From a virus: a DNA stretch of 44,172 nt. Below the pieces are notes generated by a model. The model saw nothing but the letters and a program-made list of their open reading frames with translations, ran no database searches and was not told the origin of the DNA. The stretch's first letter is position 1, and the number at the start of each line of letters is the position of its first letter. Shown piece after piece: positions 1-44,172 of this stretch. The stretch is from IMG/VR virus record IMGVR_UViG_3300033148_003616, positions 1 to 44,172 of that record; one strand, given 5' to 3'. A program made the translations under genes and the position numbers.

Positions 1-240
1 ATTACCAATCTACCCTGTCATTACTGCAATGAGCTACCTTCAGATACTTGTACTTATGAGTACCTAGTTACTAACTACTCTAGAGATGTAAATGGTTTAG
101 ATAGATTAGATAACAGTATAGGATACACATCTTCAAATTGCGTTCCTTGTTGTAAGGTATGTAATAGAATGAAATCTACTATGAGTTTTGAGGAATTCGT
201 AGATAAATGTAAAAGAATCACCCTAAACTCTAATACTTAA
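1..240 (+). CDS. HNH endonuclease, C-terminal part
   Basis: The open frame enters from the window edge and stops at 238-240. It encodes 79 residues with the zinc-binding HNH signature: CHYC near the start, then NGLDRLDNS, then CVPCCKVCN and RMKSTMSFEEF. This matches the C-terminal half of free-standing phage HNH homing endonucleases, which nick or cut DNA and spread into neighbouring phage genomes. The missing N-terminal half is almost certainly the gene at 43876-44172, which leaves the other window end in the same phase. It ends tail to tail with the leftward gene at 230, overlapping it by 11 bp. Confidence in the family is high; activity is inferred. Confidence 0.85.
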   Translation: MTNLPCHYCNELPSDTCTYEYLVTNYSRDVNGLDRLDNSIGYTSSNCVPCCKVCNRMKSTMSFEEFVDKCKRITLNSNT

Positions 241-2269
241 AGTCCTGTTTATCCCTCTTCTGCCACTTCTTTTGATAAGGTACTGGCTCTTCAAGTTGAG
301 GGATTGCCCCTGTCTTCTTCATTTCACTGATATGGTTTAACTTTTCTACATAAGGTAATTTAGATCCTCTAATAGATTGTTCAAGTTGCTGTTTATCTTC
401 TGGAGTATATACCTTACCTCCCCATCCAACACCTTCCTCAATAATTTTACTGGCTTTAGGATGTTTACTAGCAGCGTCCATAAAAGCAGCTATTTCTTCA
501 GGGTTACCCTCTTCCATGACAGCATCGAATTTGTCTCCCATATCGGCATTCTCTCCATGAAGTAATACGGACAGGGATTTTTGATTACTTATTACGTCCT
601 CTACAGTTCTCTGCACAGGACTTGATTGTAATTGTAGTTGGGCTACGGAGTAACCTAACTCTTTTCTAAAATCATTCATTGTTAAGCCAGAGGCTCTTAT
701 AAGCCTTTTAGCAATCTCTCCATTAGGATTGGCTACCACAGCCTTAGATACTTTATTTAATCCTATCGCCATAGTGGCTCCTAGAGAGCCTGATGAGGTA
801 AGCCTATTAATCCCTGCACCTATTGCTAAGGCTACTTGAGGGGGTACTCCTAGTGAGGATGTAATACCAGATACTACAAGTCCTCTCACAGAGAATAGGT
901 CTTTAATATTACCCATTAAACCGTGACCTTGTCCTTCTAAGTGTTTCTCTAAGATACCCTCGGATACTGCTAAATTACCAAAGTCCTTTTTAGCTCTCTT
1001 AAATTTACCTAATAAGTTAGGGTCTAGTTTACTGGCAGCACTATCGACATGCTCCTCAACCATCCCAGAAATCATTCCTACAATCTTTCTTTTTTGTGAG
1101 TTAGCTGTCAGAACGCCCGGATCTGTGGTTTTAGCAGTTTGGAATACTTCATCAGCAATATCTTTACCGAGTCTATGTAATCTACCTACAGACCATGCTT
1201 CTTCAAACTCTTTCTTAATAATAGTCCCTTTAGAACTATCCTCAACTATTTCTGATATTCTAAGTGTATCTTCATCAATCATCCTAGATATTTTTTTACC
1301 TAATTCCCGTTTGGTAGTAGAATCAGACTGAAGGAGAGGGTCTACAATTTTCCTCTTTAGTTGAGAGTTGACGTTCTTAGGAGACACTTTAATATCACCT
1401 AAATCATCCAATATAACACCAATCTTTTCACCTACTTTAGCCTTAACAGATTGAACCTTGGATAAAGTCTCTTCAAACTCCTGTCCTACCTTAAACAAAT
1501 TCTCTTCACCTACTTTCTGTTTTAACATAGAGTCAGAGAATTCCTCTGCAGTTTGCCCTGTTTTATTAAGATGTTTATTAATAGTACCTACACTTCTTTT
1601 ATTTAAGGCTCCTACTGCTTCTTTAGTACTACCTGCAGCCATACCCCTGAACTTATTAATACCTTTTTTAACCGCCTTTCCACCTAGTACACCTAAACCA
1701 TGGAATACTGCACCTGAAGCACCTCCTATAACCATATCAGATACTGTTCTTTGTTCAGATCTGGATAAACCAGATAGAGCGCCAATTGCTACGGCACCTT
1801 TTAAACCACTGGCTCCCAGTGATGCAAAACCCCCTGCAATATCACCAGCGGCAAACGCCCACGGATTAGCAGATTCTGCTGCATTTATATCCTCATCAAT
1901 GTCTTTTAAATTTTCTTTATATTTACCGTATACTTCAGATATGGTCTCCTCTGTATCATTGGTTACAGATTCACTTATAGCTTGGACTGCTGATATAGCG
2001 TCTTTAGCAAAAGGAACTCCCTCAATAAGACCTGCCGTTACGGAGTCTACAGGAGCACTTTCTTCAGGCGCTCTCTCTTCTTCAGGTATCTCTACTGCAC
2101 GGTTGGTTTCTGGATCTATACGATGGGTTTGACCCGGTGCATATTGACTACCGGATTGAGGAGCGGGTTGCTCTTGTACAGGAGCCTGTTCCTGTGCTTC
2201 CATTGCCTCGAGCTGTTCTAACTCTTCTAATTCAGCTAATTCTTGTAGTTCTTCTTTTCTGCTTGCCAT
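230..2269 (-). CDS. Large virion protein, candidate internal/ejection protein
   Basis: A 679-residue protein and the last gene of the leftward structural operon. The N-terminus (1-75) is Glu/Gln/Pro-rich and acidic. Residues about 130-205 are Gly/Ala-rich and hydrophobic, and much of 240-440 is predicted by eye as charged helix. A second hydrophobic Gly-rich stretch (LGVPPQVALAIGAGINRL) lies around 475-500. Its length, composition and position after nozzle-type tail genes resemble internal (ejection) proteins of short-tailed phages, which leave the virion with the DNA and form a channel across the host envelope. No lytic transglycosylase motif was recognised. The role is inferred from position and composition only. 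Confidence 0.6.
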   Translation of the reverse strand: MASRKEELQELAELEELEQLEAMEAQEQAPVQEQPAPQSGSQYAPGQTHRIDPETNRAVEIPEEERAPEESAPVDSVTAGLIEGVPFAKDAISAVQAISESVTNDTEETISEVYGKYKENLKDIDEDINAAESANPWAFAAGDIAGGFASLGASGLKGAVAIGALSGLSRSEQRTVSDMVIGGASGAVFHGLGVLGGKAVKKGINKFRGMAAGSTKEAVGALNKRSVGTINKHLNKTGQTAEEFSDSMLKQKVGEENLFKVGQEFEETLSKVQSVKAKVGEKIGVILDDLGDIKVSPKNVNSQLKRKIVDPLLQSDSTTKRELGKKISRMIDEDTLRISEIVEDSSKGTIIKKEFEEAWSVGRLHRLGKDIADEVFQTAKTTDPGVLTANSQKRKIVGMISGMVEEHVDSAASKLDPNLLGKFKRAKKDFGNLAVSEGILEKHLEGQGHGLMGNIKDLFSVRGLVVSGITSSLGVPPQVALAIGAGINRLTSSGSLGATMAIGLNKVSKAVVANPNGEIAKRLIRASGLTMNDFRKELGYSVAQLQLQSSPVQRTVEDVISNQKSLSVLLHGENADMGDKFDAVMEEGNPEEIAAFMDAASKHPKASKIIEEGVGWGGKVYTPEDKQQLEQSIRGSKLPYVEKLNHISEMKKTGAIPQLEEPVPYQKKWQKRDKQDFKY

Positions 2270-2272
2270 AAG

Positions 2273-3970
2273 TTAATTCCTATTAGGGTATTTTTTTCTA
2301 AGTAATTGTAATCTTTTTTTCTGACTATTGGACATAAGAGGTTTTTTGTCCTCTTCAAATACCTGTCCTGTTTCGTCCAGTAATTCTTGTACATACTCCA
2401 TTTCTTTTATCTTCAGTCTTTTAGAGGCGGATTTAGAATGCCTTGAAGCCTTTTCTTTTATCCTGCTTTTATTACCTTTTTCCATGATATCTATTAGCTT
2501 CTCAATCTCTTCTCTACGAACTTCACCTAATCTTCCTACAAACCACTCTTTAGTAGCCTCTACTTTACCTTTCCATCCTAATAGTTGAGCAGCAGCTTTC
2601 CGTTCACCTTCAGCTAAGTTACCAACTTCTCCCGCAATACCTTTAGCCATCTTGAAATCAATAAGACCTGTTATTCTAGTATCTGCTTTTAATAAGTCTT
2701 TTAAATCATTTACTTGTCTAAGAGAGTCTAATTCTGGCTTTACTCTGGTTACAAAAGTCTTCTTATTACTATCAATCCTCTGTCCTTCTCTAAGGGTTAA
2801 GTTCTTACCCTGCCTATCATCAATACGAGCCTGTCTTCTCTCGTTAATATAATCCTCTTTAAATATAGCTTCCGAAGGATCTACAATATTATTATTAAGA
2901 TCTATAATCTCCACTCCTTCTTCAGTCTCTCTAGTGGTAAGGGGCTGTTTTGTCCCTTTGTGTATAAATCCCGGTGTAATATCTGTCTTTTTTCTAGATC
3001 CTTTCTTTTGTTTTTCTTCTAATTTAGCACGTTCTAATTCATACGCATCTAGACCGGATCTCATTTTCTGTCCTGCCTGTAACCCTGCTAAAGCACCTTC
3101 CCCACCTTCTGCAATACCTCCTACTAAACCACCTATAATCTGAGGTAAGAAGTATGTCAGAGCTTGTGTAAAATCACCAGATATAGAACCCTTCTCTTTT
3201 AGAGGCTCCTTACCTTTAGAGATAGCATCAATCTGTCCCATAACTTCACCCTTGGTTTTCTCATCAAGATCTTCATTATCGACTAAATCCTTAGCTACTT
3301 GAGCTACTTCTGGAGAGGATTGTAACATCCCTATCCCTTCTACCTGCTTTTGTTGTTTACCTTCTTCATCATCTGATTGTTGAGTTAAGGAAGATCTCAG
3401 CTCACTGGACTTCTTAGCCTCTCCTCTAAGAGGGATTTTAGTTTCTTGGAGTTGATCAAATACAAGTTCAACTGCAGCTCCTGCAACACCTGCTTTAGGT
3501 GCTCTACTATCCTGTCTGCCCGGAATTTCATCCGACCCTTCGCCTAAAGGTTCTTGGTCTAAGGCAGCTACTACAGCTCCTACCGGTCCTGCGACCCGCG
3601 CTACTTTAGGGGCATACTTCCCAACAAACCGCCCTGCCTTACCGGCATATTTCTTTAATCTAGAAGTCTTTTTAGCTAAGGTGGCAGGTAATGTAGTGCC
3701 TTGGTAAGGAGTTTTATCAACCACCTCTCCTGCAATTGCCATACTCTTCTTCTTTATAGTAGCAGGTACTCCGGTATTACTAGGAACTCTTGTAAAGTTA
3801 GGCTTTCCACCACTTACTTGTTTAGATCCACCTTTTACAGTGAATTGACCACCACCACTAGGACCAACTTTAGTTGAAGTGCGCTTGGATCTCTTCTTGA
3901 GACTATCCGCATATCTAGTAGATCTCCTAAATTTATCGTATACCCCTTTACCTTTTTCACCGTTACTCAT
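2273..3970 (-). CDS. Virion-associated protein, candidate internal protein
   Basis: A 565-residue protein in the late leftward operon, three bases upstream of the previous gene. The N-terminal 130 residues are very basic and Gly/Ser-rich (KKRSKRTSTKVGPSGGGQF), and a short hydrophobic Gly/Ala stretch follows near 120-137. Residues 270-300 carry a Gly/Ala-rich helix (GGLVGGIAEGGEGALAGLQ). The C-terminal 200 residues are helical and charged. It stands directly between the GNAT-like gene and the last structural gene. Such basic, helical, Gly/Ala-rich proteins in this position are usually virion internal or DNA-ejection proteins, but I recognise no domain, so this is inference. Confidence 0.55.
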   Translation of the reverse strand: MSNGEKGKGVYDKFRRSTRYADSLKKRSKRTSTKVGPSGGGQFTVKGGSKQVSGGKPNFTRVPSNTGVPATIKKKSMAIAGEVVDKTPYQGTTLPATLAKKTSRLKKYAGKAGRFVGKYAPKVARVAGPVGAVVAALDQEPLGEGSDEIPGRQDSRAPKAGVAGAAVELVFDQLQETKIPLRGEAKKSSELRSSLTQQSDDEEGKQQKQVEGIGMLQSSPEVAQVAKDLVDNEDLDEKTKGEVMGQIDAISKGKEPLKEKGSISGDFTQALTYFLPQIIGGLVGGIAEGGEGALAGLQAGQKMRSGLDAYELERAKLEEKQKKGSRKKTDITPGFIHKGTKQPLTTRETEEGVEIIDLNNNIVDPSEAIFKEDYINERRQARIDDRQGKNLTLREGQRIDSNKKTFVTRVKPELDSLRQVNDLKDLLKADTRITGLIDFKMAKGIAGEVGNLAEGERKAAAQLLGWKGKVEATKEWFVGRLGEVRREEIEKLIDIMEKGNKSRIKEKASRHSKSASKRLKIKEMEYVQELLDETGQVFEEDKKPLMSNSQKKRLQLLRKKYPNRN

Positions 3971-4432
3971 CTATTCCTTCCAGTCCTTCATATTTTTAAC
4001 TTGTTTATCCATCTTATCTGACAAAGGTATAATCTGTAATATACCTTTAGTATCTGTTACAATTCCACCATGTTTAGATAACATATTTACCATAAACCTA
4101 GATTCATCATCTGTAGCGTAATACAGAAGCTCAATACCGTTATTCCTAGCATGGTCCAATAGGTGAGATATAAGTTTTTTGGTTGCGAGTCCGCGAAGTG
4201 CAGCGCTTCTGTCACGCTCTGATATTGTGAAGCCCATTTGTCCGAGGATACTGTTTGAAGCGTAATAACAGGAGAAGACGATTGGCTCTCCATTATAGCT
4301 GATAAAAAATCCAGTTCCTCTAGGGAGACATCTCTCATCCCAGACTTGCCATTTCCACTGTCCAAACCATTTTTCGAGGTAGTGGTAGTCCCCCTCTGGG
4401 TCATACGCTCGTATCGTGAATCGTGTAGCCAT
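3971..4432 (-). CDS. GNAT-like acetyltransferase, overprinted on Hint gene
   Basis: A 153-residue protein with the outline of an N-acetyltransferase fold: an N-terminal strand and helix (FTIRAYDPEGDYHYLEKWF), a central strand segment (GEPIVFSCYYASNSILGQMG), then helix (RGLATKKLISHLLDHARNNG) and strand (IELLYYATDD) ending in a helix-strand finish (FMVNMLSKHGGI). The classical R/Q-x-x-G-x-G/A acetyl-CoA loop is only loosely present, so the substrate is unknown and activity uncertain. The start is supported by a strong ribosome site (GAGGAGGAGACCC before ATG) made by Glu codons of the upstream gene. Its first 346 bases lie inside the 3' end of the Hint-domain gene in another frame. Similar small GNAT-like proteins occur beside ejection genes in other short-tailed phages. 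Confidence 0.7.
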   Translation of the reverse strand: MATRFTIRAYDPEGDYHYLEKWFGQWKWQVWDERCLPRGTGFFISYNGEPIVFSCYYASNSILGQMGFTISERDRSAALRGLATKKLISHLLDHARNNGIELLYYATDDESRFMVNMLSKHGGIVTDTKGILQIIPLSDKMDKQVKNMKDWKE

Positions 4433-5556
4433 TGGGTCTCCTCCTCTTCCGTAACCATATCCCCTGAAGTATATCCACCTTCAGTTATATAGAACCCCTT
4501 TTCTGTCACTAATGGATAAACTATAGTATCTAAAGGCATTTCAGTCAAGTTACCTACTTCCTTTACAGATACTAATTTACCCTCCATCTTAATTAAGTGC
4601 GATGCTGACATATACTCACCTTTATATTCGTATATATCTGCTCCCGCAATCAACTGTCCTGTACCTAACACCTCTCCATAACCCTGTAACTCATCACCAA
4701 TGGTAATATCCTCTATTTTCTTAAGAGATCCGTCTATCATGTATATCTTTGTGCCTTTTATATGACAAGCAGCCGCTCTCTCTGCGTCAGCAGATGCCCT
4801 TGCAGAAGCTGCTTGTCTAGATGCTGTCCTTTCTTGTATCCCCATATCGGCAAAGCCTAAGCCGGACTGAATAGCGATATTCTTCTCTTTAGCAGCCTGT
4901 CCTAAGTCAAATTCCCCTACGTGAGTAGAAGCATTGAATAAACTCTGTATCCCAGACCTTTTAGCCTGTTCTCCCTGTATGAATAAATCTCTTTGCATAT
5001 TGGCTCTAGCACCTGCTTGTCCTACAGCCAGATTTCTCAACTGTCCACCTGCTGCCCCGCCTTTAACTCCAGCTGCCGCCAATCTAGCTTGTAAAGCCCT
5101 ATTCTGACCCTGCTCAGAGCCTTGTAGCTGCTGTAAAGAGGATTCCCTACGTGCAGTAGCTTCTTTACCTGAAAAGCCCTGAGCGCCCTCTCTGAGACCT
5201 TCTAAGGAGGTCTTTACATCAGCGCTATCTCCTATCCGCCCTAATCCATCTGGTCCGAGCACCGCTTCACCAAATTGCGTACCTTTAACAATATCCCTCT
5301 CTCTATCTGAGATAGCTGAGGTAGGGTCTGCAATAATCCGCTGTTGAGAAGCGATTTGGCTCTGTAGAGAGGACTGTTGTTGTTGATATTTTCTGTACTC
5401 TGATGTTTGGGTTCTATTACCATCATCATCTTCTGAGTACTGGGAAGGTGCCGATAACCCTCCTAACTGGGTCTGTAATCCTGTTAAAGAGGATTGAGCT
5501 GCCTTTACCTTACCCTCAGTAAACTGTTTCTTAATTCTTTCTGACTCACCTGCCAT
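4087..5556 (-). CDS. Virion protein with C-terminal Hint domain
   Basis: A 489-residue protein. Residues 1-263 are Gln/Ala-rich and helical with a Gly/Ala-rich segment near 155-185, like a short-tailed phage internal virion protein. From Cys264 a Hint (hedgehog/intein) domain begins: CHIKGTK, then MIDGS, KKIEDITIGDEL, a SASH motif near 317-320 that fits the block B Thr/Ser-x-x-His position, and a final strand region near 343-360. There is no C-terminal His-Asn plus nucleophile, so it should act as a cleaving rather than a splicing Hint domain and may release the first 263 residues. Residues from about 375 to the stop are overprinted by the GNAT-like gene. The domain is recognised by motif; cleavage is inferred. 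Confidence 0.75.
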   Translation of the reverse strand: MAGESERIKKQFTEGKVKAAQSSLTGLQTQLGGLSAPSQYSEDDDGNRTQTSEYRKYQQQQSSLQSQIASQQRIIADPTSAISDRERDIVKGTQFGEAVLGPDGLGRIGDSADVKTSLEGLREGAQGFSGKEATARRESSLQQLQGSEQGQNRALQARLAAAGVKGGAAGGQLRNLAVGQAGARANMQRDLFIQGEQAKRSGIQSLFNASTHVGEFDLGQAAKEKNIAIQSGLGFADMGIQERTASRQAASARASADAERAAACHIKGTKIYMIDGSLKKIEDITIGDELQGYGEVLGTGQLIAGADIYEYKGEYMSASHLIKMEGKLVSVKEVGNLTEMPLDTIVYPLVTEKGFYITEGGYTSGDMVTEEEETQWLHDSRYERMTQRGTTTTSKNGLDSGNGKSGMRDVSLEELDFLSAIMESQSSSPVITLQTVSSDKWASQYQSVTEALHFADSQPKNLYLTYWTMLGITVLSFCITLQMMNLGLW

Positions 5557-5558
5557 TA

Positions 5559-5864
5559 TTACTCCATAATTATTAATGTTACTGTAACCTCTACAGCACC
5601 ATGATTATATATATATACTTTATCTCTAGTCCACTCATTAGTGGCAGATCTTGTTATTACTCCATTACCCAACTGATCAACTATTATAAACTTTGTTGGC
5701 TTAGATTTCAACTCGTTAGATAACTCAATTTCAGAAGTAGCCGAAATTACTAGAGTAGTCTCAAAGGATTGGAAGTTATCTGTGAACTTCAAGTTCCTAA
5801 GCCCTATTTCTAACTCTCTAACCACTTTTGAAAGAATTTTAAGTCCATGTAATCTAAAATTCAT
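5559..5864 (-). CDS. Small conserved virion-region protein, unknown
   Basis: A 101-residue protein between the nozzle gene and the Hint-domain gene, two bases from the latter. It has an N-terminal helix (LKILSKVVRELEIGLRNLKF) and then mostly strands: FETTLVISATSEIEL, PTKFIIVDQLGNGVIT, DKVYIYN and EVTVTLIIM. The layout looks like a small beta-sandwich, a form common for minor tail or decoration proteins. Short proteins of this pattern recur beside tail genes in other short-tailed phages, with no assigned function that I know. The start codon overlaps the stop of the upstream nozzle gene by one base, suggesting coupled translation. Confidence 0.65.
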   Translation of the reverse strand: MNFRLHGLKILSKVVRELEIGLRNLKFTDNFQSFETTLVISATSEIELSNELKSKPTKFIIVDQLGNGVITRSATNEWTRDKVYIYNHGAVEVTVTLIIME

Positions 5865-8347
5865 TATTCCTTCATTTGTAAAGCATAAGGAAGTACAACA
5901 TCTAGTGTATATCCAGATATTAATACGTTCTCATGAACAGTATCATTTTTAAAAATCAAACGTAAAGATCTAGCCTTTCTTGATGCCATCTTCTTTTTAA
6001 GGTGATATAGTCTAGTATCTCCCCAAGGAGCTGTATCCCACTCACCCTCTCCCCAACCTACAGATCCCCCTGAGAAGTCAAAGGTCATAGAGGATAAGGC
6101 AATTGTTTCATAGTTATATTGAGCATCTACAACAAGTGTAAATTGATCTGATTCAAAATCTGATAAAGCAGTATCGACAGAGTGTATCTTTAGACGTAAG
6201 AATTTCTTTAATAGAGAAGGTTCTTTAAAGTCTTCCCAGTGAGTACCGTACTCCATAGAGATACTATCCTCATGGTCAGCATAATCAAAGGTATTACCAT
6301 TATTTAACACTACTCTCATATCTTGTCTCATGGCTGAGGTAGCCGTATCGTACTTTCTATCACACATATAAACTTTATCTTCAAATAAAGATACTCCTCC
6401 AATCATATCTACATTTACCCACTCCATCCAAGAATTCCAGTAAGTATCATACATATACGTCCTAGAATCGCTTACATTAGTATACTTCTCTCCTCCTTGA
6501 TCTGAGAGTACCGGTATAAAGAATAAGAGTTTTCTCTCATCTGCCCAATTAAAGGATACGGCTCTGGAGAAGTCAAAAGAAGTCTCTAGTTCAATAGTAG
6601 GAGAAATGGTAACAGAAGCCTCTTTCAGACCCTGCTCTTGATTAACAGAATATATCCCTTTCTTAGATGTAAAGAATAATTTACCTTGTGCTTCAATAAT
6701 CGAACTATGGGACTCTGCCCCTATCCCATCAGCAGACATGACATCTACAACAAAAGAGTCGGTAGCTAAATCACCTGTCACACCAGTAAAAGATTTGTTA
6801 TGAAAAATATATAATAGGTTATCTAAGTGTTTCACACCTGTTACCTTATCATGCACAATAAAATTGTTATCTGTAGAAGGGAAGTATTCAGGAGAATCGA
6901 TATCTGAGTAGTATGCCTTATTAGGCTCTGTTAAATTACCTGTCATAATTAACTGCCCTCTCCAATCAGCTAGATGCTTACATTTAGGAGGTAGGTTATG
7001 CGGTTTAATAGGTACTGTAAAATCAGCACTCGCTGTTAGAGTAGCGTCTACAATTTGGTCTTTATACGCTTGCGTAGCATTACCGCTATCATTTATAAGA
7101 TCTACTAGAAGGTAGTATGTAATACCTCCATCACCAGTTCTATTTACTGATATCTTTACTGTAGCCATTATCTCTGCGTTGACTACTGTTACACTCTTCT
7201 CTAGAGTAACATGGGTAGAATCCGGTATAGCCGTAACTTTTACAGATTCCACTGTACCTCCATTACTGACATATAAATAATCATTTACTTTTATTTCACT
7301 TGAACTTGTAACTAATATATTAGAAGCGGTTTGATTACCATTAACTGCCGCTTGAGCTATGTTAAAGCCAGTGGCTGTAGTATCTGAAGCGAATCCTGTA
7401 GCCTGTAAATTCTCTATAGTTAGATCAACATCTGCAGAAGCTGCTGCAATAGTGACTGTATCAAAATCAGAATACTCTGAAGAAATGATATTCTCCTTGG
7501 CATCTTTATATTCATATATCGCTATATATTTAAACACAACATTCTGTGCAAAGGTTGTACCGGCTGCATCTTCAGCCAGTGACTGATATCCTTTTGGCAT
7601 ACCTGCTCTATATACTCTACTCCCATCATATTTTTGTAAATTATCATGTCCTGTTGCAATGAAAAGTATATCTCTTAATTGAGAGAAAGAAGCATTCTCG
7701 AAGTCAGCATTATTACGCGCTGCGTAGAAAGTTGAGAAGGGGGTTGTCACCCCTACTGCAGTCGGCACAGCAGCCCAGTTTTTGAAGGATATGGCAGTAC
7801 CTCCAGTAGCGATTGAACTATTCAATGTTACAGGAATAAATGCAGCACTTGTAGAGGAAGATCCTGTACAAGTAAAGTTTGTTAAACCATTTATAGCAGC
7901 TACTAAAGTAGTTACGTTTACAGGAGTACTCTCCTTACCTGTTCCAAGGTCATAAGCTAGGACTGATATAAAGTTATCGTATACTGTAAAATAGAATTTA
8001 TTATCAGTTACACTTAATAACATATCGTAATATGCACTATCACTACCTGTATATGTCACAGTAAAAGAAGCTGCTTCTAAACGGTATAGATCATCCGATA
8101 CCGATAACAGTTCTTCTGTAATGGCTCCAGTAGCGGTATTAACATTGTTAAAAGAACTTCCACCCCATCCGCCACCTGCAGCACCTGAGATCTGAAAACC
8201 TTTTCTTTTATCTAGTCCTCCATTTAGGCGAACATTAGAATTCTTTGCAATTGTAGCGGAACCTGCTTCTCTAAGTAGATCACTAGAGCGCAGGTCTAAC
8301 CCTTTAAAGTTTTGAAATAGTTTTTGTAATTTATTAGGCGCTGCCAT
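5864..8347 (-). CDS. Tail nozzle / tail tubular B-like protein
   Basis: An 827-residue, strand-rich protein. The N-terminus (FKGLDLRSSDLLREAGSAT, then NVRLNGGLDKRKGF) resembles tail hub or nozzle proteins of short-tailed phages (T7 gp12-like, P22 gp10-like), which assemble as a hexamer under the adaptor. Further typical pieces are LADWRGQLIMTG, KAYYSDIDSPEYFP, VTGVKHLDNLLYIFHN and FTSKKGIYSV, which look like beta-propeller blades. It lies directly downstream of the adaptor gene and shares its short spacing, the usual order. The assignment combines sequence style and gene order; no experimental motif such as an active site is expected. Confidence 0.75.
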   Translation of the reverse strand: MAAPNKLQKLFQNFKGLDLRSSDLLREAGSATIAKNSNVRLNGGLDKRKGFQISGAAGGGWGGSSFNNVNTATGAITEELLSVSDDLYRLEAASFTVTYTGSDSAYYDMLLSVTDNKFYFTVYDNFISVLAYDLGTGKESTPVNVTTLVAAINGLTNFTCTGSSSTSAAFIPVTLNSSIATGGTAISFKNWAAVPTAVGVTTPFSTFYAARNNADFENASFSQLRDILFIATGHDNLQKYDGSRVYRAGMPKGYQSLAEDAAGTTFAQNVVFKYIAIYEYKDAKENIISSEYSDFDTVTIAAASADVDLTIENLQATGFASDTTATGFNIAQAAVNGNQTASNILVTSSSEIKVNDYLYVSNGGTVESVKVTAIPDSTHVTLEKSVTVVNAEIMATVKISVNRTGDGGITYYLLVDLINDSGNATQAYKDQIVDATLTASADFTVPIKPHNLPPKCKHLADWRGQLIMTGNLTEPNKAYYSDIDSPEYFPSTDNNFIVHDKVTGVKHLDNLLYIFHNKSFTGVTGDLATDSFVVDVMSADGIGAESHSSIIEAQGKLFFTSKKGIYSVNQEQGLKEASVTISPTIELETSFDFSRAVSFNWADERKLLFFIPVLSDQGGEKYTNVSDSRTYMYDTYWNSWMEWVNVDMIGGVSLFEDKVYMCDRKYDTATSAMRQDMRVVLNNGNTFDYADHEDSISMEYGTHWEDFKEPSLLKKFLRLKIHSVDTALSDFESDQFTLVVDAQYNYETIALSSMTFDFSGGSVGWGEGEWDTAPWGDTRLYHLKKKMASRKARSLRLIFKNDTVHENVLISGYTLDVVLPYALQMKE

Positions 8348-9289
8348 TTAATACCCCCAATCGAAGTCTTCATCTATAACTGGTATTTCTGTGATATCAT
8401 CCTCTACATCAGCATATGCTTCTATAATATCCGATTCCATCTGAGCCAGTTCTCCCATAGCCTCCTGACTGTCTATTGAACTATCCCTTTTCAAGATCTT
8501 CCATGAAGCATAGGCTATTAAATATCTTTCTACCATTTCATTTAATTCACTATGAGTAGTGGCGTATTTACCAGTTACAAGATAGTCTCCTGCCGCTATA
8601 GATTCACCACTATCGTAGGAAAATCCACTGGTGATAGTAACTACACCTGTGCTAGTATCAATAGAATCAAACTCAATTCTACTCATTTGTATATTTCCAT
8701 TTCTGTCTACTACAGTAAAGTAATTCCTTTTATTTAAAGTGACGCTATCAATACTATCTGTAGCAATATCTAAGGTCAGTGATGTAATGCTATTATCACT
8801 TGAGTTTAAAGTAATAGCACTTACAGAGGCACTTCTTTTAGCTAACTCTGGTACTTTACTTACATAAGATAAGCGTAGTTTACCAGAAGAAGATTGAGGA
8901 GTGGGTGCTACTAGTACAGTTCCTGACTTTCTAATATAGCGCTCAGGGTCTCCTCTTACACCGGATAACCGGTTTCTTAAAGAACCGTGTTTTAAAGGGT
9001 AGTAACCTGAATCGGAAGTAGTTGGTTTATAATCCACTTGAGTAACTTTATTCGATAAGTAAATATCATGAGGTAAAGTGTAACTTTCTTGGTTAGATAC
9101 TATTGAATAAATCTTCTCTTTGATAAATACAGAAGGGTGTTGTTGTGTAATCTTATTGTGAATACGATATTGTGCGTCATTAATAAAGCGAATGAATTCA
9201 TTATCACTAATACCTTCAGTATCAGAGAAGTCTTCATTTTCTGTATGCTCTCTAACATCGTCAATTATATAATCAATTAATCTTGCCAT
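8348..9289 (-). CDS. Head-tail adaptor / tail tubular A-like protein
   Basis: A 313-residue protein. Its N-terminal region is typical of podoviral adaptor proteins that form a dodecameric ring under the portal: IIDDVREHTEN, then GISDNEFIRFINDAQYRIH, then ESYTLPHDIYLSNKVTQV. A strand-rich insertion follows (about 160-245), and the C-terminal helix set (ELNEMVERYLIAYASWKILKR and GELAQMESDIIEAYADVE) matches the helical close of the family. It is immediately upstream of the nozzle gene, from which it is separated by no intergenic bases. Family confidence is good from the motif pattern plus order; exact homologues were not searched. Confidence 0.8.
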   Translation of the reverse strand: MARLIDYIIDDVREHTENEDFSDTEGISDNEFIRFINDAQYRIHNKITQQHPSVFIKEKIYSIVSNQESYTLPHDIYLSNKVTQVDYKPTTSDSGYYPLKHGSLRNRLSGVRGDPERYIRKSGTVLVAPTPQSSSGKLRLSYVSKVPELAKRSASVSAITLNSSDNSITSLTLDIATDSIDSVTLNKRNYFTVVDRNGNIQMSRIEFDSIDTSTGVVTITSGFSYDSGESIAAGDYLVTGKYATTHSELNEMVERYLIAYASWKILKRDSSIDSQEAMGELAQMESDIIEAYADVEDDITEIPVIDEDFDWGY

Positions 9290-9298
9290 TTAAAATCC

Positions 9299-9727
9299 TT
9301 ATACTAAACTGCGTGAGAAGGCTTCTCTTAAACCGGAGATAGATTGTTGTAATCTTGCTCCTTTGTTACCTTCAATCTCTCCCAATCTTTTATGTTTCTT
9401 AGATTCTGCTTTACCAATCGCCTGTCTTTTAGCAGCACTTGCTCCTAAGGCTCCTGTGATACCTGATAAGGCTCCTCCAACTAGAGCGCCCATAGGACCG
9501 CCTGCAGCGAATCCAGTAGCAGCTCCTGATAGAATTCCTCCACCTACTCCGCCTATAGCATCTCCGGCAGCACTTCCAATCTGTCCTCCTATAGAGGCAG
9601 GTGTAGCCTTCTTACTAAATAGGTTCTGAAAAGAAGATAGGAATCCACCTCCACCTGACCCAACATTTTTTAACTTATCAGCTTCTAGAGATAATCTTTT
9701 TTGTTTTGCAAACTCACCTATATTCAT
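9299..9727 (-). CDS. Gly/Ala-rich small virion protein
   Basis: A 142-residue protein. The central part, about residues 45-100, is almost entirely Gly, Ala and Ser with hydrophobic residues (GGVGGGILSGAATGFAAGG), flanked by basic helices. The composition suggests a membrane-inserting or glycine-zipper segment, as found in internal proteins ejected by short-tailed phages. It sits between a fibre-like gene and the adaptor gene, with 8-9 bases on each side. It resembles no enzyme. A role as a minor internal virion protein is inferred. Confidence 0.6.
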   Translation of the reverse strand: MNIGEFAKQKRLSLEADKLKNVGSGGGGFLSSFQNLFSKKATPASIGGQIGSAAGDAIGGVGGGILSGAATGFAAGGPMGALVGGALSGITGALGASAAKRQAIGKAESKKHKRLGEIEGNKGARLQQSISGLREAFSRSLV

Positions 9728-9735
9728 ACTTCCCT

Positions 9736-10683
9736 CTACTTCTTAATAAATACACAAGATAATGTCGCTGCATTTCCTGTACTGGTTGTTGTATATTCTA
9801 AATCCCCTGAACTTACAGTGAATACTACTCCTAAAGAGTCTCCTACATATTCATCTACTGCCAAGGTATCGGTATCATCAAATTCTAAAGTACCGGATCT
9901 TAGAGACCCGTTTCTTTTAACCTTATAATGTATCGTACATGACTCATCCGTACCTAGAGTAGTTAATCCTACCGTAGTGGCTGACGAGGTGTTGTCTGCT
10001 AAGGTGAGTGCATTAGTTGCAGATAAGGCACTTGAGTTAAGCGTCACTACCTCAATAGGCATTTCCAGCTTATCACTAGTATTTACTTTAACTATATTAA
10101 CATATGCTGAATCAGCGTTATTCCTGCCTTGGATAGATACATTATTAACAACTGCTGCGTTAGCTAGATCAGCCCCTAGAGCCAATTTGTCAGAAGTGTT
10201 AACTTTCAGCATATTGATGTCACCCGAACCTGCGTTATTACGCCCTAGTATATTTATGTTATTTTTCATCTTCAATACAGATACTTCTGCACCAAAGTCG
10301 ATATTATCGCCACCATCTACTTTAAATAGATTAACTGAACCAGTACCTGCCTGATCCTCTCCTAATACATAGGTGTTGTTCTTTAGAGGTACGTGTATAA
10401 TTAGAGCATCTGCACTGTCATAGGTGAAAATCGCGGTACTGACTGCTGCTGCATTTACCCAATTTAAGGAAGTGTTATTAGCCAGTTGAATCTTATCTGA
10501 ATTTACAGCATCATCTGAAATAGCACCTGTGCCAATTTTAATACCCTTACCTGCGGCTGTATGATCATGCTCCGCTATCTTTTGAAAAGTATCAGTTTTC
10601 ATAATATCTCCCCAACCAGTTGATCCATTGGTAGGGACTTTAATGGTAAGCTCTGCAGCTCCTCCTAGAGTGATATATGCCAT
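9736..10683 (-). CDS. Repeat-containing fibre/appendage protein
   Basis: A 315-residue protein rich in Asn, Thr, Ser, Ala and Val. About residues 108-212 contain three tandem units of some 35 residues, each with an L/Q-G-x-x-x-A-G/D-x-x-x-V/I-N sequence followed by KVNTSDKL or a variant and a short polar end. A separate C-terminal domain follows (GTLEFDDTDTLAVDEYVGD and onward), probably a strand fold. Parallel-strand repeats plus a distinct tip are typical of tail fibres and head fibres. Its start codon overlaps the stop of the 48-residue gene upstream (TAATG). Receptor binding is a reasonable but unproven role. Confidence 0.6.
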   Translation of the reverse strand: MAYITLGGAAELTIKVPTNGSTGWGDIMKTDTFQKIAEHDHTAAGKGIKIGTGAISDDAVNSDKIQLANNTSLNWVNAAAVSTAIFTYDSADALIIHVPLKNNTYVLGEDQAGTGSVNLFKVDGGDNIDFGAEVSVLKMKNNINILGRNNAGSGDINMLKVNTSDKLALGADLANAAVVNNVSIQGRNNADSAYVNIVKVNTSDKLEMPIEVVTLNSSALSATNALTLADNTSSATTVGLTTLGTDESCTIHYKVKRNGSLRSGTLEFDDTDTLAVDEYVGDSLGVVFTVSSGDLEYTTTSTGNAATLSCVFIKK

Positions 10684-10829
10684 TATTTATTCCTTAGTCT
10701 AAAAGAGTGTAAAATATTCTTTCTCTTCTGTAGGTTCACTATCTTAGAAGGTTTAGCCTTTTCTGCTTTATCTCTAGCTCCAAAGGATAGTACTCTGCTT
10801 AGTAGGGATTTCTTCTTTTGTTTATCCAT
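10683..10829 (-). CDS. 48-residue basic protein, unknown
   Basis: A short reading frame that translates from ATG at 10829 to TAA at 10683 as a very basic peptide (MDKQKKKSLLSRVLSFGAR at its start, ending in FRLRNK). Both ends overlap neighbours by one base as TAATG: its start overlaps the stop of the upstream 65-residue gene and its stop overlaps the start of the fibre-like gene. This tight coupling supports that it is really translated. No domain is recognised; a small DNA- or virion-binding protein is possible. Confidence 0.6.
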   Translation of the reverse strand: MDKQKKKSLLSRVLSFGARDKAEKAKPSKIVNLQKRKNILHSFRLRNK

Positions 10830-11026
10830 TATTTGTCCTTCTTGTCTTTTTTGTCTTTCATTCTTTCTATGGCTTCTTTAGCCCTTTTTAAAGTAGCGTC
10901 TGCAAAGTCCTGTTCCACATCGGGTCTCTTCCAATCCGAGTTGGCTTTCTTAGACTTCTTTTTCTTTCGCATCTTCTTCTCTAAAGAGGCGGTTGCTGCT
11001 AAAGCTATTAATTGAGGTAGTGGCAT
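10829..11026 (-). CDS. 65-residue Lys-rich protein, unknown
   Basis: A 65-residue protein with a short hydrophobic N-terminus (MPLPQLIALAATASL), then Lys-rich helix (KKMRKKKKSKK), a middle segment with DVEQDFADATLKRAKEAIERM and a Lys/Asp tail. It lies between two fibre-type genes and is coupled by TAATG to the next small gene. Composition suggests a nucleic-acid or membrane-surface contact. No family is recognised. It is probably genuine because of the tight coupling and the clean spacing in an otherwise densely packed operon. Confidence 0.6.
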   Translation of the reverse strand: MPLPQLIALAATASLEKKMRKKKKSKKANSDWKRPDVEQDFADATLKRAKEAIERMKDKKDKKDK

Positions 11027-11060
11027 AACTTGTCCTTATTTTAGTTTTCTTATTTCTTTA

Positions 11061-12992
11061 TTAAGTAAATCTAGTCGTCAATCTATGATAAGACAGTTCT
11101 TCTAGGGTCACATGTGTCTGGTAATCATTAGAAGATCCTTTTATTCTTGTAGTGTTAAGAGAGTGTACTTCAAAAGTAAGTGTAGTGGCAGTGGCTACAA
11201 AAGTCCTGTTTATAGCCATATGTGCACCCGATCCCCATGCTGTAGTAGTCCTTTCGATTTGGTATGCATCTGATATAATGGTAGAACCGTCTTTAGCATA
11301 TATCCCTATAACACAGTAATCGTTATTAGTAGACTCTACAAAGAATTGACCATTTATCTTATATGTATTACCTATCACTAGATTATTAAAGGTAAGGTCG
11401 CTCATAACACCATTAGCTGTCGCATTAGAGGTTAAGTATTTATGCTGCCAGTCGTTTAAAGGTACAGCGGCAAGAAATGTTACGTCACTAGACCATCCTG
11501 ATATAGGTACTTTTACTATAGTGGTAATTGTATCAGTATTTGCAAAAGTGATAGGAGAAGTATCTGTTATGGTCGCAGAAGTAGTACCATTTTGCCAGTA
11601 TATACTGAACCCATCAGAAGCATTTAGTACTGGTGTACCTGTATAATACACAGAAGAACCAACGTCAGCAATAAGTGTATCACCTACTACCATTCTTACA
11701 CCGGTTTCCAATAGTTTATCATTATCAATGGAATAACCTGTAGGCATATTATAATCTAAAGTGAAAGAAATAGGAGCACCTGTTAAGGCAGATTTATATT
11801 GGATTTCCATTGAATCCCCTACTCTTCTCCACATACCTGTATGGGCTACATTCGTAGTACCCCAACTAGCTACGGGAGTAAAGCTAGTCCAATCTGTCAT
11901 ATTTGATTTAGCAGGGGTGATGATATGTTCTACTTGTGCGGTTGCGTGAATAGCAATACCACCTGAGCGGTTATATGCATTTGTCACTTGACCATAAATA
12001 TAATCGTCTGCTACAAGATCAAGCGTGACCGTAGTTCCTGCTGCTAAACTAGCTGTGGTTATCTCTTGAACTGATATAATATTGGCAGAAGAATCCCTTA
12101 TATAAACGCCCGTGCCTGTACCCGATAAACCAAAGATATTTGCTGTTAATGTAATATTCTTTTTAGCCCTAATCCTAGTAAGCCCACCAGAATCTTCAAT
12201 AATAAATAAAGAGTTATCAGAGTTTGAAACTAATGAAATATCAAAATCGTCTGTCGAACCTGTCGCATCCCAAAAGTTAGCTTGAAGAGTGGCATTACTA
12301 TATTCGGTATCTGTTAAATTAGCATTAAAAAATGGTTTAGTTGATAACTCAATATCATCCACCTTAAGTATCTTCCCACTGTTTCCAGTCACTACCTGAA
12401 ACCCGTACCTTAAACCCGTAGTCCCTGCAGGTACAAAGAAAGATGTCTCATATCTCTTTGATGTAGAGGATGCTTCTAATAAATCTAGACTACTTGTTAT
12501 TACGGTATCATCCTGATCTAGAACTAAGAACTTAATATCACCAGTATCTCCATCATAATCATAATAAAAGGGAGCTTTCATAAAATTACTAACTTGTTTA
12601 GGATCTACTGCAATGTCCGTGTCTATAATAAAGAAATCATTAGCTGAGGTTGAACCCATTGTATATTTAAGACTTGAAGTACTTGATATAGGTGAACTTG
12701 TCTCATCTCCTAGAGTACCATCTAAAGTACCAGTACCTGCTGCATCTGGGGCAGCATTATTACCAGTAGTGAAATCTGAGGAGCTGGTGGTCTCAAAAGT
12801 CTCTGTATGGAAAGAGTCTAAACCCCCTCCTCCAGATCCTATCACTTGCCAAGCAGTACCATCATACCGCCACATACCTGCTGCTCTAGCAGTACCGTCA
12901 CTAATCTGTAACTGTCCAGTAACAGGGTTAGAGGGGTCTGCACTTACTGGAAGTAAGGTTATGCCCCGTTCAAATTTCTTAACATCACTCAT
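11061..12992 (-). CDS. Tail-fibre-like / receptor-binding protein
   Basis: A 643-residue, Thr/Ser/Asp/Gly-rich, strand-dominated protein. The N-terminus (VSADPSNPVTGQLQISDGT and MWRYDGTAWQVIG) has the form of a fibre stem that starts with a short display motif. A jelly-roll-like segment then follows at about 55-225 (DFFIIDTDIAVDP, RYGFQVVTGNSGKILKVDDIEL), of the type seen in carbohydrate-binding modules. Later segments repeat similar strand patterns with aromatic residues (SVYYTGTPVLNASDGFSIYW). It is the largest of the fibre-like proteins and a good candidate for host recognition. Function is inferred from composition and location. Confidence 0.65.
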   Translation of the reverse strand: MSDVKKFERGITLLPVSADPSNPVTGQLQISDGTARAAGMWRYDGTAWQVIGSGGGGLDSFHTETFETTSSSDFTTGNNAAPDAAGTGTLDGTLGDETSSPISSTSSLKYTMGSTSANDFFIIDTDIAVDPKQVSNFMKAPFYYDYDGDTGDIKFLVLDQDDTVITSSLDLLEASSTSKRYETSFFVPAGTTGLRYGFQVVTGNSGKILKVDDIELSTKPFFNANLTDTEYSNATLQANFWDATGSTDDFDISLVSNSDNSLFIIEDSGGLTRIRAKKNITLTANIFGLSGTGTGVYIRDSSANIISVQEITTASLAAGTTVTLDLVADDYIYGQVTNAYNRSGGIAIHATAQVEHIITPAKSNMTDWTSFTPVASWGTTNVAHTGMWRRVGDSMEIQYKSALTGAPISFTLDYNMPTGYSIDNDKLLETGVRMVVGDTLIADVGSSVYYTGTPVLNASDGFSIYWQNGTTSATITDTSPITFANTDTITTIVKVPISGWSSDVTFLAAVPLNDWQHKYLTSNATANGVMSDLTFNNLVIGNTYKINGQFFVESTNNDYCVIGIYAKDGSTIISDAYQIERTTTAWGSGAHMAINRTFVATATTLTFEVHSLNTTRIKGSSNDYQTHVTLEELSYHRLTTRFT

Positions 12993-13001
12993 ATTTATCC
13001 T

Positions 13002-13268
13002 CTATTGAAAATATTCAATTACTTTAATTATGGTTATAATAGACCCACTGATAGCTGCACTGTATAATAGCATAGATTTAAGCAATTTTAAAGCCTTTCT
13101 AGGCTCTTCTAAAAGTGCAATCCTATCCTGATTATCCTTATGTAGCTTCTCTAATACATCAGTTCTTCTCATGTGTTCATAGAGGTTCTTGTCAATTGAA
13201 TCCAACCTCCGATCAATATTCTCTTTATGATCGTCAATCTTCCCAATAATTAAGTCTAATTTATCCAT
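13002..13268 (-). CDS. Coiled-coil protein with C-terminal membrane segment
   Basis: An 88-residue protein. Residues 1-60 are a charged coiled coil with an Asp/Ile/Leu rhythm (IIGKIDDHKENIDRRLDSI), and residues about 66-86 form one transmembrane helix (LLYSAAISGSIITIIKVIEY). This layout resembles small XhlA-type proteins associated with lysis and similar phage membrane proteins, but it sits in the virion operon far from the holin. Its start overlaps the stop of the upstream gene by one base. A role at the host membrane is inferred. Confidence 0.65.
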   Translation of the reverse strand: MDKLDLIIGKIDDHKENIDRRLDSIDKNLYEHMRRTDVLEKLHKDNQDRIALLEEPRKALKLLKSMLLYSAAISGSIITIIKVIEYFQ

Positions 13269-13693
13269 TACCTTACCACTATTGCTAGAATTGAAAGCAG
13301 TATCGCTAGAGTGTACATACCTTGTCTTTTAAGTATATTCTCCATTCTCTCGCTTTCTCTAGCCCCTATCTCTCTAATGACCAGCTCTAACTGATCTTTA
13401 ACATTTACTACAATATGTCCTCTATCTTGCCTACTCATGTTTTTAAGAACCAGATCTTTATCTTTTCTTATATAGTTAATTTCATTTAATATTACTTCTA
13501 ATTCATCAGAGGTAGCCTTACGTGGTATACCGCTATCTAGGACCAGCTTATGTAATTCCAGTCCTTTTAAGAACTTCATATTACCTTTGACAATCTGATC
13601 TACAGGGAACTGGTCTAATAGTTCTTGAGATGGCTCTACTAATAATCGAGGGTGCTTGTTATCCTTAAATACCAATACCTTTTTCTTAGACAT
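13268..13693 (-). CDS. Coiled-coil protein with C-terminal membrane tail
   Basis: A 141-residue protein with charged helices over most of its length (ELEVILNEINYIRKDKDLVL, LVIREIGARESERMENIL) and a hydrophobic C-terminus (YTLAILLSILAIVVR) that should anchor it in a membrane. It overlaps both neighbours: the upstream gene by 8 bases and the downstream one by 1. Like the next gene it looks like a tail-anchored coiled-coil protein, so the two may be partners. No family is recognised. Confidence 0.6.
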   Translation of the reverse strand: MSKKKVLVFKDNKHPRLLVEPSQELLDQFPVDQIVKGNMKFLKGLELHKLVLDSGIPRKATSDELEVILNEINYIRKDKDLVLKNMSRQDRGHIVVNVKDQLELVIREIGARESERMENILKRQGMYTLAILLSILAIVVR

Positions 13694-13958
13694 CTACGGC
13701 TCCATTGAATTTATTTGATTTCTTTAATTCCTTATATATAATATCCATTATCTTATTATAAGAAACACTATCCTCTGGTAAGACAAATTGATCCGTATGT
13801 ATAAGGTTCTTACCGGCTTCTCTCGCAGCTTGGTCTTTATATAGGTGTAATCCTATCTGAATTCCGGGAGATTGCGCTCCTACGATAGCGAATTCAATTT
13901 TTATATACTCCGCCAATACACCACTATCATTAATCTCTATTTCTTTTTTAATTGCCAC
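13686..13958 (-). CDS. 90-residue protein, unknown
   Basis: A 90-residue acidic protein that begins with a strand-rich half (KKEIEINDSGVLAEYIKIEF, IQIGLHLYKDQAAREAG) and ends with a helix (YNKIMDIIYKELKKSNKF). It lies between a fibre-like gene and the coiled-coil membrane pair, in the same operon. The pattern could be a small fibre chaperone or accessory protein, since such genes often follow fibre genes, but there is no motif to prove it. Confidence 0.55.
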   Translation of the reverse strand: MAIKKEIEINDSGVLAEYIKIEFAIVGAQSPGIQIGLHLYKDQAAREAGKNLIHTDQFVLPEDSVSYNKIMDIIYKELKKSNKFNGAVDV

Positions 13959-13966
13959 TTCTACTC

Positions 13967-15154
13967 CTAAATTATATGCCAGTTACTACCATCACACTGA
14001 ATCCTAACAAAATCATATTGTGAGGAAAGTGCATGGGTAGTGGCTCCATCAATTGTTTCAGATGCATTACCATCAACTGTTACTACATTTGCACTACTAT
14101 CTATTTTTTTAATTACATACACCCTACCGCTATTACTAGTCGCTGCAGGTAATGTCACTGTGAAGGCTGCTGAGGTAGCATCTCCTATTACTGTATGATG
14201 TGTATCATCTAAGGTGGTGGCTCCTGAGATACTGTCTAACGACTTGGTGAGACCTTGTTTTATATGAAGGTCTCCATTACTCATTATCTCTATAGAGTCC
14301 TTATTAGCCCCAGTTTTCCATTCAAATCCCTGAGATCCTACATACCTAAATCTGTAGTAAGAGTCAGCTAACTTGTGATGGCATTGCATATAAGCACCTC
14401 CATAAGTTATATTTGTACCCCCTCCTTGAAATAAGCTAGCAGTGGTGGTGGAGGATGCTCCATAATCTGTAAAGTAATGACGTAAGACTCCTGCAGAACT
14501 ATATAATCTAATACCGTTGGCATTTGAATTATCACCTACTACATGCAGTGCTGTTAAAGGAGTAGCTGTACCTAAACCTAATCTGTCATTTGTATCATCC
14601 CAGAAAAGTTCCGCAGCATCTCCACCCAAGGCTCCTGCATTATTATATTGGACTGCCCCATCTGTCGAAGCAGGGGCGACAGTCATATCTACTGTATCGG
14701 TTGTACTATTTCCATCTACATCAATAGATGAGTCACTTGAAGTTATTGTTAATGTTGAAGCCGCCTCTGCAACAGGATTAGTTCCTGTATCCGTTTGGAT
14801 TGTTGTGAAGGATAGACCTCCACCTCCAGAAGCGGCTTTAAAAAAACCCGAGGCTGCAATCACTCCTACGCTGCCTGCGGCTACTGTAAAGTTAAATCTG
14901 ACGTAATCATACGCATCAATGTCGAAAGTATCAAAGTCTCCACCTGAGGATAGCGTACCTACACTTTGCCAAGAGGAGGAGTTTTTAATCCTACCTTGTA
15001 CAGTCAGTGTACCGGATGTTGTAAAGTCAGTAGCTACTGATAGCTTAACTTCTCCATGTACATTATACTCATCTAATCCAACAACCCCTGAAGCGGCTGT
15101 GTGAGAGATTGAGGCAAAGAGTTTATCTTTGCTATATTTTTTTCCTGTAGTCAT
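13967..15154 (-). CDS. Tail-fibre-like protein
   Basis: A 395-residue protein. Residues about 165-205 carry a motif widespread in phage fibres and their neighbours: GAVQYNNAGALGGDAAELFW, then DRLGLGTATPLTALHVVGD. Upstream is a strand-rich domain with a Gly-rich linker (AASGGGGLSF), and downstream a Gly/Thr/Tyr-rich region and a final strand domain (AFTVTLPAATSNSGRVYVIK, ending SNWHII). There is no S74 intramolecular chaperone dyad that I can see. It starts in an ATGA overlap with the small membrane gene upstream. Probably part of the host-contact apparatus. Confidence 0.7.
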   Translation of the reverse strand: MTTGKKYSKDKLFASISHTAASGVVGLDEYNVHGEVKLSVATDFTTSGTLTVQGRIKNSSSWQSVGTLSSGGDFDTFDIDAYDYVRFNFTVAAGSVGVIAASGFFKAASGGGGLSFTTIQTDTGTNPVAEAASTLTITSSDSSIDVDGNSTTDTVDMTVAPASTDGAVQYNNAGALGGDAAELFWDDTNDRLGLGTATPLTALHVVGDNSNANGIRLYSSAGVLRHYFTDYGASSTTTASLFQGGGTNITYGGAYMQCHHKLADSYYRFRYVGSQGFEWKTGANKDSIEIMSNGDLHIKQGLTKSLDSISGATTLDDTHHTVIGDATSAAFTVTLPAATSNSGRVYVIKKIDSSANVVTVDGNASETIDGATTHALSSQYDFVRIQCDGSNWHII

Positions 15155-15324
15155 TTCTTAACAACTCCTTTCTCATGTTTCTCTATATATAAATGCTGTT
15201 TCTTAGCTTTTGCAACTGCTCTTATATGGATAAGTATTAAAAAACTATACAATAAGGCTAGTAAGTTTATAGGAGAACTTAAGGTATTTACTAAAACTTT
15301 CTTTGTTAAACTTTTTCTTTTCAT
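15151..15324 (-). CDS. 57-residue membrane protein, unknown
   Basis: A 57-residue protein with a basic N-terminus (MKRKSLTKKVLVNTL), one transmembrane helix near 15-38 (INLLALLYSFLILIHIRAV) and a basic tail. I take ATG at 15324 as the start because it lies just after the TGA of the upstream gene (TGATATG), although an in-frame TTG exists at 15336. The stop overlaps the start of the fibre gene as ATGA. The function is unknown; a small membrane protein in a virion operon may act during lysis or assembly. Confidence 0.55.
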   Translation of the reverse strand: MKRKSLTKKVLVNTLSSPINLLALLYSFLILIHIRAVAKAKKQHLYIEKHEKGVVKK

Positions 15325-15325
15325 A

Positions 15326-16093
15326 TCACCACGCAAATAAGGCTAAGTTGATTAATATACCGTCAAAGTAACCGGACACACTAGTGTTGTTAACTGTTAC
15401 GGTGTGTACTGTAATCTTCATATCTGTTTTTTCTTCAATAGGGAACCATATTCCTGCGTTTCGTTCTACAGAGGAAGATCCTTGAGCTACAACTGAAGCC
15501 AGTGCCTGAGATCTCCATACATTACTCCCTTCTGACATAATATTAAAGTGTACTTCCGCACCTGCTCCTGCTTGAGTTCTTTCTATTGCAGCACCAAATT
15601 TATTTAACAAGAGTTGATGTCCTGCAGGTACAGTATAGGAACAATCTAAAGATTGTCCATGTCCTAAAGGTAAGGAGCATATATCTCCTTCACTATGGGT
15701 TACTATAATATCACCAACTGCTGTTTCATTACTACCTCCTGTTATACCATGTATTCTAAATACTCTAAGAAAGGTTAAGGTAGTAACTACAGGAGTTAAT
15801 CCATCCATAATTACATCTTCTTCTATTTCATTATAGTCAGCATCTAACCCTAATATTTTTAAAGTTTGGATTCCTGTACCTACACTGTCATCAGCGGCAT
15901 CTGTAGATACTACTGAAAGTGTAGAGGCTGCTGTAGGAAATAACTTAGCTCCACCTAATGCATGTATATCCTCAGGATCTGTACCTGTATCTATATCTAA
16001 ATTCTCACCAAACTTGAAAAAAGGTCTAGCTCCATAGGTCTTTCCTGCTGCTACTCTCATCTCAAAATCAGGAAATTGTCTACTCTTTGTCAT
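15326..16093 (-). CDS. Conserved virion protein of marine-phage type, unknown
   Basis: A 255-residue strand-rich protein. It has the recurrent phage pattern FGENLDIDTGTDPEDIHALGG, then STDAADDSVGTGIQTLKILG and an EIEEDVIMDGLTPV segment, followed by YTVPAGHQLLL and a sheet-rich C-terminus. I recall this pattern from many environmental tailed-phage genomes, where the gene usually lies near the capsid or fibre genes and is annotated only as structural or hypothetical. It is probably a decoration or fibre-attached protein. Its location two genes below the capsid gene fits that reading. Confidence 0.65.
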   Translation of the reverse strand: MTKSRQFPDFEMRVAAGKTYGARPFFKFGENLDIDTGTDPEDIHALGGAKLFPTAASTLSVVSTDAADDSVGTGIQTLKILGLDADYNEIEEDVIMDGLTPVVTTLTFLRVFRIHGITGGSNETAVGDIIVTHSEGDICSLPLGHGQSLDCSYTVPAGHQLLLNKFGAAIERTQAGAGAEVHFNIMSEGSNVWRSQALASVVAQGSSSVERNAGIWFPIEEKTDMKITVHTVTVNNTSVSGYFDGILINLALFAW

Positions 16094-16137
16094 ATCTCTC
16101 CTAAAAAGTGAGTAGTTTAGCCATATACTCAGATGGT

Positions 16138-16157
16138 GTAGGAGGGAGGTTTCCTAC
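16138..16157. other. Perfect 6-bp hairpin in a leader
   Basis: GTAGGA, eight bases, TCCTAC. It lies in the 72-base gap between two virion genes. There is no T-tract on either side, so it is not a typical terminator; it may be an mRNA processing or stability element. Function is unknown. Confidence 0.4.
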
Positions 16158-16165
16158 AAGAACCT

Positions 16166-16504
16166 TTAACCGTAAACTATGTAAACCGATTGAGTAGCTA
16201 CAGGAGTTGATGCCCCTGTTAAAACTACTCTGACTAAGGGTAGGCATGCGTCTGTGGCATGTTCTACTTCAAGTCCAACTGCTGCCACTGCACTACTAGT
16301 AGCACCCGGCAAATCTAACCACTTAACACCAGACAACGAGTGCTGGATCTTAGCTGTAAATGTACCTGAGGTGAATGCTGTAGTTTCAATTGCAATAGCA
16401 ATGTCCGTGGCATTTCCGGGTAAAGAGATTGGTTCACTCGTAGCAGTAGCTGTTCTAGCTGCACTTGCAAACATCTCCTGTCTCTTTTCTATTATATTAG
16501 ACAT
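16166..16504 (-). CDS. Small virion protein, possible decoration protein
   Basis: A 112-residue, Ala/Thr/Ser/Val-rich protein, mainly strands after an N-terminal helix (SNIIEKRQEMFASAARTATA). Segments such as ATDIAIAIETTAFTSGTFTA, KIQHSLSGVKWLDLPG and LVRVVLTGASTPVATQSVYI read like a compact beta-sandwich. Two genes below the capsid gene, this is a common place for capsid decoration or stabilising proteins. It does not show a recognisable named family. Confidence 0.6.
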   Translation of the reverse strand: MSNIIEKRQEMFASAARTATATSEPISLPGNATDIAIAIETTAFTSGTFTAKIQHSLSGVKWLDLPGATSSAVAAVGLEVEHATDACLPLVRVVLTGASTPVATQSVYIVYG

Positions 16505-16512
16505 ACTGACTC

Positions 16513-16848
16513 CTAGTAATTAGCTGTAACGTCATGTCCAATAATCATTAATTGAACGTCACCGTCACTTAAGGCAGCGGTTTCATCAATATCGTTAACT
16601 TTAACAATAACAGTACTTGCAGTGGTTGTAAGAGTAACGGCTTTATCCACCGCCTCAGCGTTTCCAACTGCATGACATGCTTCTGCAAATGCCTTTGAGA
16701 CAGTAATGGTGTAATGTCCCACACCTGTATCCACAATAGAACATTGTAGAGCATCCAGACCTTCTAGAGATGGAGTACCTGTACTACCTTCAATACGAAG
16801 TGCTAACACACGAACTTCTCTTTGAGCTGATTTAATTGATCTTTTCAT
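16513..16848 (-). CDS. Small virion protein, possible capsid accessory
   Basis: A 111-residue protein that is the first gene after the capsid gene. It has a basic N-terminus (MKRSIKSAQREVRVLALRIE) and strand-rich rest (CSIVDTGVGHYTITVSKAF, VTLTTTASTVIVKVNDIDE, GDVQLMIIGHD). Its ribosome site AGGAGAATATA precedes ATG at 16848. The gene is separated from the capsid gene by the terminator at 16879-16903, so it is expressed by read-through or at a lower level than capsid. A decoration or head-completion role is inferred from position. Confidence 0.6.
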   Translation of the reverse strand: MKRSIKSAQREVRVLALRIEGSTGTPSLEGLDALQCSIVDTGVGHYTITVSKAFAEACHAVGNAEAVDKAVTLTTTASTVIVKVNDIDETAALSDGDVQLMIIGHDVTANY

Positions 16849-16878
16849 TATATTCTCCTGTAACCCTTGGGAGGGTTG

Positions 16879-16903
16879 AAAAAGACTCCTCAGAAGAGGA
16901 GCC
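16879..16903 (-). terminator. Rho-independent terminator after capsid gene
   Basis: On the minus strand, just below the capsid stop, a 6-bp stem (CTCCTC, loop TTCT, GAGGAG) is followed by TC and five T. A second perfect 6-bp palindrome (AACCCT, TGGG, AGGGTT at 16862-16877) lies below it. The position suggests that capsid mRNA ends here while some transcripts read through to the next virion genes. Confidence 0.8.
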
Positions 16904-16912
16904 TATATTTTA

Positions 16913-18184
16913 TTAAACAGATAATCCGTTTAGTAATCCTTGAAAATGAGGGTTACACCATAGTCTAGCATATCCACCATATCGTGCTGAGTAAGCATCT
17001 GCACTGGCTTGTCTTAAAAAGACAGTTCCATCTTCATCAAACCACTCGAATCCACCCGGACGACAAATCAATTCGATATGATTATCGTTAAGGAAGAAGA
17101 TCTCATCACTATCAAGAAAACGTGAAGCAATGACAGGAATTTCTCCATCAGCACTCATGTAAGATACTGCAGGAAAAGAAATCTGTCCTTTAAGTCGTCT
17201 TGAAGGAATGTTGTATCGTTTTTGATCTTCTAGTAAGTTAAGAAGAGCAATGAATTGATGGTAAGAAGATAAGATCAATTTAGGTGATTTACCACATTGA
17301 CGCTTAACATTGATAACGACATCATTCATAAGGTCTGTTGAAAGGGCGGCACCACCAGCAGCTTTTTGATAAGCTTGAAATCTACGTCCGATAGATACAC
17401 CATGGTAAGTACCAGAAGTAGCGGCTAGAAGACCTTTAAGTCCTGTAATCTCATTACCTTTAGATGATTGCATGAAAAGACTCTCTACGAAAGGAGTAGT
17501 ATCTTCATCAGCAGCCAATTTAACAGAAGAACCTTCTAGAGTGATAGTACCAGTAGCATATCCGTTAGAAACGGTTACACTCATGTCCATAACTTCGAGT
17601 TCAGTAGCTTCAGCATCTGCATTAAGAATATCACCAATTTCGATGGCTTCAAATTCAGAAGGGAAATATGTACTAGCATTGTCAAAAGATACGATAAAAG
17701 GATCTCCTGAAGTACCATCACCAGATACGTTAGTACTACCTGCATTACCTGCGATTAAGGCACCTTGAGCTTTAGCCCCAGAAGCGAAATCGTTTCTAGT
17801 AATCTGTCTTTCAAGGTTTCTGTTAAATGAATCAACAGCAATCTTTACAGGGTATTTAGTCATACGAACGAAAGAACCTTCATCCTTTTGAGAAGCTTTC
17901 ATTGTTTCTCTATCAACTGCGGCTGCAGCGTATAACTTACAAGGGCTAGAGATAGTCACTTTAGCGATCTTGTTTTCATTTGCAGTAGGTAATGCACCAG
18001 TAGCAACACCGCCACCGATTGACTGAATTAACGGTCTTTCGATTTGAGAACCTACAAATTTCTCAGATTTTTTGATACGTGCAAATAGTACGTTTGCCAT
18101 GTTAAACTGCTTGTCAATCAGCTTACCATATTTTACTTTCATTAGATTCGCTTCGTTGGAAGCGGAATATGTCCAGTTACTCAT
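16913..18184 (-). CDS. Major capsid protein
   Basis: A 423-residue protein encoded directly below the scaffold and portal genes and directly above a terminator, the standard place and setting for the major capsid protein. The N-terminus (NEANLMKVKYGKLIDKQFNM, ANVLFARIKKSEKFVGSQIE) and a middle rich in Ala, Gly and strands fit an HK97-fold coat protein of the kind found in short-tailed phages. Residues near 280-380 (RQCGKSPKLILSSYHQFIAL, DGEIPVIASRFLDSDEIFF) look like the A-domain. Codon use is more even than in neighbours, fitting high expression. No cleavage site is evident. Confidence 0.85.
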   Translation of the reverse strand: MSNWTYSASNEANLMKVKYGKLIDKQFNMANVLFARIKKSEKFVGSQIERPLIQSIGGGVATGALPTANENKIAKVTISSPCKLYAAAAVDRETMKASQKDEGSFVRMTKYPVKIAVDSFNRNLERQITRNDFASGAKAQGALIAGNAGSTNVSGDGTSGDPFIVSFDNASTYFPSEFEAIEIGDILNADAEATELEVMDMSVTVSNGYATGTITLEGSSVKLAADEDTTPFVESLFMQSSKGNEITGLKGLLAATSGTYHGVSIGRRFQAYQKAAGGAALSTDLMNDVVINVKRQCGKSPKLILSSYHQFIALLNLLEDQKRYNIPSRRLKGQISFPAVSYMSADGEIPVIASRFLDSDEIFFLNDNHIELICRPGGFEWFDEDGTVFLRQASADAYSARYGGYARLWCNPHFQGLLNGLSV

Positions 18185-18207
18185 TTATAACTCCTAAAGT
18201 TAAATAA

Positions 18208-19362
18208 TTAAAAATCATCCCAGTCGATTTCCTCTTCCTCTATAGGTTGAGGTTTTTCTTGGGTTGGAGAAGCTACTTTCTTTTCTAGCTTTTCTCCTGC
18301 CTGTACTTGGGCTGTATCGGCAATATACTTTTCAATAATGTCTTTAATATCACTATCATCAAAATCTGCATTCTGTAAGATAATATCTTTTACACCATTA
18401 ATGAATTCTTCATCTCCACCGAGTTCTACACTCACCTCTTTAAGAATTGACTCCGCTTTTCCAAATGCCTTCTGTTCTGTAACAAAACCTGCTACAAAGT
18501 CAGCATCCATCGTAAGGTTAGGATTCTCTTCTCTAATTTGGCTTTCATGCTCTCTAAGGAAAGTAAGGGCTTCATCCCATTCTTCCATTGCAATATTAGC
18601 AGTTTCCCGAATACGATCAACTTCAGAGTTTGAGTTCCTTTGGGATTGCTCTTGCTCTAACCTGTCATTATCGGACTGTATTTTCTTTTCTAAATAATCA
18701 TTTTTACTTTCTAAATGTTCGTGTCTTAACTCAGACTCCGTCATTTCAGCTCTTCTTTCAAACTCAGGATATAATTCCTGTAGAAGCTGTTCTCTAATTT
18801 GGTAAGGAGGTAATCCTGCGATTTCACCTAAGTATGCCATAGAGTCTAGTCTGGATGTTTCTCCAATCTCTCTAAACTTACTTACATAACCATTAACTTC
18901 ATCAAGTTCTTTTTTAAATCCCTGACGTTCTTTATCCAACTCAGAAAACTTTTTATCCCATTGTACCTGACCAGATATCATTTCTTTACCTTTAGCCAGT
19001 ACTTCTTCTCTAGAGAACTTCTGTAATTCTCCATTTATCTTAACTTCTTCAAATTCCTCTACATCTTCTTTCTCAGAAGCCTCCGGTTCTTTATCCTCTT
19101 CTTTCCCTTCTTTACTTTCTTCAGAGAGTTCTTCGGATACCTTTTCGGATTCATCCTCTTTACTCTCTTCCTTTTGTTCACTTTCTTCGAGAGGGGCATC
19201 ATCATCCAAGTCATCAATACTTCCCACTTCTTCAAGATCTTCTTCAGGAGAATCTTCAATTTCAAAACCATCTTCTGAACCACCGTCTAAATCATCAAAA
19301 TGGTCTTCAAAAGAAGAGTCTTGATTCATATCTATCATATTAAATTGTTCGTTACTGCTCAT
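18208..19362 (-). CDS. Scaffolding protein
   Basis: A 384-residue protein between portal and capsid. The first 110 residues are extremely acidic (long Glu/Asp runs with Ser), the middle (about 110-270) is charged coiled coil (EQEQSQRNSNSEVDRIRETA and others), and the C-terminus is short and ends with EEEIDWDDF. Such acidic, helical proteins in this slot are internal scaffolds that direct procapsid assembly and leave before packaging. There is no obvious protease domain in it. Ribosome spacing and a one-base gap to the portal gene support translation coupling. Very likely. Confidence 0.85.
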   Translation of the reverse strand: MSSNEQFNMIDMNQDSSFEDHFDDLDGGSEDGFEIEDSPEEDLEEVGSIDDLDDDAPLEESEQKEESKEDESEKVSEELSEESKEGKEEDKEPEASEKEDVEEFEEVKINGELQKFSREEVLAKGKEMISGQVQWDKKFSELDKERQGFKKELDEVNGYVSKFREIGETSRLDSMAYLGEIAGLPPYQIREQLLQELYPEFERRAEMTESELRHEHLESKNDYLEKKIQSDNDRLEQEQSQRNSNSEVDRIRETANIAMEEWDEALTFLREHESQIREENPNLTMDADFVAGFVTEQKAFGKAESILKEVSVELGGDEEFINGVKDIILQNADFDDSDIKDIIEKYIADTAQVQAGEKLEKKVASPTQEKPQPIEEEEIDWDDF

Positions 19363-21447
19363 TTATTTCCCCCCGGAATTGTTTATAATCGGTTGTTCTA
19401 CACCCGGAATTTGACCGGTGACATCTTCCCCTCTATTCGACTGCCCTTGCACAAGCGCTTCTTGATGCTGTGCTGAAACAGGTGTAACTGCACCTGCATG
19501 GTCAAACAGTGGAAACATTGGTAATGCTGCTAATTTAGATGATAATAAAGGATTTCTACTAGCTTTGTCAAGTAGTACCATTTCTGTCATTCTAACATGT
19601 TCTATAAAGTATTCTCTTATCTCAGGTTCAGCCTCTTCCTTAAAGGTACGGGATTGCATCGTCTTACTATGACTGTCCCAGTGAGCTAGACCATCTTCCC
19701 ATTCTGTAGGAGGTGCAACCTCTCTACCTTCTAATAAGTCTTCATTCTCAGAATCCGCTGCTTTAACGGCTTCGGTTATAAGAGTGTTCATTTTTTCTGT
19801 ATTTGCTAACTCTAATAGTTCAGTCCATCTCTCAGGAGCAAGCATCTCAGGGTTTCTCTGCATGGCATCTAGTATTCTTTGATACTTTGCCGATTTGGTT
19901 TCTGGTAAGCCAGTTGAGAGATCGAATCGAATATCATAAGATTTATTGAGGTTTGAAACATCAAAGTGACGAATAAGATATTTATTACTTTCACCAACAA
20001 TACGAACCATACGACCATCATCTACCTCATATTTATCACCAGTAACTGCAATAGTCATTTTGGCTAAGTCTTTGACCATGAAGCCATGTTTGGCAACATC
20101 AGTAGAAGATCTTTCATTCTCTAGTTCATTTAAAAATTGTAGTGCAGAAGCTGCTGTAATTCCCTTAGGAACCTCTCCTCTTGAAATACCATGCGACCCA
20201 TACACTGTCTGCATCTCTTCTTTAACCTGTTGTCTAAAAGTATACACTTCAGGAGCGTTTGGTTGAGTTTGTACTAACTGAGGAGGTACTGGACCTTGGT
20301 ACTGTACAATTGTATTGTCATTACCTAATTGATCTATCTTACAAGCTCCTCTAGGCATCATCCATTTAGCATGTGCTGTAAGATATATGTTCTTAGCAAT
20401 TAGTGTACTTAGATTGTTGTACATATTCTGCATTGGTATAATAGTTTCATATTTAGATACACCATTCAATACTTCAGGTATATCTAGGTCTGTTAGTCTA
20501 ACGACAGGTAAGCCACCATGAGAAAAAGGATTATCTCCCTCTTCCAGTATAGTATTCTCTGTAAACTTTACATAAGACCCTTTATCTACCTCTCCCATAT
20601 TCTTGTGCCAGAATTCAATCGTAACAACATGTTCTTCAATAAACCTTTCTGTTAAATCTTCCATGTCAAAGAGAGACATTTTATTAGAGTCTTTTATATC
20701 TTTTGCTTTACTAGGGTACTTCTTCTTTAGATCATCTACCTTCTCAACGCACAAGCGGAACATATATTCTACTTGAGAGTATTTATTCTTTCTCTGTAGG
20801 AATACTCTCCATGGTACTTCCACCTCATACTTGATATCACCTGTTTTAATAGGTTTTTTAAGACTGTGTTTTTTTCCACTAGGTAAGACAATTTCTTTAA
20901 GTCCTAGATCTTTAGCCTTAATATAAGCAGGATGTAAATCACCTGCATCTTTGTCCCATGTTACAAATATAAAAGATTCTCCAAATATTCGAGCATATCT
21001 GTGCATATCTTGCATCATATAATCTATATTATTAATATACCATAAGTGTTTAATAAGAAACTGTACTACCTTAGCCGAAGCCCTGTCTCCCCATTCATCA
21101 TTATTAGGAATAACCTCTACTGCCGGTTTTAACTTATTCATTTGAGATACTTTAGTTTCCGTTAAATCAAATAGGTGATTAACTACAAACTTCTGTACTT
21201 TATTTAATCTTTTACCATTGAAGTCACGGGTTCTATCTACTCTTGTGGTAGTTATACCTCTGTAGTGAGCTAGATTCTCACGTTGGATTCTAGTACGCTG
21301 CTTCCCTTGTTCTAATAAAGAATTGAATACATTATTAAGCCAATCCAGTTTCTTTGCCTTATCTTTGGCATGTACTTCTGCATATGGTTTAATATTTAAT
21401 TCGGATGTATAGGGACTATTCTCGTCAAAGATATCTTCAAAACTCAT
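19363..21447 (-). CDS. Portal protein
   Basis: A 694-residue protein upstream of scaffold and capsid. Portal-type features are the N-terminal helix region (LEQGKQRTRIQRENLAHYRG), RTRDFNGKRLNKVQKFVVNH, the wing-like segment (GESFIFVTWDKDAGDLHPAY), and the stem and crown region with PMQNMYNNLSTLIAKNIY and GITAASALQFLNELENERSS. The length is near that of P22-type portals (about 725). It forms the dodecameric vertex through which DNA is packaged and leaves. The C-terminal 60 residues are polar and Gln-rich. Confidence rests on these motifs and the gene order. Confidence 0.9.
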   Translation of the reverse strand: MSFEDIFDENSPYTSELNIKPYAEVHAKDKAKKLDWLNNVFNSLLEQGKQRTRIQRENLAHYRGITTTRVDRTRDFNGKRLNKVQKFVVNHLFDLTETKVSQMNKLKPAVEVIPNNDEWGDRASAKVVQFLIKHLWYINNIDYMMQDMHRYARIFGESFIFVTWDKDAGDLHPAYIKAKDLGLKEIVLPSGKKHSLKKPIKTGDIKYEVEVPWRVFLQRKNKYSQVEYMFRLCVEKVDDLKKKYPSKAKDIKDSNKMSLFDMEDLTERFIEEHVVTIEFWHKNMGEVDKGSYVKFTENTILEEGDNPFSHGGLPVVRLTDLDIPEVLNGVSKYETIIPMQNMYNNLSTLIAKNIYLTAHAKWMMPRGACKIDQLGNDNTIVQYQGPVPPQLVQTQPNAPEVYTFRQQVKEEMQTVYGSHGISRGEVPKGITAASALQFLNELENERSSTDVAKHGFMVKDLAKMTIAVTGDKYEVDDGRMVRIVGESNKYLIRHFDVSNLNKSYDIRFDLSTGLPETKSAKYQRILDAMQRNPEMLAPERWTELLELANTEKMNTLITEAVKAADSENEDLLEGREVAPPTEWEDGLAHWDSHSKTMQSRTFKEEAEPEIREYFIEHVRMTEMVLLDKASRNPLLSSKLAALPMFPLFDHAGAVTPVSAQHQEALVQGQSNRGEDVTGQIPGVEQPIINNSGGK

Positions 21448-21456
21448 TTACTGTCC

Positions 21457-21762
21457 TTAAAAGCTGTATAATTTTTTATCTTCTTCTGAAGGCAAAAATT
21501 CAGGCATCTGGTCTTCAAGGTCTTCCTCATACATCTTCTTCTGGTCTTTTAAAGAAGAATCTGTGGTTGCCCATGATTGACTCTTTATATACTCGGTATT
21601 CGCTTCATCTATTTCTTCACTTAAAGGCACGTATTGTAATGAATGAGTACTCCTCTCCATTGCTTCAACTTTGATAAGTGCTAACGCTCCTACCACTGCT
21701 CCTAAAATGCCAATTATTGCACTAACCATACATATGACTAGCGCCAATCCCATTGCATTCAT
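21457..21762 (-). CDS. Membrane-anchored acidic protein, unknown
   Basis: A 101-residue protein with one transmembrane helix at about 4-30 (GLALVICMVSAIIGILGAVV) and a long acidic soluble part that ends in DQMPEFLPSEEDKKLYSF. It is the first gene below a strong leftward promoter and lies directly above the portal gene. Its ribosome site TTTGGAGG is near-ideal. Small membrane proteins at this point can tether prohead assembly to the membrane, but I have no motif for that. Function is unknown. Confidence 0.6.
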   Translation of the reverse strand: MNAMGLALVICMVSAIIGILGAVVGALALIKVEAMERSTHSLQYVPLSEEIDEANTEYIKSQSWATTDSSLKDQKKMYEEDLEDQMPEFLPSEEDKKLYSF

Positions 21763-21781
21763 ATTGCCTCCAAAGTATCTT

Positions 21782-21811
21782 ATATTACAGTAATTTGTAT
21801 GTACTTGTCAA
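21782..21811 (-). promoter_or_regulatory. Leftward promoter for portal/capsid operon
   Basis: Minus-strand -35 TTGACA (complement of 21806-21811), 18-bp spacer, -10 TAATAT (complement of 21782-21787). The -35 hexamer overlaps the TGA stop codon of the large terminase gene. It should drive the membrane protein, portal, scaffold and capsid genes as a host sigma-70 type promoter. Confidence 0.7.
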
Positions 21812-23313
21812 ATATCCCACCCGTCACCGATTCCAAGGGTCCAATCCTCTTCTTCTGCCCAGAGATCATCATCATCTTCCATTCTCTTAAACCTATCTCT
21901 TGCTACATCATTCTGCTGTCTTAGCACGTCCAGTACTTCTAACATACTGTAATTAGCAAAGGCATTTAAGTATCTAAAACAATCAATTAAATGATCATCT
22001 CTTTTAGGAATACCTCCCTTATCATCTTTAGCATATTTTTGCATTTCCTCAAATAGATGTTCACAAGAATCACTTATAATAACTAGATTATGTATTAATT
22101 GATCCTTTATTAAGGAAATACCATCTTCCTTCTTATTCAAATGCTTCTGCGTTGGCATGAAGTACTTACCATATTGTTGCATCACCTCATTACTGAACCA
22201 AGCAGCTGCTTCATCAAACCCTTTGATCCAGTCATCATCCACACTAGAATTCTCATAGTGCTTCATCATTAAATTATCTAATCTAGGGTATATCATTCTA
22301 ACTGAGGTCATAGATTGATCTTTCTCATATAACTCATCTAAAATATATACCTTTTTAGTAAAAGGATTTACTGCAGCGAGTAAGGCTGCGAAGCAGGTAG
22401 TGGTGCCGGGATCTGTGATACAGTACCATTCCAGTTTAGATAAATCTCTACTTATCTCTTTTTTAATTTCAGCTGCTGATTTTACATGTAGTTCTTTAGA
22501 TACCATGGGAAAGATAGCTCTCTTTCCACCCGGCACCCAGTTAGAATAGTACTCTAATTGTACTACATCCTCTTCGCCTCTGGCTCTAAGTTGTGCAATC
22601 TCCTGCTCAATCATATTCTTCTGTTCAGGCATGTGATTGATAGGGTTATCCCATGTAGTTTTAAAGAATATCCTAGACTGCTTATCTGTCTTCTGATATT
22701 CTAATACATCATTATACTGATCCATATTCTTATTTCCAATACGGGGTCTTGTGCCTATTATAATAAGAGGTGCTGCTTTAGCCGCTCTGTTAGGAGCGAA
22801 TTCTGTATGCCACCTTGGATTGAAATGCTTAAACTCATCATATACTGCGATGTCTGGGGTTAAACCGTTAGCCACTGCATAGTTATCACTACCAACTACT
22901 TGTATAAAAGAACCGTTCTTTAAACGGATCATCATCTCTTGGGTCCTAATAGTCTCGACATACTTCTTTGTCTCCGTACCTAGAAACTTCTGTAACCTAT
23001 GTCTATCCCACATAATCTTTCTAGCATGAGCAGCTTCTGGACCAACATAGTAGCAGGCAGAGCCGGGATTTAGAAGAGCATGTCTCCATAGTACATAACC
23101 TACAACCTCAGACTTACCAAATTTACGACCACAGGCTAGGAAGAGGTTTTTAATTGGGTTATCTTCGTCATACATAGGTGCTAGACATTCAATCTGTCCT
23201 GCATGTAGTCTTGTACTTAGCCCTGCCTTAATCCCATCTCCTATCGGAGCGTTTAAGTCTTTCTGTATTTGTAGATAAAGCTGATCTTGCTTGGATAGTA
23301 TTATATCAGTCAT
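21808..23313 (-). CDS. terL: Terminase large subunit
   Basis: A 501-residue DNA-packaging motor. The ATPase has Walker A GRKFGKS at 62-68 after LFLAC, a VGPEAAHARKIMW segment, and Walker B DIAVYDE at 155-161. The nuclease domain begins with the CITDPGTTTCFAALLAAV segment (first metal-binding Asp), contains VDDDWIKGFDEAAAWFSNE, and ends with GIPKRDDHLIDCFRYLNAF, which supplies the final Asp. Length and order match TerL proteins of short-tailed phages. It overlaps the small upstream gene by 8 bases. It translocates DNA into the procapsid at the portal and cuts the concatemer. The assignment is secure. Confidence 0.95.
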   Translation of the reverse strand: MTDIILSKQDQLYLQIQKDLNAPIGDGIKAGLSTRLHAGQIECLAPMYDEDNPIKNLFLACGRKFGKSEVVGYVLWRHALLNPGSACYYVGPEAAHARKIMWDRHRLQKFLGTETKKYVETIRTQEMMIRLKNGSFIQVVGSDNYAVANGLTPDIAVYDEFKHFNPRWHTEFAPNRAAKAAPLIIIGTRPRIGNKNMDQYNDVLEYQKTDKQSRIFFKTTWDNPINHMPEQKNMIEQEIAQLRARGEEDVVQLEYYSNWVPGGKRAIFPMVSKELHVKSAAEIKKEISRDLSKLEWYCITDPGTTTCFAALLAAVNPFTKKVYILDELYEKDQSMTSVRMIYPRLDNLMMKHYENSSVDDDWIKGFDEAAAWFSNEVMQQYGKYFMPTQKHLNKKEDGISLIKDQLIHNLVIISDSCEHLFEEMQKYAKDDKGGIPKRDDHLIDCFRYLNAFANYSMLEVLDVLRQQNDVARDRFKRMEDDDDLWAEEEDWTLGIGDGWDI

Positions 23314-23515
23314 TTAGATTCTCTCCTGTGTATCTTTTTACTAAAAATTTTAACTTAGTACACTCTTGCTCCTCTAGAGAAGACAAATCTACTTCTGATA
23401 ATATTTTTAAAATATATTTTCTAGATACATATCTCTCTTGGAGTAATAGTTGAAAAGCGTTATTTTGACATTCTTCACAAATACCTTGAAGAGAAGGTAA
23501 TCTGCCTGTACTCAT
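23306..23515 (-). CDS. 69-residue protein between protease and TerL
   Basis: A small protein with a CEEC pair near 13-16 and a helical rest (NAFQLLLQERYVSRKYILKI, CTKLKFLVKRYTGENLND). It overlaps the protease gene above by 4 bases and terL below by 8, so it is certainly in the packaging operon. The Cys pair plus a nearby third Cys could bind a metal. No family is recognised. Confidence 0.6.
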   Translation of the reverse strand: MSTGRLPSLQGICEECQNNAFQLLLQERYVSRKYILKILSEVDLSSLEEQECTKLKFLVKRYTGENLND

Positions 23516-24207
23516 TTAAACCCTTTTAACACTGCATTAATACTATCTTTAGCACCCTTCTCTCTTATCATATCTTGAAACGCTTCTTCTATGAATTCAG
23601 ATGGTACTACCAGTCCTTCAGTGTTATAATTTCTATTCCCTGCAAATAATAAACCTACAACCCTACCTAAACCATCCACTACAGGAGAGCCGGAATTGCC
23701 GGGATATGCTAATGCACTAACATGTATATATTGTCTCATGGTAAATCCGGGGAGCCATCTAAAGAAACCTAGGCTTATATCGAATATATCGCCTTTTCTA
23801 ATAGTTTGAGCCATCCCTCTAGGATATCCTATCAGACGCACAGAATCGCCCTTCTCGTAGTTTGTATCTAAATATAGACCATAACGCTCGCTTGAGGTTG
23901 CAATACATACATCGTGCTTACTAGATACGTGTAATACATTATGCTTCTTCTCAAACCCGGACTCTATGAAAGTAGCAAATCCCTTTCTCCTAGCACAGCA
24001 GTGTCTGTTTGTAACCAAGTACACCTTCTCTTTATATCTAATATGAGATGCAGAGCAATATCTACGACCATTATGGGTCAAGGGGGTGACTCTGGTTGCC
24101 ACCACCTTCTTAAAGTACACATCCTCCATCTTATTTATGACTAGAGGTGATGTATATACTACAAATACCATTACACTGAACTTAATTATCTCCCATATGA
24201 ATTTCAC
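23512..24207 (-). CDS. Membrane-anchored trypsin-like serine protease
   Basis: A 231-residue protein with an N-terminal hydrophobic segment at about 6-24 (EIIKFSVMVFVVYTSPLVI) and then a chymotrypsin/HtrA-type protease domain. The triad is readable: His69 in LVTNRHCC, Asp99 in SKHDVCI, Ser172 in YPGNSGSPVVDG, with the usual GLLFAG strand after it. No PDZ domain follows. The hydrophobic start may be an uncleaved signal anchor that places the enzyme outside the inner membrane. The gene overlaps terS above and the 69-residue gene below by 4 bases each, so it is co-translated with terminase. Substrate unknown: prohead maturation or envelope damage are options. Confidence 0.8.
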   Translation of the reverse strand: MKFIWEIIKFSVMVFVVYTSPLVINKMEDVYFKKVVATRVTPLTHNGRRYCSASHIRYKEKVYLVTNRHCCARRKGFATFIESGFEKKHNVLHVSSKHDVCIATSSERYGLYLDTNYEKGDSVRLIGYPRGMAQTIRKGDIFDISLGFFRWLPGFTMRQYIHVSALAYPGNSGSPVVDGLGRVVGLLFAGNRNYNTEGLVVPSEFIEEAFQDMIREKGAKDSINAVLKGFK

Positions 24208-24686
24208 TTTTTCTCCTTATATTCAATTTCTTCAACTTCTTCAATTTTAGTAAAGGGGTCAACCTTTAACATTTCTCTAACTTCTATAATAGTAGAAGGC
24301 TTCTCATTCGCTATAATGTCGGTAGGAGAGCCGGTATCTAGACGTGTAATACGATCTAGTACTTCTAATATGTTGGCTGCGCCACGGGCTTCCTGCATTG
24401 TAGGAGGGCGGTTTCTAGATGCCAAGTTAATAAGCGCCTTACTGAGTACGTCTATAGTAGCTTGGGTCATTGTGGTGAAATCCCTCTTCCTAGAAGCGTT
24501 TAACTGCTCAAATAGTTCCGCACTTTTTAAGTTCCTCTCTAACTCCCATCCATCACTTTTCTTAATGTGATAATCTAAGGAGGAGCGAGGCATTTTCAGC
24601 TCTCTACATATTAAACTAGGTTGCTTAAAGTCCATAAACATTAGGTGGGCTTTGTCTAACGTAGTCTTTGCTATTTTTTTACTCAT
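24204..24686 (-). CDS. terS: Terminase small subunit
   Basis: A 160-residue protein two genes above terL. The N-terminus has a helix-turn-helix layout (TTLDKAHLMFMDFKQPSLIC then RELKMPRSSLDYHIKK), where the second helix reads like a DNA recognition helix. A long central helical region (FTTMTQATIDVLSKALINL, EARGAANILEVLDRITRLDT) should form the oligomerisation core, and the tail is acidic. This is the usual form of phage TerS, which binds the packaging start and hands DNA to TerL. The assignment combines HTH, length and operon position. Confidence 0.8.
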   Translation of the reverse strand: MSKKIAKTTLDKAHLMFMDFKQPSLICRELKMPRSSLDYHIKKSDGWELERNLKSAELFEQLNASRKRDFTTMTQATIDVLSKALINLASRNRPPTMQEARGAANILEVLDRITRLDTGSPTDIIANEKPSTIIEVREMLKVDPFTKIEEVEEIEYKEKK

Positions 24687-24692
24687 AAATTC

Positions 24693-24938
24693 CTATCTTT
24701 CAAGTAACCGGTTACTAGGTTTTGCTTCAAATTGTTGTGTCTCTTGATTCCATCTAACCTTTCTTTCCTGTATAGCACCAATACTATTTAATAGAGTATG
24801 GTATAGATCTTCTGGTATAGATATATAACTAGGTGTGTAAGGGTTTGACTTAATGTAATCCCAAGGTACAGCTCCTGTAAAACTAGTACTACTTAACCAT
24901 CCTATTAATTTACTGTTACTCACTGGTTTCTTACTCAT
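24693..24938 (-). CDS. 81-residue protein, unknown
   Basis: The protein begins at MSKKPVSNSKLIGW. I use ATG at 24938 because it overlaps the stop of the upstream gene as ATGAGTAA and a longer version would run through that gene. Features are a Trp/Tyr/Pro-rich middle (FTGAVPWDYIKSNPYTPSY) and a helix with WNQETQQFEAKPSNRLLER at the end. It lies six bases above terS. It could be a packaging accessory, but no motif is recognised. Confidence 0.6.
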   Translation of the reverse strand: MSKKPVSNSKLIGWLSSTSFTGAVPWDYIKSNPYTPSYISIPEDLYHTLLNSIGAIQERKVRWNQETQQFEAKPSNRLLER

Positions 24939-25107
24939 TTTCCTGTACCGTATATTGTTGATATATTTCTTTACACATTGTAAGTACTTCATTCACCTCA
25001 TCTGCATTTTTTCCAGTGAAGGTGCCTTTTATAATCACATCATTTGACTTAACCGCTAGGTTTACCAGATCTAGTATGATCCTTTTATATAATTCCTCTT
25101 TATTCAT
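24931..25107 (-). CDS. 58-residue protein, unknown
   Basis: A short frame from ATG at 25107 to TAA at 24931, reading MNKEELYKRIILDLVNLA at its start, then NDVIIKGTFTGKNADEVNEV and a Gln/Glu tail. GGGAGAG just before the start acts as ribosome site. It is coupled to the next gene through an 8-base overlap. No family is recognised, but the amphipathic helix composition and coupling make it a plausible gene. Confidence 0.6.
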   Translation of the reverse strand: MNKEELYKRIILDLVNLAVKSNDVIIKGTFTGKNADEVNEVLTMCKEIYQQYTVQENE

Positions 25108-25172
25108 CTCTCTCCCTTTAAACCTACTTCCTACCCTTAATTCTAAGGTGGGTTCGGATGTAGTCAGCCAAA

Positions 25173-25325
25173 CTACTTAATATTGTATTTATCTAATATA
25201 TTGTTCATTCTATGATAGTCTTTTGTTCTAAGATCTATCTCTTTTAAAGATACTGATTTAACTAGACCGAGGGCTATTCTCAATCCCATATACAGCTCTG
25301 CTATTATCTTTCTTATAGTTTTCAT
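25173..25325 (-). CDS. 50-residue basic protein, unknown
   Basis: A short frame from ATG at 25325 (overlapping the upstream TGA as ATGA) to TAG at 25173. It encodes MKTIRKIIAELYMGLRIALG, continuing with a Lys/Asp-rich helical part and ending in LDKYNIK. The first half is amphipathic with hydrophobic character. The coupling to the HExxH gene supports translation. Function unknown. Confidence 0.5.
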   Translation of the reverse strand: MKTIRKIIAELYMGLRIALGLVKSVSLKEIDLRTKDYHRMNNILDKYNIK

Positions 25326-25633
25326 TTCAACTCCCTATATATCTCATTTCTTAACTTTATCATTCTATCTAAGTGCAGTTCTACCACTTCTGCCAATATC
25401 TCTTCTCTATCATCTGCGCTCATATCGGATGCTGAGTATAAACAACAGGAGAAGGAGTATACGTGAAGTAACTCATGGGCTACGATACCTTTGGTAAAAT
25501 GCTTTCTTCTAAAGTAGACCTTCTTCTCTAACATTTCAGTTGCAGCAGAATCGTGCTTATCGTACTTCTTTAAGAAAGCTATCTCTTCTAGCATTACAAA
25601 GGTCCAATCTACATCTTTAATCGTCCGTAACAC
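25322..25633 (-). CDS. Small HExxH metallopeptidase-like protein
   Basis: A 103-residue protein starting with GTG at 25633, chosen because GGGGGAG lies six bases before it. It contains IVAHELLHVYSF, that is an HExxH zinc motif at His53, Glu54 and His57, followed about 25 residues later by EEILAEVVELH, in which Glu82 could be a third ligand. The size is minimal for a zincin, and resembles a short SprT- or ImmA/IrrE-type core rather than a secreted enzyme, as there is no signal peptide. It overlaps its upstream neighbour by 17 bases. A role in destroying a host regulator is speculative. Confidence 0.6.
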   Translation of the reverse strand: MLRTIKDVDWTFVMLEEIAFLKKYDKHDSAATEMLEKKVYFRRKHFTKGIVAHELLHVYSFSCCLYSASDMSADDREEILAEVVELHLDRMIKLRNEIYRELK

Positions 25634-25850
25634 TCAAACTCCCCCATTCTGTATCAGCCTTCTTCTTCTGCTCGTCAGTTAAGTAACGTCTATAATGAGC
25701 GCATCTTGACTTACTTCCTTGGACCAGATGGCTGTACGAAAGCTGACCTTGAACAAAGAACCATATTGCTAGGTCTGTTAGATTTTTGGTTATTAGATCT
25801 GGATTTCTTTTAAAACACTCCCGAACTTCTTCGGACACTGAACTTGCCAT
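25617..25850 (-). CDS. 77-residue protein, first leftward gene
   Basis: The first gene of the leftward unit. It starts at ATG 25850 after AAGGGAGAAATC, with promoter-like hexamers immediately upstream. It has an N-terminal helix (SSVSEEVRECFKRNPDL), a hydrophobic helix (NLTDLAIWFFVQGQLSYSHL) and a basic middle (GSKSRCAHYRRYLTDEQKKK). No family is recognised. Its place as the promoter-proximal gene suggests early expression from the leftward promoter. Confidence 0.6.
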   Translation of the reverse strand: MASSVSEEVRECFKRNPDLITKNLTDLAIWFFVQGQLSYSHLVQGSKSRCAHYRRYLTDEQKKKADTEWGSLSVTDD

Positions 25851-25869
25851 GATTTCTCCCTTAAAGGAT

Positions 25870-25899
25870 AAGATACCAGAAAAAGGTACTGTTCGTCAA
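25870..25899 (-). promoter_or_regulatory. Leftward promoter, gene-proximal
   Basis: Minus-strand -35 TTGACG (complement of 25894-25899), 18-bp spacer, -10 TATCTT (complement of 25870-25875). The predicted transcript starts a few bases before the ribosome site of the gene at 25850, giving a very short leader. Confidence 0.55.
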
Positions 25900-25943
25900 G
25901 TACGGATAGATAACTACTCATACCTGACTTGTGGGGCGTATTG

Positions 25944-26000
25944 TTTCAATAAGTTGACATTTCACTCCGTCACAACTCCGTTCTCTGTAACTTATTGAAA
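25944..26000. repeat. 12-bp perfect inverted repeat, long stem-loop
   Basis: TTTCAATAAGTT at 25944-25955 pairs perfectly with AACTTATTGAAA at 25989-26000 around a 33-base loop. It lies between the two leftward promoters, so it would be in the leader of transcripts from the distal one. It could be an attenuator, a protein site or an origin hairpin. Confidence 0.7.
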
Positions 26001-26029
26001 GTACAATATCCCCGATTATACCCTTTCGA

Positions 26030-26322
26030 GGGGGGTGGTGTGGAGAGGGTGTTTGTGGGAGGGTGCTGTGAGATAGAGGGGGTTTGTAAGTAGTGGATAT
26101 ACTGGACTAATTAAAGAACCAATACCTTAGTGGGGGGGTGTTTTTTAGAAGGGGGGTGGTCAGCACCCTCAACCCGCACCTTTCAAGTGAGACCTGCTTC
26201 TTTGGAAGTGCTGCTTGTGGGAAATGGTGGTGGATGGTGGGGGTGCTGGTTTGAGTCCTGCTTCTTTAATATACTACTAAGATTGCTACTTTGAATTACT
26301 ATAATGATACAATGCCGTGGGG
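26030..26322. repeat. G-rich tracts with quadruplex potential
   Basis: Runs of three to seven G occur on the plus strand at 26030-26035, 26047-26049, 26057-26059, 26061-26063, 26078-26082, 26132-26138, 26151-26156, 26239-26243 and 26319-26322. The first group has four runs with loops up to 11 bases, compatible with a G-quadruplex. The word GAGGGTGCTG (26059-26068) recurs inverted as CAGCACCCTC (26161-26170), and GGGTGCTG recurs at 26241-26248. The strong strand asymmetry contrasts with the AT-rich rest of the window. Confidence 0.65.
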
Positions 26323-26354
26323 ATACTGAACGTAAACTGAACGAGACCAGCTTC
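26188..26354 (+). repeat. Iteron-like short direct repeats
   Basis: TGAGACCTGCTTCTTT at 26188-26203 recurs with one change (TGAGTCCTGCTTCTTT) at 26252-26267, and a shorter relative GAGACCAGCTTC lies at 26343-26354. Spacing is 64 and about 90 bp. Such repeats in a gene-free divergent region may bind an initiator or regulator. Confidence 0.5.
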
Positions 26355-26409
26355 ACCTCAACACTGCTATTTGTGTATTGGTTAGATCCTTACATGACCA
26401 GTATCCTGA

Positions 26410-26437
26410 ATTATACACTAATAGAGATACTTGTAAA
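26410..26437 (-). promoter_or_regulatory. Leftward promoter beside operator 1
   Basis: Minus-strand -35 TTTACA (complement of 26432-26437), 16-bp spacer, consensus -10 TATAAT (complement of 26410-26415). Operator 1 begins three bases upstream of the -35 box, so a bound protein could repress or activate. The transcript would carry a leader of about 550 nt before the first leftward gene. Confidence 0.65.
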
Positions 26438-26440
26438 GCG

Positions 26441-26459
26441 TATGTTGTACATCAACATA
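26441..26459. promoter_or_regulatory. Operator 1, 19-bp palindrome
   Basis: TATGTTG, TACAT, CAACATA: a perfect 7-bp inverted repeat around a 5-bp spacer. A second copy differing only in the spacer lies at 26570-26588. This is the form of a dimeric repressor/activator site. It touches the leftward promoter at 26410-26437. Confidence 0.75.
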
Positions 26460-26569
26460 AACAGTAATAAATAACTAATAGATTACCTCATGGTAACTTG
26501 TAATTATTATATACGCTAAGTGCTTAATATCATTCAAATAAGCAATATAAATGATTACTTGTGCATTTT

Positions 26570-26588
26570 TATGTTGTATATCAACATA
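26570..26588. promoter_or_regulatory. Operator 2, 19-bp palindrome
   Basis: TATGTTG, TATAT, CAACATA: the same 7-bp arms as operator 1, centre to centre 129 bp apart. It covers the -35 box of the rightward promoter, so binding should block rightward early transcription. Confidence 0.75.
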
Positions 26589-26601
26589 GATAGTGTATAT
26601 T
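26574..26601 (+). promoter_or_regulatory. Rightward early promoter
   Basis: -35 TTGTAT at 26574-26579, 16-bp spacer, -10 TATATT at 26596-26601, followed by a purine-rich leader and the first rightward gene at 26631. The -35 box is inside operator 2. Confidence 0.6.
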
Positions 26602-26630
26602 AGAGGAGAGAGTTAAACAAAGAGGTAATC

Positions 26631-26831
26631 ATGCGGAACGATAAGTTAAATACTCGATTATGGACTAAATGGCAGAAAGAATTTAACCTTTATAATGCAT
26701 ATCAAGAGGAGTTAAATAATGACAAAGAGAATAGAGAGTCTGGAGATATACTTCAGTTTAACCAAGAAACAAAGACAGACATTTCACTCAATGAATCTAG
26801 AATGGCAATTCTTATGGACCGTGTCGCTTAA
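26631..26831 (+). CDS. 66-residue protein, first rightward gene
   Basis: Start ATG at 26631 has AAGAGG eight bases upstream and is the first start after the early promoter. The product is polar and helical (NTRLWTKWQKEFNLYNAYQE, then a Glu/Asn/Thr-rich tail). Its last 113 bases overlap the next gene in another frame. No family is recognised. As the promoter-proximal gene it may be an early host-takeover protein, but there is no evidence beyond position. Confidence 0.55.
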   Translation: MRNDKLNTRLWTKWQKEFNLYNAYQEELNNDKENRESGDILQFNQETKTDISLNESRMAILMDRVA

Positions 26832-26916
26832 AGACTTCATTAAGATTACAAAGAATAAGCAATTAATAGCGCGGTTTAAAGCGTATAAATTCCAACCCTT
26901 AAAGTTAGTAGCTTAG
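26719..26916 (+). CDS. 65-residue basic protein, overlapping frame
   Basis: Starts at ATG 26719 behind AAGAGGAG and overlaps the previous gene by 113 bases in a different frame. The product is basic with several aromatic residues (LTKKQRQTFHSMNLEWQFLW, LKDFIKITKNKQLIARFKAY). Its ribosome site is better than the average in this region. Both frames read like proteins; one of them may be the true gene, or both may be used. Function unknown. Confidence 0.55.
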   Translation: MTKRIESLEIYFSLTKKQRQTFHSMNLEWQFLWTVSLKDFIKITKNKQLIARFKAYKFQPLKLVA

Positions 26917-26926
26917 GAGTAGTACC

Positions 26927-27055
26927 ATGATAAAAAGTAACCTATTTAAGAGTAAAAAACTAGTCTATAACCCTGCCTTAATATACGATGAAAAGGCGGT
27001 TAAAAAGGCAATGAAGCGCCTTAAAAAGCTATTAAATAAGAAGGTTAAGAAATGA
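26927..27055 (+). CDS. 42-residue Lys-rich microprotein
   Basis: From ATG at 26927 (TAGGAG ten bases upstream) to TGA at 27053-27055. It begins MIKSNLFKSKKLVYNPALIY and ends in a very Lys-rich amphipathic helix (MKRLKKLLNKKVKK). Next gene starts inside its stop as ATGA. The composition suggests nucleic-acid or membrane binding. No family is recognised. Confidence 0.6.
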   Translation: MIKSNLFKSKKLVYNPALIYDEKAVKKAMKRLKKLLNKKVKK

Positions 27056-27183
27056 AAGACAAGTTTGAAAAGCTATTAAGGCAAGCTATTAAAGAGAAAG
27101 ATTACTTTAAGGCGGCAATTATGATTAAACAATTAGAGCAGTTAGGCTTTATTGTAGTGCTTGAAATGAAAGGAAAGGACTAA
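27052..27183 (+). CDS. 43-residue helical microprotein
   Basis: From ATG at 27052, overlapping the previous stop, to TAA at 27181-27183. It reads MKDKFEKLLRQAIKEKDYFK and then AAIMIKQLEQLGFIV, a charged helix pair with a short strand tail. The helix start (LLRQAIKEKD) recurs in several small proteins further right, for example LLLKRAIKERD in the gene at 30882, suggesting related microproteins. Function unknown. Confidence 0.6.
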   Translation: MKDKFEKLLRQAIKEKDYFKAAIMIKQLEQLGFIVVLEMKGKD

Positions 27184-27185
27184 AT

Positions 27186-27422
27186 ATGTATTATTTTGTA
27201 GTATCTACTCCTAAGGTGGAGAATATTAAAGATATCACTGGTATAGAGGGTTTACGTTGTACTTTTAAAGCAAGTGCATTAGCTAAATGTCAAAACACGG
27301 GTCAAGTACTTGATCTTTGTAGTACTGGGCTTACTAAAGAGGAGGCTTTAATTAATTTAGCGGCAGACTTTGGTATGGTATTGAAAGAATTCTATAAACG
27401 AAAATATGGGAGTTTGAAATGA
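27186..27422 (+). CDS. 78-residue protein, unknown
   Basis: A compact alpha/beta-looking protein: strand start (MYYFVVSTPKV), central LRCTFKASALAKCQNTGQV with two Cys, and C-terminal helix (LTKEEALINLAADFGMVLKE). It follows the previous gene after two bases and overlaps the next by four. No family is recognised; the T-K-E-E-A helix pattern is common in small phage HicB-like or regulatory proteins, but that is a weak hint. Confidence 0.55.
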   Translation: MYYFVVSTPKVENIKDITGIEGLRCTFKASALAKCQNTGQVLDLCSTGLTKEEALINLAADFGMVLKEFYKRKYGSLK

Positions 27423-27697
27423 AAAAAAGAAAAGGATTGAACGTAGTTCATAATATTGCAGGATGGGTTATTGTAGCCCAATTATATGATACTAGGATTT
27501 ACGCTCAGGATGAAAATGCCATCGTATTAAATTCAGGTACTTGGCGAAGTAACCACACTAAAAACTGCATTAATGACCTCCTACCAAATGAGTATAAATT
27601 GTACCAAAAAGATTTCATATGGTATCTAGCTACGCCCTTAGGAGTTGTACTCTTTGAAGACGGTATGGAAATACCAGTAGGAGGTGAAAATGTTTAA
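27419..27697 (+). CDS. 92-residue protein, unknown
   Basis: A 92-residue protein with strands and aromatic residues: VVHNIAGWVIVAQLYDTRIY, LNSGTWRSNHTKNCINDLLP, then YQKDFIWYLATPLGVVLFED. The pattern of a W-R-S-N-H-T-K segment followed by a helix is one I associate with small conserved phage proteins of unknown role that act early. It overlaps the endolysin gene by 8 bases at the chosen start. No function can be assigned. Confidence 0.55.
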   Translation: MKKRKGLNVVHNIAGWVIVAQLYDTRIYAQDENAIVLNSGTWRSNHTKNCINDLLPNEYKLYQKDFIWYLATPLGVVLFEDGMEIPVGGENV

Positions 27698-28046
27698 ATT
27701 TACCATTAACGTAATTATAATAGTTTATCTATGCGTATTAGTAAGTAAAGCAGAAGCAAGCATATTACCTAGAACTAACATCCTTTTTAAGGTGCTTAAG
27801 GACGCTTCTAACTGCGATTTCACTATTAGTTCAGGGCATAGGTCTAAAAAGCACAATAAACGTGTAGGAGGAGCTAAAAATAGCTTTCATTTAACTGGTC
27901 AAGCGTTAGACTTAGTACCAAAATGCAATAAACCCTTTTCATATATTGCTAGACAAGCTATAAAAGCAGGATTTTCTGGGGTGATTGTATATAAAAAGCA
28001 TATCCATGTAGATATTGGAATTAGAAAATATTATAAACTTAATTAA
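27690..28046 (+). CDS. Secreted M15-type peptidoglycan peptidase (endolysin)
   Basis: A 118-residue protein beginning at ATG 27690 (GGAGG seven bases upstream; an in-frame GTG at 27684 is too close). It has an N-terminal signal sequence or anchor (FKFTINVIIIVYLCVLVSKA) and then a peptidase M15 core: ISSGHRSKKHN, SFHLTGQALDL with His67 and Asp74, and YKKHIHVDIG with His104/His106, the three zinc ligands. M15 enzymes cut peptidoglycan peptide bridges. Export by the host Sec system would make it a signal-type endolysin not needing a large holin hole. It lies in the early gene block, far from the holin at 43506. Confidence 0.85.
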   Translation: MFKFTINVIIIVYLCVLVSKAEASILPRTNILFKVLKDASNCDFTISSGHRSKKHNKRVGGAKNSFHLTGQALDLVPKCNKPFSYIARQAIKAGFSGVIVYKKHIHVDIGIRKYYKLN

Positions 28047-28058
28047 AGGAGATATAGT

Positions 28059-28356
28059 GTGACTAAAAATAAATTTATATACGAGATGAGTAAAGTAGAA
28101 GAATCTCTTATTTCATTAGTAAGGATGCCACATAGTCCAAGCTGTTTTAGCTATCTTTGTCATGGACTAGATCAATACCTTAATAAGAAAGCAAGTTACT
28201 TTCTACTAAGTTTATATAGCGACAAAAAAAAAAAATGATTGTAAGTATGGTATTTTTGGCATAAGTGGAAAACTACGGAATCAAGAAAAAAGATTTATAG
28301 CATTACAGCTATATAAACAATATATGCTAAGCGAAAAATTATATAAACAACTATAA
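28059..28356 (+). CDS. Small protein split by a 12-A tract
   Basis: From GTG at 28059 (AAAGGAGATATA upstream) the frame reads VTKNKFIYEMSKVEESLISL and stops at 28236-28238, right after a run of 12 A (28224-28235). If one A is skipped, the frame continues as NDCKYGIFGISGKLRNQEKR to a stop at 28354-28356, just before the next ribosome site. The two halves look like one protein of about 98 residues. This may be programmed slippage on the A tract, a sequence error or a recent mutation. Function is unknown. Confidence 0.55.
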
Positions 28357-28368
28357 AGGAGAATGACA

Positions 28369-29154
28369 ATGATTAATGTATTAAGTAACCAAGTAAGTAG
28401 CAGAGCAGTAAACCCTATCTATAAAAAAGATAGTCCTATTACTAGTGACAAATTCAAACTGGCAGATAGTGAGGCGATTATCTCTACTTTAGAAAGTAAG
28501 GGATTTATACATAGGAATACTTCCTTTGGTACTCCTAGGAAAGAGGAGAGGAGAGGCTATCAGAAGCATGTTATGGTATTTGAAAGAGATGATTTGCAAG
28601 TGGATAGTGAGAATAGATTTCAAATACTGATTACTAATGCCCATGATGGAACTTCCTCCTTAAGGATCAATTTAGGAATCTATCGACTTGTGTGTGCCAA
28701 TGGGTTGGTAATTGGAAGTACACTCTTTGAAAGACGTATACGGCACGTAGGACCTTCTTTTTATGAGGAATTAGAGTTAGGTATTGATGACATCGTAGCC
28801 CAAAGTGGCACCATTGTTAAGAAAGTGAAAGAGATGAAAGGTACTACTTTAAGTTATTTTGATAAGGTGGAGTTGGTTAAAAAAATGTTTAACGTCAGAT
28901 ATCCTAAAATAAGCCCTAACATGGTAAATATAGGTAGAGCGCTGGAACCTATTAGATCAGAGGACGATAAACAAGATTTGTTTACAGTGTTTAATCTTAT
29001 CCAAGAAAAGTTGATCAGAGGTGGTTTAGAGTATTATGTAACAAGAACAGACAAGGAAGGTGCCGAGTCATTGGTTAGAACCCATGCAAGACGTTTAAAG
29101 GCAGTCGATAAAATCACCACTATTAATAAGGGTCTATGGGAGGTGGCGGCATGA
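28369..29154 (+). CDS. DUF932 family protein
   Basis: A 261-residue protein starting at ATG 28369, seven bases after AAAGGAG (ATG 28363 is too close). It has the DUF932 pattern seen in phage- and plasmid-encoded proteins: FQILITNAHDGTSSLRINLG, then YRLVCANGLVIGS, a conserved RHVG and a long helical C-terminal half (KKVKEMKGTTLSYFDKVELV, VRTHARRLKAVDKITTINK). DUF932 proteins are often carried on mobile DNA beside anti-restriction genes; their biochemical role is not settled. Here it is the largest protein of the early block. Family is recognised by motif, function unknown. Confidence 0.75.
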   Translation: MINVLSNQVSSRAVNPIYKKDSPITSDKFKLADSEAIISTLESKGFIHRNTSFGTPRKEERRGYQKHVMVFERDDLQVDSENRFQILITNAHDGTSSLRINLGIYRLVCANGLVIGSTLFERRIRHVGPSFYEELELGIDDIVAQSGTIVKKVKEMKGTTLSYFDKVELVKKMFNVRYPKISPNMVNIGRALEPIRSEDDKQDLFTVFNLIQEKLIRGGLEYYVTRTDKEGAESLVRTHARRLKAVDKITTINKGLWEVAA

Positions 29155-29264
29155 GTGAAGTAACAATAATACCCCCTTTGATAATAATTGATTTAGAAAA
29201 GTTTATAGAGGAGCAGGAAAGTGAACAGAGAAGAAGAAGAAAGAAATCAGAAAAGGAAAGCTGA
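29151..29264 (+). CDS. 37-residue microprotein
   Basis: ATG at 29151 overlaps the preceding gene's stop as ATGA. The product reads MSEVTIIPPLIIIDLEKFIE and ends in an Arg/Lys-rich tail (RRRRKKSEKES). Half hydrophobic, half basic. Its 3' end overlaps the next frame by 44 bases. Function unknown; existence is supported by coupling only. Confidence 0.5.
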   Translation: MSEVTIIPPLIIIDLEKFIEEQESEQRRRRKKSEKES

Positions 29265-29337
29265 CTACGTTATTTATAATGTAATCATTGCAAGTATTAT
29301 TTTAATTATAACTTATATTGTAGGAGAAAATACATGA
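29221..29337 (+). CDS. 38-residue single-span membrane protein
   Basis: Starts with GTG at 29221 behind GAGGAGCAGGAAA and stops at 29335-29337. A charged N-terminus (VNREEEERNQKRKADYVIYN) is followed by one transmembrane helix (VIIASIILIITYIV). The next gene begins inside its stop (ATGA). Tiny membrane proteins in early blocks often bind host membrane enzymes; nothing more can be said. Confidence 0.55.
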   Translation: MNREEEERNQKRKADYVIYNVIIASIILIITYIVGENT

Positions 29338-29456
29338 TAGAGCGAAGAAAGAATGCAATAGAGTTATTTAGACAGTTTACTCTAGAAAGTGGGGAATATC
29401 TCTTTTGGAGGAGTGAGATAGTTAAACCTATAGGGGGAGGGGGGGTAAGATGGTAA
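29334..29456 (+). CDS. 40-residue microprotein
   Basis: ATG at 29334 lies 9 bases after GTAGGAG and overlaps the previous stop. The product begins MIERRKNAIELFRQFTLESG and ends with a poly-Gly segment encoded by a G-rich tract (29431-29445) that also provides the ribosome site for the next gene (PhaR-like, 29450). Function unknown. Confidence 0.5.
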   Translation: MIERRKNAIELFRQFTLESGEYLFWRSEIVKPIGGGGVRW

Positions 29457-29692
29457 GAAATATTAAAAGATATAACAATAGGAAATTGTACGATACTGAA
29501 AAAGGTGGATATGTCACTCTAAATGATATTATAACAATGGTTCGATCTGGTATTGAAATAAAGGTTAAACACCATAAAACCAATGTAGATTGTACTGATG
29601 ATGTATTGCGACAATCATATTGTAGGTTATTATATCTCAATAGAGATTCTATAAACTTTGAAACATCTATTAAGGAGCACCATGGTAAATAA
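29450..29692 (+). CDS. PhaR-type (PHB_acc_N) DNA-binding protein
   Basis: An 80-residue protein whose residues about 4-50 match the N-terminal domain of polyhydroxyalkanoate synthesis repressor PhaR (PHB_acc_N): IKRYNNRKLYDTEKGGYVTL, then NDIITMVRSGIEIKV and a TNVDCTDDVL segment. In bacteria this domain binds DNA and, in full PhaR, senses polyester granules. Here it stands alone without the C-terminal PHB_acc domain. GGAGGGGGGG upstream is a strong ribosome site. It could act as a phage early regulator or mimic the host one. A divergent second copy lies at 31548. Domain identification is good; function is inferred. Confidence 0.75.
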   Translation: MVRNIKRYNNRKLYDTEKGGYVTLNDIITMVRSGIEIKVKHHKTNVDCTDDVLRQSYCRLLYLNRDSINFETSIKEHHGK

Positions 29693-29909
29693 ACTAACAG
29701 TAACACAGAAATTAGACCGCGTCTCCAAAAGAAAGGAGGAGCTGAGAAAAGAATTACTGATAATTAAAATGCTATTTAAACGTGTTAAAAAAGCAGATAC
29801 TGAGACCAGTTACACCTTAAGCATGGACAAATTATTCGACCATTTAGAGGATATTACTAAGAGTAATAGATATGATAAGTCCGGTATCTTAAAAAGAGGG
29901 TGGTTATAA
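29682..29909 (+). CDS. 75-residue coiled-coil protein
   Basis: Start taken as ATG 29682 after AAGGAGCACC; a longer frame from 29658 lacks a site. The product is a charged coiled coil (KLTVTQKLDRVSKRKEELRK, ELLIIKMLFKRVKK) followed by TLSMDKLFDHLEDITKSNRY. It overlaps the PhaR-like gene by 11 bases and the next gene by one base, so it may be its partner. No family is recognised. Confidence 0.6.
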   Translation: MVNKLTVTQKLDRVSKRKEELRKELLIIKMLFKRVKKADTETSYTLSMDKLFDHLEDITKSNRYDKSGILKRGWL

Positions 29910-30226
29910 TGAAAAATAAGCAGTTTAAGCTGCTATTAAAACAAGCAGAGGAGAATGATACTTTCCTAAATAATGTTTTCAAAGAGTCTTTTTATGAGAA
30001 ACATGTATCTAAATTATATGACTCTTTCTATACCTTAGCGCTATCCTATTTCGTAGGAGAGGAATGGGGTGCTTTTTATGATAAATTTGAAGGGATGGGG
30101 TGGAATACTTGTGGTTGTGTAGGGTATCCTCCTGATATATTAGCCAATTTATTAATGTATAATCACGATATTACAGGAGCTAAAAAGCTCTTAAAGGAAA
30201 TGAAATGTCAGTTGGAAAGGAAATAG
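29909..30226 (+). CDS. 105-residue protein, unknown
   Basis: ATG at 29909 overlaps the upstream stop as TAATG. The product starts MKNKQFKLLLKQAEENDTFL, has a hydrophobic and aromatic middle (SFYTLALSYFVGEEWGAFYD), then GMGWNTCGCVGYPPDILANL with a CGC motif and a helix at the end. The start LLLKQAEENDTFL resembles LLLKRAIKERDDFL at 30882, hinting at a shared N-terminal helix. Function unknown. Confidence 0.6.
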   Translation: MKNKQFKLLLKQAEENDTFLNNVFKESFYEKHVSKLYDSFYTLALSYFVGEEWGAFYDKFEGMGWNTCGCVGYPPDILANLLMYNHDITGAKKLLKEMKCQLERK

Positions 30227-30381
30227 CCGCTTTAAAGGCGATATTAGCCGATTTAAGCCGTATTTTTAAAAGGTTAAGGCATAGCCCTGATCAGTATGAA
30301 TTGCACCTTAGACAGGCTATATTAAACGAGTACATACGAAAAAATGTGTATGAACAGTATAAGGAGAATGATAGTGAGTAA
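30205..30381 (+). CDS. 58-residue helical protein
   Basis: ATG at 30205 follows AAAGGAAATGAA, in a frame overlapping the end of the upstream gene by 22 bases, and ends at TAA 30379-30381. The product is all-helical (MSVGKEIAALKAILADLSRI, QYELHLRQAILNEYIRKNVY). It overlaps the next gene's GTG start by 8 bases. Unknown function. Confidence 0.55.
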   Translation: MSVGKEIAALKAILADLSRIFKRLRHSPDQYELHLRQAILNEYIRKNVYEQYKENDSE

Positions 30382-30568
30382 TTACCAGAAAAGTTACACT
30401 GTTAAAGCCTTAAATACATTTCTTGAGAATGCTTTTGAAATAGCGTTTGGAGATGATGCTATAAATAAGGAGTATTTAATGGTAGAGGTTATTAATAAAT
30501 TAAGAGAACATTCAGATAATGCTTGGAAATATGAGCAATTGGAGAAATATAATGGAAGAAATAGTTAA
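30374..30568 (+). CDS. 64-residue protein, unknown
   Basis: I choose GTG 30374 because AAGGAG lies seven bases before it, while the in-frame ATG at 30368 is only one base away. The product (VSNYQKSYTVKALNTFLENA, then FGDDAINKEYLMVEVINKLR) is acidic and helical. It overlaps the next gene's start by 17 bases. No family is recognised. Confidence 0.55.
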   Translation: MSNYQKSYTVKALNTFLENAFEIAFGDDAINKEYLMVEVINKLREHSDNAWKYEQLEKYNGRNS

Positions 30569-30881
30569 GAAATCTTTAGAATATCTACAAAATGGAGAGC
30601 TTTTCTTAGCAAAAGAGATGTCTTTGTATATACAAGAAGTGTTAAAGTATGCATTAGTGAAAAGTCATACTGTAGGAGCGGTTTTATTACTCTGTTTCCT
30701 CTCTTTTTTAATAATGTTTATTAGAGGTTTTAGGGAGGATTCAGATGATTTGATTGTAGGAGGTTCTGTGGGTGGGGCTATATTCTTGCTGTTACTACTA
30801 ACTTCTGTTATGACCATAGTTCAAATACATATTGCCCCTAGAATGTACTTAGTAGAGTACTTTAAAAGGATGGTGGAATAA
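30552..30881 (+). CDS. Two-span membrane protein, possible holin
   Basis: ATG at 30552 has GGAG seven bases upstream. The 109-residue product has a helical N-terminus, a first transmembrane helix at about 39-58 (VGAVLLLCFLSFLIMFIRG), a charged loop, a second at about 67-90 (GSVGGAIFLLLLLTSVMTIV) and a short end IAPRMYLVEYFKRMVE. This two-span plan with a terminal IAP-x-x-Y-L-V/I-E-Y is one I recall from many phage proteins of unknown role. It could be a holin or an antiholin paired with the endolysin in the same block, but the clearer holin is at 43506. Confidence 0.6.
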   Translation: MEEIVKKSLEYLQNGELFLAKEMSLYIQEVLKYALVKSHTVGAVLLLCFLSFLIMFIRGFREDSDDLIVGGSVGGAIFLLLLLTSVMTIVQIHIAPRMYLVEYFKRMVE

Positions 30882-31073
30882 ATGAATAAATTACTACTTA
30901 AGAGAGCCATAAAAGAGAGGGATGATTTCCTTAAGGAGAATCCCTTCTTATATCCTTTTCAAGAGGAGTTAAACCAAGCTATGGACCTATTCGAGGACCC
31001 TGTGGCAAGAATGCACGTTATAAGAGGGTATCTTATAGCGAATTTAAGGAAGTTGGAGGTTTTTAATGAGTGA
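30882..31073 (+). CDS. 63-residue protein, unknown
   Basis: Directly adjoins the membrane protein gene with no gap. The product starts MNKLLLKRAIKERDDFLKEN and continues PFLYPFQEELNQAMDLFED, all helical. The N-terminal helix recalls those at 27052 and 29909, so these may be members of one small family. It overlaps the next gene by 8 bases. Function unknown. Confidence 0.6.
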   Translation: MNKLLLKRAIKERDDFLKENPFLYPFQEELNQAMDLFEDPVARMHVIRGYLIANLRKLEVFNE

Positions 31074-31389
31074 CTCATTCGATGAGTATTTTAATTCTTA
31101 TTTTATAAGTTTAACGAAAGAGGACTGGGAGTACCATGCATTAAAGTCGACATGGGAACATCAGCAAGCTGAAATAGACAAACTACTAGAAGAGAAAAGA
31201 TCGCTAAAGAAACGTGTTAGAAACATAGAAGCGACATTGTTATATAAATCAAATAAAACCCTTAAGATCGAGAATAAAGCATTAAGGAAATGTTTAAAAA
31301 TCATAAGTAGTGAATTTTTCAGCTCGATAAGAGAGGGCGCGGAAATAGCGGAACAATGCCTCAAAGACCTAGACACTAAAAAGGATTAA
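31066..31389 (+). CDS. 107-residue coiled-coil protein
   Basis: The product begins MSDSFDEYFNSYFISLTKED, then a long coiled coil (EHQQAEIDKLLEEKRSLKKR, LKIENKALRKCLKIISSEF) and ends with CLKDLDTKKD. The 3' end and following bases form one copy of a 24-bp direct repeat. No catalytic or binding motif is seen; it may be an adaptor or inhibitor subunit. Confidence 0.6.
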   Translation: MSDSFDEYFNSYFISLTKEDWEYHALKSTWEHQQAEIDKLLEEKRSLKKRVRNIEATLLYKSNKTLKIENKALRKCLKIISSEFFSSIREGAEIAEQCLKDLDTKKD

Positions 31390-31557
31390 TATGAATAATA
31401 AAATCTACAAGTTATATATAGATAAGTTACTCGAGGCGGGGTCGGGTGCTTTATTGGAGTTATATATAAAAGAAATATCAAGAAAAATCAGGGAGATGTA
31501 CGGTAAAGGCGAGGATACTTTGTCTGTCACAATTAAAAAGGATTAATATGAATAATA
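31377..31557 (+). repeat. 24-bp direct repeat at two gene junctions
   Basis: A 24-bp stretch (containing AAAAAGGATTAATATGAAT) occurs at 31377-31400 and again at 31534-31557. Each copy holds the end of one gene (KKD, stop), the ribosome site and the ATG of the next. The unit brackets the 51-residue gene, as if that gene had been gained or duplicated by recombination between short repeats. Confidence 0.75.
31391..31546 (+). CDS. 51-residue protein inside a direct repeat pair
   Basis: ATG at 31391 follows AAGGATTAAT. The product is MNNKIYKLYIDKLLEAGSGA, then helix LLELYIKEISRKIREMYGK and a tail ending TIKKD. Its start and stop junctions are copies of the same 24-bp sequence, so the gene can be excised or duplicated cleanly. 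No family is recognised. Confidence 0.55.
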   Translation: MNNKIYKLYIDKLLEAGSGALLELYIKEISRKIREMYGKGEDTLSVTIKKD

Positions 31558-31844
31558 TAATAAGATACAATAATGGAAAATTGTACTCCTTCAAAGAAAG
31601 GAGGCAGGTTAATAATAGTGTTATATTTGAATACATCCGAAAAGGTGATTCTTTTAACATTAAAGACCAAGAAGACAAGGATGTTACTAAAGAGGTGCTG
31701 CTTTCTATATTGATTTCTAGGGAGAAATTGGAGTCGACTTGCCCTGTAATCATTTATAACATTTTAAGGCATGGTAAAGGGACGGTAGGGGATTTTGTTA
31801 ATTACCTATTAAACACCTTTGGGGATGAGTCTAATGAGCACTAG
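31548..31844 (+). CDS. Divergent PhaR-like (PHB_acc_N) protein
   Basis: A 98-residue protein with a weaker match to the PhaR DNA-binding domain: IIRYNNGKLYSFKERRQVNN, then SVIFEYIRKGDSFNIKDQED and KDVTKEVLLSILISREK. Compared with the copy at 29450 the motif Y-N-N-x-K-L-Y is kept, but the following D-T is changed. The C-terminal 35 residues are extra and helical. It ends tail to tail with the RusA-like gene, overlapping by 36 bases. Likely a paralogue with altered target. Confidence 0.6.
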   Translation: MNNIIRYNNGKLYSFKERRQVNNSVIFEYIRKGDSFNIKDQEDKDVTKEVLLSILISREKLESTCPVIIYNILRHGKGTVGDFVNYLLNTFGDESNEH

Positions 31845-32276
31845 GAAGGAAAAGAGACCGTCTGTAGAGGGTTTTTTAGAGGAGTGCATTGATAGTATGT
31901 ATTTATCATCGATACCAAGATTGGATATCTCTGTATCACCGACTTCTCTACTTAAATATTTGGAGTTAAAAAGGAAGTCTTGTGGCAGTTTCTCAATGTT
32001 TGTAAGGTCAAAAGATCGTGAAGAAACGCTGCCATCCGACTTTTTATATAATATATCATATGGATGGAAGAATGTATACTCCACCTCTAGACCGTGTTCT
32101 AGCGGGTTAAACGCCTCTTTGATAAGGTTGAATTTAGACTGGACTTCTTGGGATTGTAGGAGTAAGAGAAATTGCTCTCTATAAAGTCGGGTTTTTTGGG
32201 TATATTGTCTATTTCTATAATACGCATTGTTTATAGATATTGGTTTAACAGGTAATGAAAAGGAGATTTCTATCAT
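31809..32276 (-). CDS. RusA-like Holliday junction resolvase, reverse strand
   Basis: A 155-residue protein on the strand opposite to all its neighbours. The start is ATG 32276; an upstream in-frame GTG at 32309 has no ribosome site. RusA-like features are the beginning (ISFSLPVKPISINNAYYRN), the acidic segment RSFDLTNIEKLPQDFLF, and LGIDDKYILSMHSSKKPS. In E. coli RusA the catalytic residues are Asp70, Asp72 and Asp91; here the D-x-D-N motif appears as D-L-T-N, so the second Asp is replaced by Thr. RusA resolves four-way junctions. It has its own leftward promoter at 32378-32404 and may be an insertion. Confidence 0.65.
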   Translation of the reverse strand: MIEISFSLPVKPISINNAYYRNRQYTQKTRLYREQFLLLLQSQEVQSKFNLIKEAFNPLEHGLEVEYTFFHPYDILYKKSDGSVSSRSFDLTNIEKLPQDFLFNSKYLSREVGDTEISNLGIDDKYILSMHSSKKPSTDGLFSFLVLIRLIPKGV

Positions 32277-32377
32277 AAGGTGCCTACAGTACAATTTCTT
32301 ATTGATCACTAAACTTTACAATATAAAAGGGAAGGTCATTAATTCAGTATTAAAAGAAATTGTCTCTCGTACAGTAC

Positions 32378-32404
32378 CTTATAATAAAATATCAAGCTTG
32401 TCAA
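32378..32404 (-). promoter_or_regulatory. Leftward promoter for the RusA-like gene
   Basis: Minus-strand -35 TTGACA (complement of 32399-32404), 15-bp spacer, -10 TATAAG (complement of 32378-32383). The spacer is short for sigma-70. It points at the RusA-like gene and diverges from the rightward promoter at 32462. Confidence 0.5.
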
Positions 32405-32461
32405 ATGTTCTTTTTCTGGTAAGTATAGAGAATTGTATAGACGCTGAAACGTAAAGTTTTC

Positions 32462-32490
32462 TTGACAATGTTACATAAGATTTGTTTATA
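32462..32490 (+). promoter_or_regulatory. Rightward promoter for replication genes
   Basis: -35 TTGACA at 32462-32467, 17-bp spacer, -10 TTTATA at 32485-32490 (TATACT at 32487-32492 is an alternative with 19 bp). The first gene downstream starts at 32573. This is the best consensus -35 on the plus strand and restarts rightward transcription after the reversed gene. Confidence 0.65.
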
Positions 32491-32572
32491 CTGTAAAGGA
32501 AGGTTAAGTAATTAATATTAATAAGAAAGTACTGCATTTATGTTACAATGTATGGTACTTTAGGAGGAAATA

Positions 32573-32728
32573 ATGACCAAAGATGAATTTATAGCAGAGG
32601 TATATGAGCTACTATTTGGAGTTGATGCCTTTGTTGATAATGGAGAAGAGTTACACGTAAGGGGATTTTCTTACAGAGAAGCCTTAGAAGAATTAGCAAG
32701 AGTGGATAAAGTGTATGAAAGTGATTAG
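32573..32728 (+). CDS. 51-residue acidic protein
   Basis: ATG at 32573 behind AGGAGG. The product reads MTKDEFIAEVYELLFGVDAF, then GFSYREALEELARVD, all helical and acidic. It is the first gene below the promoter at 32462. No family is recognised; the short E-A-L-E-E-L helix is not diagnostic. Confidence 0.6.
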   Translation: MTKDEFIAEVYELLFGVDAFVDNGEELHVRGFSYREALEELARVDKVYESD

Positions 32729-32738
32729 GGAGATTTAG

Positions 32739-33101
32739 ATGGAAATAAATGAAGCAAATAAAATAATTGCAGAATATATGGGATGGTATAAAGAAGATCA
32801 TTTAAACCATGGATTATGTTGGAACCATCCTGATATTGAAGATAGAAGCGTTTTAGATTTTTGTCCTAATTTCAAATCTTTAGACGCTCTCATTCCTGTA
32901 TGGGAGAAGTTAAATAATAATGGAGTTATGTTAATTTTCAGCACCTTCAATGGGACGCATTACGGGTGGAATATAGAAACTAGAATAGCAAGATACCATG
33001 AATTTGAAACAGTGGATCATAAAGAGTATGACCGCAACATAGCTCTAAGTGAAGCTTTATGCTTGGCAACAGCTAAGGCAATTCAAGAACTGGAGAATTA
33101 A
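32739..33101 (+). CDS. Phage ABA-sandwich (DUF2591-like) protein
   Basis: A 120-residue protein with the layout of the phage ABA sandwich domain family: starting helix NKIIAEYMGW, then a segment with SLDALIPVWEKLNN, a central strand part (GVMLIFSTFNGTHYGWNIET) and a final helix ALSEALCLATAKAIQELEN. The family is widespread in phages and its function is not known. It adjoins the next gene with no gap. The match is by pattern memory and moderate. Confidence 0.6.
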   Translation: MEINEANKIIAEYMGWYKEDHLNHGLCWNHPDIEDRSVLDFCPNFKSLDALIPVWEKLNNNGVMLIFSTFNGTHYGWNIETRIARYHEFETVDHKEYDRNIALSEALCLATAKAIQELEN

Positions 33102-33338
33102 ATGGAAATTTTAGCAGTATTATATAATGAATTAGACAATGAAATAATTGCAATTACAGACTACTGCTATAATTTCAACCTTAGAACAGGTCTCTTTATA
33201 TATGAGAGTGAAAACACCTCCTTTGGAATAATAAGTCAGGAGGAAGTGAAAAAATGTGTTGTATTAGAAGTCGATTTGAAGTATTCTATGGAAGGAAGTT
33301 TCATGGAGGATATTAGTGAAGGACTTGACATACATTAA
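33102..33338 (+). CDS. 78-residue protein, unknown
   Basis: Starts immediately after the previous stop. The product is strand-rich (MEILAVLYNELDNEIIAITD, YCYNFNLRTGLFIYESENTS) with an acidic end (SFMEDISEGLDIH). Its last 23 bases overlap the next gene in a different frame. No family recognised. Confidence 0.55.
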   Translation: MEILAVLYNELDNEIIAITDYCYNFNLRTGLFIYESENTSFGIISQEEVKKCVVLEVDLKYSMEGSFMEDISEGLDIH

Positions 33339-33579
33339 AGAGTTAACCACGGAAGAGTTACTCGAGTTTATAAGAGATATGTACCAGAAGGACAATGAAT
33401 TAAAGAAAGTGTTTGATTTTGATGCACATATAGATGAACTGAAGAGAAGGGGATGTGAATTTTTATTCATAACTAAGGCAGATCTGATTAAAGCCTTGAA
33501 TGAGGTGGATATTAGTGAAGAGGAGAATTTTTATAAGTTTACACCGGAAATGTTAGTTAAAGAGTTAGGGTTTAAATAG
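33316..33579 (+). CDS. 87-residue acidic protein, unknown
   Basis: Starts with GTG at 33316, seven bases after GGAGG. The product (KDLTYIKELTTEELLEFIRD, MYQKDNELKKVFDFDAHIDE) is helical and acidic and ends FTPEMLVKELGFK. Located two genes above the primase-helicase. No enzyme motif is present; a small regulatory or accessory protein is likely. Confidence 0.6.
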   Translation: MKDLTYIKELTTEELLEFIRDMYQKDNELKKVFDFDAHIDELKRRGCEFLFITKADLIKALNEVDISEEENFYKFTPEMLVKELGFK

Positions 33580-33602
33580 AATTTGTTTATGAGGAGGTAA
33601 GA

Positions 33603-33809
33603 ATGCAGATATATAGAACAGATAAAACTAAAGACGCACAAATAGATCTTTTGAAGCATGATAGAAATAGAGATAGTAAGATTATAGATAATCTTAAATC
33701 AGAGGTTGCTAAACTTACTCTTGTTTTAAAGGAGAGAACTTCATTACAAGGAGAACGAGCCACCTACCTTAGTATTATTCAACATCTACTTGATAGTGGA
33801 GGTTATTAA
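33603..33809 (+). CDS. 68-residue coiled-coil protein
   Basis: ATG at 33603 behind GAGGAGG. The product is a coiled coil (KDAQIDLLKHDRNRDSKIID, NLKSEVAKLTLVLKERTSL) with a helical end. Its stop overlaps the start of the primase-helicase gene as TAATG, so translation is coupled. It may be an accessory of the replisome, but no family is recognised. Confidence 0.6.
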   Translation: MQIYRTDKTKDAQIDLLKHDRNRDSKIIDNLKSEVAKLTLVLKERTSLQGERATYLSIIQHLLDSGGY

Positions 33810-35929
33810 TGAACATTTTTAAAGATAACTATAAGGGATATTCGGATAGAGGTTACTCCGTAATTCCTGATAAATATGGTAGCAAGCTGCCTGCTATTAA
33901 AGGGTGGTCAAATTACTGCTACAAAAGACCTTCTAAGGAGGAAATACAGTCTTGGTGTAATATCAGTAAGACTAACATAGCCCTCTGCTTAGGAGAAGCC
34001 TCAGGGGTTGTGGCTTTAGATATAGATGAGACAAGACAAGAAATATTAGATATAATTATGCCAATGTTACCTCCAAGTCCGGTATCCAAGGTAGGAGCTA
34101 AAGGAGAGACACGCTTCTTTAGATTTACCGGAGAACAGAGTCAAACATTGAAATACAATGGTGAAATGGTAGTGGAGATATTGTCTGGGAATAAAAAGAC
34201 GACTTTACCTCCTTCTTTACATCCTGCAGGAGTGAACTATAAATGGATAGATACGGAACTTCTGAAGTGCGATTTATCTTCACTACCTATTTTACCACCT
34301 GCCTTACTGGCTCATGTAGAATCCACCTTAAGGGTACATATACCTGAAGTGGTTAATAATGGATCTAAAGGATTGAGATCAGGGAGAAATGACTCCCTAT
34401 CCAGTGAATGCGGTAAGTTAATACAAGAAAAAGTCCCTGTAGACGAGGCTATAAAGCGGTTAATCTTATTCGATCAGGATAATACTCCACCTTTATTTGG
34501 AGACCCTGAAGAATTCATGCACACGGAGCCGTACTCTAATGCTCTGCAATTTTATGTTAATCATCTTAATAGTGTTAACTCAAAGCGTTATAGGTCTGGT
34601 AAGGAATACGAGATACCTATAACAGCGTCTGCCATAACTGCAGAAATAGCCAAGGAGAGTTTAAAGGGAAAAGTACTGCCTCTGGAAAAGCAAAGAAAGC
34701 CAAAACGAGAGTTGCCAGTTGCCCTCGGTGTTCTAAAGACTATTCGACAGAATATTCTGGATAATGCTTGGGTTAAACAGGAATCATTCGCTTTTTCAGG
34801 GGCGCTATCTTTATTAGCGACATTAATGTCAAGAAAATTTACATTTCAGGGAATGAGTCCCAATCTATATGTACTCAATATCGCACCATCTGGAGCAGGC
34901 AAGGATGCGCCTCAACAGAAACTTAAGGAGTATCTGATCAGTATTAATGCCGACTTTTTATTAGGAGCCGGTGATTACGTTTCGGATGCAAGTTTGATGG
35001 ATGGTTTAGGCACGAAGCCTGTTAGGTTAGATATCATGGATGAGGCAGGAGGAGTACTTAAAAATGTTAACTCAGGTAAGAGTGAATACAACGGCAAGAT
35101 GGCGGATATATTGGCTGAGTTATATACTTCATCTAATAGTAAATACCTTGGAAGAGCTACTGCCGAGGGTACGAAGGGGAGTTGCTATAGACCTAATGTT
35201 AATATTATGGCTTCAACTACTCCAACTGGATTTTCCGATGGAGTCTCTATAAAGGCTATTGAAAAAGGTCTCATGGGCAGGTTTTTAGTATTTCAAGGAG
35301 ATGCCCATCAGAGAGCAGAGAGGTTGAAGGTAATGCCTCCTTTACCTAAAGATGCAGAAAGACAATTAAGATGGCTTCACAGTTATACACCTTCCGTAAA
35401 TGGTTTAAATGTTATCGGAGGTATTGAGCAATGTGTCACTGAATTAGAAGCGACTGATGGGGCTAACGACATGTTAGATAAAGTATTTTATGAATTTGAT
35501 GATCTAAGAAGATCTAAGAAAGCTAGTGACCCTCTTCTTCCAATTATAGCTCGATTGTATCAGCAAATGGTTAAACTGGTTATAATACATGCCGGAAGCA
35601 GGGCTACTAATAGAACTCCTACTATAAGTGAAGTAGATATCACCTTTGGGTATGAAACTATATTATATTATTATGATCAAATGGTGATCATTATAGATAG
35701 ATACATTTTTAACAACGAACAAGAGAGAATGAATAAAAAAGTCCTTGACCTTATCCGAGAGTCTGGTAAGATTACTAGAGCCTCTTTATCCAGATCTACT
35801 AGAGGAATGAATTCTAGACAGAGGCAGGGTATTATAGAGGATCTTATAGACAGTGAACAGATCGTAGCTGATAGGGAAGTGTCTAATGGAAGGAATATGA
35901 CAGTATATATAAAGGTGGAGGCTAAATGA
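33809..35929 (+). CDS. Primase-polymerase / DUF3987-type helicase fusion
   Basis: A 706-residue replication protein. Residues 1-165 are an AEP-type primase-polymerase domain: YSVIPDKYGSKLPAIKGWSN, the metal site VVALDIDE (Asp71, Asp73), VVEILSG and TTLPPSLHPAGVNYKW (His138). A basic, helical linker follows. From about 340 an ATPase of the DUF3987 kind begins, with Walker A APSGAGKDAP near 363 after NLYVLNI, Walker B RLDIMDEAGG near 410 and SCYRPNVNIMASTTP further on. The C-terminus is winged-helix-like (ITRASLSRSTRGMNSRQRQG). It should prime and unwind DNA for the PolA at 39749. Confidence 0.85.
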   Translation: MNIFKDNYKGYSDRGYSVIPDKYGSKLPAIKGWSNYCYKRPSKEEIQSWCNISKTNIALCLGEASGVVALDIDETRQEILDIIMPMLPPSPVSKVGAKGETRFFRFTGEQSQTLKYNGEMVVEILSGNKKTTLPPSLHPAGVNYKWIDTELLKCDLSSLPILPPALLAHVESTLRVHIPEVVNNGSKGLRSGRNDSLSSECGKLIQEKVPVDEAIKRLILFDQDNTPPLFGDPEEFMHTEPYSNALQFYVNHLNSVNSKRYRSGKEYEIPITASAITAEIAKESLKGKVLPLEKQRKPKRELPVALGVLKTIRQNILDNAWVKQESFAFSGALSLLATLMSRKFTFQGMSPNLYVLNIAPSGAGKDAPQQKLKEYLISINADFLLGAGDYVSDASLMDGLGTKPVRLDIMDEAGGVLKNVNSGKSEYNGKMADILAELYTSSNSKYLGRATAEGTKGSCYRPNVNIMASTTPTGFSDGVSIKAIEKGLMGRFLVFQGDAHQRAERLKVMPPLPKDAERQLRWLHSYTPSVNGLNVIGGIEQCVTELEATDGANDMLDKVFYEFDDLRRSKKASDPLLPIIARLYQQMVKLVIIHAGSRATNRTPTISEVDITFGYETILYYYDQMVIIIDRYIFNNEQERMNKKVLDLIRESGKITRASLSRSTRGMNSRQRQGIIEDLIDSEQIVADREVSNGRNMTVYIKVEAK

Positions 35930-36348
35930 CAGATATGAAAGAAATGAAGTATAAAATAGGCGATAAGGTTTTAATAGAGGGTGAGATTGTTAACATCACT
36001 GATGGTGGTTATCTTGTTAGTTATTGTAGCGAGGATATGCATTGGTACAGAGAAAAAGACCTCAAACCCCGAACCGAGAACCAAGAGAATCAGAGGGTAA
36101 TAGATGTTTGGGTTTTATACGGAGATGATTTAGGAAAGGATTCAAATGTGTCCACTTCCATTTCTAATTATCCAAGGATTGGCTTTACAAAGACACAGAT
36201 ATTTATCCCTCAACCTGAACAATCAAAGCAATTCACACCTAGTCAGATTCGGGAGGCTTATGGAGCAATGACGAAACGGCTTGGCAATGGTGAGATCAAT
36301 GGAAAAGATTTGATGATTGAAGAACTATTCAAAGATGAGAGTAATTAA
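35926..36348 (+). CDS. 140-residue protein with SH3-like start
   Basis: Overlaps the helicase stop by four bases (ATGA). Residues 8-55 form a KOW/SH3-like strand set (YKIGDKVLIEGEIVNITDGG, YLVSYCSEDMHWYREKDLK). The rest is polar with a strand and then a helical end (FTPSQIREAYGAMTKRLGNG). It could be a replication or transcription accessory. No named family is recognised. Confidence 0.55.
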   Translation: MTDMKEMKYKIGDKVLIEGEIVNITDGGYLVSYCSEDMHWYREKDLKPRTENQENQRVIDVWVLYGDDLGKDSNVSTSISNYPRIGFTKTQIFIPQPEQSKQFTPSQIREAYGAMTKRLGNGEINGKDLMIEELFKDESN

Positions 36349-36437
36349 TGGAAGAGAAATATGTTGTACTGATACTACTTTTATTGGAGCTAAATTCTAC
36401 TATCTGGAAAGCTTGGCAAGAAAGTATTTCAAAATGA
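36348..36437 (+). CDS. 29-residue hydrophobic microprotein
   Basis: ATG at 36348 overlaps the previous stop (TAATG); TGA at 36435-36437. The product is MEEKYVVLILLLLELNSTIW and a short polar end, consistent with one short membrane helix. Supported only by coupling and composition. Confidence 0.4.
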   Translation: MEEKYVVLILLLLELNSTIWKAWQESISK

Positions 36438-36460
36438 GAGTAATTAAATAGGAGGGTGTA

Positions 36461-36754
36461 ATGAGTACTACGATTGATTACTGTTGCGATTGCGGAAGTT
36501 ATGATGAAGATACCATATCAGTTGGTGAAAAGTATTTGTGCCCATGTTGCAGGTTCGATGATTATCAAAAGCTTCTATCTCAACTAGACGCTAAACAAGC
36601 TCAATTAGATATGGCGGTTGAGGCTTTGAAGTTTTATAGTAATGAGGATAATTGGGCAGAAGGGGACGCTGTTTATTATGATGTAGTTGACAGAGATAAT
36701 TTGGAGAACGGCAAAAAAGCCAGAGAGGTATTAAATGAACTTAAGAGAGTTTAA
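36461..36754 (+). CDS. Zinc-ribbon small protein
   Basis: A 97-residue protein. Residues 7-30 hold two Cys clusters (YCCDCGS and YLCPCCRF) forming a probable zinc ribbon. A coiled-coil part (DYQKLLSQLDAKQAQLDMAV) and a segment common in phage Ea22-like proteins (EALKFYSNEDNWAEGDA ... KAREVLNEL) follow. Function in the family is unknown. Ribosome site GGAGG precedes ATG by nine bases. Confidence 0.65.
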   Translation: MSTTIDYCCDCGSYDEDTISVGEKYLCPCCRFDDYQKLLSQLDAKQAQLDMAVEALKFYSNEDNWAEGDAVYYDVVDRDNLENGKKAREVLNELKRV

Positions 36755-36775
36755 CAATTATATAAGGGGTTATGA

Positions 36776-36988
36776 ATGATAACAGTATCAGAAATGAAAA
36801 ATAAATTTAGCATGTGTCAATCATGCTTTGATGATTATAAAAAGCGTAATCCTATTGATAAAATAAAGGCTATTGAAATCAAATTAAACATAGATGGTAA
36901 TTCGCAATCATTTCATTTATGTGAAAGTTGTTGCTGCATTATGTCTGATAGATTACTTAATGAAGTATATAATAAGCAAAAAGCTTAA
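36776..36988 (+). CDS. 70-residue CxxC zinc-finger-like protein
   Basis: A small protein with CQSC near 14-17 and CESCCCIM near 49, likely a zinc site with four or more Cys. The region between is basic (YKKRNPIDKIKAIEIKLNI). It follows another Cys-rich gene, so both may regulate transcription or bind DNA. No named family. Confidence 0.6.
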   Translation: MITVSEMKNKFSMCQSCFDDYKKRNPIDKIKAIEIKLNIDGNSQSFHLCESCCCIMSDRLLNEVYNKQKA

Positions 36989-37026
36989 GTAGTCAATTGT
37001 AATACTTAAGATAACAAGGGGGAGTG

Positions 37027-37194
37027 ATGGTTAATCAGAGAATGGTATGGTTTTGGTTCTGGATGACATTTAGCTTATTCGAATACTTTATTCTGGAATG
37101 GAAGGATATGGCTTGGATTAGTTTAGGTTTCGCTCTATATGAATTAGGTGCTGATATTTTATCTAAAATAAATAAAACAAGTAAGGGTCAATAA
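37027..37194 (+). CDS. 55-residue aromatic membrane protein
   Basis: ATG at 37027 follows GGGGGAGTG. The product is hydrophobic and very Trp/Phe-rich (MVNQRMVWFWFWMTFSLFEY, then MAWISLGFALYELGADIL), suggesting one or two membrane helices, with a basic end. Length and location (between zinc proteins and the RecE-like gene) give no function. Confidence 0.55.
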   Translation: MVNQRMVWFWFWMTFSLFEYFILEWKDMAWISLGFALYELGADILSKINKTSKGQ

Positions 37195-37212
37195 CCCCTA
37201 ATAGGAGTGGTA

Positions 37213-37497
37213 ATGAGAGATGGACATTCAGATTGGTATAAAAAAGGTAATCCCTTTAATCAAATAAAAGAACTTTATGAACAAACCCAAGACCAACAAA
37301 AGAAAATAAACGAGCTTATAGAGCAAAATAAAAAAATAAAGGCGGCACTAGATATAGCGACTAGTGGACTTGCAGAAATTAAAAGAAGCACCCTAGATGA
37401 ACCTATGGGCAATAATGCTGAAATTTATTTAGATGAAATTAAAACGGTATTATATCGCACCACAGAAATAACTAAAAATGACAATATCCCGTCATGA
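37213..37497 (+). CDS. 94-residue coiled-coil protein
   Basis: I use ATG 37213, which has TAGGAG seven bases upstream; the longer GTG form at 37207 is too near. The product has a polar start, a coiled coil (LYEQTQDQQKKINELIEQNK) and a short ALDIATSGLAEIKRST helix like those in phage Ea22-type proteins. Promoter-like hexamers for the next gene lie just below its stop. Confidence 0.6.
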   Translation: MRDGHSDWYKKGNPFNQIKELYEQTQDQQKKINELIEQNKKIKAALDIATSGLAEIKRSTLDEPMGNNAEIYLDEIKTVLYRTTEITKNDNIPS

Positions 37498-37509
37498 AAA
37501 GACAAATAC

Positions 37510-37542
37510 TTGATAATCCCGTAAAATATTGTAAAATTACGG
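37510..37542 (+). promoter_or_regulatory. Rightward promoter with palindrome
   Basis: -35 TTGATA at 37510-37515, 16-bp spacer, -10 TAAAAT at 37532-37537. A 6-bp inverted repeat (CCGTAA at 37519-37524 and TTACGG at 37537-37542) spans the spacer and -10, as an operator would. It precedes the RecE-like gene at 37563. Confidence 0.5.
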
Positions 37543-37562
37543 AAATACAGAAGGATTAAAAT

Positions 37563-38387
37563 ATGAGTGAGTTAAAAGAAGGAATAAACGACATCGATAA
37601 TGAATCGTACCATGCAGAAAGGGAACATGTATCCTCTTCTGGATTGAAATTATTACTCAAAGATCCTGAAGCCTTTCATAAGCACTATGTACTAAACCAG
37701 AAAGAGGACATATCTAATAGATCTGCTCTAGATTTCGGCTCTTATGTACATGCTCTTATATTAGAACCGCACGTTATAGATGATGAATTTGCCATTTATG
37801 AAGGGCTGCAGAGAAGGGGGGATAAGTATAAAACCTTTGCCAGTGAACATGAGGGTAAGATTATACTAACCAGAAGTCAGGCAGATAAAGCGCACAGATT
37901 ATTCTCAGCATTCTCTGAAAGTGCCGTTACTTTAGATGAGGGGGATGTGCCTTTACAATCATTCTTTCAAGATGGTTGGGCGGAACAGTGCCTCTGTGCC
38001 GAATTGATGGGTGTAAAGGTGAAGGTTAAGACCGATTATCGTAAGGAAGAGGCTTCTTACGCATCTATTAACGATGTTAAAACCTCTGCTGATTACATAT
38101 CGACTAGGGCAGATGTTGAGAGAATTTGCTCTCAGTGGCAGTATGACTTATCTGCAGCTCTTTATGTAGACGTTGCCGAGAAAGTTACTGGTCGGAAGCA
38201 TGATTTCTACTTCTGCTTCATCACAAAAAAGCCCGATGCTGTGGTTAAATGCAAGATATATAAGGCTTCTGAGCAGATGTTACAGTCAGGTAGGGATAAG
38301 TATGAACAGGCTTTAATGACTCTTAAACTGGCTAGAGAAACTGGTTCTTACTATGAATTGAAGATACAGGAGATTGATGCAGTCTAA
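37563..38387 (+). CDS. RecE-like PD-(D/E)XK exonuclease
   Basis: A 274-residue protein with the marks of RecE / exodeoxyribonuclease VIII-type nucleases: an early SYHAEREHVSSSGLKLLLKD segment, ALDFGSYVHALILEP with the conserved His63, then VKTDYR (Asp158) and INDVKTSADY, which supplies the D-x-K pair (Asp171, Lys173), and QWQYDLSAALYVD as the following Q-x-x-x-Y helix. Such enzymes resect 5' ends for annealing-type recombination. It lies close to the DUF669 ssDNA-binding-like gene, a frequent pairing. Active-site residues look intact. Confidence 0.85.
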   Translation: MSELKEGINDIDNESYHAEREHVSSSGLKLLLKDPEAFHKHYVLNQKEDISNRSALDFGSYVHALILEPHVIDDEFAIYEGLQRRGDKYKTFASEHEGKIILTRSQADKAHRLFSAFSESAVTLDEGDVPLQSFFQDGWAEQCLCAELMGVKVKVKTDYRKEEASYASINDVKTSADYISTRADVERICSQWQYDLSAALYVDVAEKVTGRKHDFYFCFITKKPDAVVKCKIYKASEQMLQSGRDKYEQALMTLKLARETGSYYELKIQEIDAV

Positions 38388-38550
38388 ACAAGATGAAATC
38401 CGCTATTTAAGAGAAGCAATCTCCTTAATAGATTCAATCATTGGAGAGAGACATTTTGATTACCTCTACTACCAGAAGTTTAAAAAGAAATTACAAAAAA
38501 AGTTAAAAGTTTTATTGAAAGAGTATAAAGAAGAGTGTAACCTATGGTAG
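38377..38550 (+). CDS. 57-residue coiled-coil protein
   Basis: ATG at 38377 behind CAGGAG overlaps the RecE-like gene by 11 bases. The product (MQSKQDEIRYLREAISLIDS, then a Lys-rich helix FKKKLQKKLKVLLKEYK) is a basic coiled coil. TAG at 38548-38550. It could assist the nuclease, but no evidence beyond location exists. Confidence 0.55.
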   Translation: MQSKQDEIRYLREAISLIDSIIGERHFDYLYYQKFKKKLQKKLKVLLKEYKEECNLW

Positions 38551-38560
38551 AGGAGATTTT

Positions 38561-38773
38561 ATGTCAAAGGTGAAAGATTATGAGGATCAGTTAAGAGTTG
38601 AACTGGCAGATGATATGTCAAATTATGATGTGTGGTTAGAGGAGATATATATACACGAAAAGAAGGAGAAGGATATCTTAAAGCAGAAGATTATACATTT
38701 AGAGGCTAAGGTAGCACGACAGCATAAGGTTATATTAGGATATAGGAAAGAGTTTGAACGAGGTAAAATTTAA
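38561..38773 (+). CDS. 70-residue coiled-coil protein
   Basis: ATG at 38561 behind GAGGAG. The product is SKVKDYEDQLRVELADDMSN, VWLEEIYIHEKKEKDILKQK and a basic end, all helical. Small helical proteins of this sort fill the space between nuclease and SSB genes here. No family recognised. Confidence 0.55.
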   Translation: MSKVKDYEDQLRVELADDMSNYDVWLEEIYIHEKKEKDILKQKIIHLEAKVARQHKVILGYRKEFERGKI

Positions 38774-38786
38774 CTAGGAGGATCTT

Positions 38787-38924
38787 ATCCCAAATAAAAT
38801 AGAGAGAGATATTGAAATTGCAAGGCTTATCAAGGAAAATAATATGTTACTAAAAGAGATTTTAGCTATATTATCTCCTGTAAAGGAAGGGGAGGGGGTT
38901 GTAGATGAGAGCCAAGAGAGCTAG
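38787..38924 (+). CDS. Microprotein with possible ATC start
   Basis: A frame behind a perfect AGGAGG (38777-38782) has no ATG, GTG or TTG at the right spacing. It could begin at ATC 38787, giving PNKIERDIEIARLIKENN and on to a stop at 38922-38924 (45 residues). The only ATG in frame is 38844, giving 26 residues. The pattern looks like a real helical protein, so either ATC is used, the start has mutated, or the short form is made. Confidence 0.4.
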   Translation: MPNKIERDIEIARLIKENNMLLKEILAILSPVKEGEGVVDESQES

Positions 38925-39192
38925 ACAGTTACGGAAATTGATTAACTATAGAGTAAAATCTTGCTCTGATGATAGAGAATATTCCGCCTTTCAGTCAGGC
39001 AACCAAGAGCAGGATAAGTATGTATTTCATCCTGATGGATCAGTAGAGAAGAGTATTAATAAAACAACCACCTACTTTATAGTTGGTCCAGAAGATAGGC
39101 GGTTATATAAGCAGTTAAAGCGTAGATATACGCGAGATAAAGAATTAGCAACCGAGATTAGAGAAGATCTCATTAAAAAGGAGTTAGTATGA
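38905..39192 (+). CDS. 95-residue basic protein, unknown
   Basis: ATG at 38905 (GGGAGG upstream) overlaps the previous frame by 20 bases. The product is basic (RAKRARQLRKLINYRVKSCS), with a strand pair (DKYVFHPDGSVEKSINKTT) and a basic helix (LYKQLKRRYTRDKELATEIR). The layout suggests nucleic-acid binding. The next gene starts in an ATGA-type overlap of four bases. No family recognised. Confidence 0.6.
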   Translation: MRAKRARQLRKLINYRVKSCSDDREYSAFQSGNQEQDKYVFHPDGSVEKSINKTTTYFIVGPEDRRLYKQLKRRYTRDKELATEIREDLIKKELV

Positions 39193-39611
39193 ATACAGCA
39201 TTTAACAACAAGGCGTTTGAGCCAGTAGAAGAGGGTGAATACCTTGTAGCTATGAACCAGATGCCTAAAGAGCAGAATACTAAGGCAGGGGATTTAAAGC
39301 TGAATTGCGGTTTTAAAATCCTATCTGGAGATAGTGAAGGGCGTTTATTATTTGCAGACTTTCTAATTGGTCATTCAAAGGATAATGTGCGAAAGATTGC
39401 AGAAGATAAGGTTAACAACCTCTTACAAGCAGCCGGAATAAGAGGAGGTCTGGAGGAGATTGGGTCAGATTACTCTCAATTGGAGCAGATTTTACATGCT
39501 CCTTTTATAGCTAGGGTTAAGATTGAAGCGGAGAGGGAGTATACTGATGCCGAAGGTGTGGTTAAAACCGTTAAACCACGGAATAAGATTACTTCGTTTA
39601 AGAGTAGATAA
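39189..39611 (+). CDS. DUF669-type ssDNA-binding-like protein
   Basis: A 140-residue protein fitting DUF669, a phage family regarded as single-strand DNA-binding: FEPVEEGEYLVAMNQMPKEQ, then TKAGDLKLNCGFKILSGDSE, a G-R-L-L-F-A-D-F-L strand, and a helical IAEDKVNNLLQAAGIRGGLE. The C-terminus has basic residues and ends KPRNKITSFKSR, without the acidic tail of cellular SSB. It stands between the RecE-like nuclease and PolA, typical of a replication-recombination module. Confidence 0.8.
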   Translation: MNTAFNNKAFEPVEEGEYLVAMNQMPKEQNTKAGDLKLNCGFKILSGDSEGRLLFADFLIGHSKDNVRKIAEDKVNNLLQAAGIRGGLEEIGSDYSQLEQILHAPFIARVKIEAEREYTDAEGVVKTVKPRNKITSFKSR

Positions 39612-39622
39612 TGTATAGGAGT

Positions 39623-39642
39623 AGCTGCCCTAAGCAGCTTTT
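39623..39642 (+). terminator. Hairpin with short T-tract before tRNA-like element
   Basis: AGCTGC, loop CCTAA, GCAGCT, followed by TTT. A perfect 6-bp stem, but the T-run is only four with the last stem base, so termination may be partial. It abuts the first base of the tRNA-like element and could also serve as a processing signal. Confidence 0.55.
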
Positions 39643-39729
39643 CGGGAGGTAGTTGAGATAGATCAACATTGCATCTTAAGAGTTAAAACTGTGGCAAAGA
39701 GGAGGGTGCAATTCCCTCCCTTCCGACCA
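39643..39729 (+). tRNA. Degenerate tRNA-Leu(UAA)-like element
   Basis: 87 nt. The acceptor stem pairs fully (CGGGAGG with CCTTCCG, one G-U), followed by A73 and an encoded CCA. The D-stem GTTG/CAAC is intact but its loop lacks the usual GG. The T-arm is perfect (GAGGG/CCCTC) with loop TGCAATT, where position 55 is G. A loop CTTAAGA at 39675-39681 has U33, anticodon TAA and G37, as in tRNA-Leu, and the length fits a class II tRNA, but the flanking anticodon stem has only weak pairing and the variable arm is irregular. It may be a decayed gene or an unusual functional form. Confidence 0.5.
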
Positions 39730-39748
39730 TTATAGGAGTAAAAATACA

Positions 39749-41461
39749 GTGGAATTCAACAATAAAGACTACAAAATTGCAGTATGGGACGGAGAGAAGT
39801 TAGGAGAATTCTGTAGTATTGATACAGAAACGACTTTACAGCCTTTTCACCTAGTACCGGACCTAGTTACGGTGCAGGCTTATGATGGTGGAGATACTGT
39901 ATACTATGTACCCAAATCACATATACGTTATTTTTTTAGAGTAAATCATCACGCATGTCTTATATTTCATAACGCCCCCTTTGATATCGATGTTTTAACC
40001 AAGCGTAATCTGTGTATGGATGTCTTTTACGGTTTAATAGATAATGATAAGGTACATGACACATCTATATTATACCGCTTATTACACTTAGCAGCGGCAG
40101 GATTCACTCCTTTTAAATACAATTTACAACTCCTCTCTGAAAAGTACCTAAATGTTAAGATTGAGAAAGATGAGAGAAGAGAGAATTTCAGTCAGTTTAT
40201 TGATACTGAGATAACAGACATACCAGATGAGTACTTGGAGTACGGTGCTATAGATGCAATATGCACCTATGATCTCTACTTTGTATTAAAGAGTATGATT
40301 AGAAAGTATGACAACCACAACACCTTATTAAGCCAGAATATCCAGATTAAAGGAGACTTGGCTTTAAAGCATGTATATAGAAATGGCATTGGTTTTGACC
40401 TTGAGAAGCGGGATGAATGGATTATAGGCATGAGAGACAAATTGCAAGTACAAGCTGATGTACTGGCTACATGGGGATGGGTTAGAGGAGTTAAAGGTAT
40501 AAATACTCGCTTTGAATCTATATTAGATAGATTAGGTATCAAAGGGAAATTACCTCTTACAGAGAGTGGTTGTATATCCTCCTCAAGAGATGACCTAGAG
40601 CCTTATGACAACTTTCAATTTATACATGCTTATTTAAAGTTTAGTGAATTAGAAAAAGCCATTTCTTTTGTTAAAGATATTTCATCTACTAGAATACACC
40701 CTAGATATAACTTAATCCTTAATACTGGACGTACATCTTGTGCTAAACCTAATGTACAGCAATTACCTCGGTTTGGAGGAGTTAGGGAAATGTTTATACC
40801 GGAAGAAGGTAATATATTAGGTATAGTAGATTATGCTGCAATTGAATTATCCACACTGGCTCAAATTACATATGACAGGTATGGAGAAAGTGAAATGAGG
40901 GATAGGATTAATGCAGGAGAATGTATTCATTATTATTACGCTACCGTTATGCATAATAAAAAAGTAGAGGATGTAACCAAAGAAGAGAGACAAATGAGCA
41001 AGGCACCGAACTTTGGATTTTCTGGAGGGCTAGGTATTGATACTTTCATTCAATTTGCTAAAGGATATAATCTTATACTGACTAAAACAGAAGCTCAGAG
41101 AATGAAAGATGTATGGTTTCAAGCTTTTCCTGAAATGAGAAAATATATGAAGGATGAAGTAGGATATGTATACACTAGAACTGGACGTAGGAGAGGGAAT
41201 ACTACTTACTGTGCTGAGAAGAACACTCCCTTTCAAGGATTGGCTGCAGACGGTTTAAAAATAGCTCTGTATGAGTTAGATAAAGCAGGCTTTAAGATTG
41301 TGTTAGAATGTCACGATGAAATCGTATGTGAATTAAGTGAAGAAAATGCAGATAGTAACCTAAAGATAATGGAGGATATTATGATAAAGGCTATGAAAAC
41401 AGTAGTACCGGACGTTAAAATAGGAGTAGAAGGGATGTTATCTCCTTTCTATACTAAGTAA
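39749..41461 (+). CDS. polA: Family A DNA polymerase
   Basis: A 570-residue polymerase with an N-terminal 3'-5' exonuclease (SIDTETT with Asp25/Glu27, HNAPFDIDVL at 74-83, EYGAIDAICTYDL at 164-176) and the polymerase domain: NTGRTSCAKPNVQQLPR, motif A VDYAAIEL (Asp361), motif B RQMSKAPNFGFSGG (Arg414, Lys418, Phe422) and motif C ECHDEIV (Asp523, Glu524). The position matching Phe762 of E. coli Pol I is Phe422; the Tyr766 position is Gly, as often in phage PolA. There is no 5' nuclease domain. It starts with GTG at 39749, TAGGAG upstream. It replicates the phage genome with the primase-helicase. Confidence 0.95.
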   Translation: MEFNNKDYKIAVWDGEKLGEFCSIDTETTLQPFHLVPDLVTVQAYDGGDTVYYVPKSHIRYFFRVNHHACLIFHNAPFDIDVLTKRNLCMDVFYGLIDNDKVHDTSILYRLLHLAAAGFTPFKYNLQLLSEKYLNVKIEKDERRENFSQFIDTEITDIPDEYLEYGAIDAICTYDLYFVLKSMIRKYDNHNTLLSQNIQIKGDLALKHVYRNGIGFDLEKRDEWIIGMRDKLQVQADVLATWGWVRGVKGINTRFESILDRLGIKGKLPLTESGCISSSRDDLEPYDNFQFIHAYLKFSELEKAISFVKDISSTRIHPRYNLILNTGRTSCAKPNVQQLPRFGGVREMFIPEEGNILGIVDYAAIELSTLAQITYDRYGESEMRDRINAGECIHYYYATVMHNKKVEDVTKEERQMSKAPNFGFSGGLGIDTFIQFAKGYNLILTKTEAQRMKDVWFQAFPEMRKYMKDEVGYVYTRTGRRRGNTTYCAEKNTPFQGLAADGLKIALYELDKAGFKIVLECHDEIVCELSEENADSNLKIMEDIMIKAMKTVVPDVKIGVEGMLSPFYTK

Positions 41462-41462
41462 T

Positions 41463-41612
41463 ATGACACAATTAGATTTAGACTTAGACGTACAGGATGT
41501 AGATCTTATTAAACTCTTTAGAGAAAGTGATTTCATTAGATTCACTACCTTTTTAGATTGGCATGAAGCAAGCAGCGAAGCTGCGCCAAATGCGACAGAG
41601 GAGCATTTATGA
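41463..41612 (+). CDS. 49-residue acidic protein
   Basis: ATG at 41463, one base after the polymerase stop; TGA at 41610-41612 overlaps the next ATG. The product is acidic (MTQLDLDLDVQDVDLIKLFR, then FTTFLDWHEASSEAAPNATE). No clear ribosome site, so it may depend on coupling to polA. Function unknown. Confidence 0.5.
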   Translation: MTQLDLDLDVQDVDLIKLFRESDFIRFTTFLDWHEASSEAAPNATEEHL

Positions 41613-41956
41613 TCGACTTTTTTAAGATACAATTGAATAGATTCAAGAATAAAACCCAAGAGGATAAGGATTTTGAGGAGTGTAAACACTTTATAGAAGC
41701 CGTTATACAAACCGCACTTCCATATCCGTTTAAGTGCCAAGCACTATATATATCTAAATATAAGTATACTAAAGAGAATGGATTCGGTGGATGGGAGGCT
41801 AGGATATATAGCGATTCTAGTCCTCTATTTTATGATCTAATTATGGATATTATAACCAGTGACAATATAGAGTATTACGTTAACCATGCTCTAAGAACAA
41901 TGAAAGTATGTGACGAGAATGTAGATAACATACAGGAGTGGATAGATGAAGAGTAG
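41609..41956 (+). CDS. 115-residue protein, unknown
   Basis: Starts with ATGA overlap of the previous stop (41609). The product has a helical start (FKIQLNRFKNKTQEDKDFEE), an aromatic middle (YPFKCQALYISKYKYTKENG) and an acidic helical end (DENVDNIQEWIDEE). It lies between polA and the PD-(D/E)XK nuclease. No family recognised. Confidence 0.55.
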   Translation: MIDFFKIQLNRFKNKTQEDKDFEECKHFIEAVIQTALPYPFKCQALYISKYKYTKENGFGGWEARIYSDSSPLFYDLIMDIITSDNIEYYVNHALRTMKVCDENVDNIQEWIDEE

Positions 41957-42119
41957 AATATTGGGCGCTATAAATACTTTTTATGTAGGACCGTCCTATG
42001 TAAGTGAACAGTTGACAGATTTAATCATGGAGATTTTCGATGAAGAAAGTAGAGATAAAACTGACCAAGAAAGAGATTCAGAAGGCGCAATCCTTTGCAG
42101 AGGAGAGGACCAAGGATAA
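41946..42119 (+). CDS. 57-residue protein, partly overlapping nuclease gene
   Basis: ATG at 41946 (TGAAGAG context) to TAA at 42117-42119. It reads MKSRILGAINTFYVGPSYVS, then EQLTDLIMEIFDEESRDKTD. The last 80 bases lie inside the nuclease gene in another frame, so only the first half is free of overlap. It may be a short gene whose 3' part is overprinted; moderate doubt remains. Confidence 0.4.
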   Translation: MKSRILGAINTFYVGPSYVSEQLTDLIMEIFDEESRDKTDQERDSEGAILCRGEDQG

Positions 42120-42585
42120 TACACTCTATCAAAGAAGAGGCGGCTTTAAAGTAAGCGATATTGTCAATGGTGCCTTAGGAGAGATTGCTGCTTATAAGTA
42201 TTTAAAGTCTTGTAATGAAGTGGTTAGTAAGCCGGATTTTACCATACACTCTAAGAAGAGTTACAATGCAGATCTTATCTCGGACAAAGGAAAGCATTTC
42301 CATGTTAAAAGTCAGGGGTTGGATTCTGTAGAGAAGTATGGCGAATCATGGTTACTTCAAAGGAGCGATCCTATTTTAAACTGTATTACTAAGAAGCATT
42401 ATTTAATACCTTCTGTAGTGGATATTGACAATAAGATTGTTACGTTATATGGTGTAATGTGCTTAGAATCTGTTAAACAGAATCTGGGAGAATGTAAATT
42501 AAAATGGTTTCAAAAGACAAAGGTTGCGATTTATATGGACAAGTTAAGAAAGTTAAGTTATAGTGCTAGGTGGAGGGTTAGGTGA
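42040..42585 (+). CDS. PD-(D/E)XK-type endonuclease
   Basis: A 181-residue protein with a restriction-endonuclease-like core: GALGEIAAYKYL (Glu48), PDFTIH, YNADLIS (Asp78) and FHVKSQGL, where Lys90 follows His88. In the standard D...ExK motif the middle residue is Glu or Gln, so His88 is a deviation. The N-terminus is a charged helix (KKEIQKAQSFAEERTKDN), and the rest includes FYWLQ-type packing. Such phage proteins cut DNA, perhaps as junction or host-DNA nucleases. It overlaps the following gene's start codon by one base at ATG 42585. Confidence 0.65.
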   Translation: MKKVEIKLTKKEIQKAQSFAEERTKDNTLYQRRGGFKVSDIVNGALGEIAAYKYLKSCNEVVSKPDFTIHSKKSYNADLISDKGKHFHVKSQGLDSVEKYGESWLLQRSDPILNCITKKHYLIPSVVDIDNKIVTLYGVMCLESVKQNLGECKLKWFQKTKVAIYMDKLRKLSYSARWRVR

Positions 42586-42935
42586 TGGCTACAAGGTGGT
42601 TTAATGACGATGGTAATGTAATGCATGGAATCCGTACTGGAAGGCATAAATCCCCCTTTTTAGACGCTGTTAAAGTTGCGGCTGATCAGCAGATGGATGC
42701 CTATCATAGGGCTACTGATAGATGGTTTATGACAGACGAATTACCACCTACTCCAGATGAAGAATTGTTAACAGAGTTTGAACTTTTATGGCAGGACTAT
42801 GAAGAAGAGGAGCTTGCTAAGAAGGCTTCTTATTCAAAATGCGAATGTGGTTATAAAGGACAAGAAGAGACAATACCTTTGAGAAGTCATAGTGAATGGT
42901 GTGGGTATTTAATTTGGAGAATGAATAATGTATAA
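42585..42935 (+). CDS. 116-residue protein with Cys/His zinc site
   Basis: I use ATG 42585 after the GTG of the upstream stop region. The product has ATRWFNDDGNVMHGIRTGRH at its start, a Trp/Tyr-rich acidic part (ELLWQDYEEEELAKKASY) and a C-terminal finger (KCECGYKG, then SHSEWCGYLIW) with three Cys and one His. It overlaps the next gene by 8 bases. A zinc finger is likely; the role is unknown. Confidence 0.6.
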   Translation: MATRWFNDDGNVMHGIRTGRHKSPFLDAVKVAADQQMDAYHRATDRWFMTDELPPTPDEELLTEFELLWQDYEEEELAKKASYSKCECGYKGQEETIPLRSHSEWCGYLIWRMNNV

Positions 42936-43131
42936 TATACCTATAGAAATGTTAAAGATAGTTGTATTAGCATGTACAGTAAACTCTAGTAGAGCCTTAC
43001 CTCATGTAATAATAAAATCACAAGAAGTATGTAGGTTTAAGTTAATATCCTGTATTAGGTACTATAGAGAAATAACAAAGGCACCTTTAAATAGTGTATT
43101 AGCTAGATGTCTTGAAAGGGAGGGTAAATGA
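42928..43131 (+). CDS. 67-residue basic protein
   Basis: The product is hydrophobic at the start (IPIEMLKIVVLACTVNSSRA) and basic at the end (FKLISCIRYYREITKAPLNS), with four Cys. This repeats the V-L-A-C-T pattern seen in small ribosome- or ribosomal-subunit-binding phage proteins only loosely. It overlaps both neighbours. Unknown function. Confidence 0.5.
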   Translation: MYNIPIEMLKIVVLACTVNSSRALPHVIIKSQEVCRFKLISCIRYYREITKAPLNSVLARCLEREGK

Positions 43132-43226
43132 AAAACGCAGCTAAATTAACCATTGCCTTAGCAGTTATAATAATTCCCGGTTCCATAATAGTAGCCGAGG
43201 TTATAAAGTGGTGGTGGATGAGATGA
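43128..43226 (+). CDS. 32-residue single-span membrane protein
   Basis: ATG at 43128 in an ATGA-type overlap behind GGGAGGG; TGA at 43224-43226. The product MKNAAKLTIALAVIIIPGSI, then VAEVIKWWWMR, is one membrane helix with three Trp at the boundary. It opens the lysis group; it may be an inner-membrane spanin-like or holin partner, but it lacks a periplasmic coiled coil. Confidence 0.55.
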   Translation: MKNAAKLTIALAVIIIPGSIIVAEVIKWWWMR

Positions 43227-43294
43227 TTTATTGGATAATAACAATACTGTTAATATATCAAATTATTATAGAATATGGGAGAGTACAATGGTGA
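43223..43294 (+). CDS. 23-residue membrane microprotein
   Basis: ATG at 43223 overlaps the previous stop; TGA at 43292-43294. The product (MIYWIITILLIYQIIIEYGR) is almost only a membrane helix. Its 3' end contains the ribosome site and start of the lipoprotein gene. Tiny but tightly coupled. Confidence 0.45.
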   Translation: MIYWIITILLIYQIIIEYGRVQW

Positions 43295-43509
43295 AATACT
43301 TATTATTAATATTACTACTTACAGGATGTGATCCTTTTGGAAGGAGGGGACTAAAAAAGGCTCGTAAAGAGTTAAATGAGGCGTACTGCATGTACGGTTT
43401 TGTCTTGGCATTAGCAGAAGTAAAGAAAGATAAATCAGTGTATATAATAAAAAACGCATCTCGTTTAACGGGGATATCTAGTTCTCTTTGTGAGAAGGCT
43501 GTTCGATGA
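43288..43509 (+). CDS. Small lipoprotein, candidate spanin partner
   Basis: A 73-residue protein starting at ATG 43288 (GGGAG upstream). The signal sequence MVKYLLLILLLTGCDPFG has a lipobox L-L-T-G-C, so the mature protein is lipid-linked at Cys13. The mature part is basic then helical (KKARKELNEAYCMYGFVLAL, VYIIKNASRLTGISSSLCE). Phage lipoproteins of this size beside a holin are often outer-membrane spanins (o-spanins). It supports a Gram-negative host. It overlaps the holin gene by four bases. Confidence 0.7.
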   Translation: MVKYLLLILLLTGCDPFGRRGLKKARKELNEAYCMYGFVLALAEVKKDKSVYIIKNASRLTGISSSLCEKAVR

Positions 43510-43898
43510 GCCTCTTTTCATTTATAGGAGACCTTTTCGGACCTGCTACTACACTGATAGATGACCTGCACTTCTCTGGAGAGGAAGAGGCTGAAGCAAA
43601 GGCTAAGATGGCTGAGTTAAAGAATAAACTGGCTGAGATCGAATCCAAGGTAGCTACTAAAACATTGGAATTGCAGAGTAAGTTGATTGAGGCTAATAGT
43701 AAAGTAGCTATCTCGGAGCAGCAGTATGGTAACTGGTTAAGTAAATCACATAGACCTCTCACTAGCTTAGCTATGGTATGTATATTAATAGCAATGGCTT
43801 TCGAGATTATCCCTTTTAACAATATGTTAGTAAAAATAGCAGGTGGGTTTTTAGGTATATACGGAATAGGGAGAAGTGTTGAAAAAGCCACTAAGTAA
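43506..43898 (+). CDS. Holin of the 3TM / GTA-holin type
   Basis: A 130-residue protein with a short amphipathic start (SLFSFIGDLFGPATTLIDDL), an Ala/Glu-rich coiled coil (EEEAEAKAKMAELKNKLAEI), then SHRPLTSLAMVCILIAMAFE and IAGGFLGIYGIGRSVEKATK as two membrane helices. The S-x-R-P before the first membrane helix and G-x-Y-G-x-G-R-S near the end fit the GTA_holin_3TM family. It should permeabilise the inner membrane; the endolysin is far away at 27690. It overlaps the HNH gene by 23 bases. Confidence 0.8.
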   Translation: MSLFSFIGDLFGPATTLIDDLHFSGEEEAEAKAKMAELKNKLAEIESKVATKTLELQSKLIEANSKVAISEQQYGNWLSKSHRPLTSLAMVCILIAMAFEIIPFNNMLVKIAGGFLGIYGIGRSVEKATK

Positions 43899-44172
43899 AC
43901 CTACGCACAATAGGAAAGATTACACCGGACTAGAGACATTTTATCTTAAGGCACTTTACTTTGTAGAATACAAGAACCATCGTTCTATATGGAAATTTCA
44001 GTGTAGATGTGGAGTGGTTAAAGATATATCTGCATACAGAGTAGCAAATGGTGTAATCAAATCCTGTGGTTGTATAAGGGACGCTCATAAAGCAACAAGT
44101 TTTGATAGTAAGTTGTATGGTATATATACAAGAGCAGCTACGAAGAGAGGGTACTCTTTTAGTTTATCTAAA
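43876..44172 (+). CDS. HNH endonuclease, N-terminal part
   Basis: The frame runs to the window edge. GTG 43876 or TTG 43879 (AGGGAG upstream) are possible starts, overlapping the holin gene's end. The 99-residue product has YTGLETFYLKALYFVEYKNH, WKFQCRCGVVKDISAYRVAN and KSCGCI, the N-terminal zinc and DNA-binding segment of phage HNH enzymes, then SKLYGIYTRAATKRGYSFSL before the edge. The frame joins the 3' part at 1-240 in phase, giving about 178 residues, although the link before CHYC looks some five residues shorter than usual in this family, so a few bases could be missing at the join. Confidence 0.8.
   Translation, partial: MLKKPLSKPTHNRKDYTGLETFYLKALYFVEYKNHRSIWKFQCRCGVVKDISAYRVANGVIKSCGCIRDAHKATSFDSKLYGIYTRAATKRGYSFSLSK

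Follow-up and report, generated by a model that had tools for sequence, protein, structure and literature searches.

A C-terminal Hint domain and its GNAT-fold partner gene in a phage internal-virion gene block: a candidate self-processing cassette

Among described Hint domains, the type B BILs lack block G and cleave without splicing, and a Thr at B:7 and a His at B:10 drive the N-terminal acyl-shift step (PMC4031507). Here we analyse a domain encoded in a 44 kb IMG/VR virus record from an uncultured, marine-type virus of bacteria; 'the window' denotes the whole stretch examined, 44,172 nucleotides long. The domain belongs to the Hint superfamily and, on the features compared, is neither an intein nor a type A BIL nor a PT-HINT toxin, but resembles the type B BILs. 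With type B BILs it shares the Hint fold, an N-terminal Cys, a B-block His and the lack of block G, and its best structural match is a BIL2. It differs from them in its position at the C-terminus of a phage virion-block protein, in an invariant Asp where the His-Asn end would stand and in its GNAT-fold partner; moreover, the window Hint is known here from sequence and model, whereas cleavage is on record for the type B BILs.

Other systems share fewer traits. Unlike a splicing intein, the window Hint has no His-Asn, no +1 Cys/Ser/Thr and no C-extein. Type A BILs find a counterpart in tandem upstream Hints with VHN-K ends, present in L057, L099 and other loci, but the window has neither an upstream copy nor a His-Asn. 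The hedgehog Hog domain likewise stands at the C-terminus, lacks His-Asn and has a short extension after the Hint; however, its fold match is weaker (1at0, E 0.035), the extension in our proteins is about 20-50 residues, no clear sterol region was found in it, and the carrier is a prokaryotic virus. PT-HINT proteins also bear a Hint near the C-terminus, and orphan cassettes occur beside the main gene (as in L022), but no toxin domain follows the window-type Hint. As for the partner gene, it shares the GNAT fold with the acyltransferases RimI and Ard1 and sits in a gp13-gp16-type block, at the position of T7 gp13, but lacks motif A and has no profile similarity to T7 gp13.

The Hint is borne by a 489-residue ORF on the minus strand (5556-4087); the original prediction had given the coordinates correctly, and the strand is now specified as minus. 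Its order of Hint blocks holds as first described, with CHIKGTK starting at Cys264, MIDGS at residues 273-277, then KKIEDITIGDEL and SASH at 317-320. A Hint HMM, made solely from phage proteins of another architecture unrelated to the window protein, matches residues 262-379 with an E-value of 1.3e-23 (78 bits), against a maximum of 3.4 bits over 500 shuffles of the window protein. The Pfam family Hom_end_hint gives a sub-threshold match starting exactly at residue 264 (E 4e-4), and relatives give independent sub-threshold matches to Hom_end_hint, Hint, Hint_2 and Vint at the corresponding place. From a 39-sequence alignment, AlphaFold models the core as a Hint beta fold with pLDDT above 90, for which the best Foldseek match is the BIL2 of the Tetrahymena thermophila BUBL1 locus (E 6.5e-5, TMq 0.64); a Vint domain and inteins are also found, and hedgehog gives a weaker match. 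Both the profile search and the structure prediction that had been proposed as checks thus came out in favour of a Hint. Residues 264 to about 389 are a real Hint-superfamily domain and not a chance similarity, because the HMM match stands far above the shuffles, the Pfam matches, though sub-threshold, fall at the Hint, and the model adopts the Hint fold. Neither PHROGs nor NCBIfam assigned the window Hint protein to a family.

The limits of the domain needed some revision. A profile search of residues 260-375 had been suggested; the core ends at about residue 367 and is followed by a single helix to about residue 389 (Table 1). The His-Asn end is indeed absent, as had been noted, with Gly-Asp366-Met at that place and no extein beyond, but a remnant of the last block is present (VYPLVTEKGFYITEGGYTSGD), Asp366 taking the place of the His-Asn. 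Past the core, the window Hint has just this one helix, some 20 residues long (pLDDT about 55), and in alignment A5 it matches the homologues L022 and L028 at their C-termini.

Table 1. Features of the Hint locus in the window (positions in the 44,172-nucleotide stretch).
Feature	Position	Strand	Remarks
gp16-position protein, 679 aa	230..2269	minus	phrog_342 (internal virion protein with endolysin domain), weak, E 9e-4; synteny
gp15-position internal virion protein, 565 aa	2273..3970	minus	syntenic marker; function from position
GNAT-fold partner gene, 153 aa	3971..4432	minus	AlphaFold model, pLDDT 89.7; Foldseek; linkage
Overprinted tail	4087..4389	minus	residues 390-489 and stop; other frame of the GNAT gene
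C-terminal helix	4390..4455	minus	residues 368-389; AlphaFold helix 370-389, lower confidence; alignment A5
Hint core	4456..4767	minus	residues 264-367; profile, AlphaFold, Foldseek, alignment
Asp366 codon	4459-4461	minus	at the place of the His-Asn end
His320 codon (SASH)	4597-4599	minus	B-block His
Cys264 codon	4765-4767	minus	Hint nucleophile position
N-terminal core	4768..5556	minus	residues 1-263; alignment A7 (21 proteins), synteny
101-aa conserved small gene	5559..5864	minus	upstream of the Hint gene; synteny
Tail-tube-B-position protein, 827 aa	5864..8347	minus	syntenic marker in nearly all relatives; function from position

What lies beyond the helix is of another nature. The Hint ORF runs out of frame into the GNAT gene for 346 nucleotides (4087-4432, residues 375-489); in relatives the overlap is usually 0-140 nucleotides and the proteins end soon after the Hint. 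No homologues were found for the window protein past about residue 390. Judging from these comparisons, the working protein probably does not include residues 390-489, and the overprinted tail may reflect a lost stop codon in a damaged copy, or an assembly indel.

Across 39 diverse terminal Hints, whose mean column entropy is 2.0 bits, just five columns never vary, namely Cys264, Lys279, Val296, His320 and Asp366; the invariance of the Cys is partly selected, since it stood in one of the two search patterns by which most of the wider set was gathered, while His320 and Asp366 stood in neither. Of the 36 sequences that have a residue aligned directly before the Cys, 31 show Gly, Ser or Ala there; in the B block, 32 of the 39 carry Thr or Ser at the position preceding x-x-H. 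The Hint is under purifying selection, with dN/dS of 0.06-0.27 in six pairs of close relatives. The window copy is itself divergent: it has Ser at B:7, lacks the Asp at F:4 and has lost the F-block His. Asp366, from its place in the alignment, may match either the Asn or the His of the intein end. In the MAFFT alignment, the upstream Hints that carry His-Asn are about 40 residues longer than the terminal ones.

What, then, is the protein to which the Hint is fused? Searches of viral contigs with single sequences found nothing for the window protein or for its upstream tail-tube neighbour, and an initial scan of bacterial genomes, made with the entire window protein, gave no match. Relatives were reached solely via the terminase, which led to two near-complete genomes carrying the window protein, and a profile search then extended these to 19 loci. 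Gene order is kept among them: a 313-aa tail protein, a large tail protein, the 101-aa protein, the Hint protein, the GNAT-like gene, and the gp15- and gp16-position genes. The fusion to a virion protein that had been proposed thus agrees with position, the host protein lying in the internal-virion (ejection) gene block. Homology to T7 gp14 or gp13 was rejected, hhalign giving a probability below 1% against the single T7 sequences with only the block position in agreement; as no sequence similarity to T7 gp14 was found, the internal-virion role is assigned from position. In three relatives an M15-type peptidase gene lies between the GNAT and gp15-position genes (L024:6273-6545, L025:6393-6683, L027:6294-6572), and a muramidase-like ORF occupies the same place in L034.

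The conserved unit among the 21 aligned proteins (alignment A7) is the N-terminal 263 residues. At the junction that follows, homologues bear a Hint of one of several subtypes, nothing, or another domain: four Hint-less homologues (L034, L036, L037, L038) stop there in a Gly/Lys-rich end, and in four others (L032, L035, L039, L040) an unrelated domain of the TV(I/V)CTELHRQG type replaces the Hint. Named phages gave no match to this replacement module. These homologues support the view, as first suggested, that the working product consists of residues 1-263. Since this segment is a complete protein in Hint-less relatives, its release at Cys264 is a sensible reading, and the alternatives found at one junction provide the strongest support for taking residues 1-263 as the finished protein and the Hint as an appended module.

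This type of Hint is found as a C-terminal module on at least 360 IMG/VR contigs, and its hosts are diverse, including a VrlC-like myovirus protein and Gly-rich proteins besides the internal-block protein of the window. In more than 70 loci the terminal Hint is always the last domain, mostly behind a flexible Gly/Ser-rich linker, and the proteins stop about 20-50 residues past the Asp. More than 12 loci have tandem Hints, in which one or two copies ending in an intact VHN-K directly precede the Cys of the terminal Hint (L057, L059-L064, L066, L067, L072, L078, L096, L099, L101, L106, L109, L114, L118). A tblastn search of 50,697 named phage records with terminal Hints found no relative beyond first-block similarity to true inteins, in just annotated helicase, terminase, RecA-like and portal genes; these matches, being confined to the first Hint block, were rejected as isolate relatives.

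The gene directly downstream is modelled with high confidence as a GNAT fold, with RimI and Ard1 as nearest folds (Foldseek E 7.8e-8, for RimI, to 5e-7). The acyl-CoA motif A, R/Q-x-x-G-x-G/A, is absent from all 25 sequences of the long GNAT family; the window copy is one of them and reads RDRSAA. With this motif missing from the family, ordinary use of acetyl-CoA is doubtful.

The association of the two genes is close in both directions. Using three small HMMs built partly from the same loci, we found a GNAT gene downstream of the terminal Hint in 61 of 83 IMG/VR loci and elsewhere in none: all 64 matches lie on the same strand, downstream and at most 1.5 kb from the Hint stop, and there were none in 190 kb of upstream sequence, on the other strand or further downstream. 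Conversely, a scan of the collection with the GNAT alignment alone returned 79 usable loci, of which 76 have a terminal Hint upstream, among them every one of the 61 whose upstream sequence reaches 2 kb or more; because many of these contigs overlap the first Hint set and many are closely related, the counts are of loci and not of independent events. The sole GNAT match in bacterial genomes lies on a contig of a Verrucomicrobia MAG and is likewise preceded by a terminal Hint. There are exceptions. Four loci have a Hint and no GNAT (L028-L030, L033), three Hint-less relatives have a short GNAT, of a kind elsewhere paired with other Hints, and a group of HMO-2011/Roseobacter-phage-like contigs (L045-L047, L050, L052-L056, L070) carries the terminal Hint on large proteins with a scaffold-like gene directly downstream and no GNAT nearby. 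Searches of open-access literature turned up no account of phage Hint domains being paired with GNAT genes.

The two genes have also moved together. Between L025 and L027, a block of 95-99% identity spans Hint and GNAT and drops to 72-88% on either side; dS is 0.10 for the Hint and 0.25 for the GNAT, while the N-terminal domain and the other neighbouring genes have values of 0.65-0.80, and gp16 (dS 0.30) marks a second exchange. By this comparison the two phages have evidently exchanged Hint and GNAT as one block. In L022 (4616-6863), a Hint1-GNAT1 pair stands in place and is followed by a stand-alone Hint2 with a linker remnant and by GNAT2, an arrangement that looks like cassette displacement.

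The reading we lean towards, though with modest confidence, is that of an internal-block protein with a self-processing Hint at its C-terminus, part of a mobile phage cassette of Hint and GNAT-fold genes. Cys264, aided by Ser317 and His320, would attack the carbonyl of Ala263 in an N-S acyl shift, giving a thioester that links residue 263 to the Hint. In the absence of a His-Asn end and a +1 nucleophile splicing could not follow, and the thioester would therefore be resolved by release or transfer: either hydrolysis, a simple release of residues 1-263, or GNAT-aided transfer to a nucleophile. This would set residues 1-263 free and leave the Hint, with its C-terminal helix, to be discarded, the GNAT-fold protein from the overlapping downstream gene acting as a dedicated helper of the thioester step or of its product. 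We infer the cleavage, the destination of the product and the role of the GNAT from the computed Hint fold, active-site conservation, modular boundary, reciprocal GNAT linkage and co-exchange, to which the tandem upstream Hints with intact VHN before the terminal Cys add support; the divergence of the window copy, the Hint loci without GNAT, the GNATs of Hint-less relatives and the long overprinted tail weigh against the model. That some processing does occur at Cys264 seems reasonably probable.

How the thioester is resolved, and whether it forms at all, could be read in other ways. GNAT-fold enzymes transfer acyl groups from thioesters to amines, and in a hedgehog-like ligation the thioester would not be hydrolysed but handed on, by or with the GNAT-fold partner, to an amine or some other nucleophile, leaving residue 263 covalently attached to a second virion protein, to a small amine or to a lipid. 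The linkage of the GNAT family to a Hint in 61 of 61 informative loci, the loss of the CoA loop in all 25 long members and the constant C-terminal position behind a flexible linker fit such a scheme; we nevertheless consider it unlikely, as the loss of motif A may signal just a degenerate or atypical CoA site and the short GNATs, partners of other Hints, persist without a Hint in three relatives. A new two-component system of phage protein modification, in which the Hint thioester and a dedicated non-CoA GNAT-fold enzyme attach a virion protein to an amine acceptor and so link virion parts covalently or decorate them, is put forward as a tentative proposal of low probability. No more probable is that the GNAT works as a conventional acetyltransferase, acting on the Hint, on the processed virion protein or on a target in the host, while the Hint cleaves alone. 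The closest folds, RimI and Ard1, are protein N-terminal acetyltransferases, acetylation of host RNA polymerase by phage GNATs is on record (PMC7824862), and a SET-domain or Asp/Asn hydroxylase gene adjoins other Hint genes, but the canonical motif A is missing throughout the long family, the window copy included.

Slightly less probable again is that the Hint is a dead or structural C-terminal domain and the full-length protein the virion form. Several secondary residues are lost in the window copy, and its ORF continues into the next gene; yet Cys and His stay invariant across very diverged sequences that remain under purifying selection. That inteins are among the nearest folds might suggest an inserted intein that has lost its C-terminal splice junction, which we regard as very improbable: Hint-less homologues end at the junction with no C-extein continuation, the domain is always C-terminal in the loci surveyed, and it is linked to a partner gene. 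This reading and that of a toxin were both rejected on architecture.

Beyond the original prediction, the Hint emerges as a widespread, mobile C-terminal module with a near-constant GNAT-fold partner, and thioester transfer becomes an alternative to hydrolysis. With self-processing modules at their C-termini, phage virion proteins could mature, or be assembled covalently, without a protease; the cassette is present in hundreds of uncultured phages, and the near-perfect reciprocal linkage of Hint and GNAT makes for a clear hypothesis that is cheap to test. Should the GNAT prove to use the Hint thioester, it would be a protein ligase of a new type, of use in biotechnology. Genes of other kinds are also seen beside terminal Hints: Asp/Asn hydroxylase or SET-domain genes directly follow terminal-Hint genes at L069:4416-5078 and L099:4375-4824, and in the first case a GNAT gene comes next.
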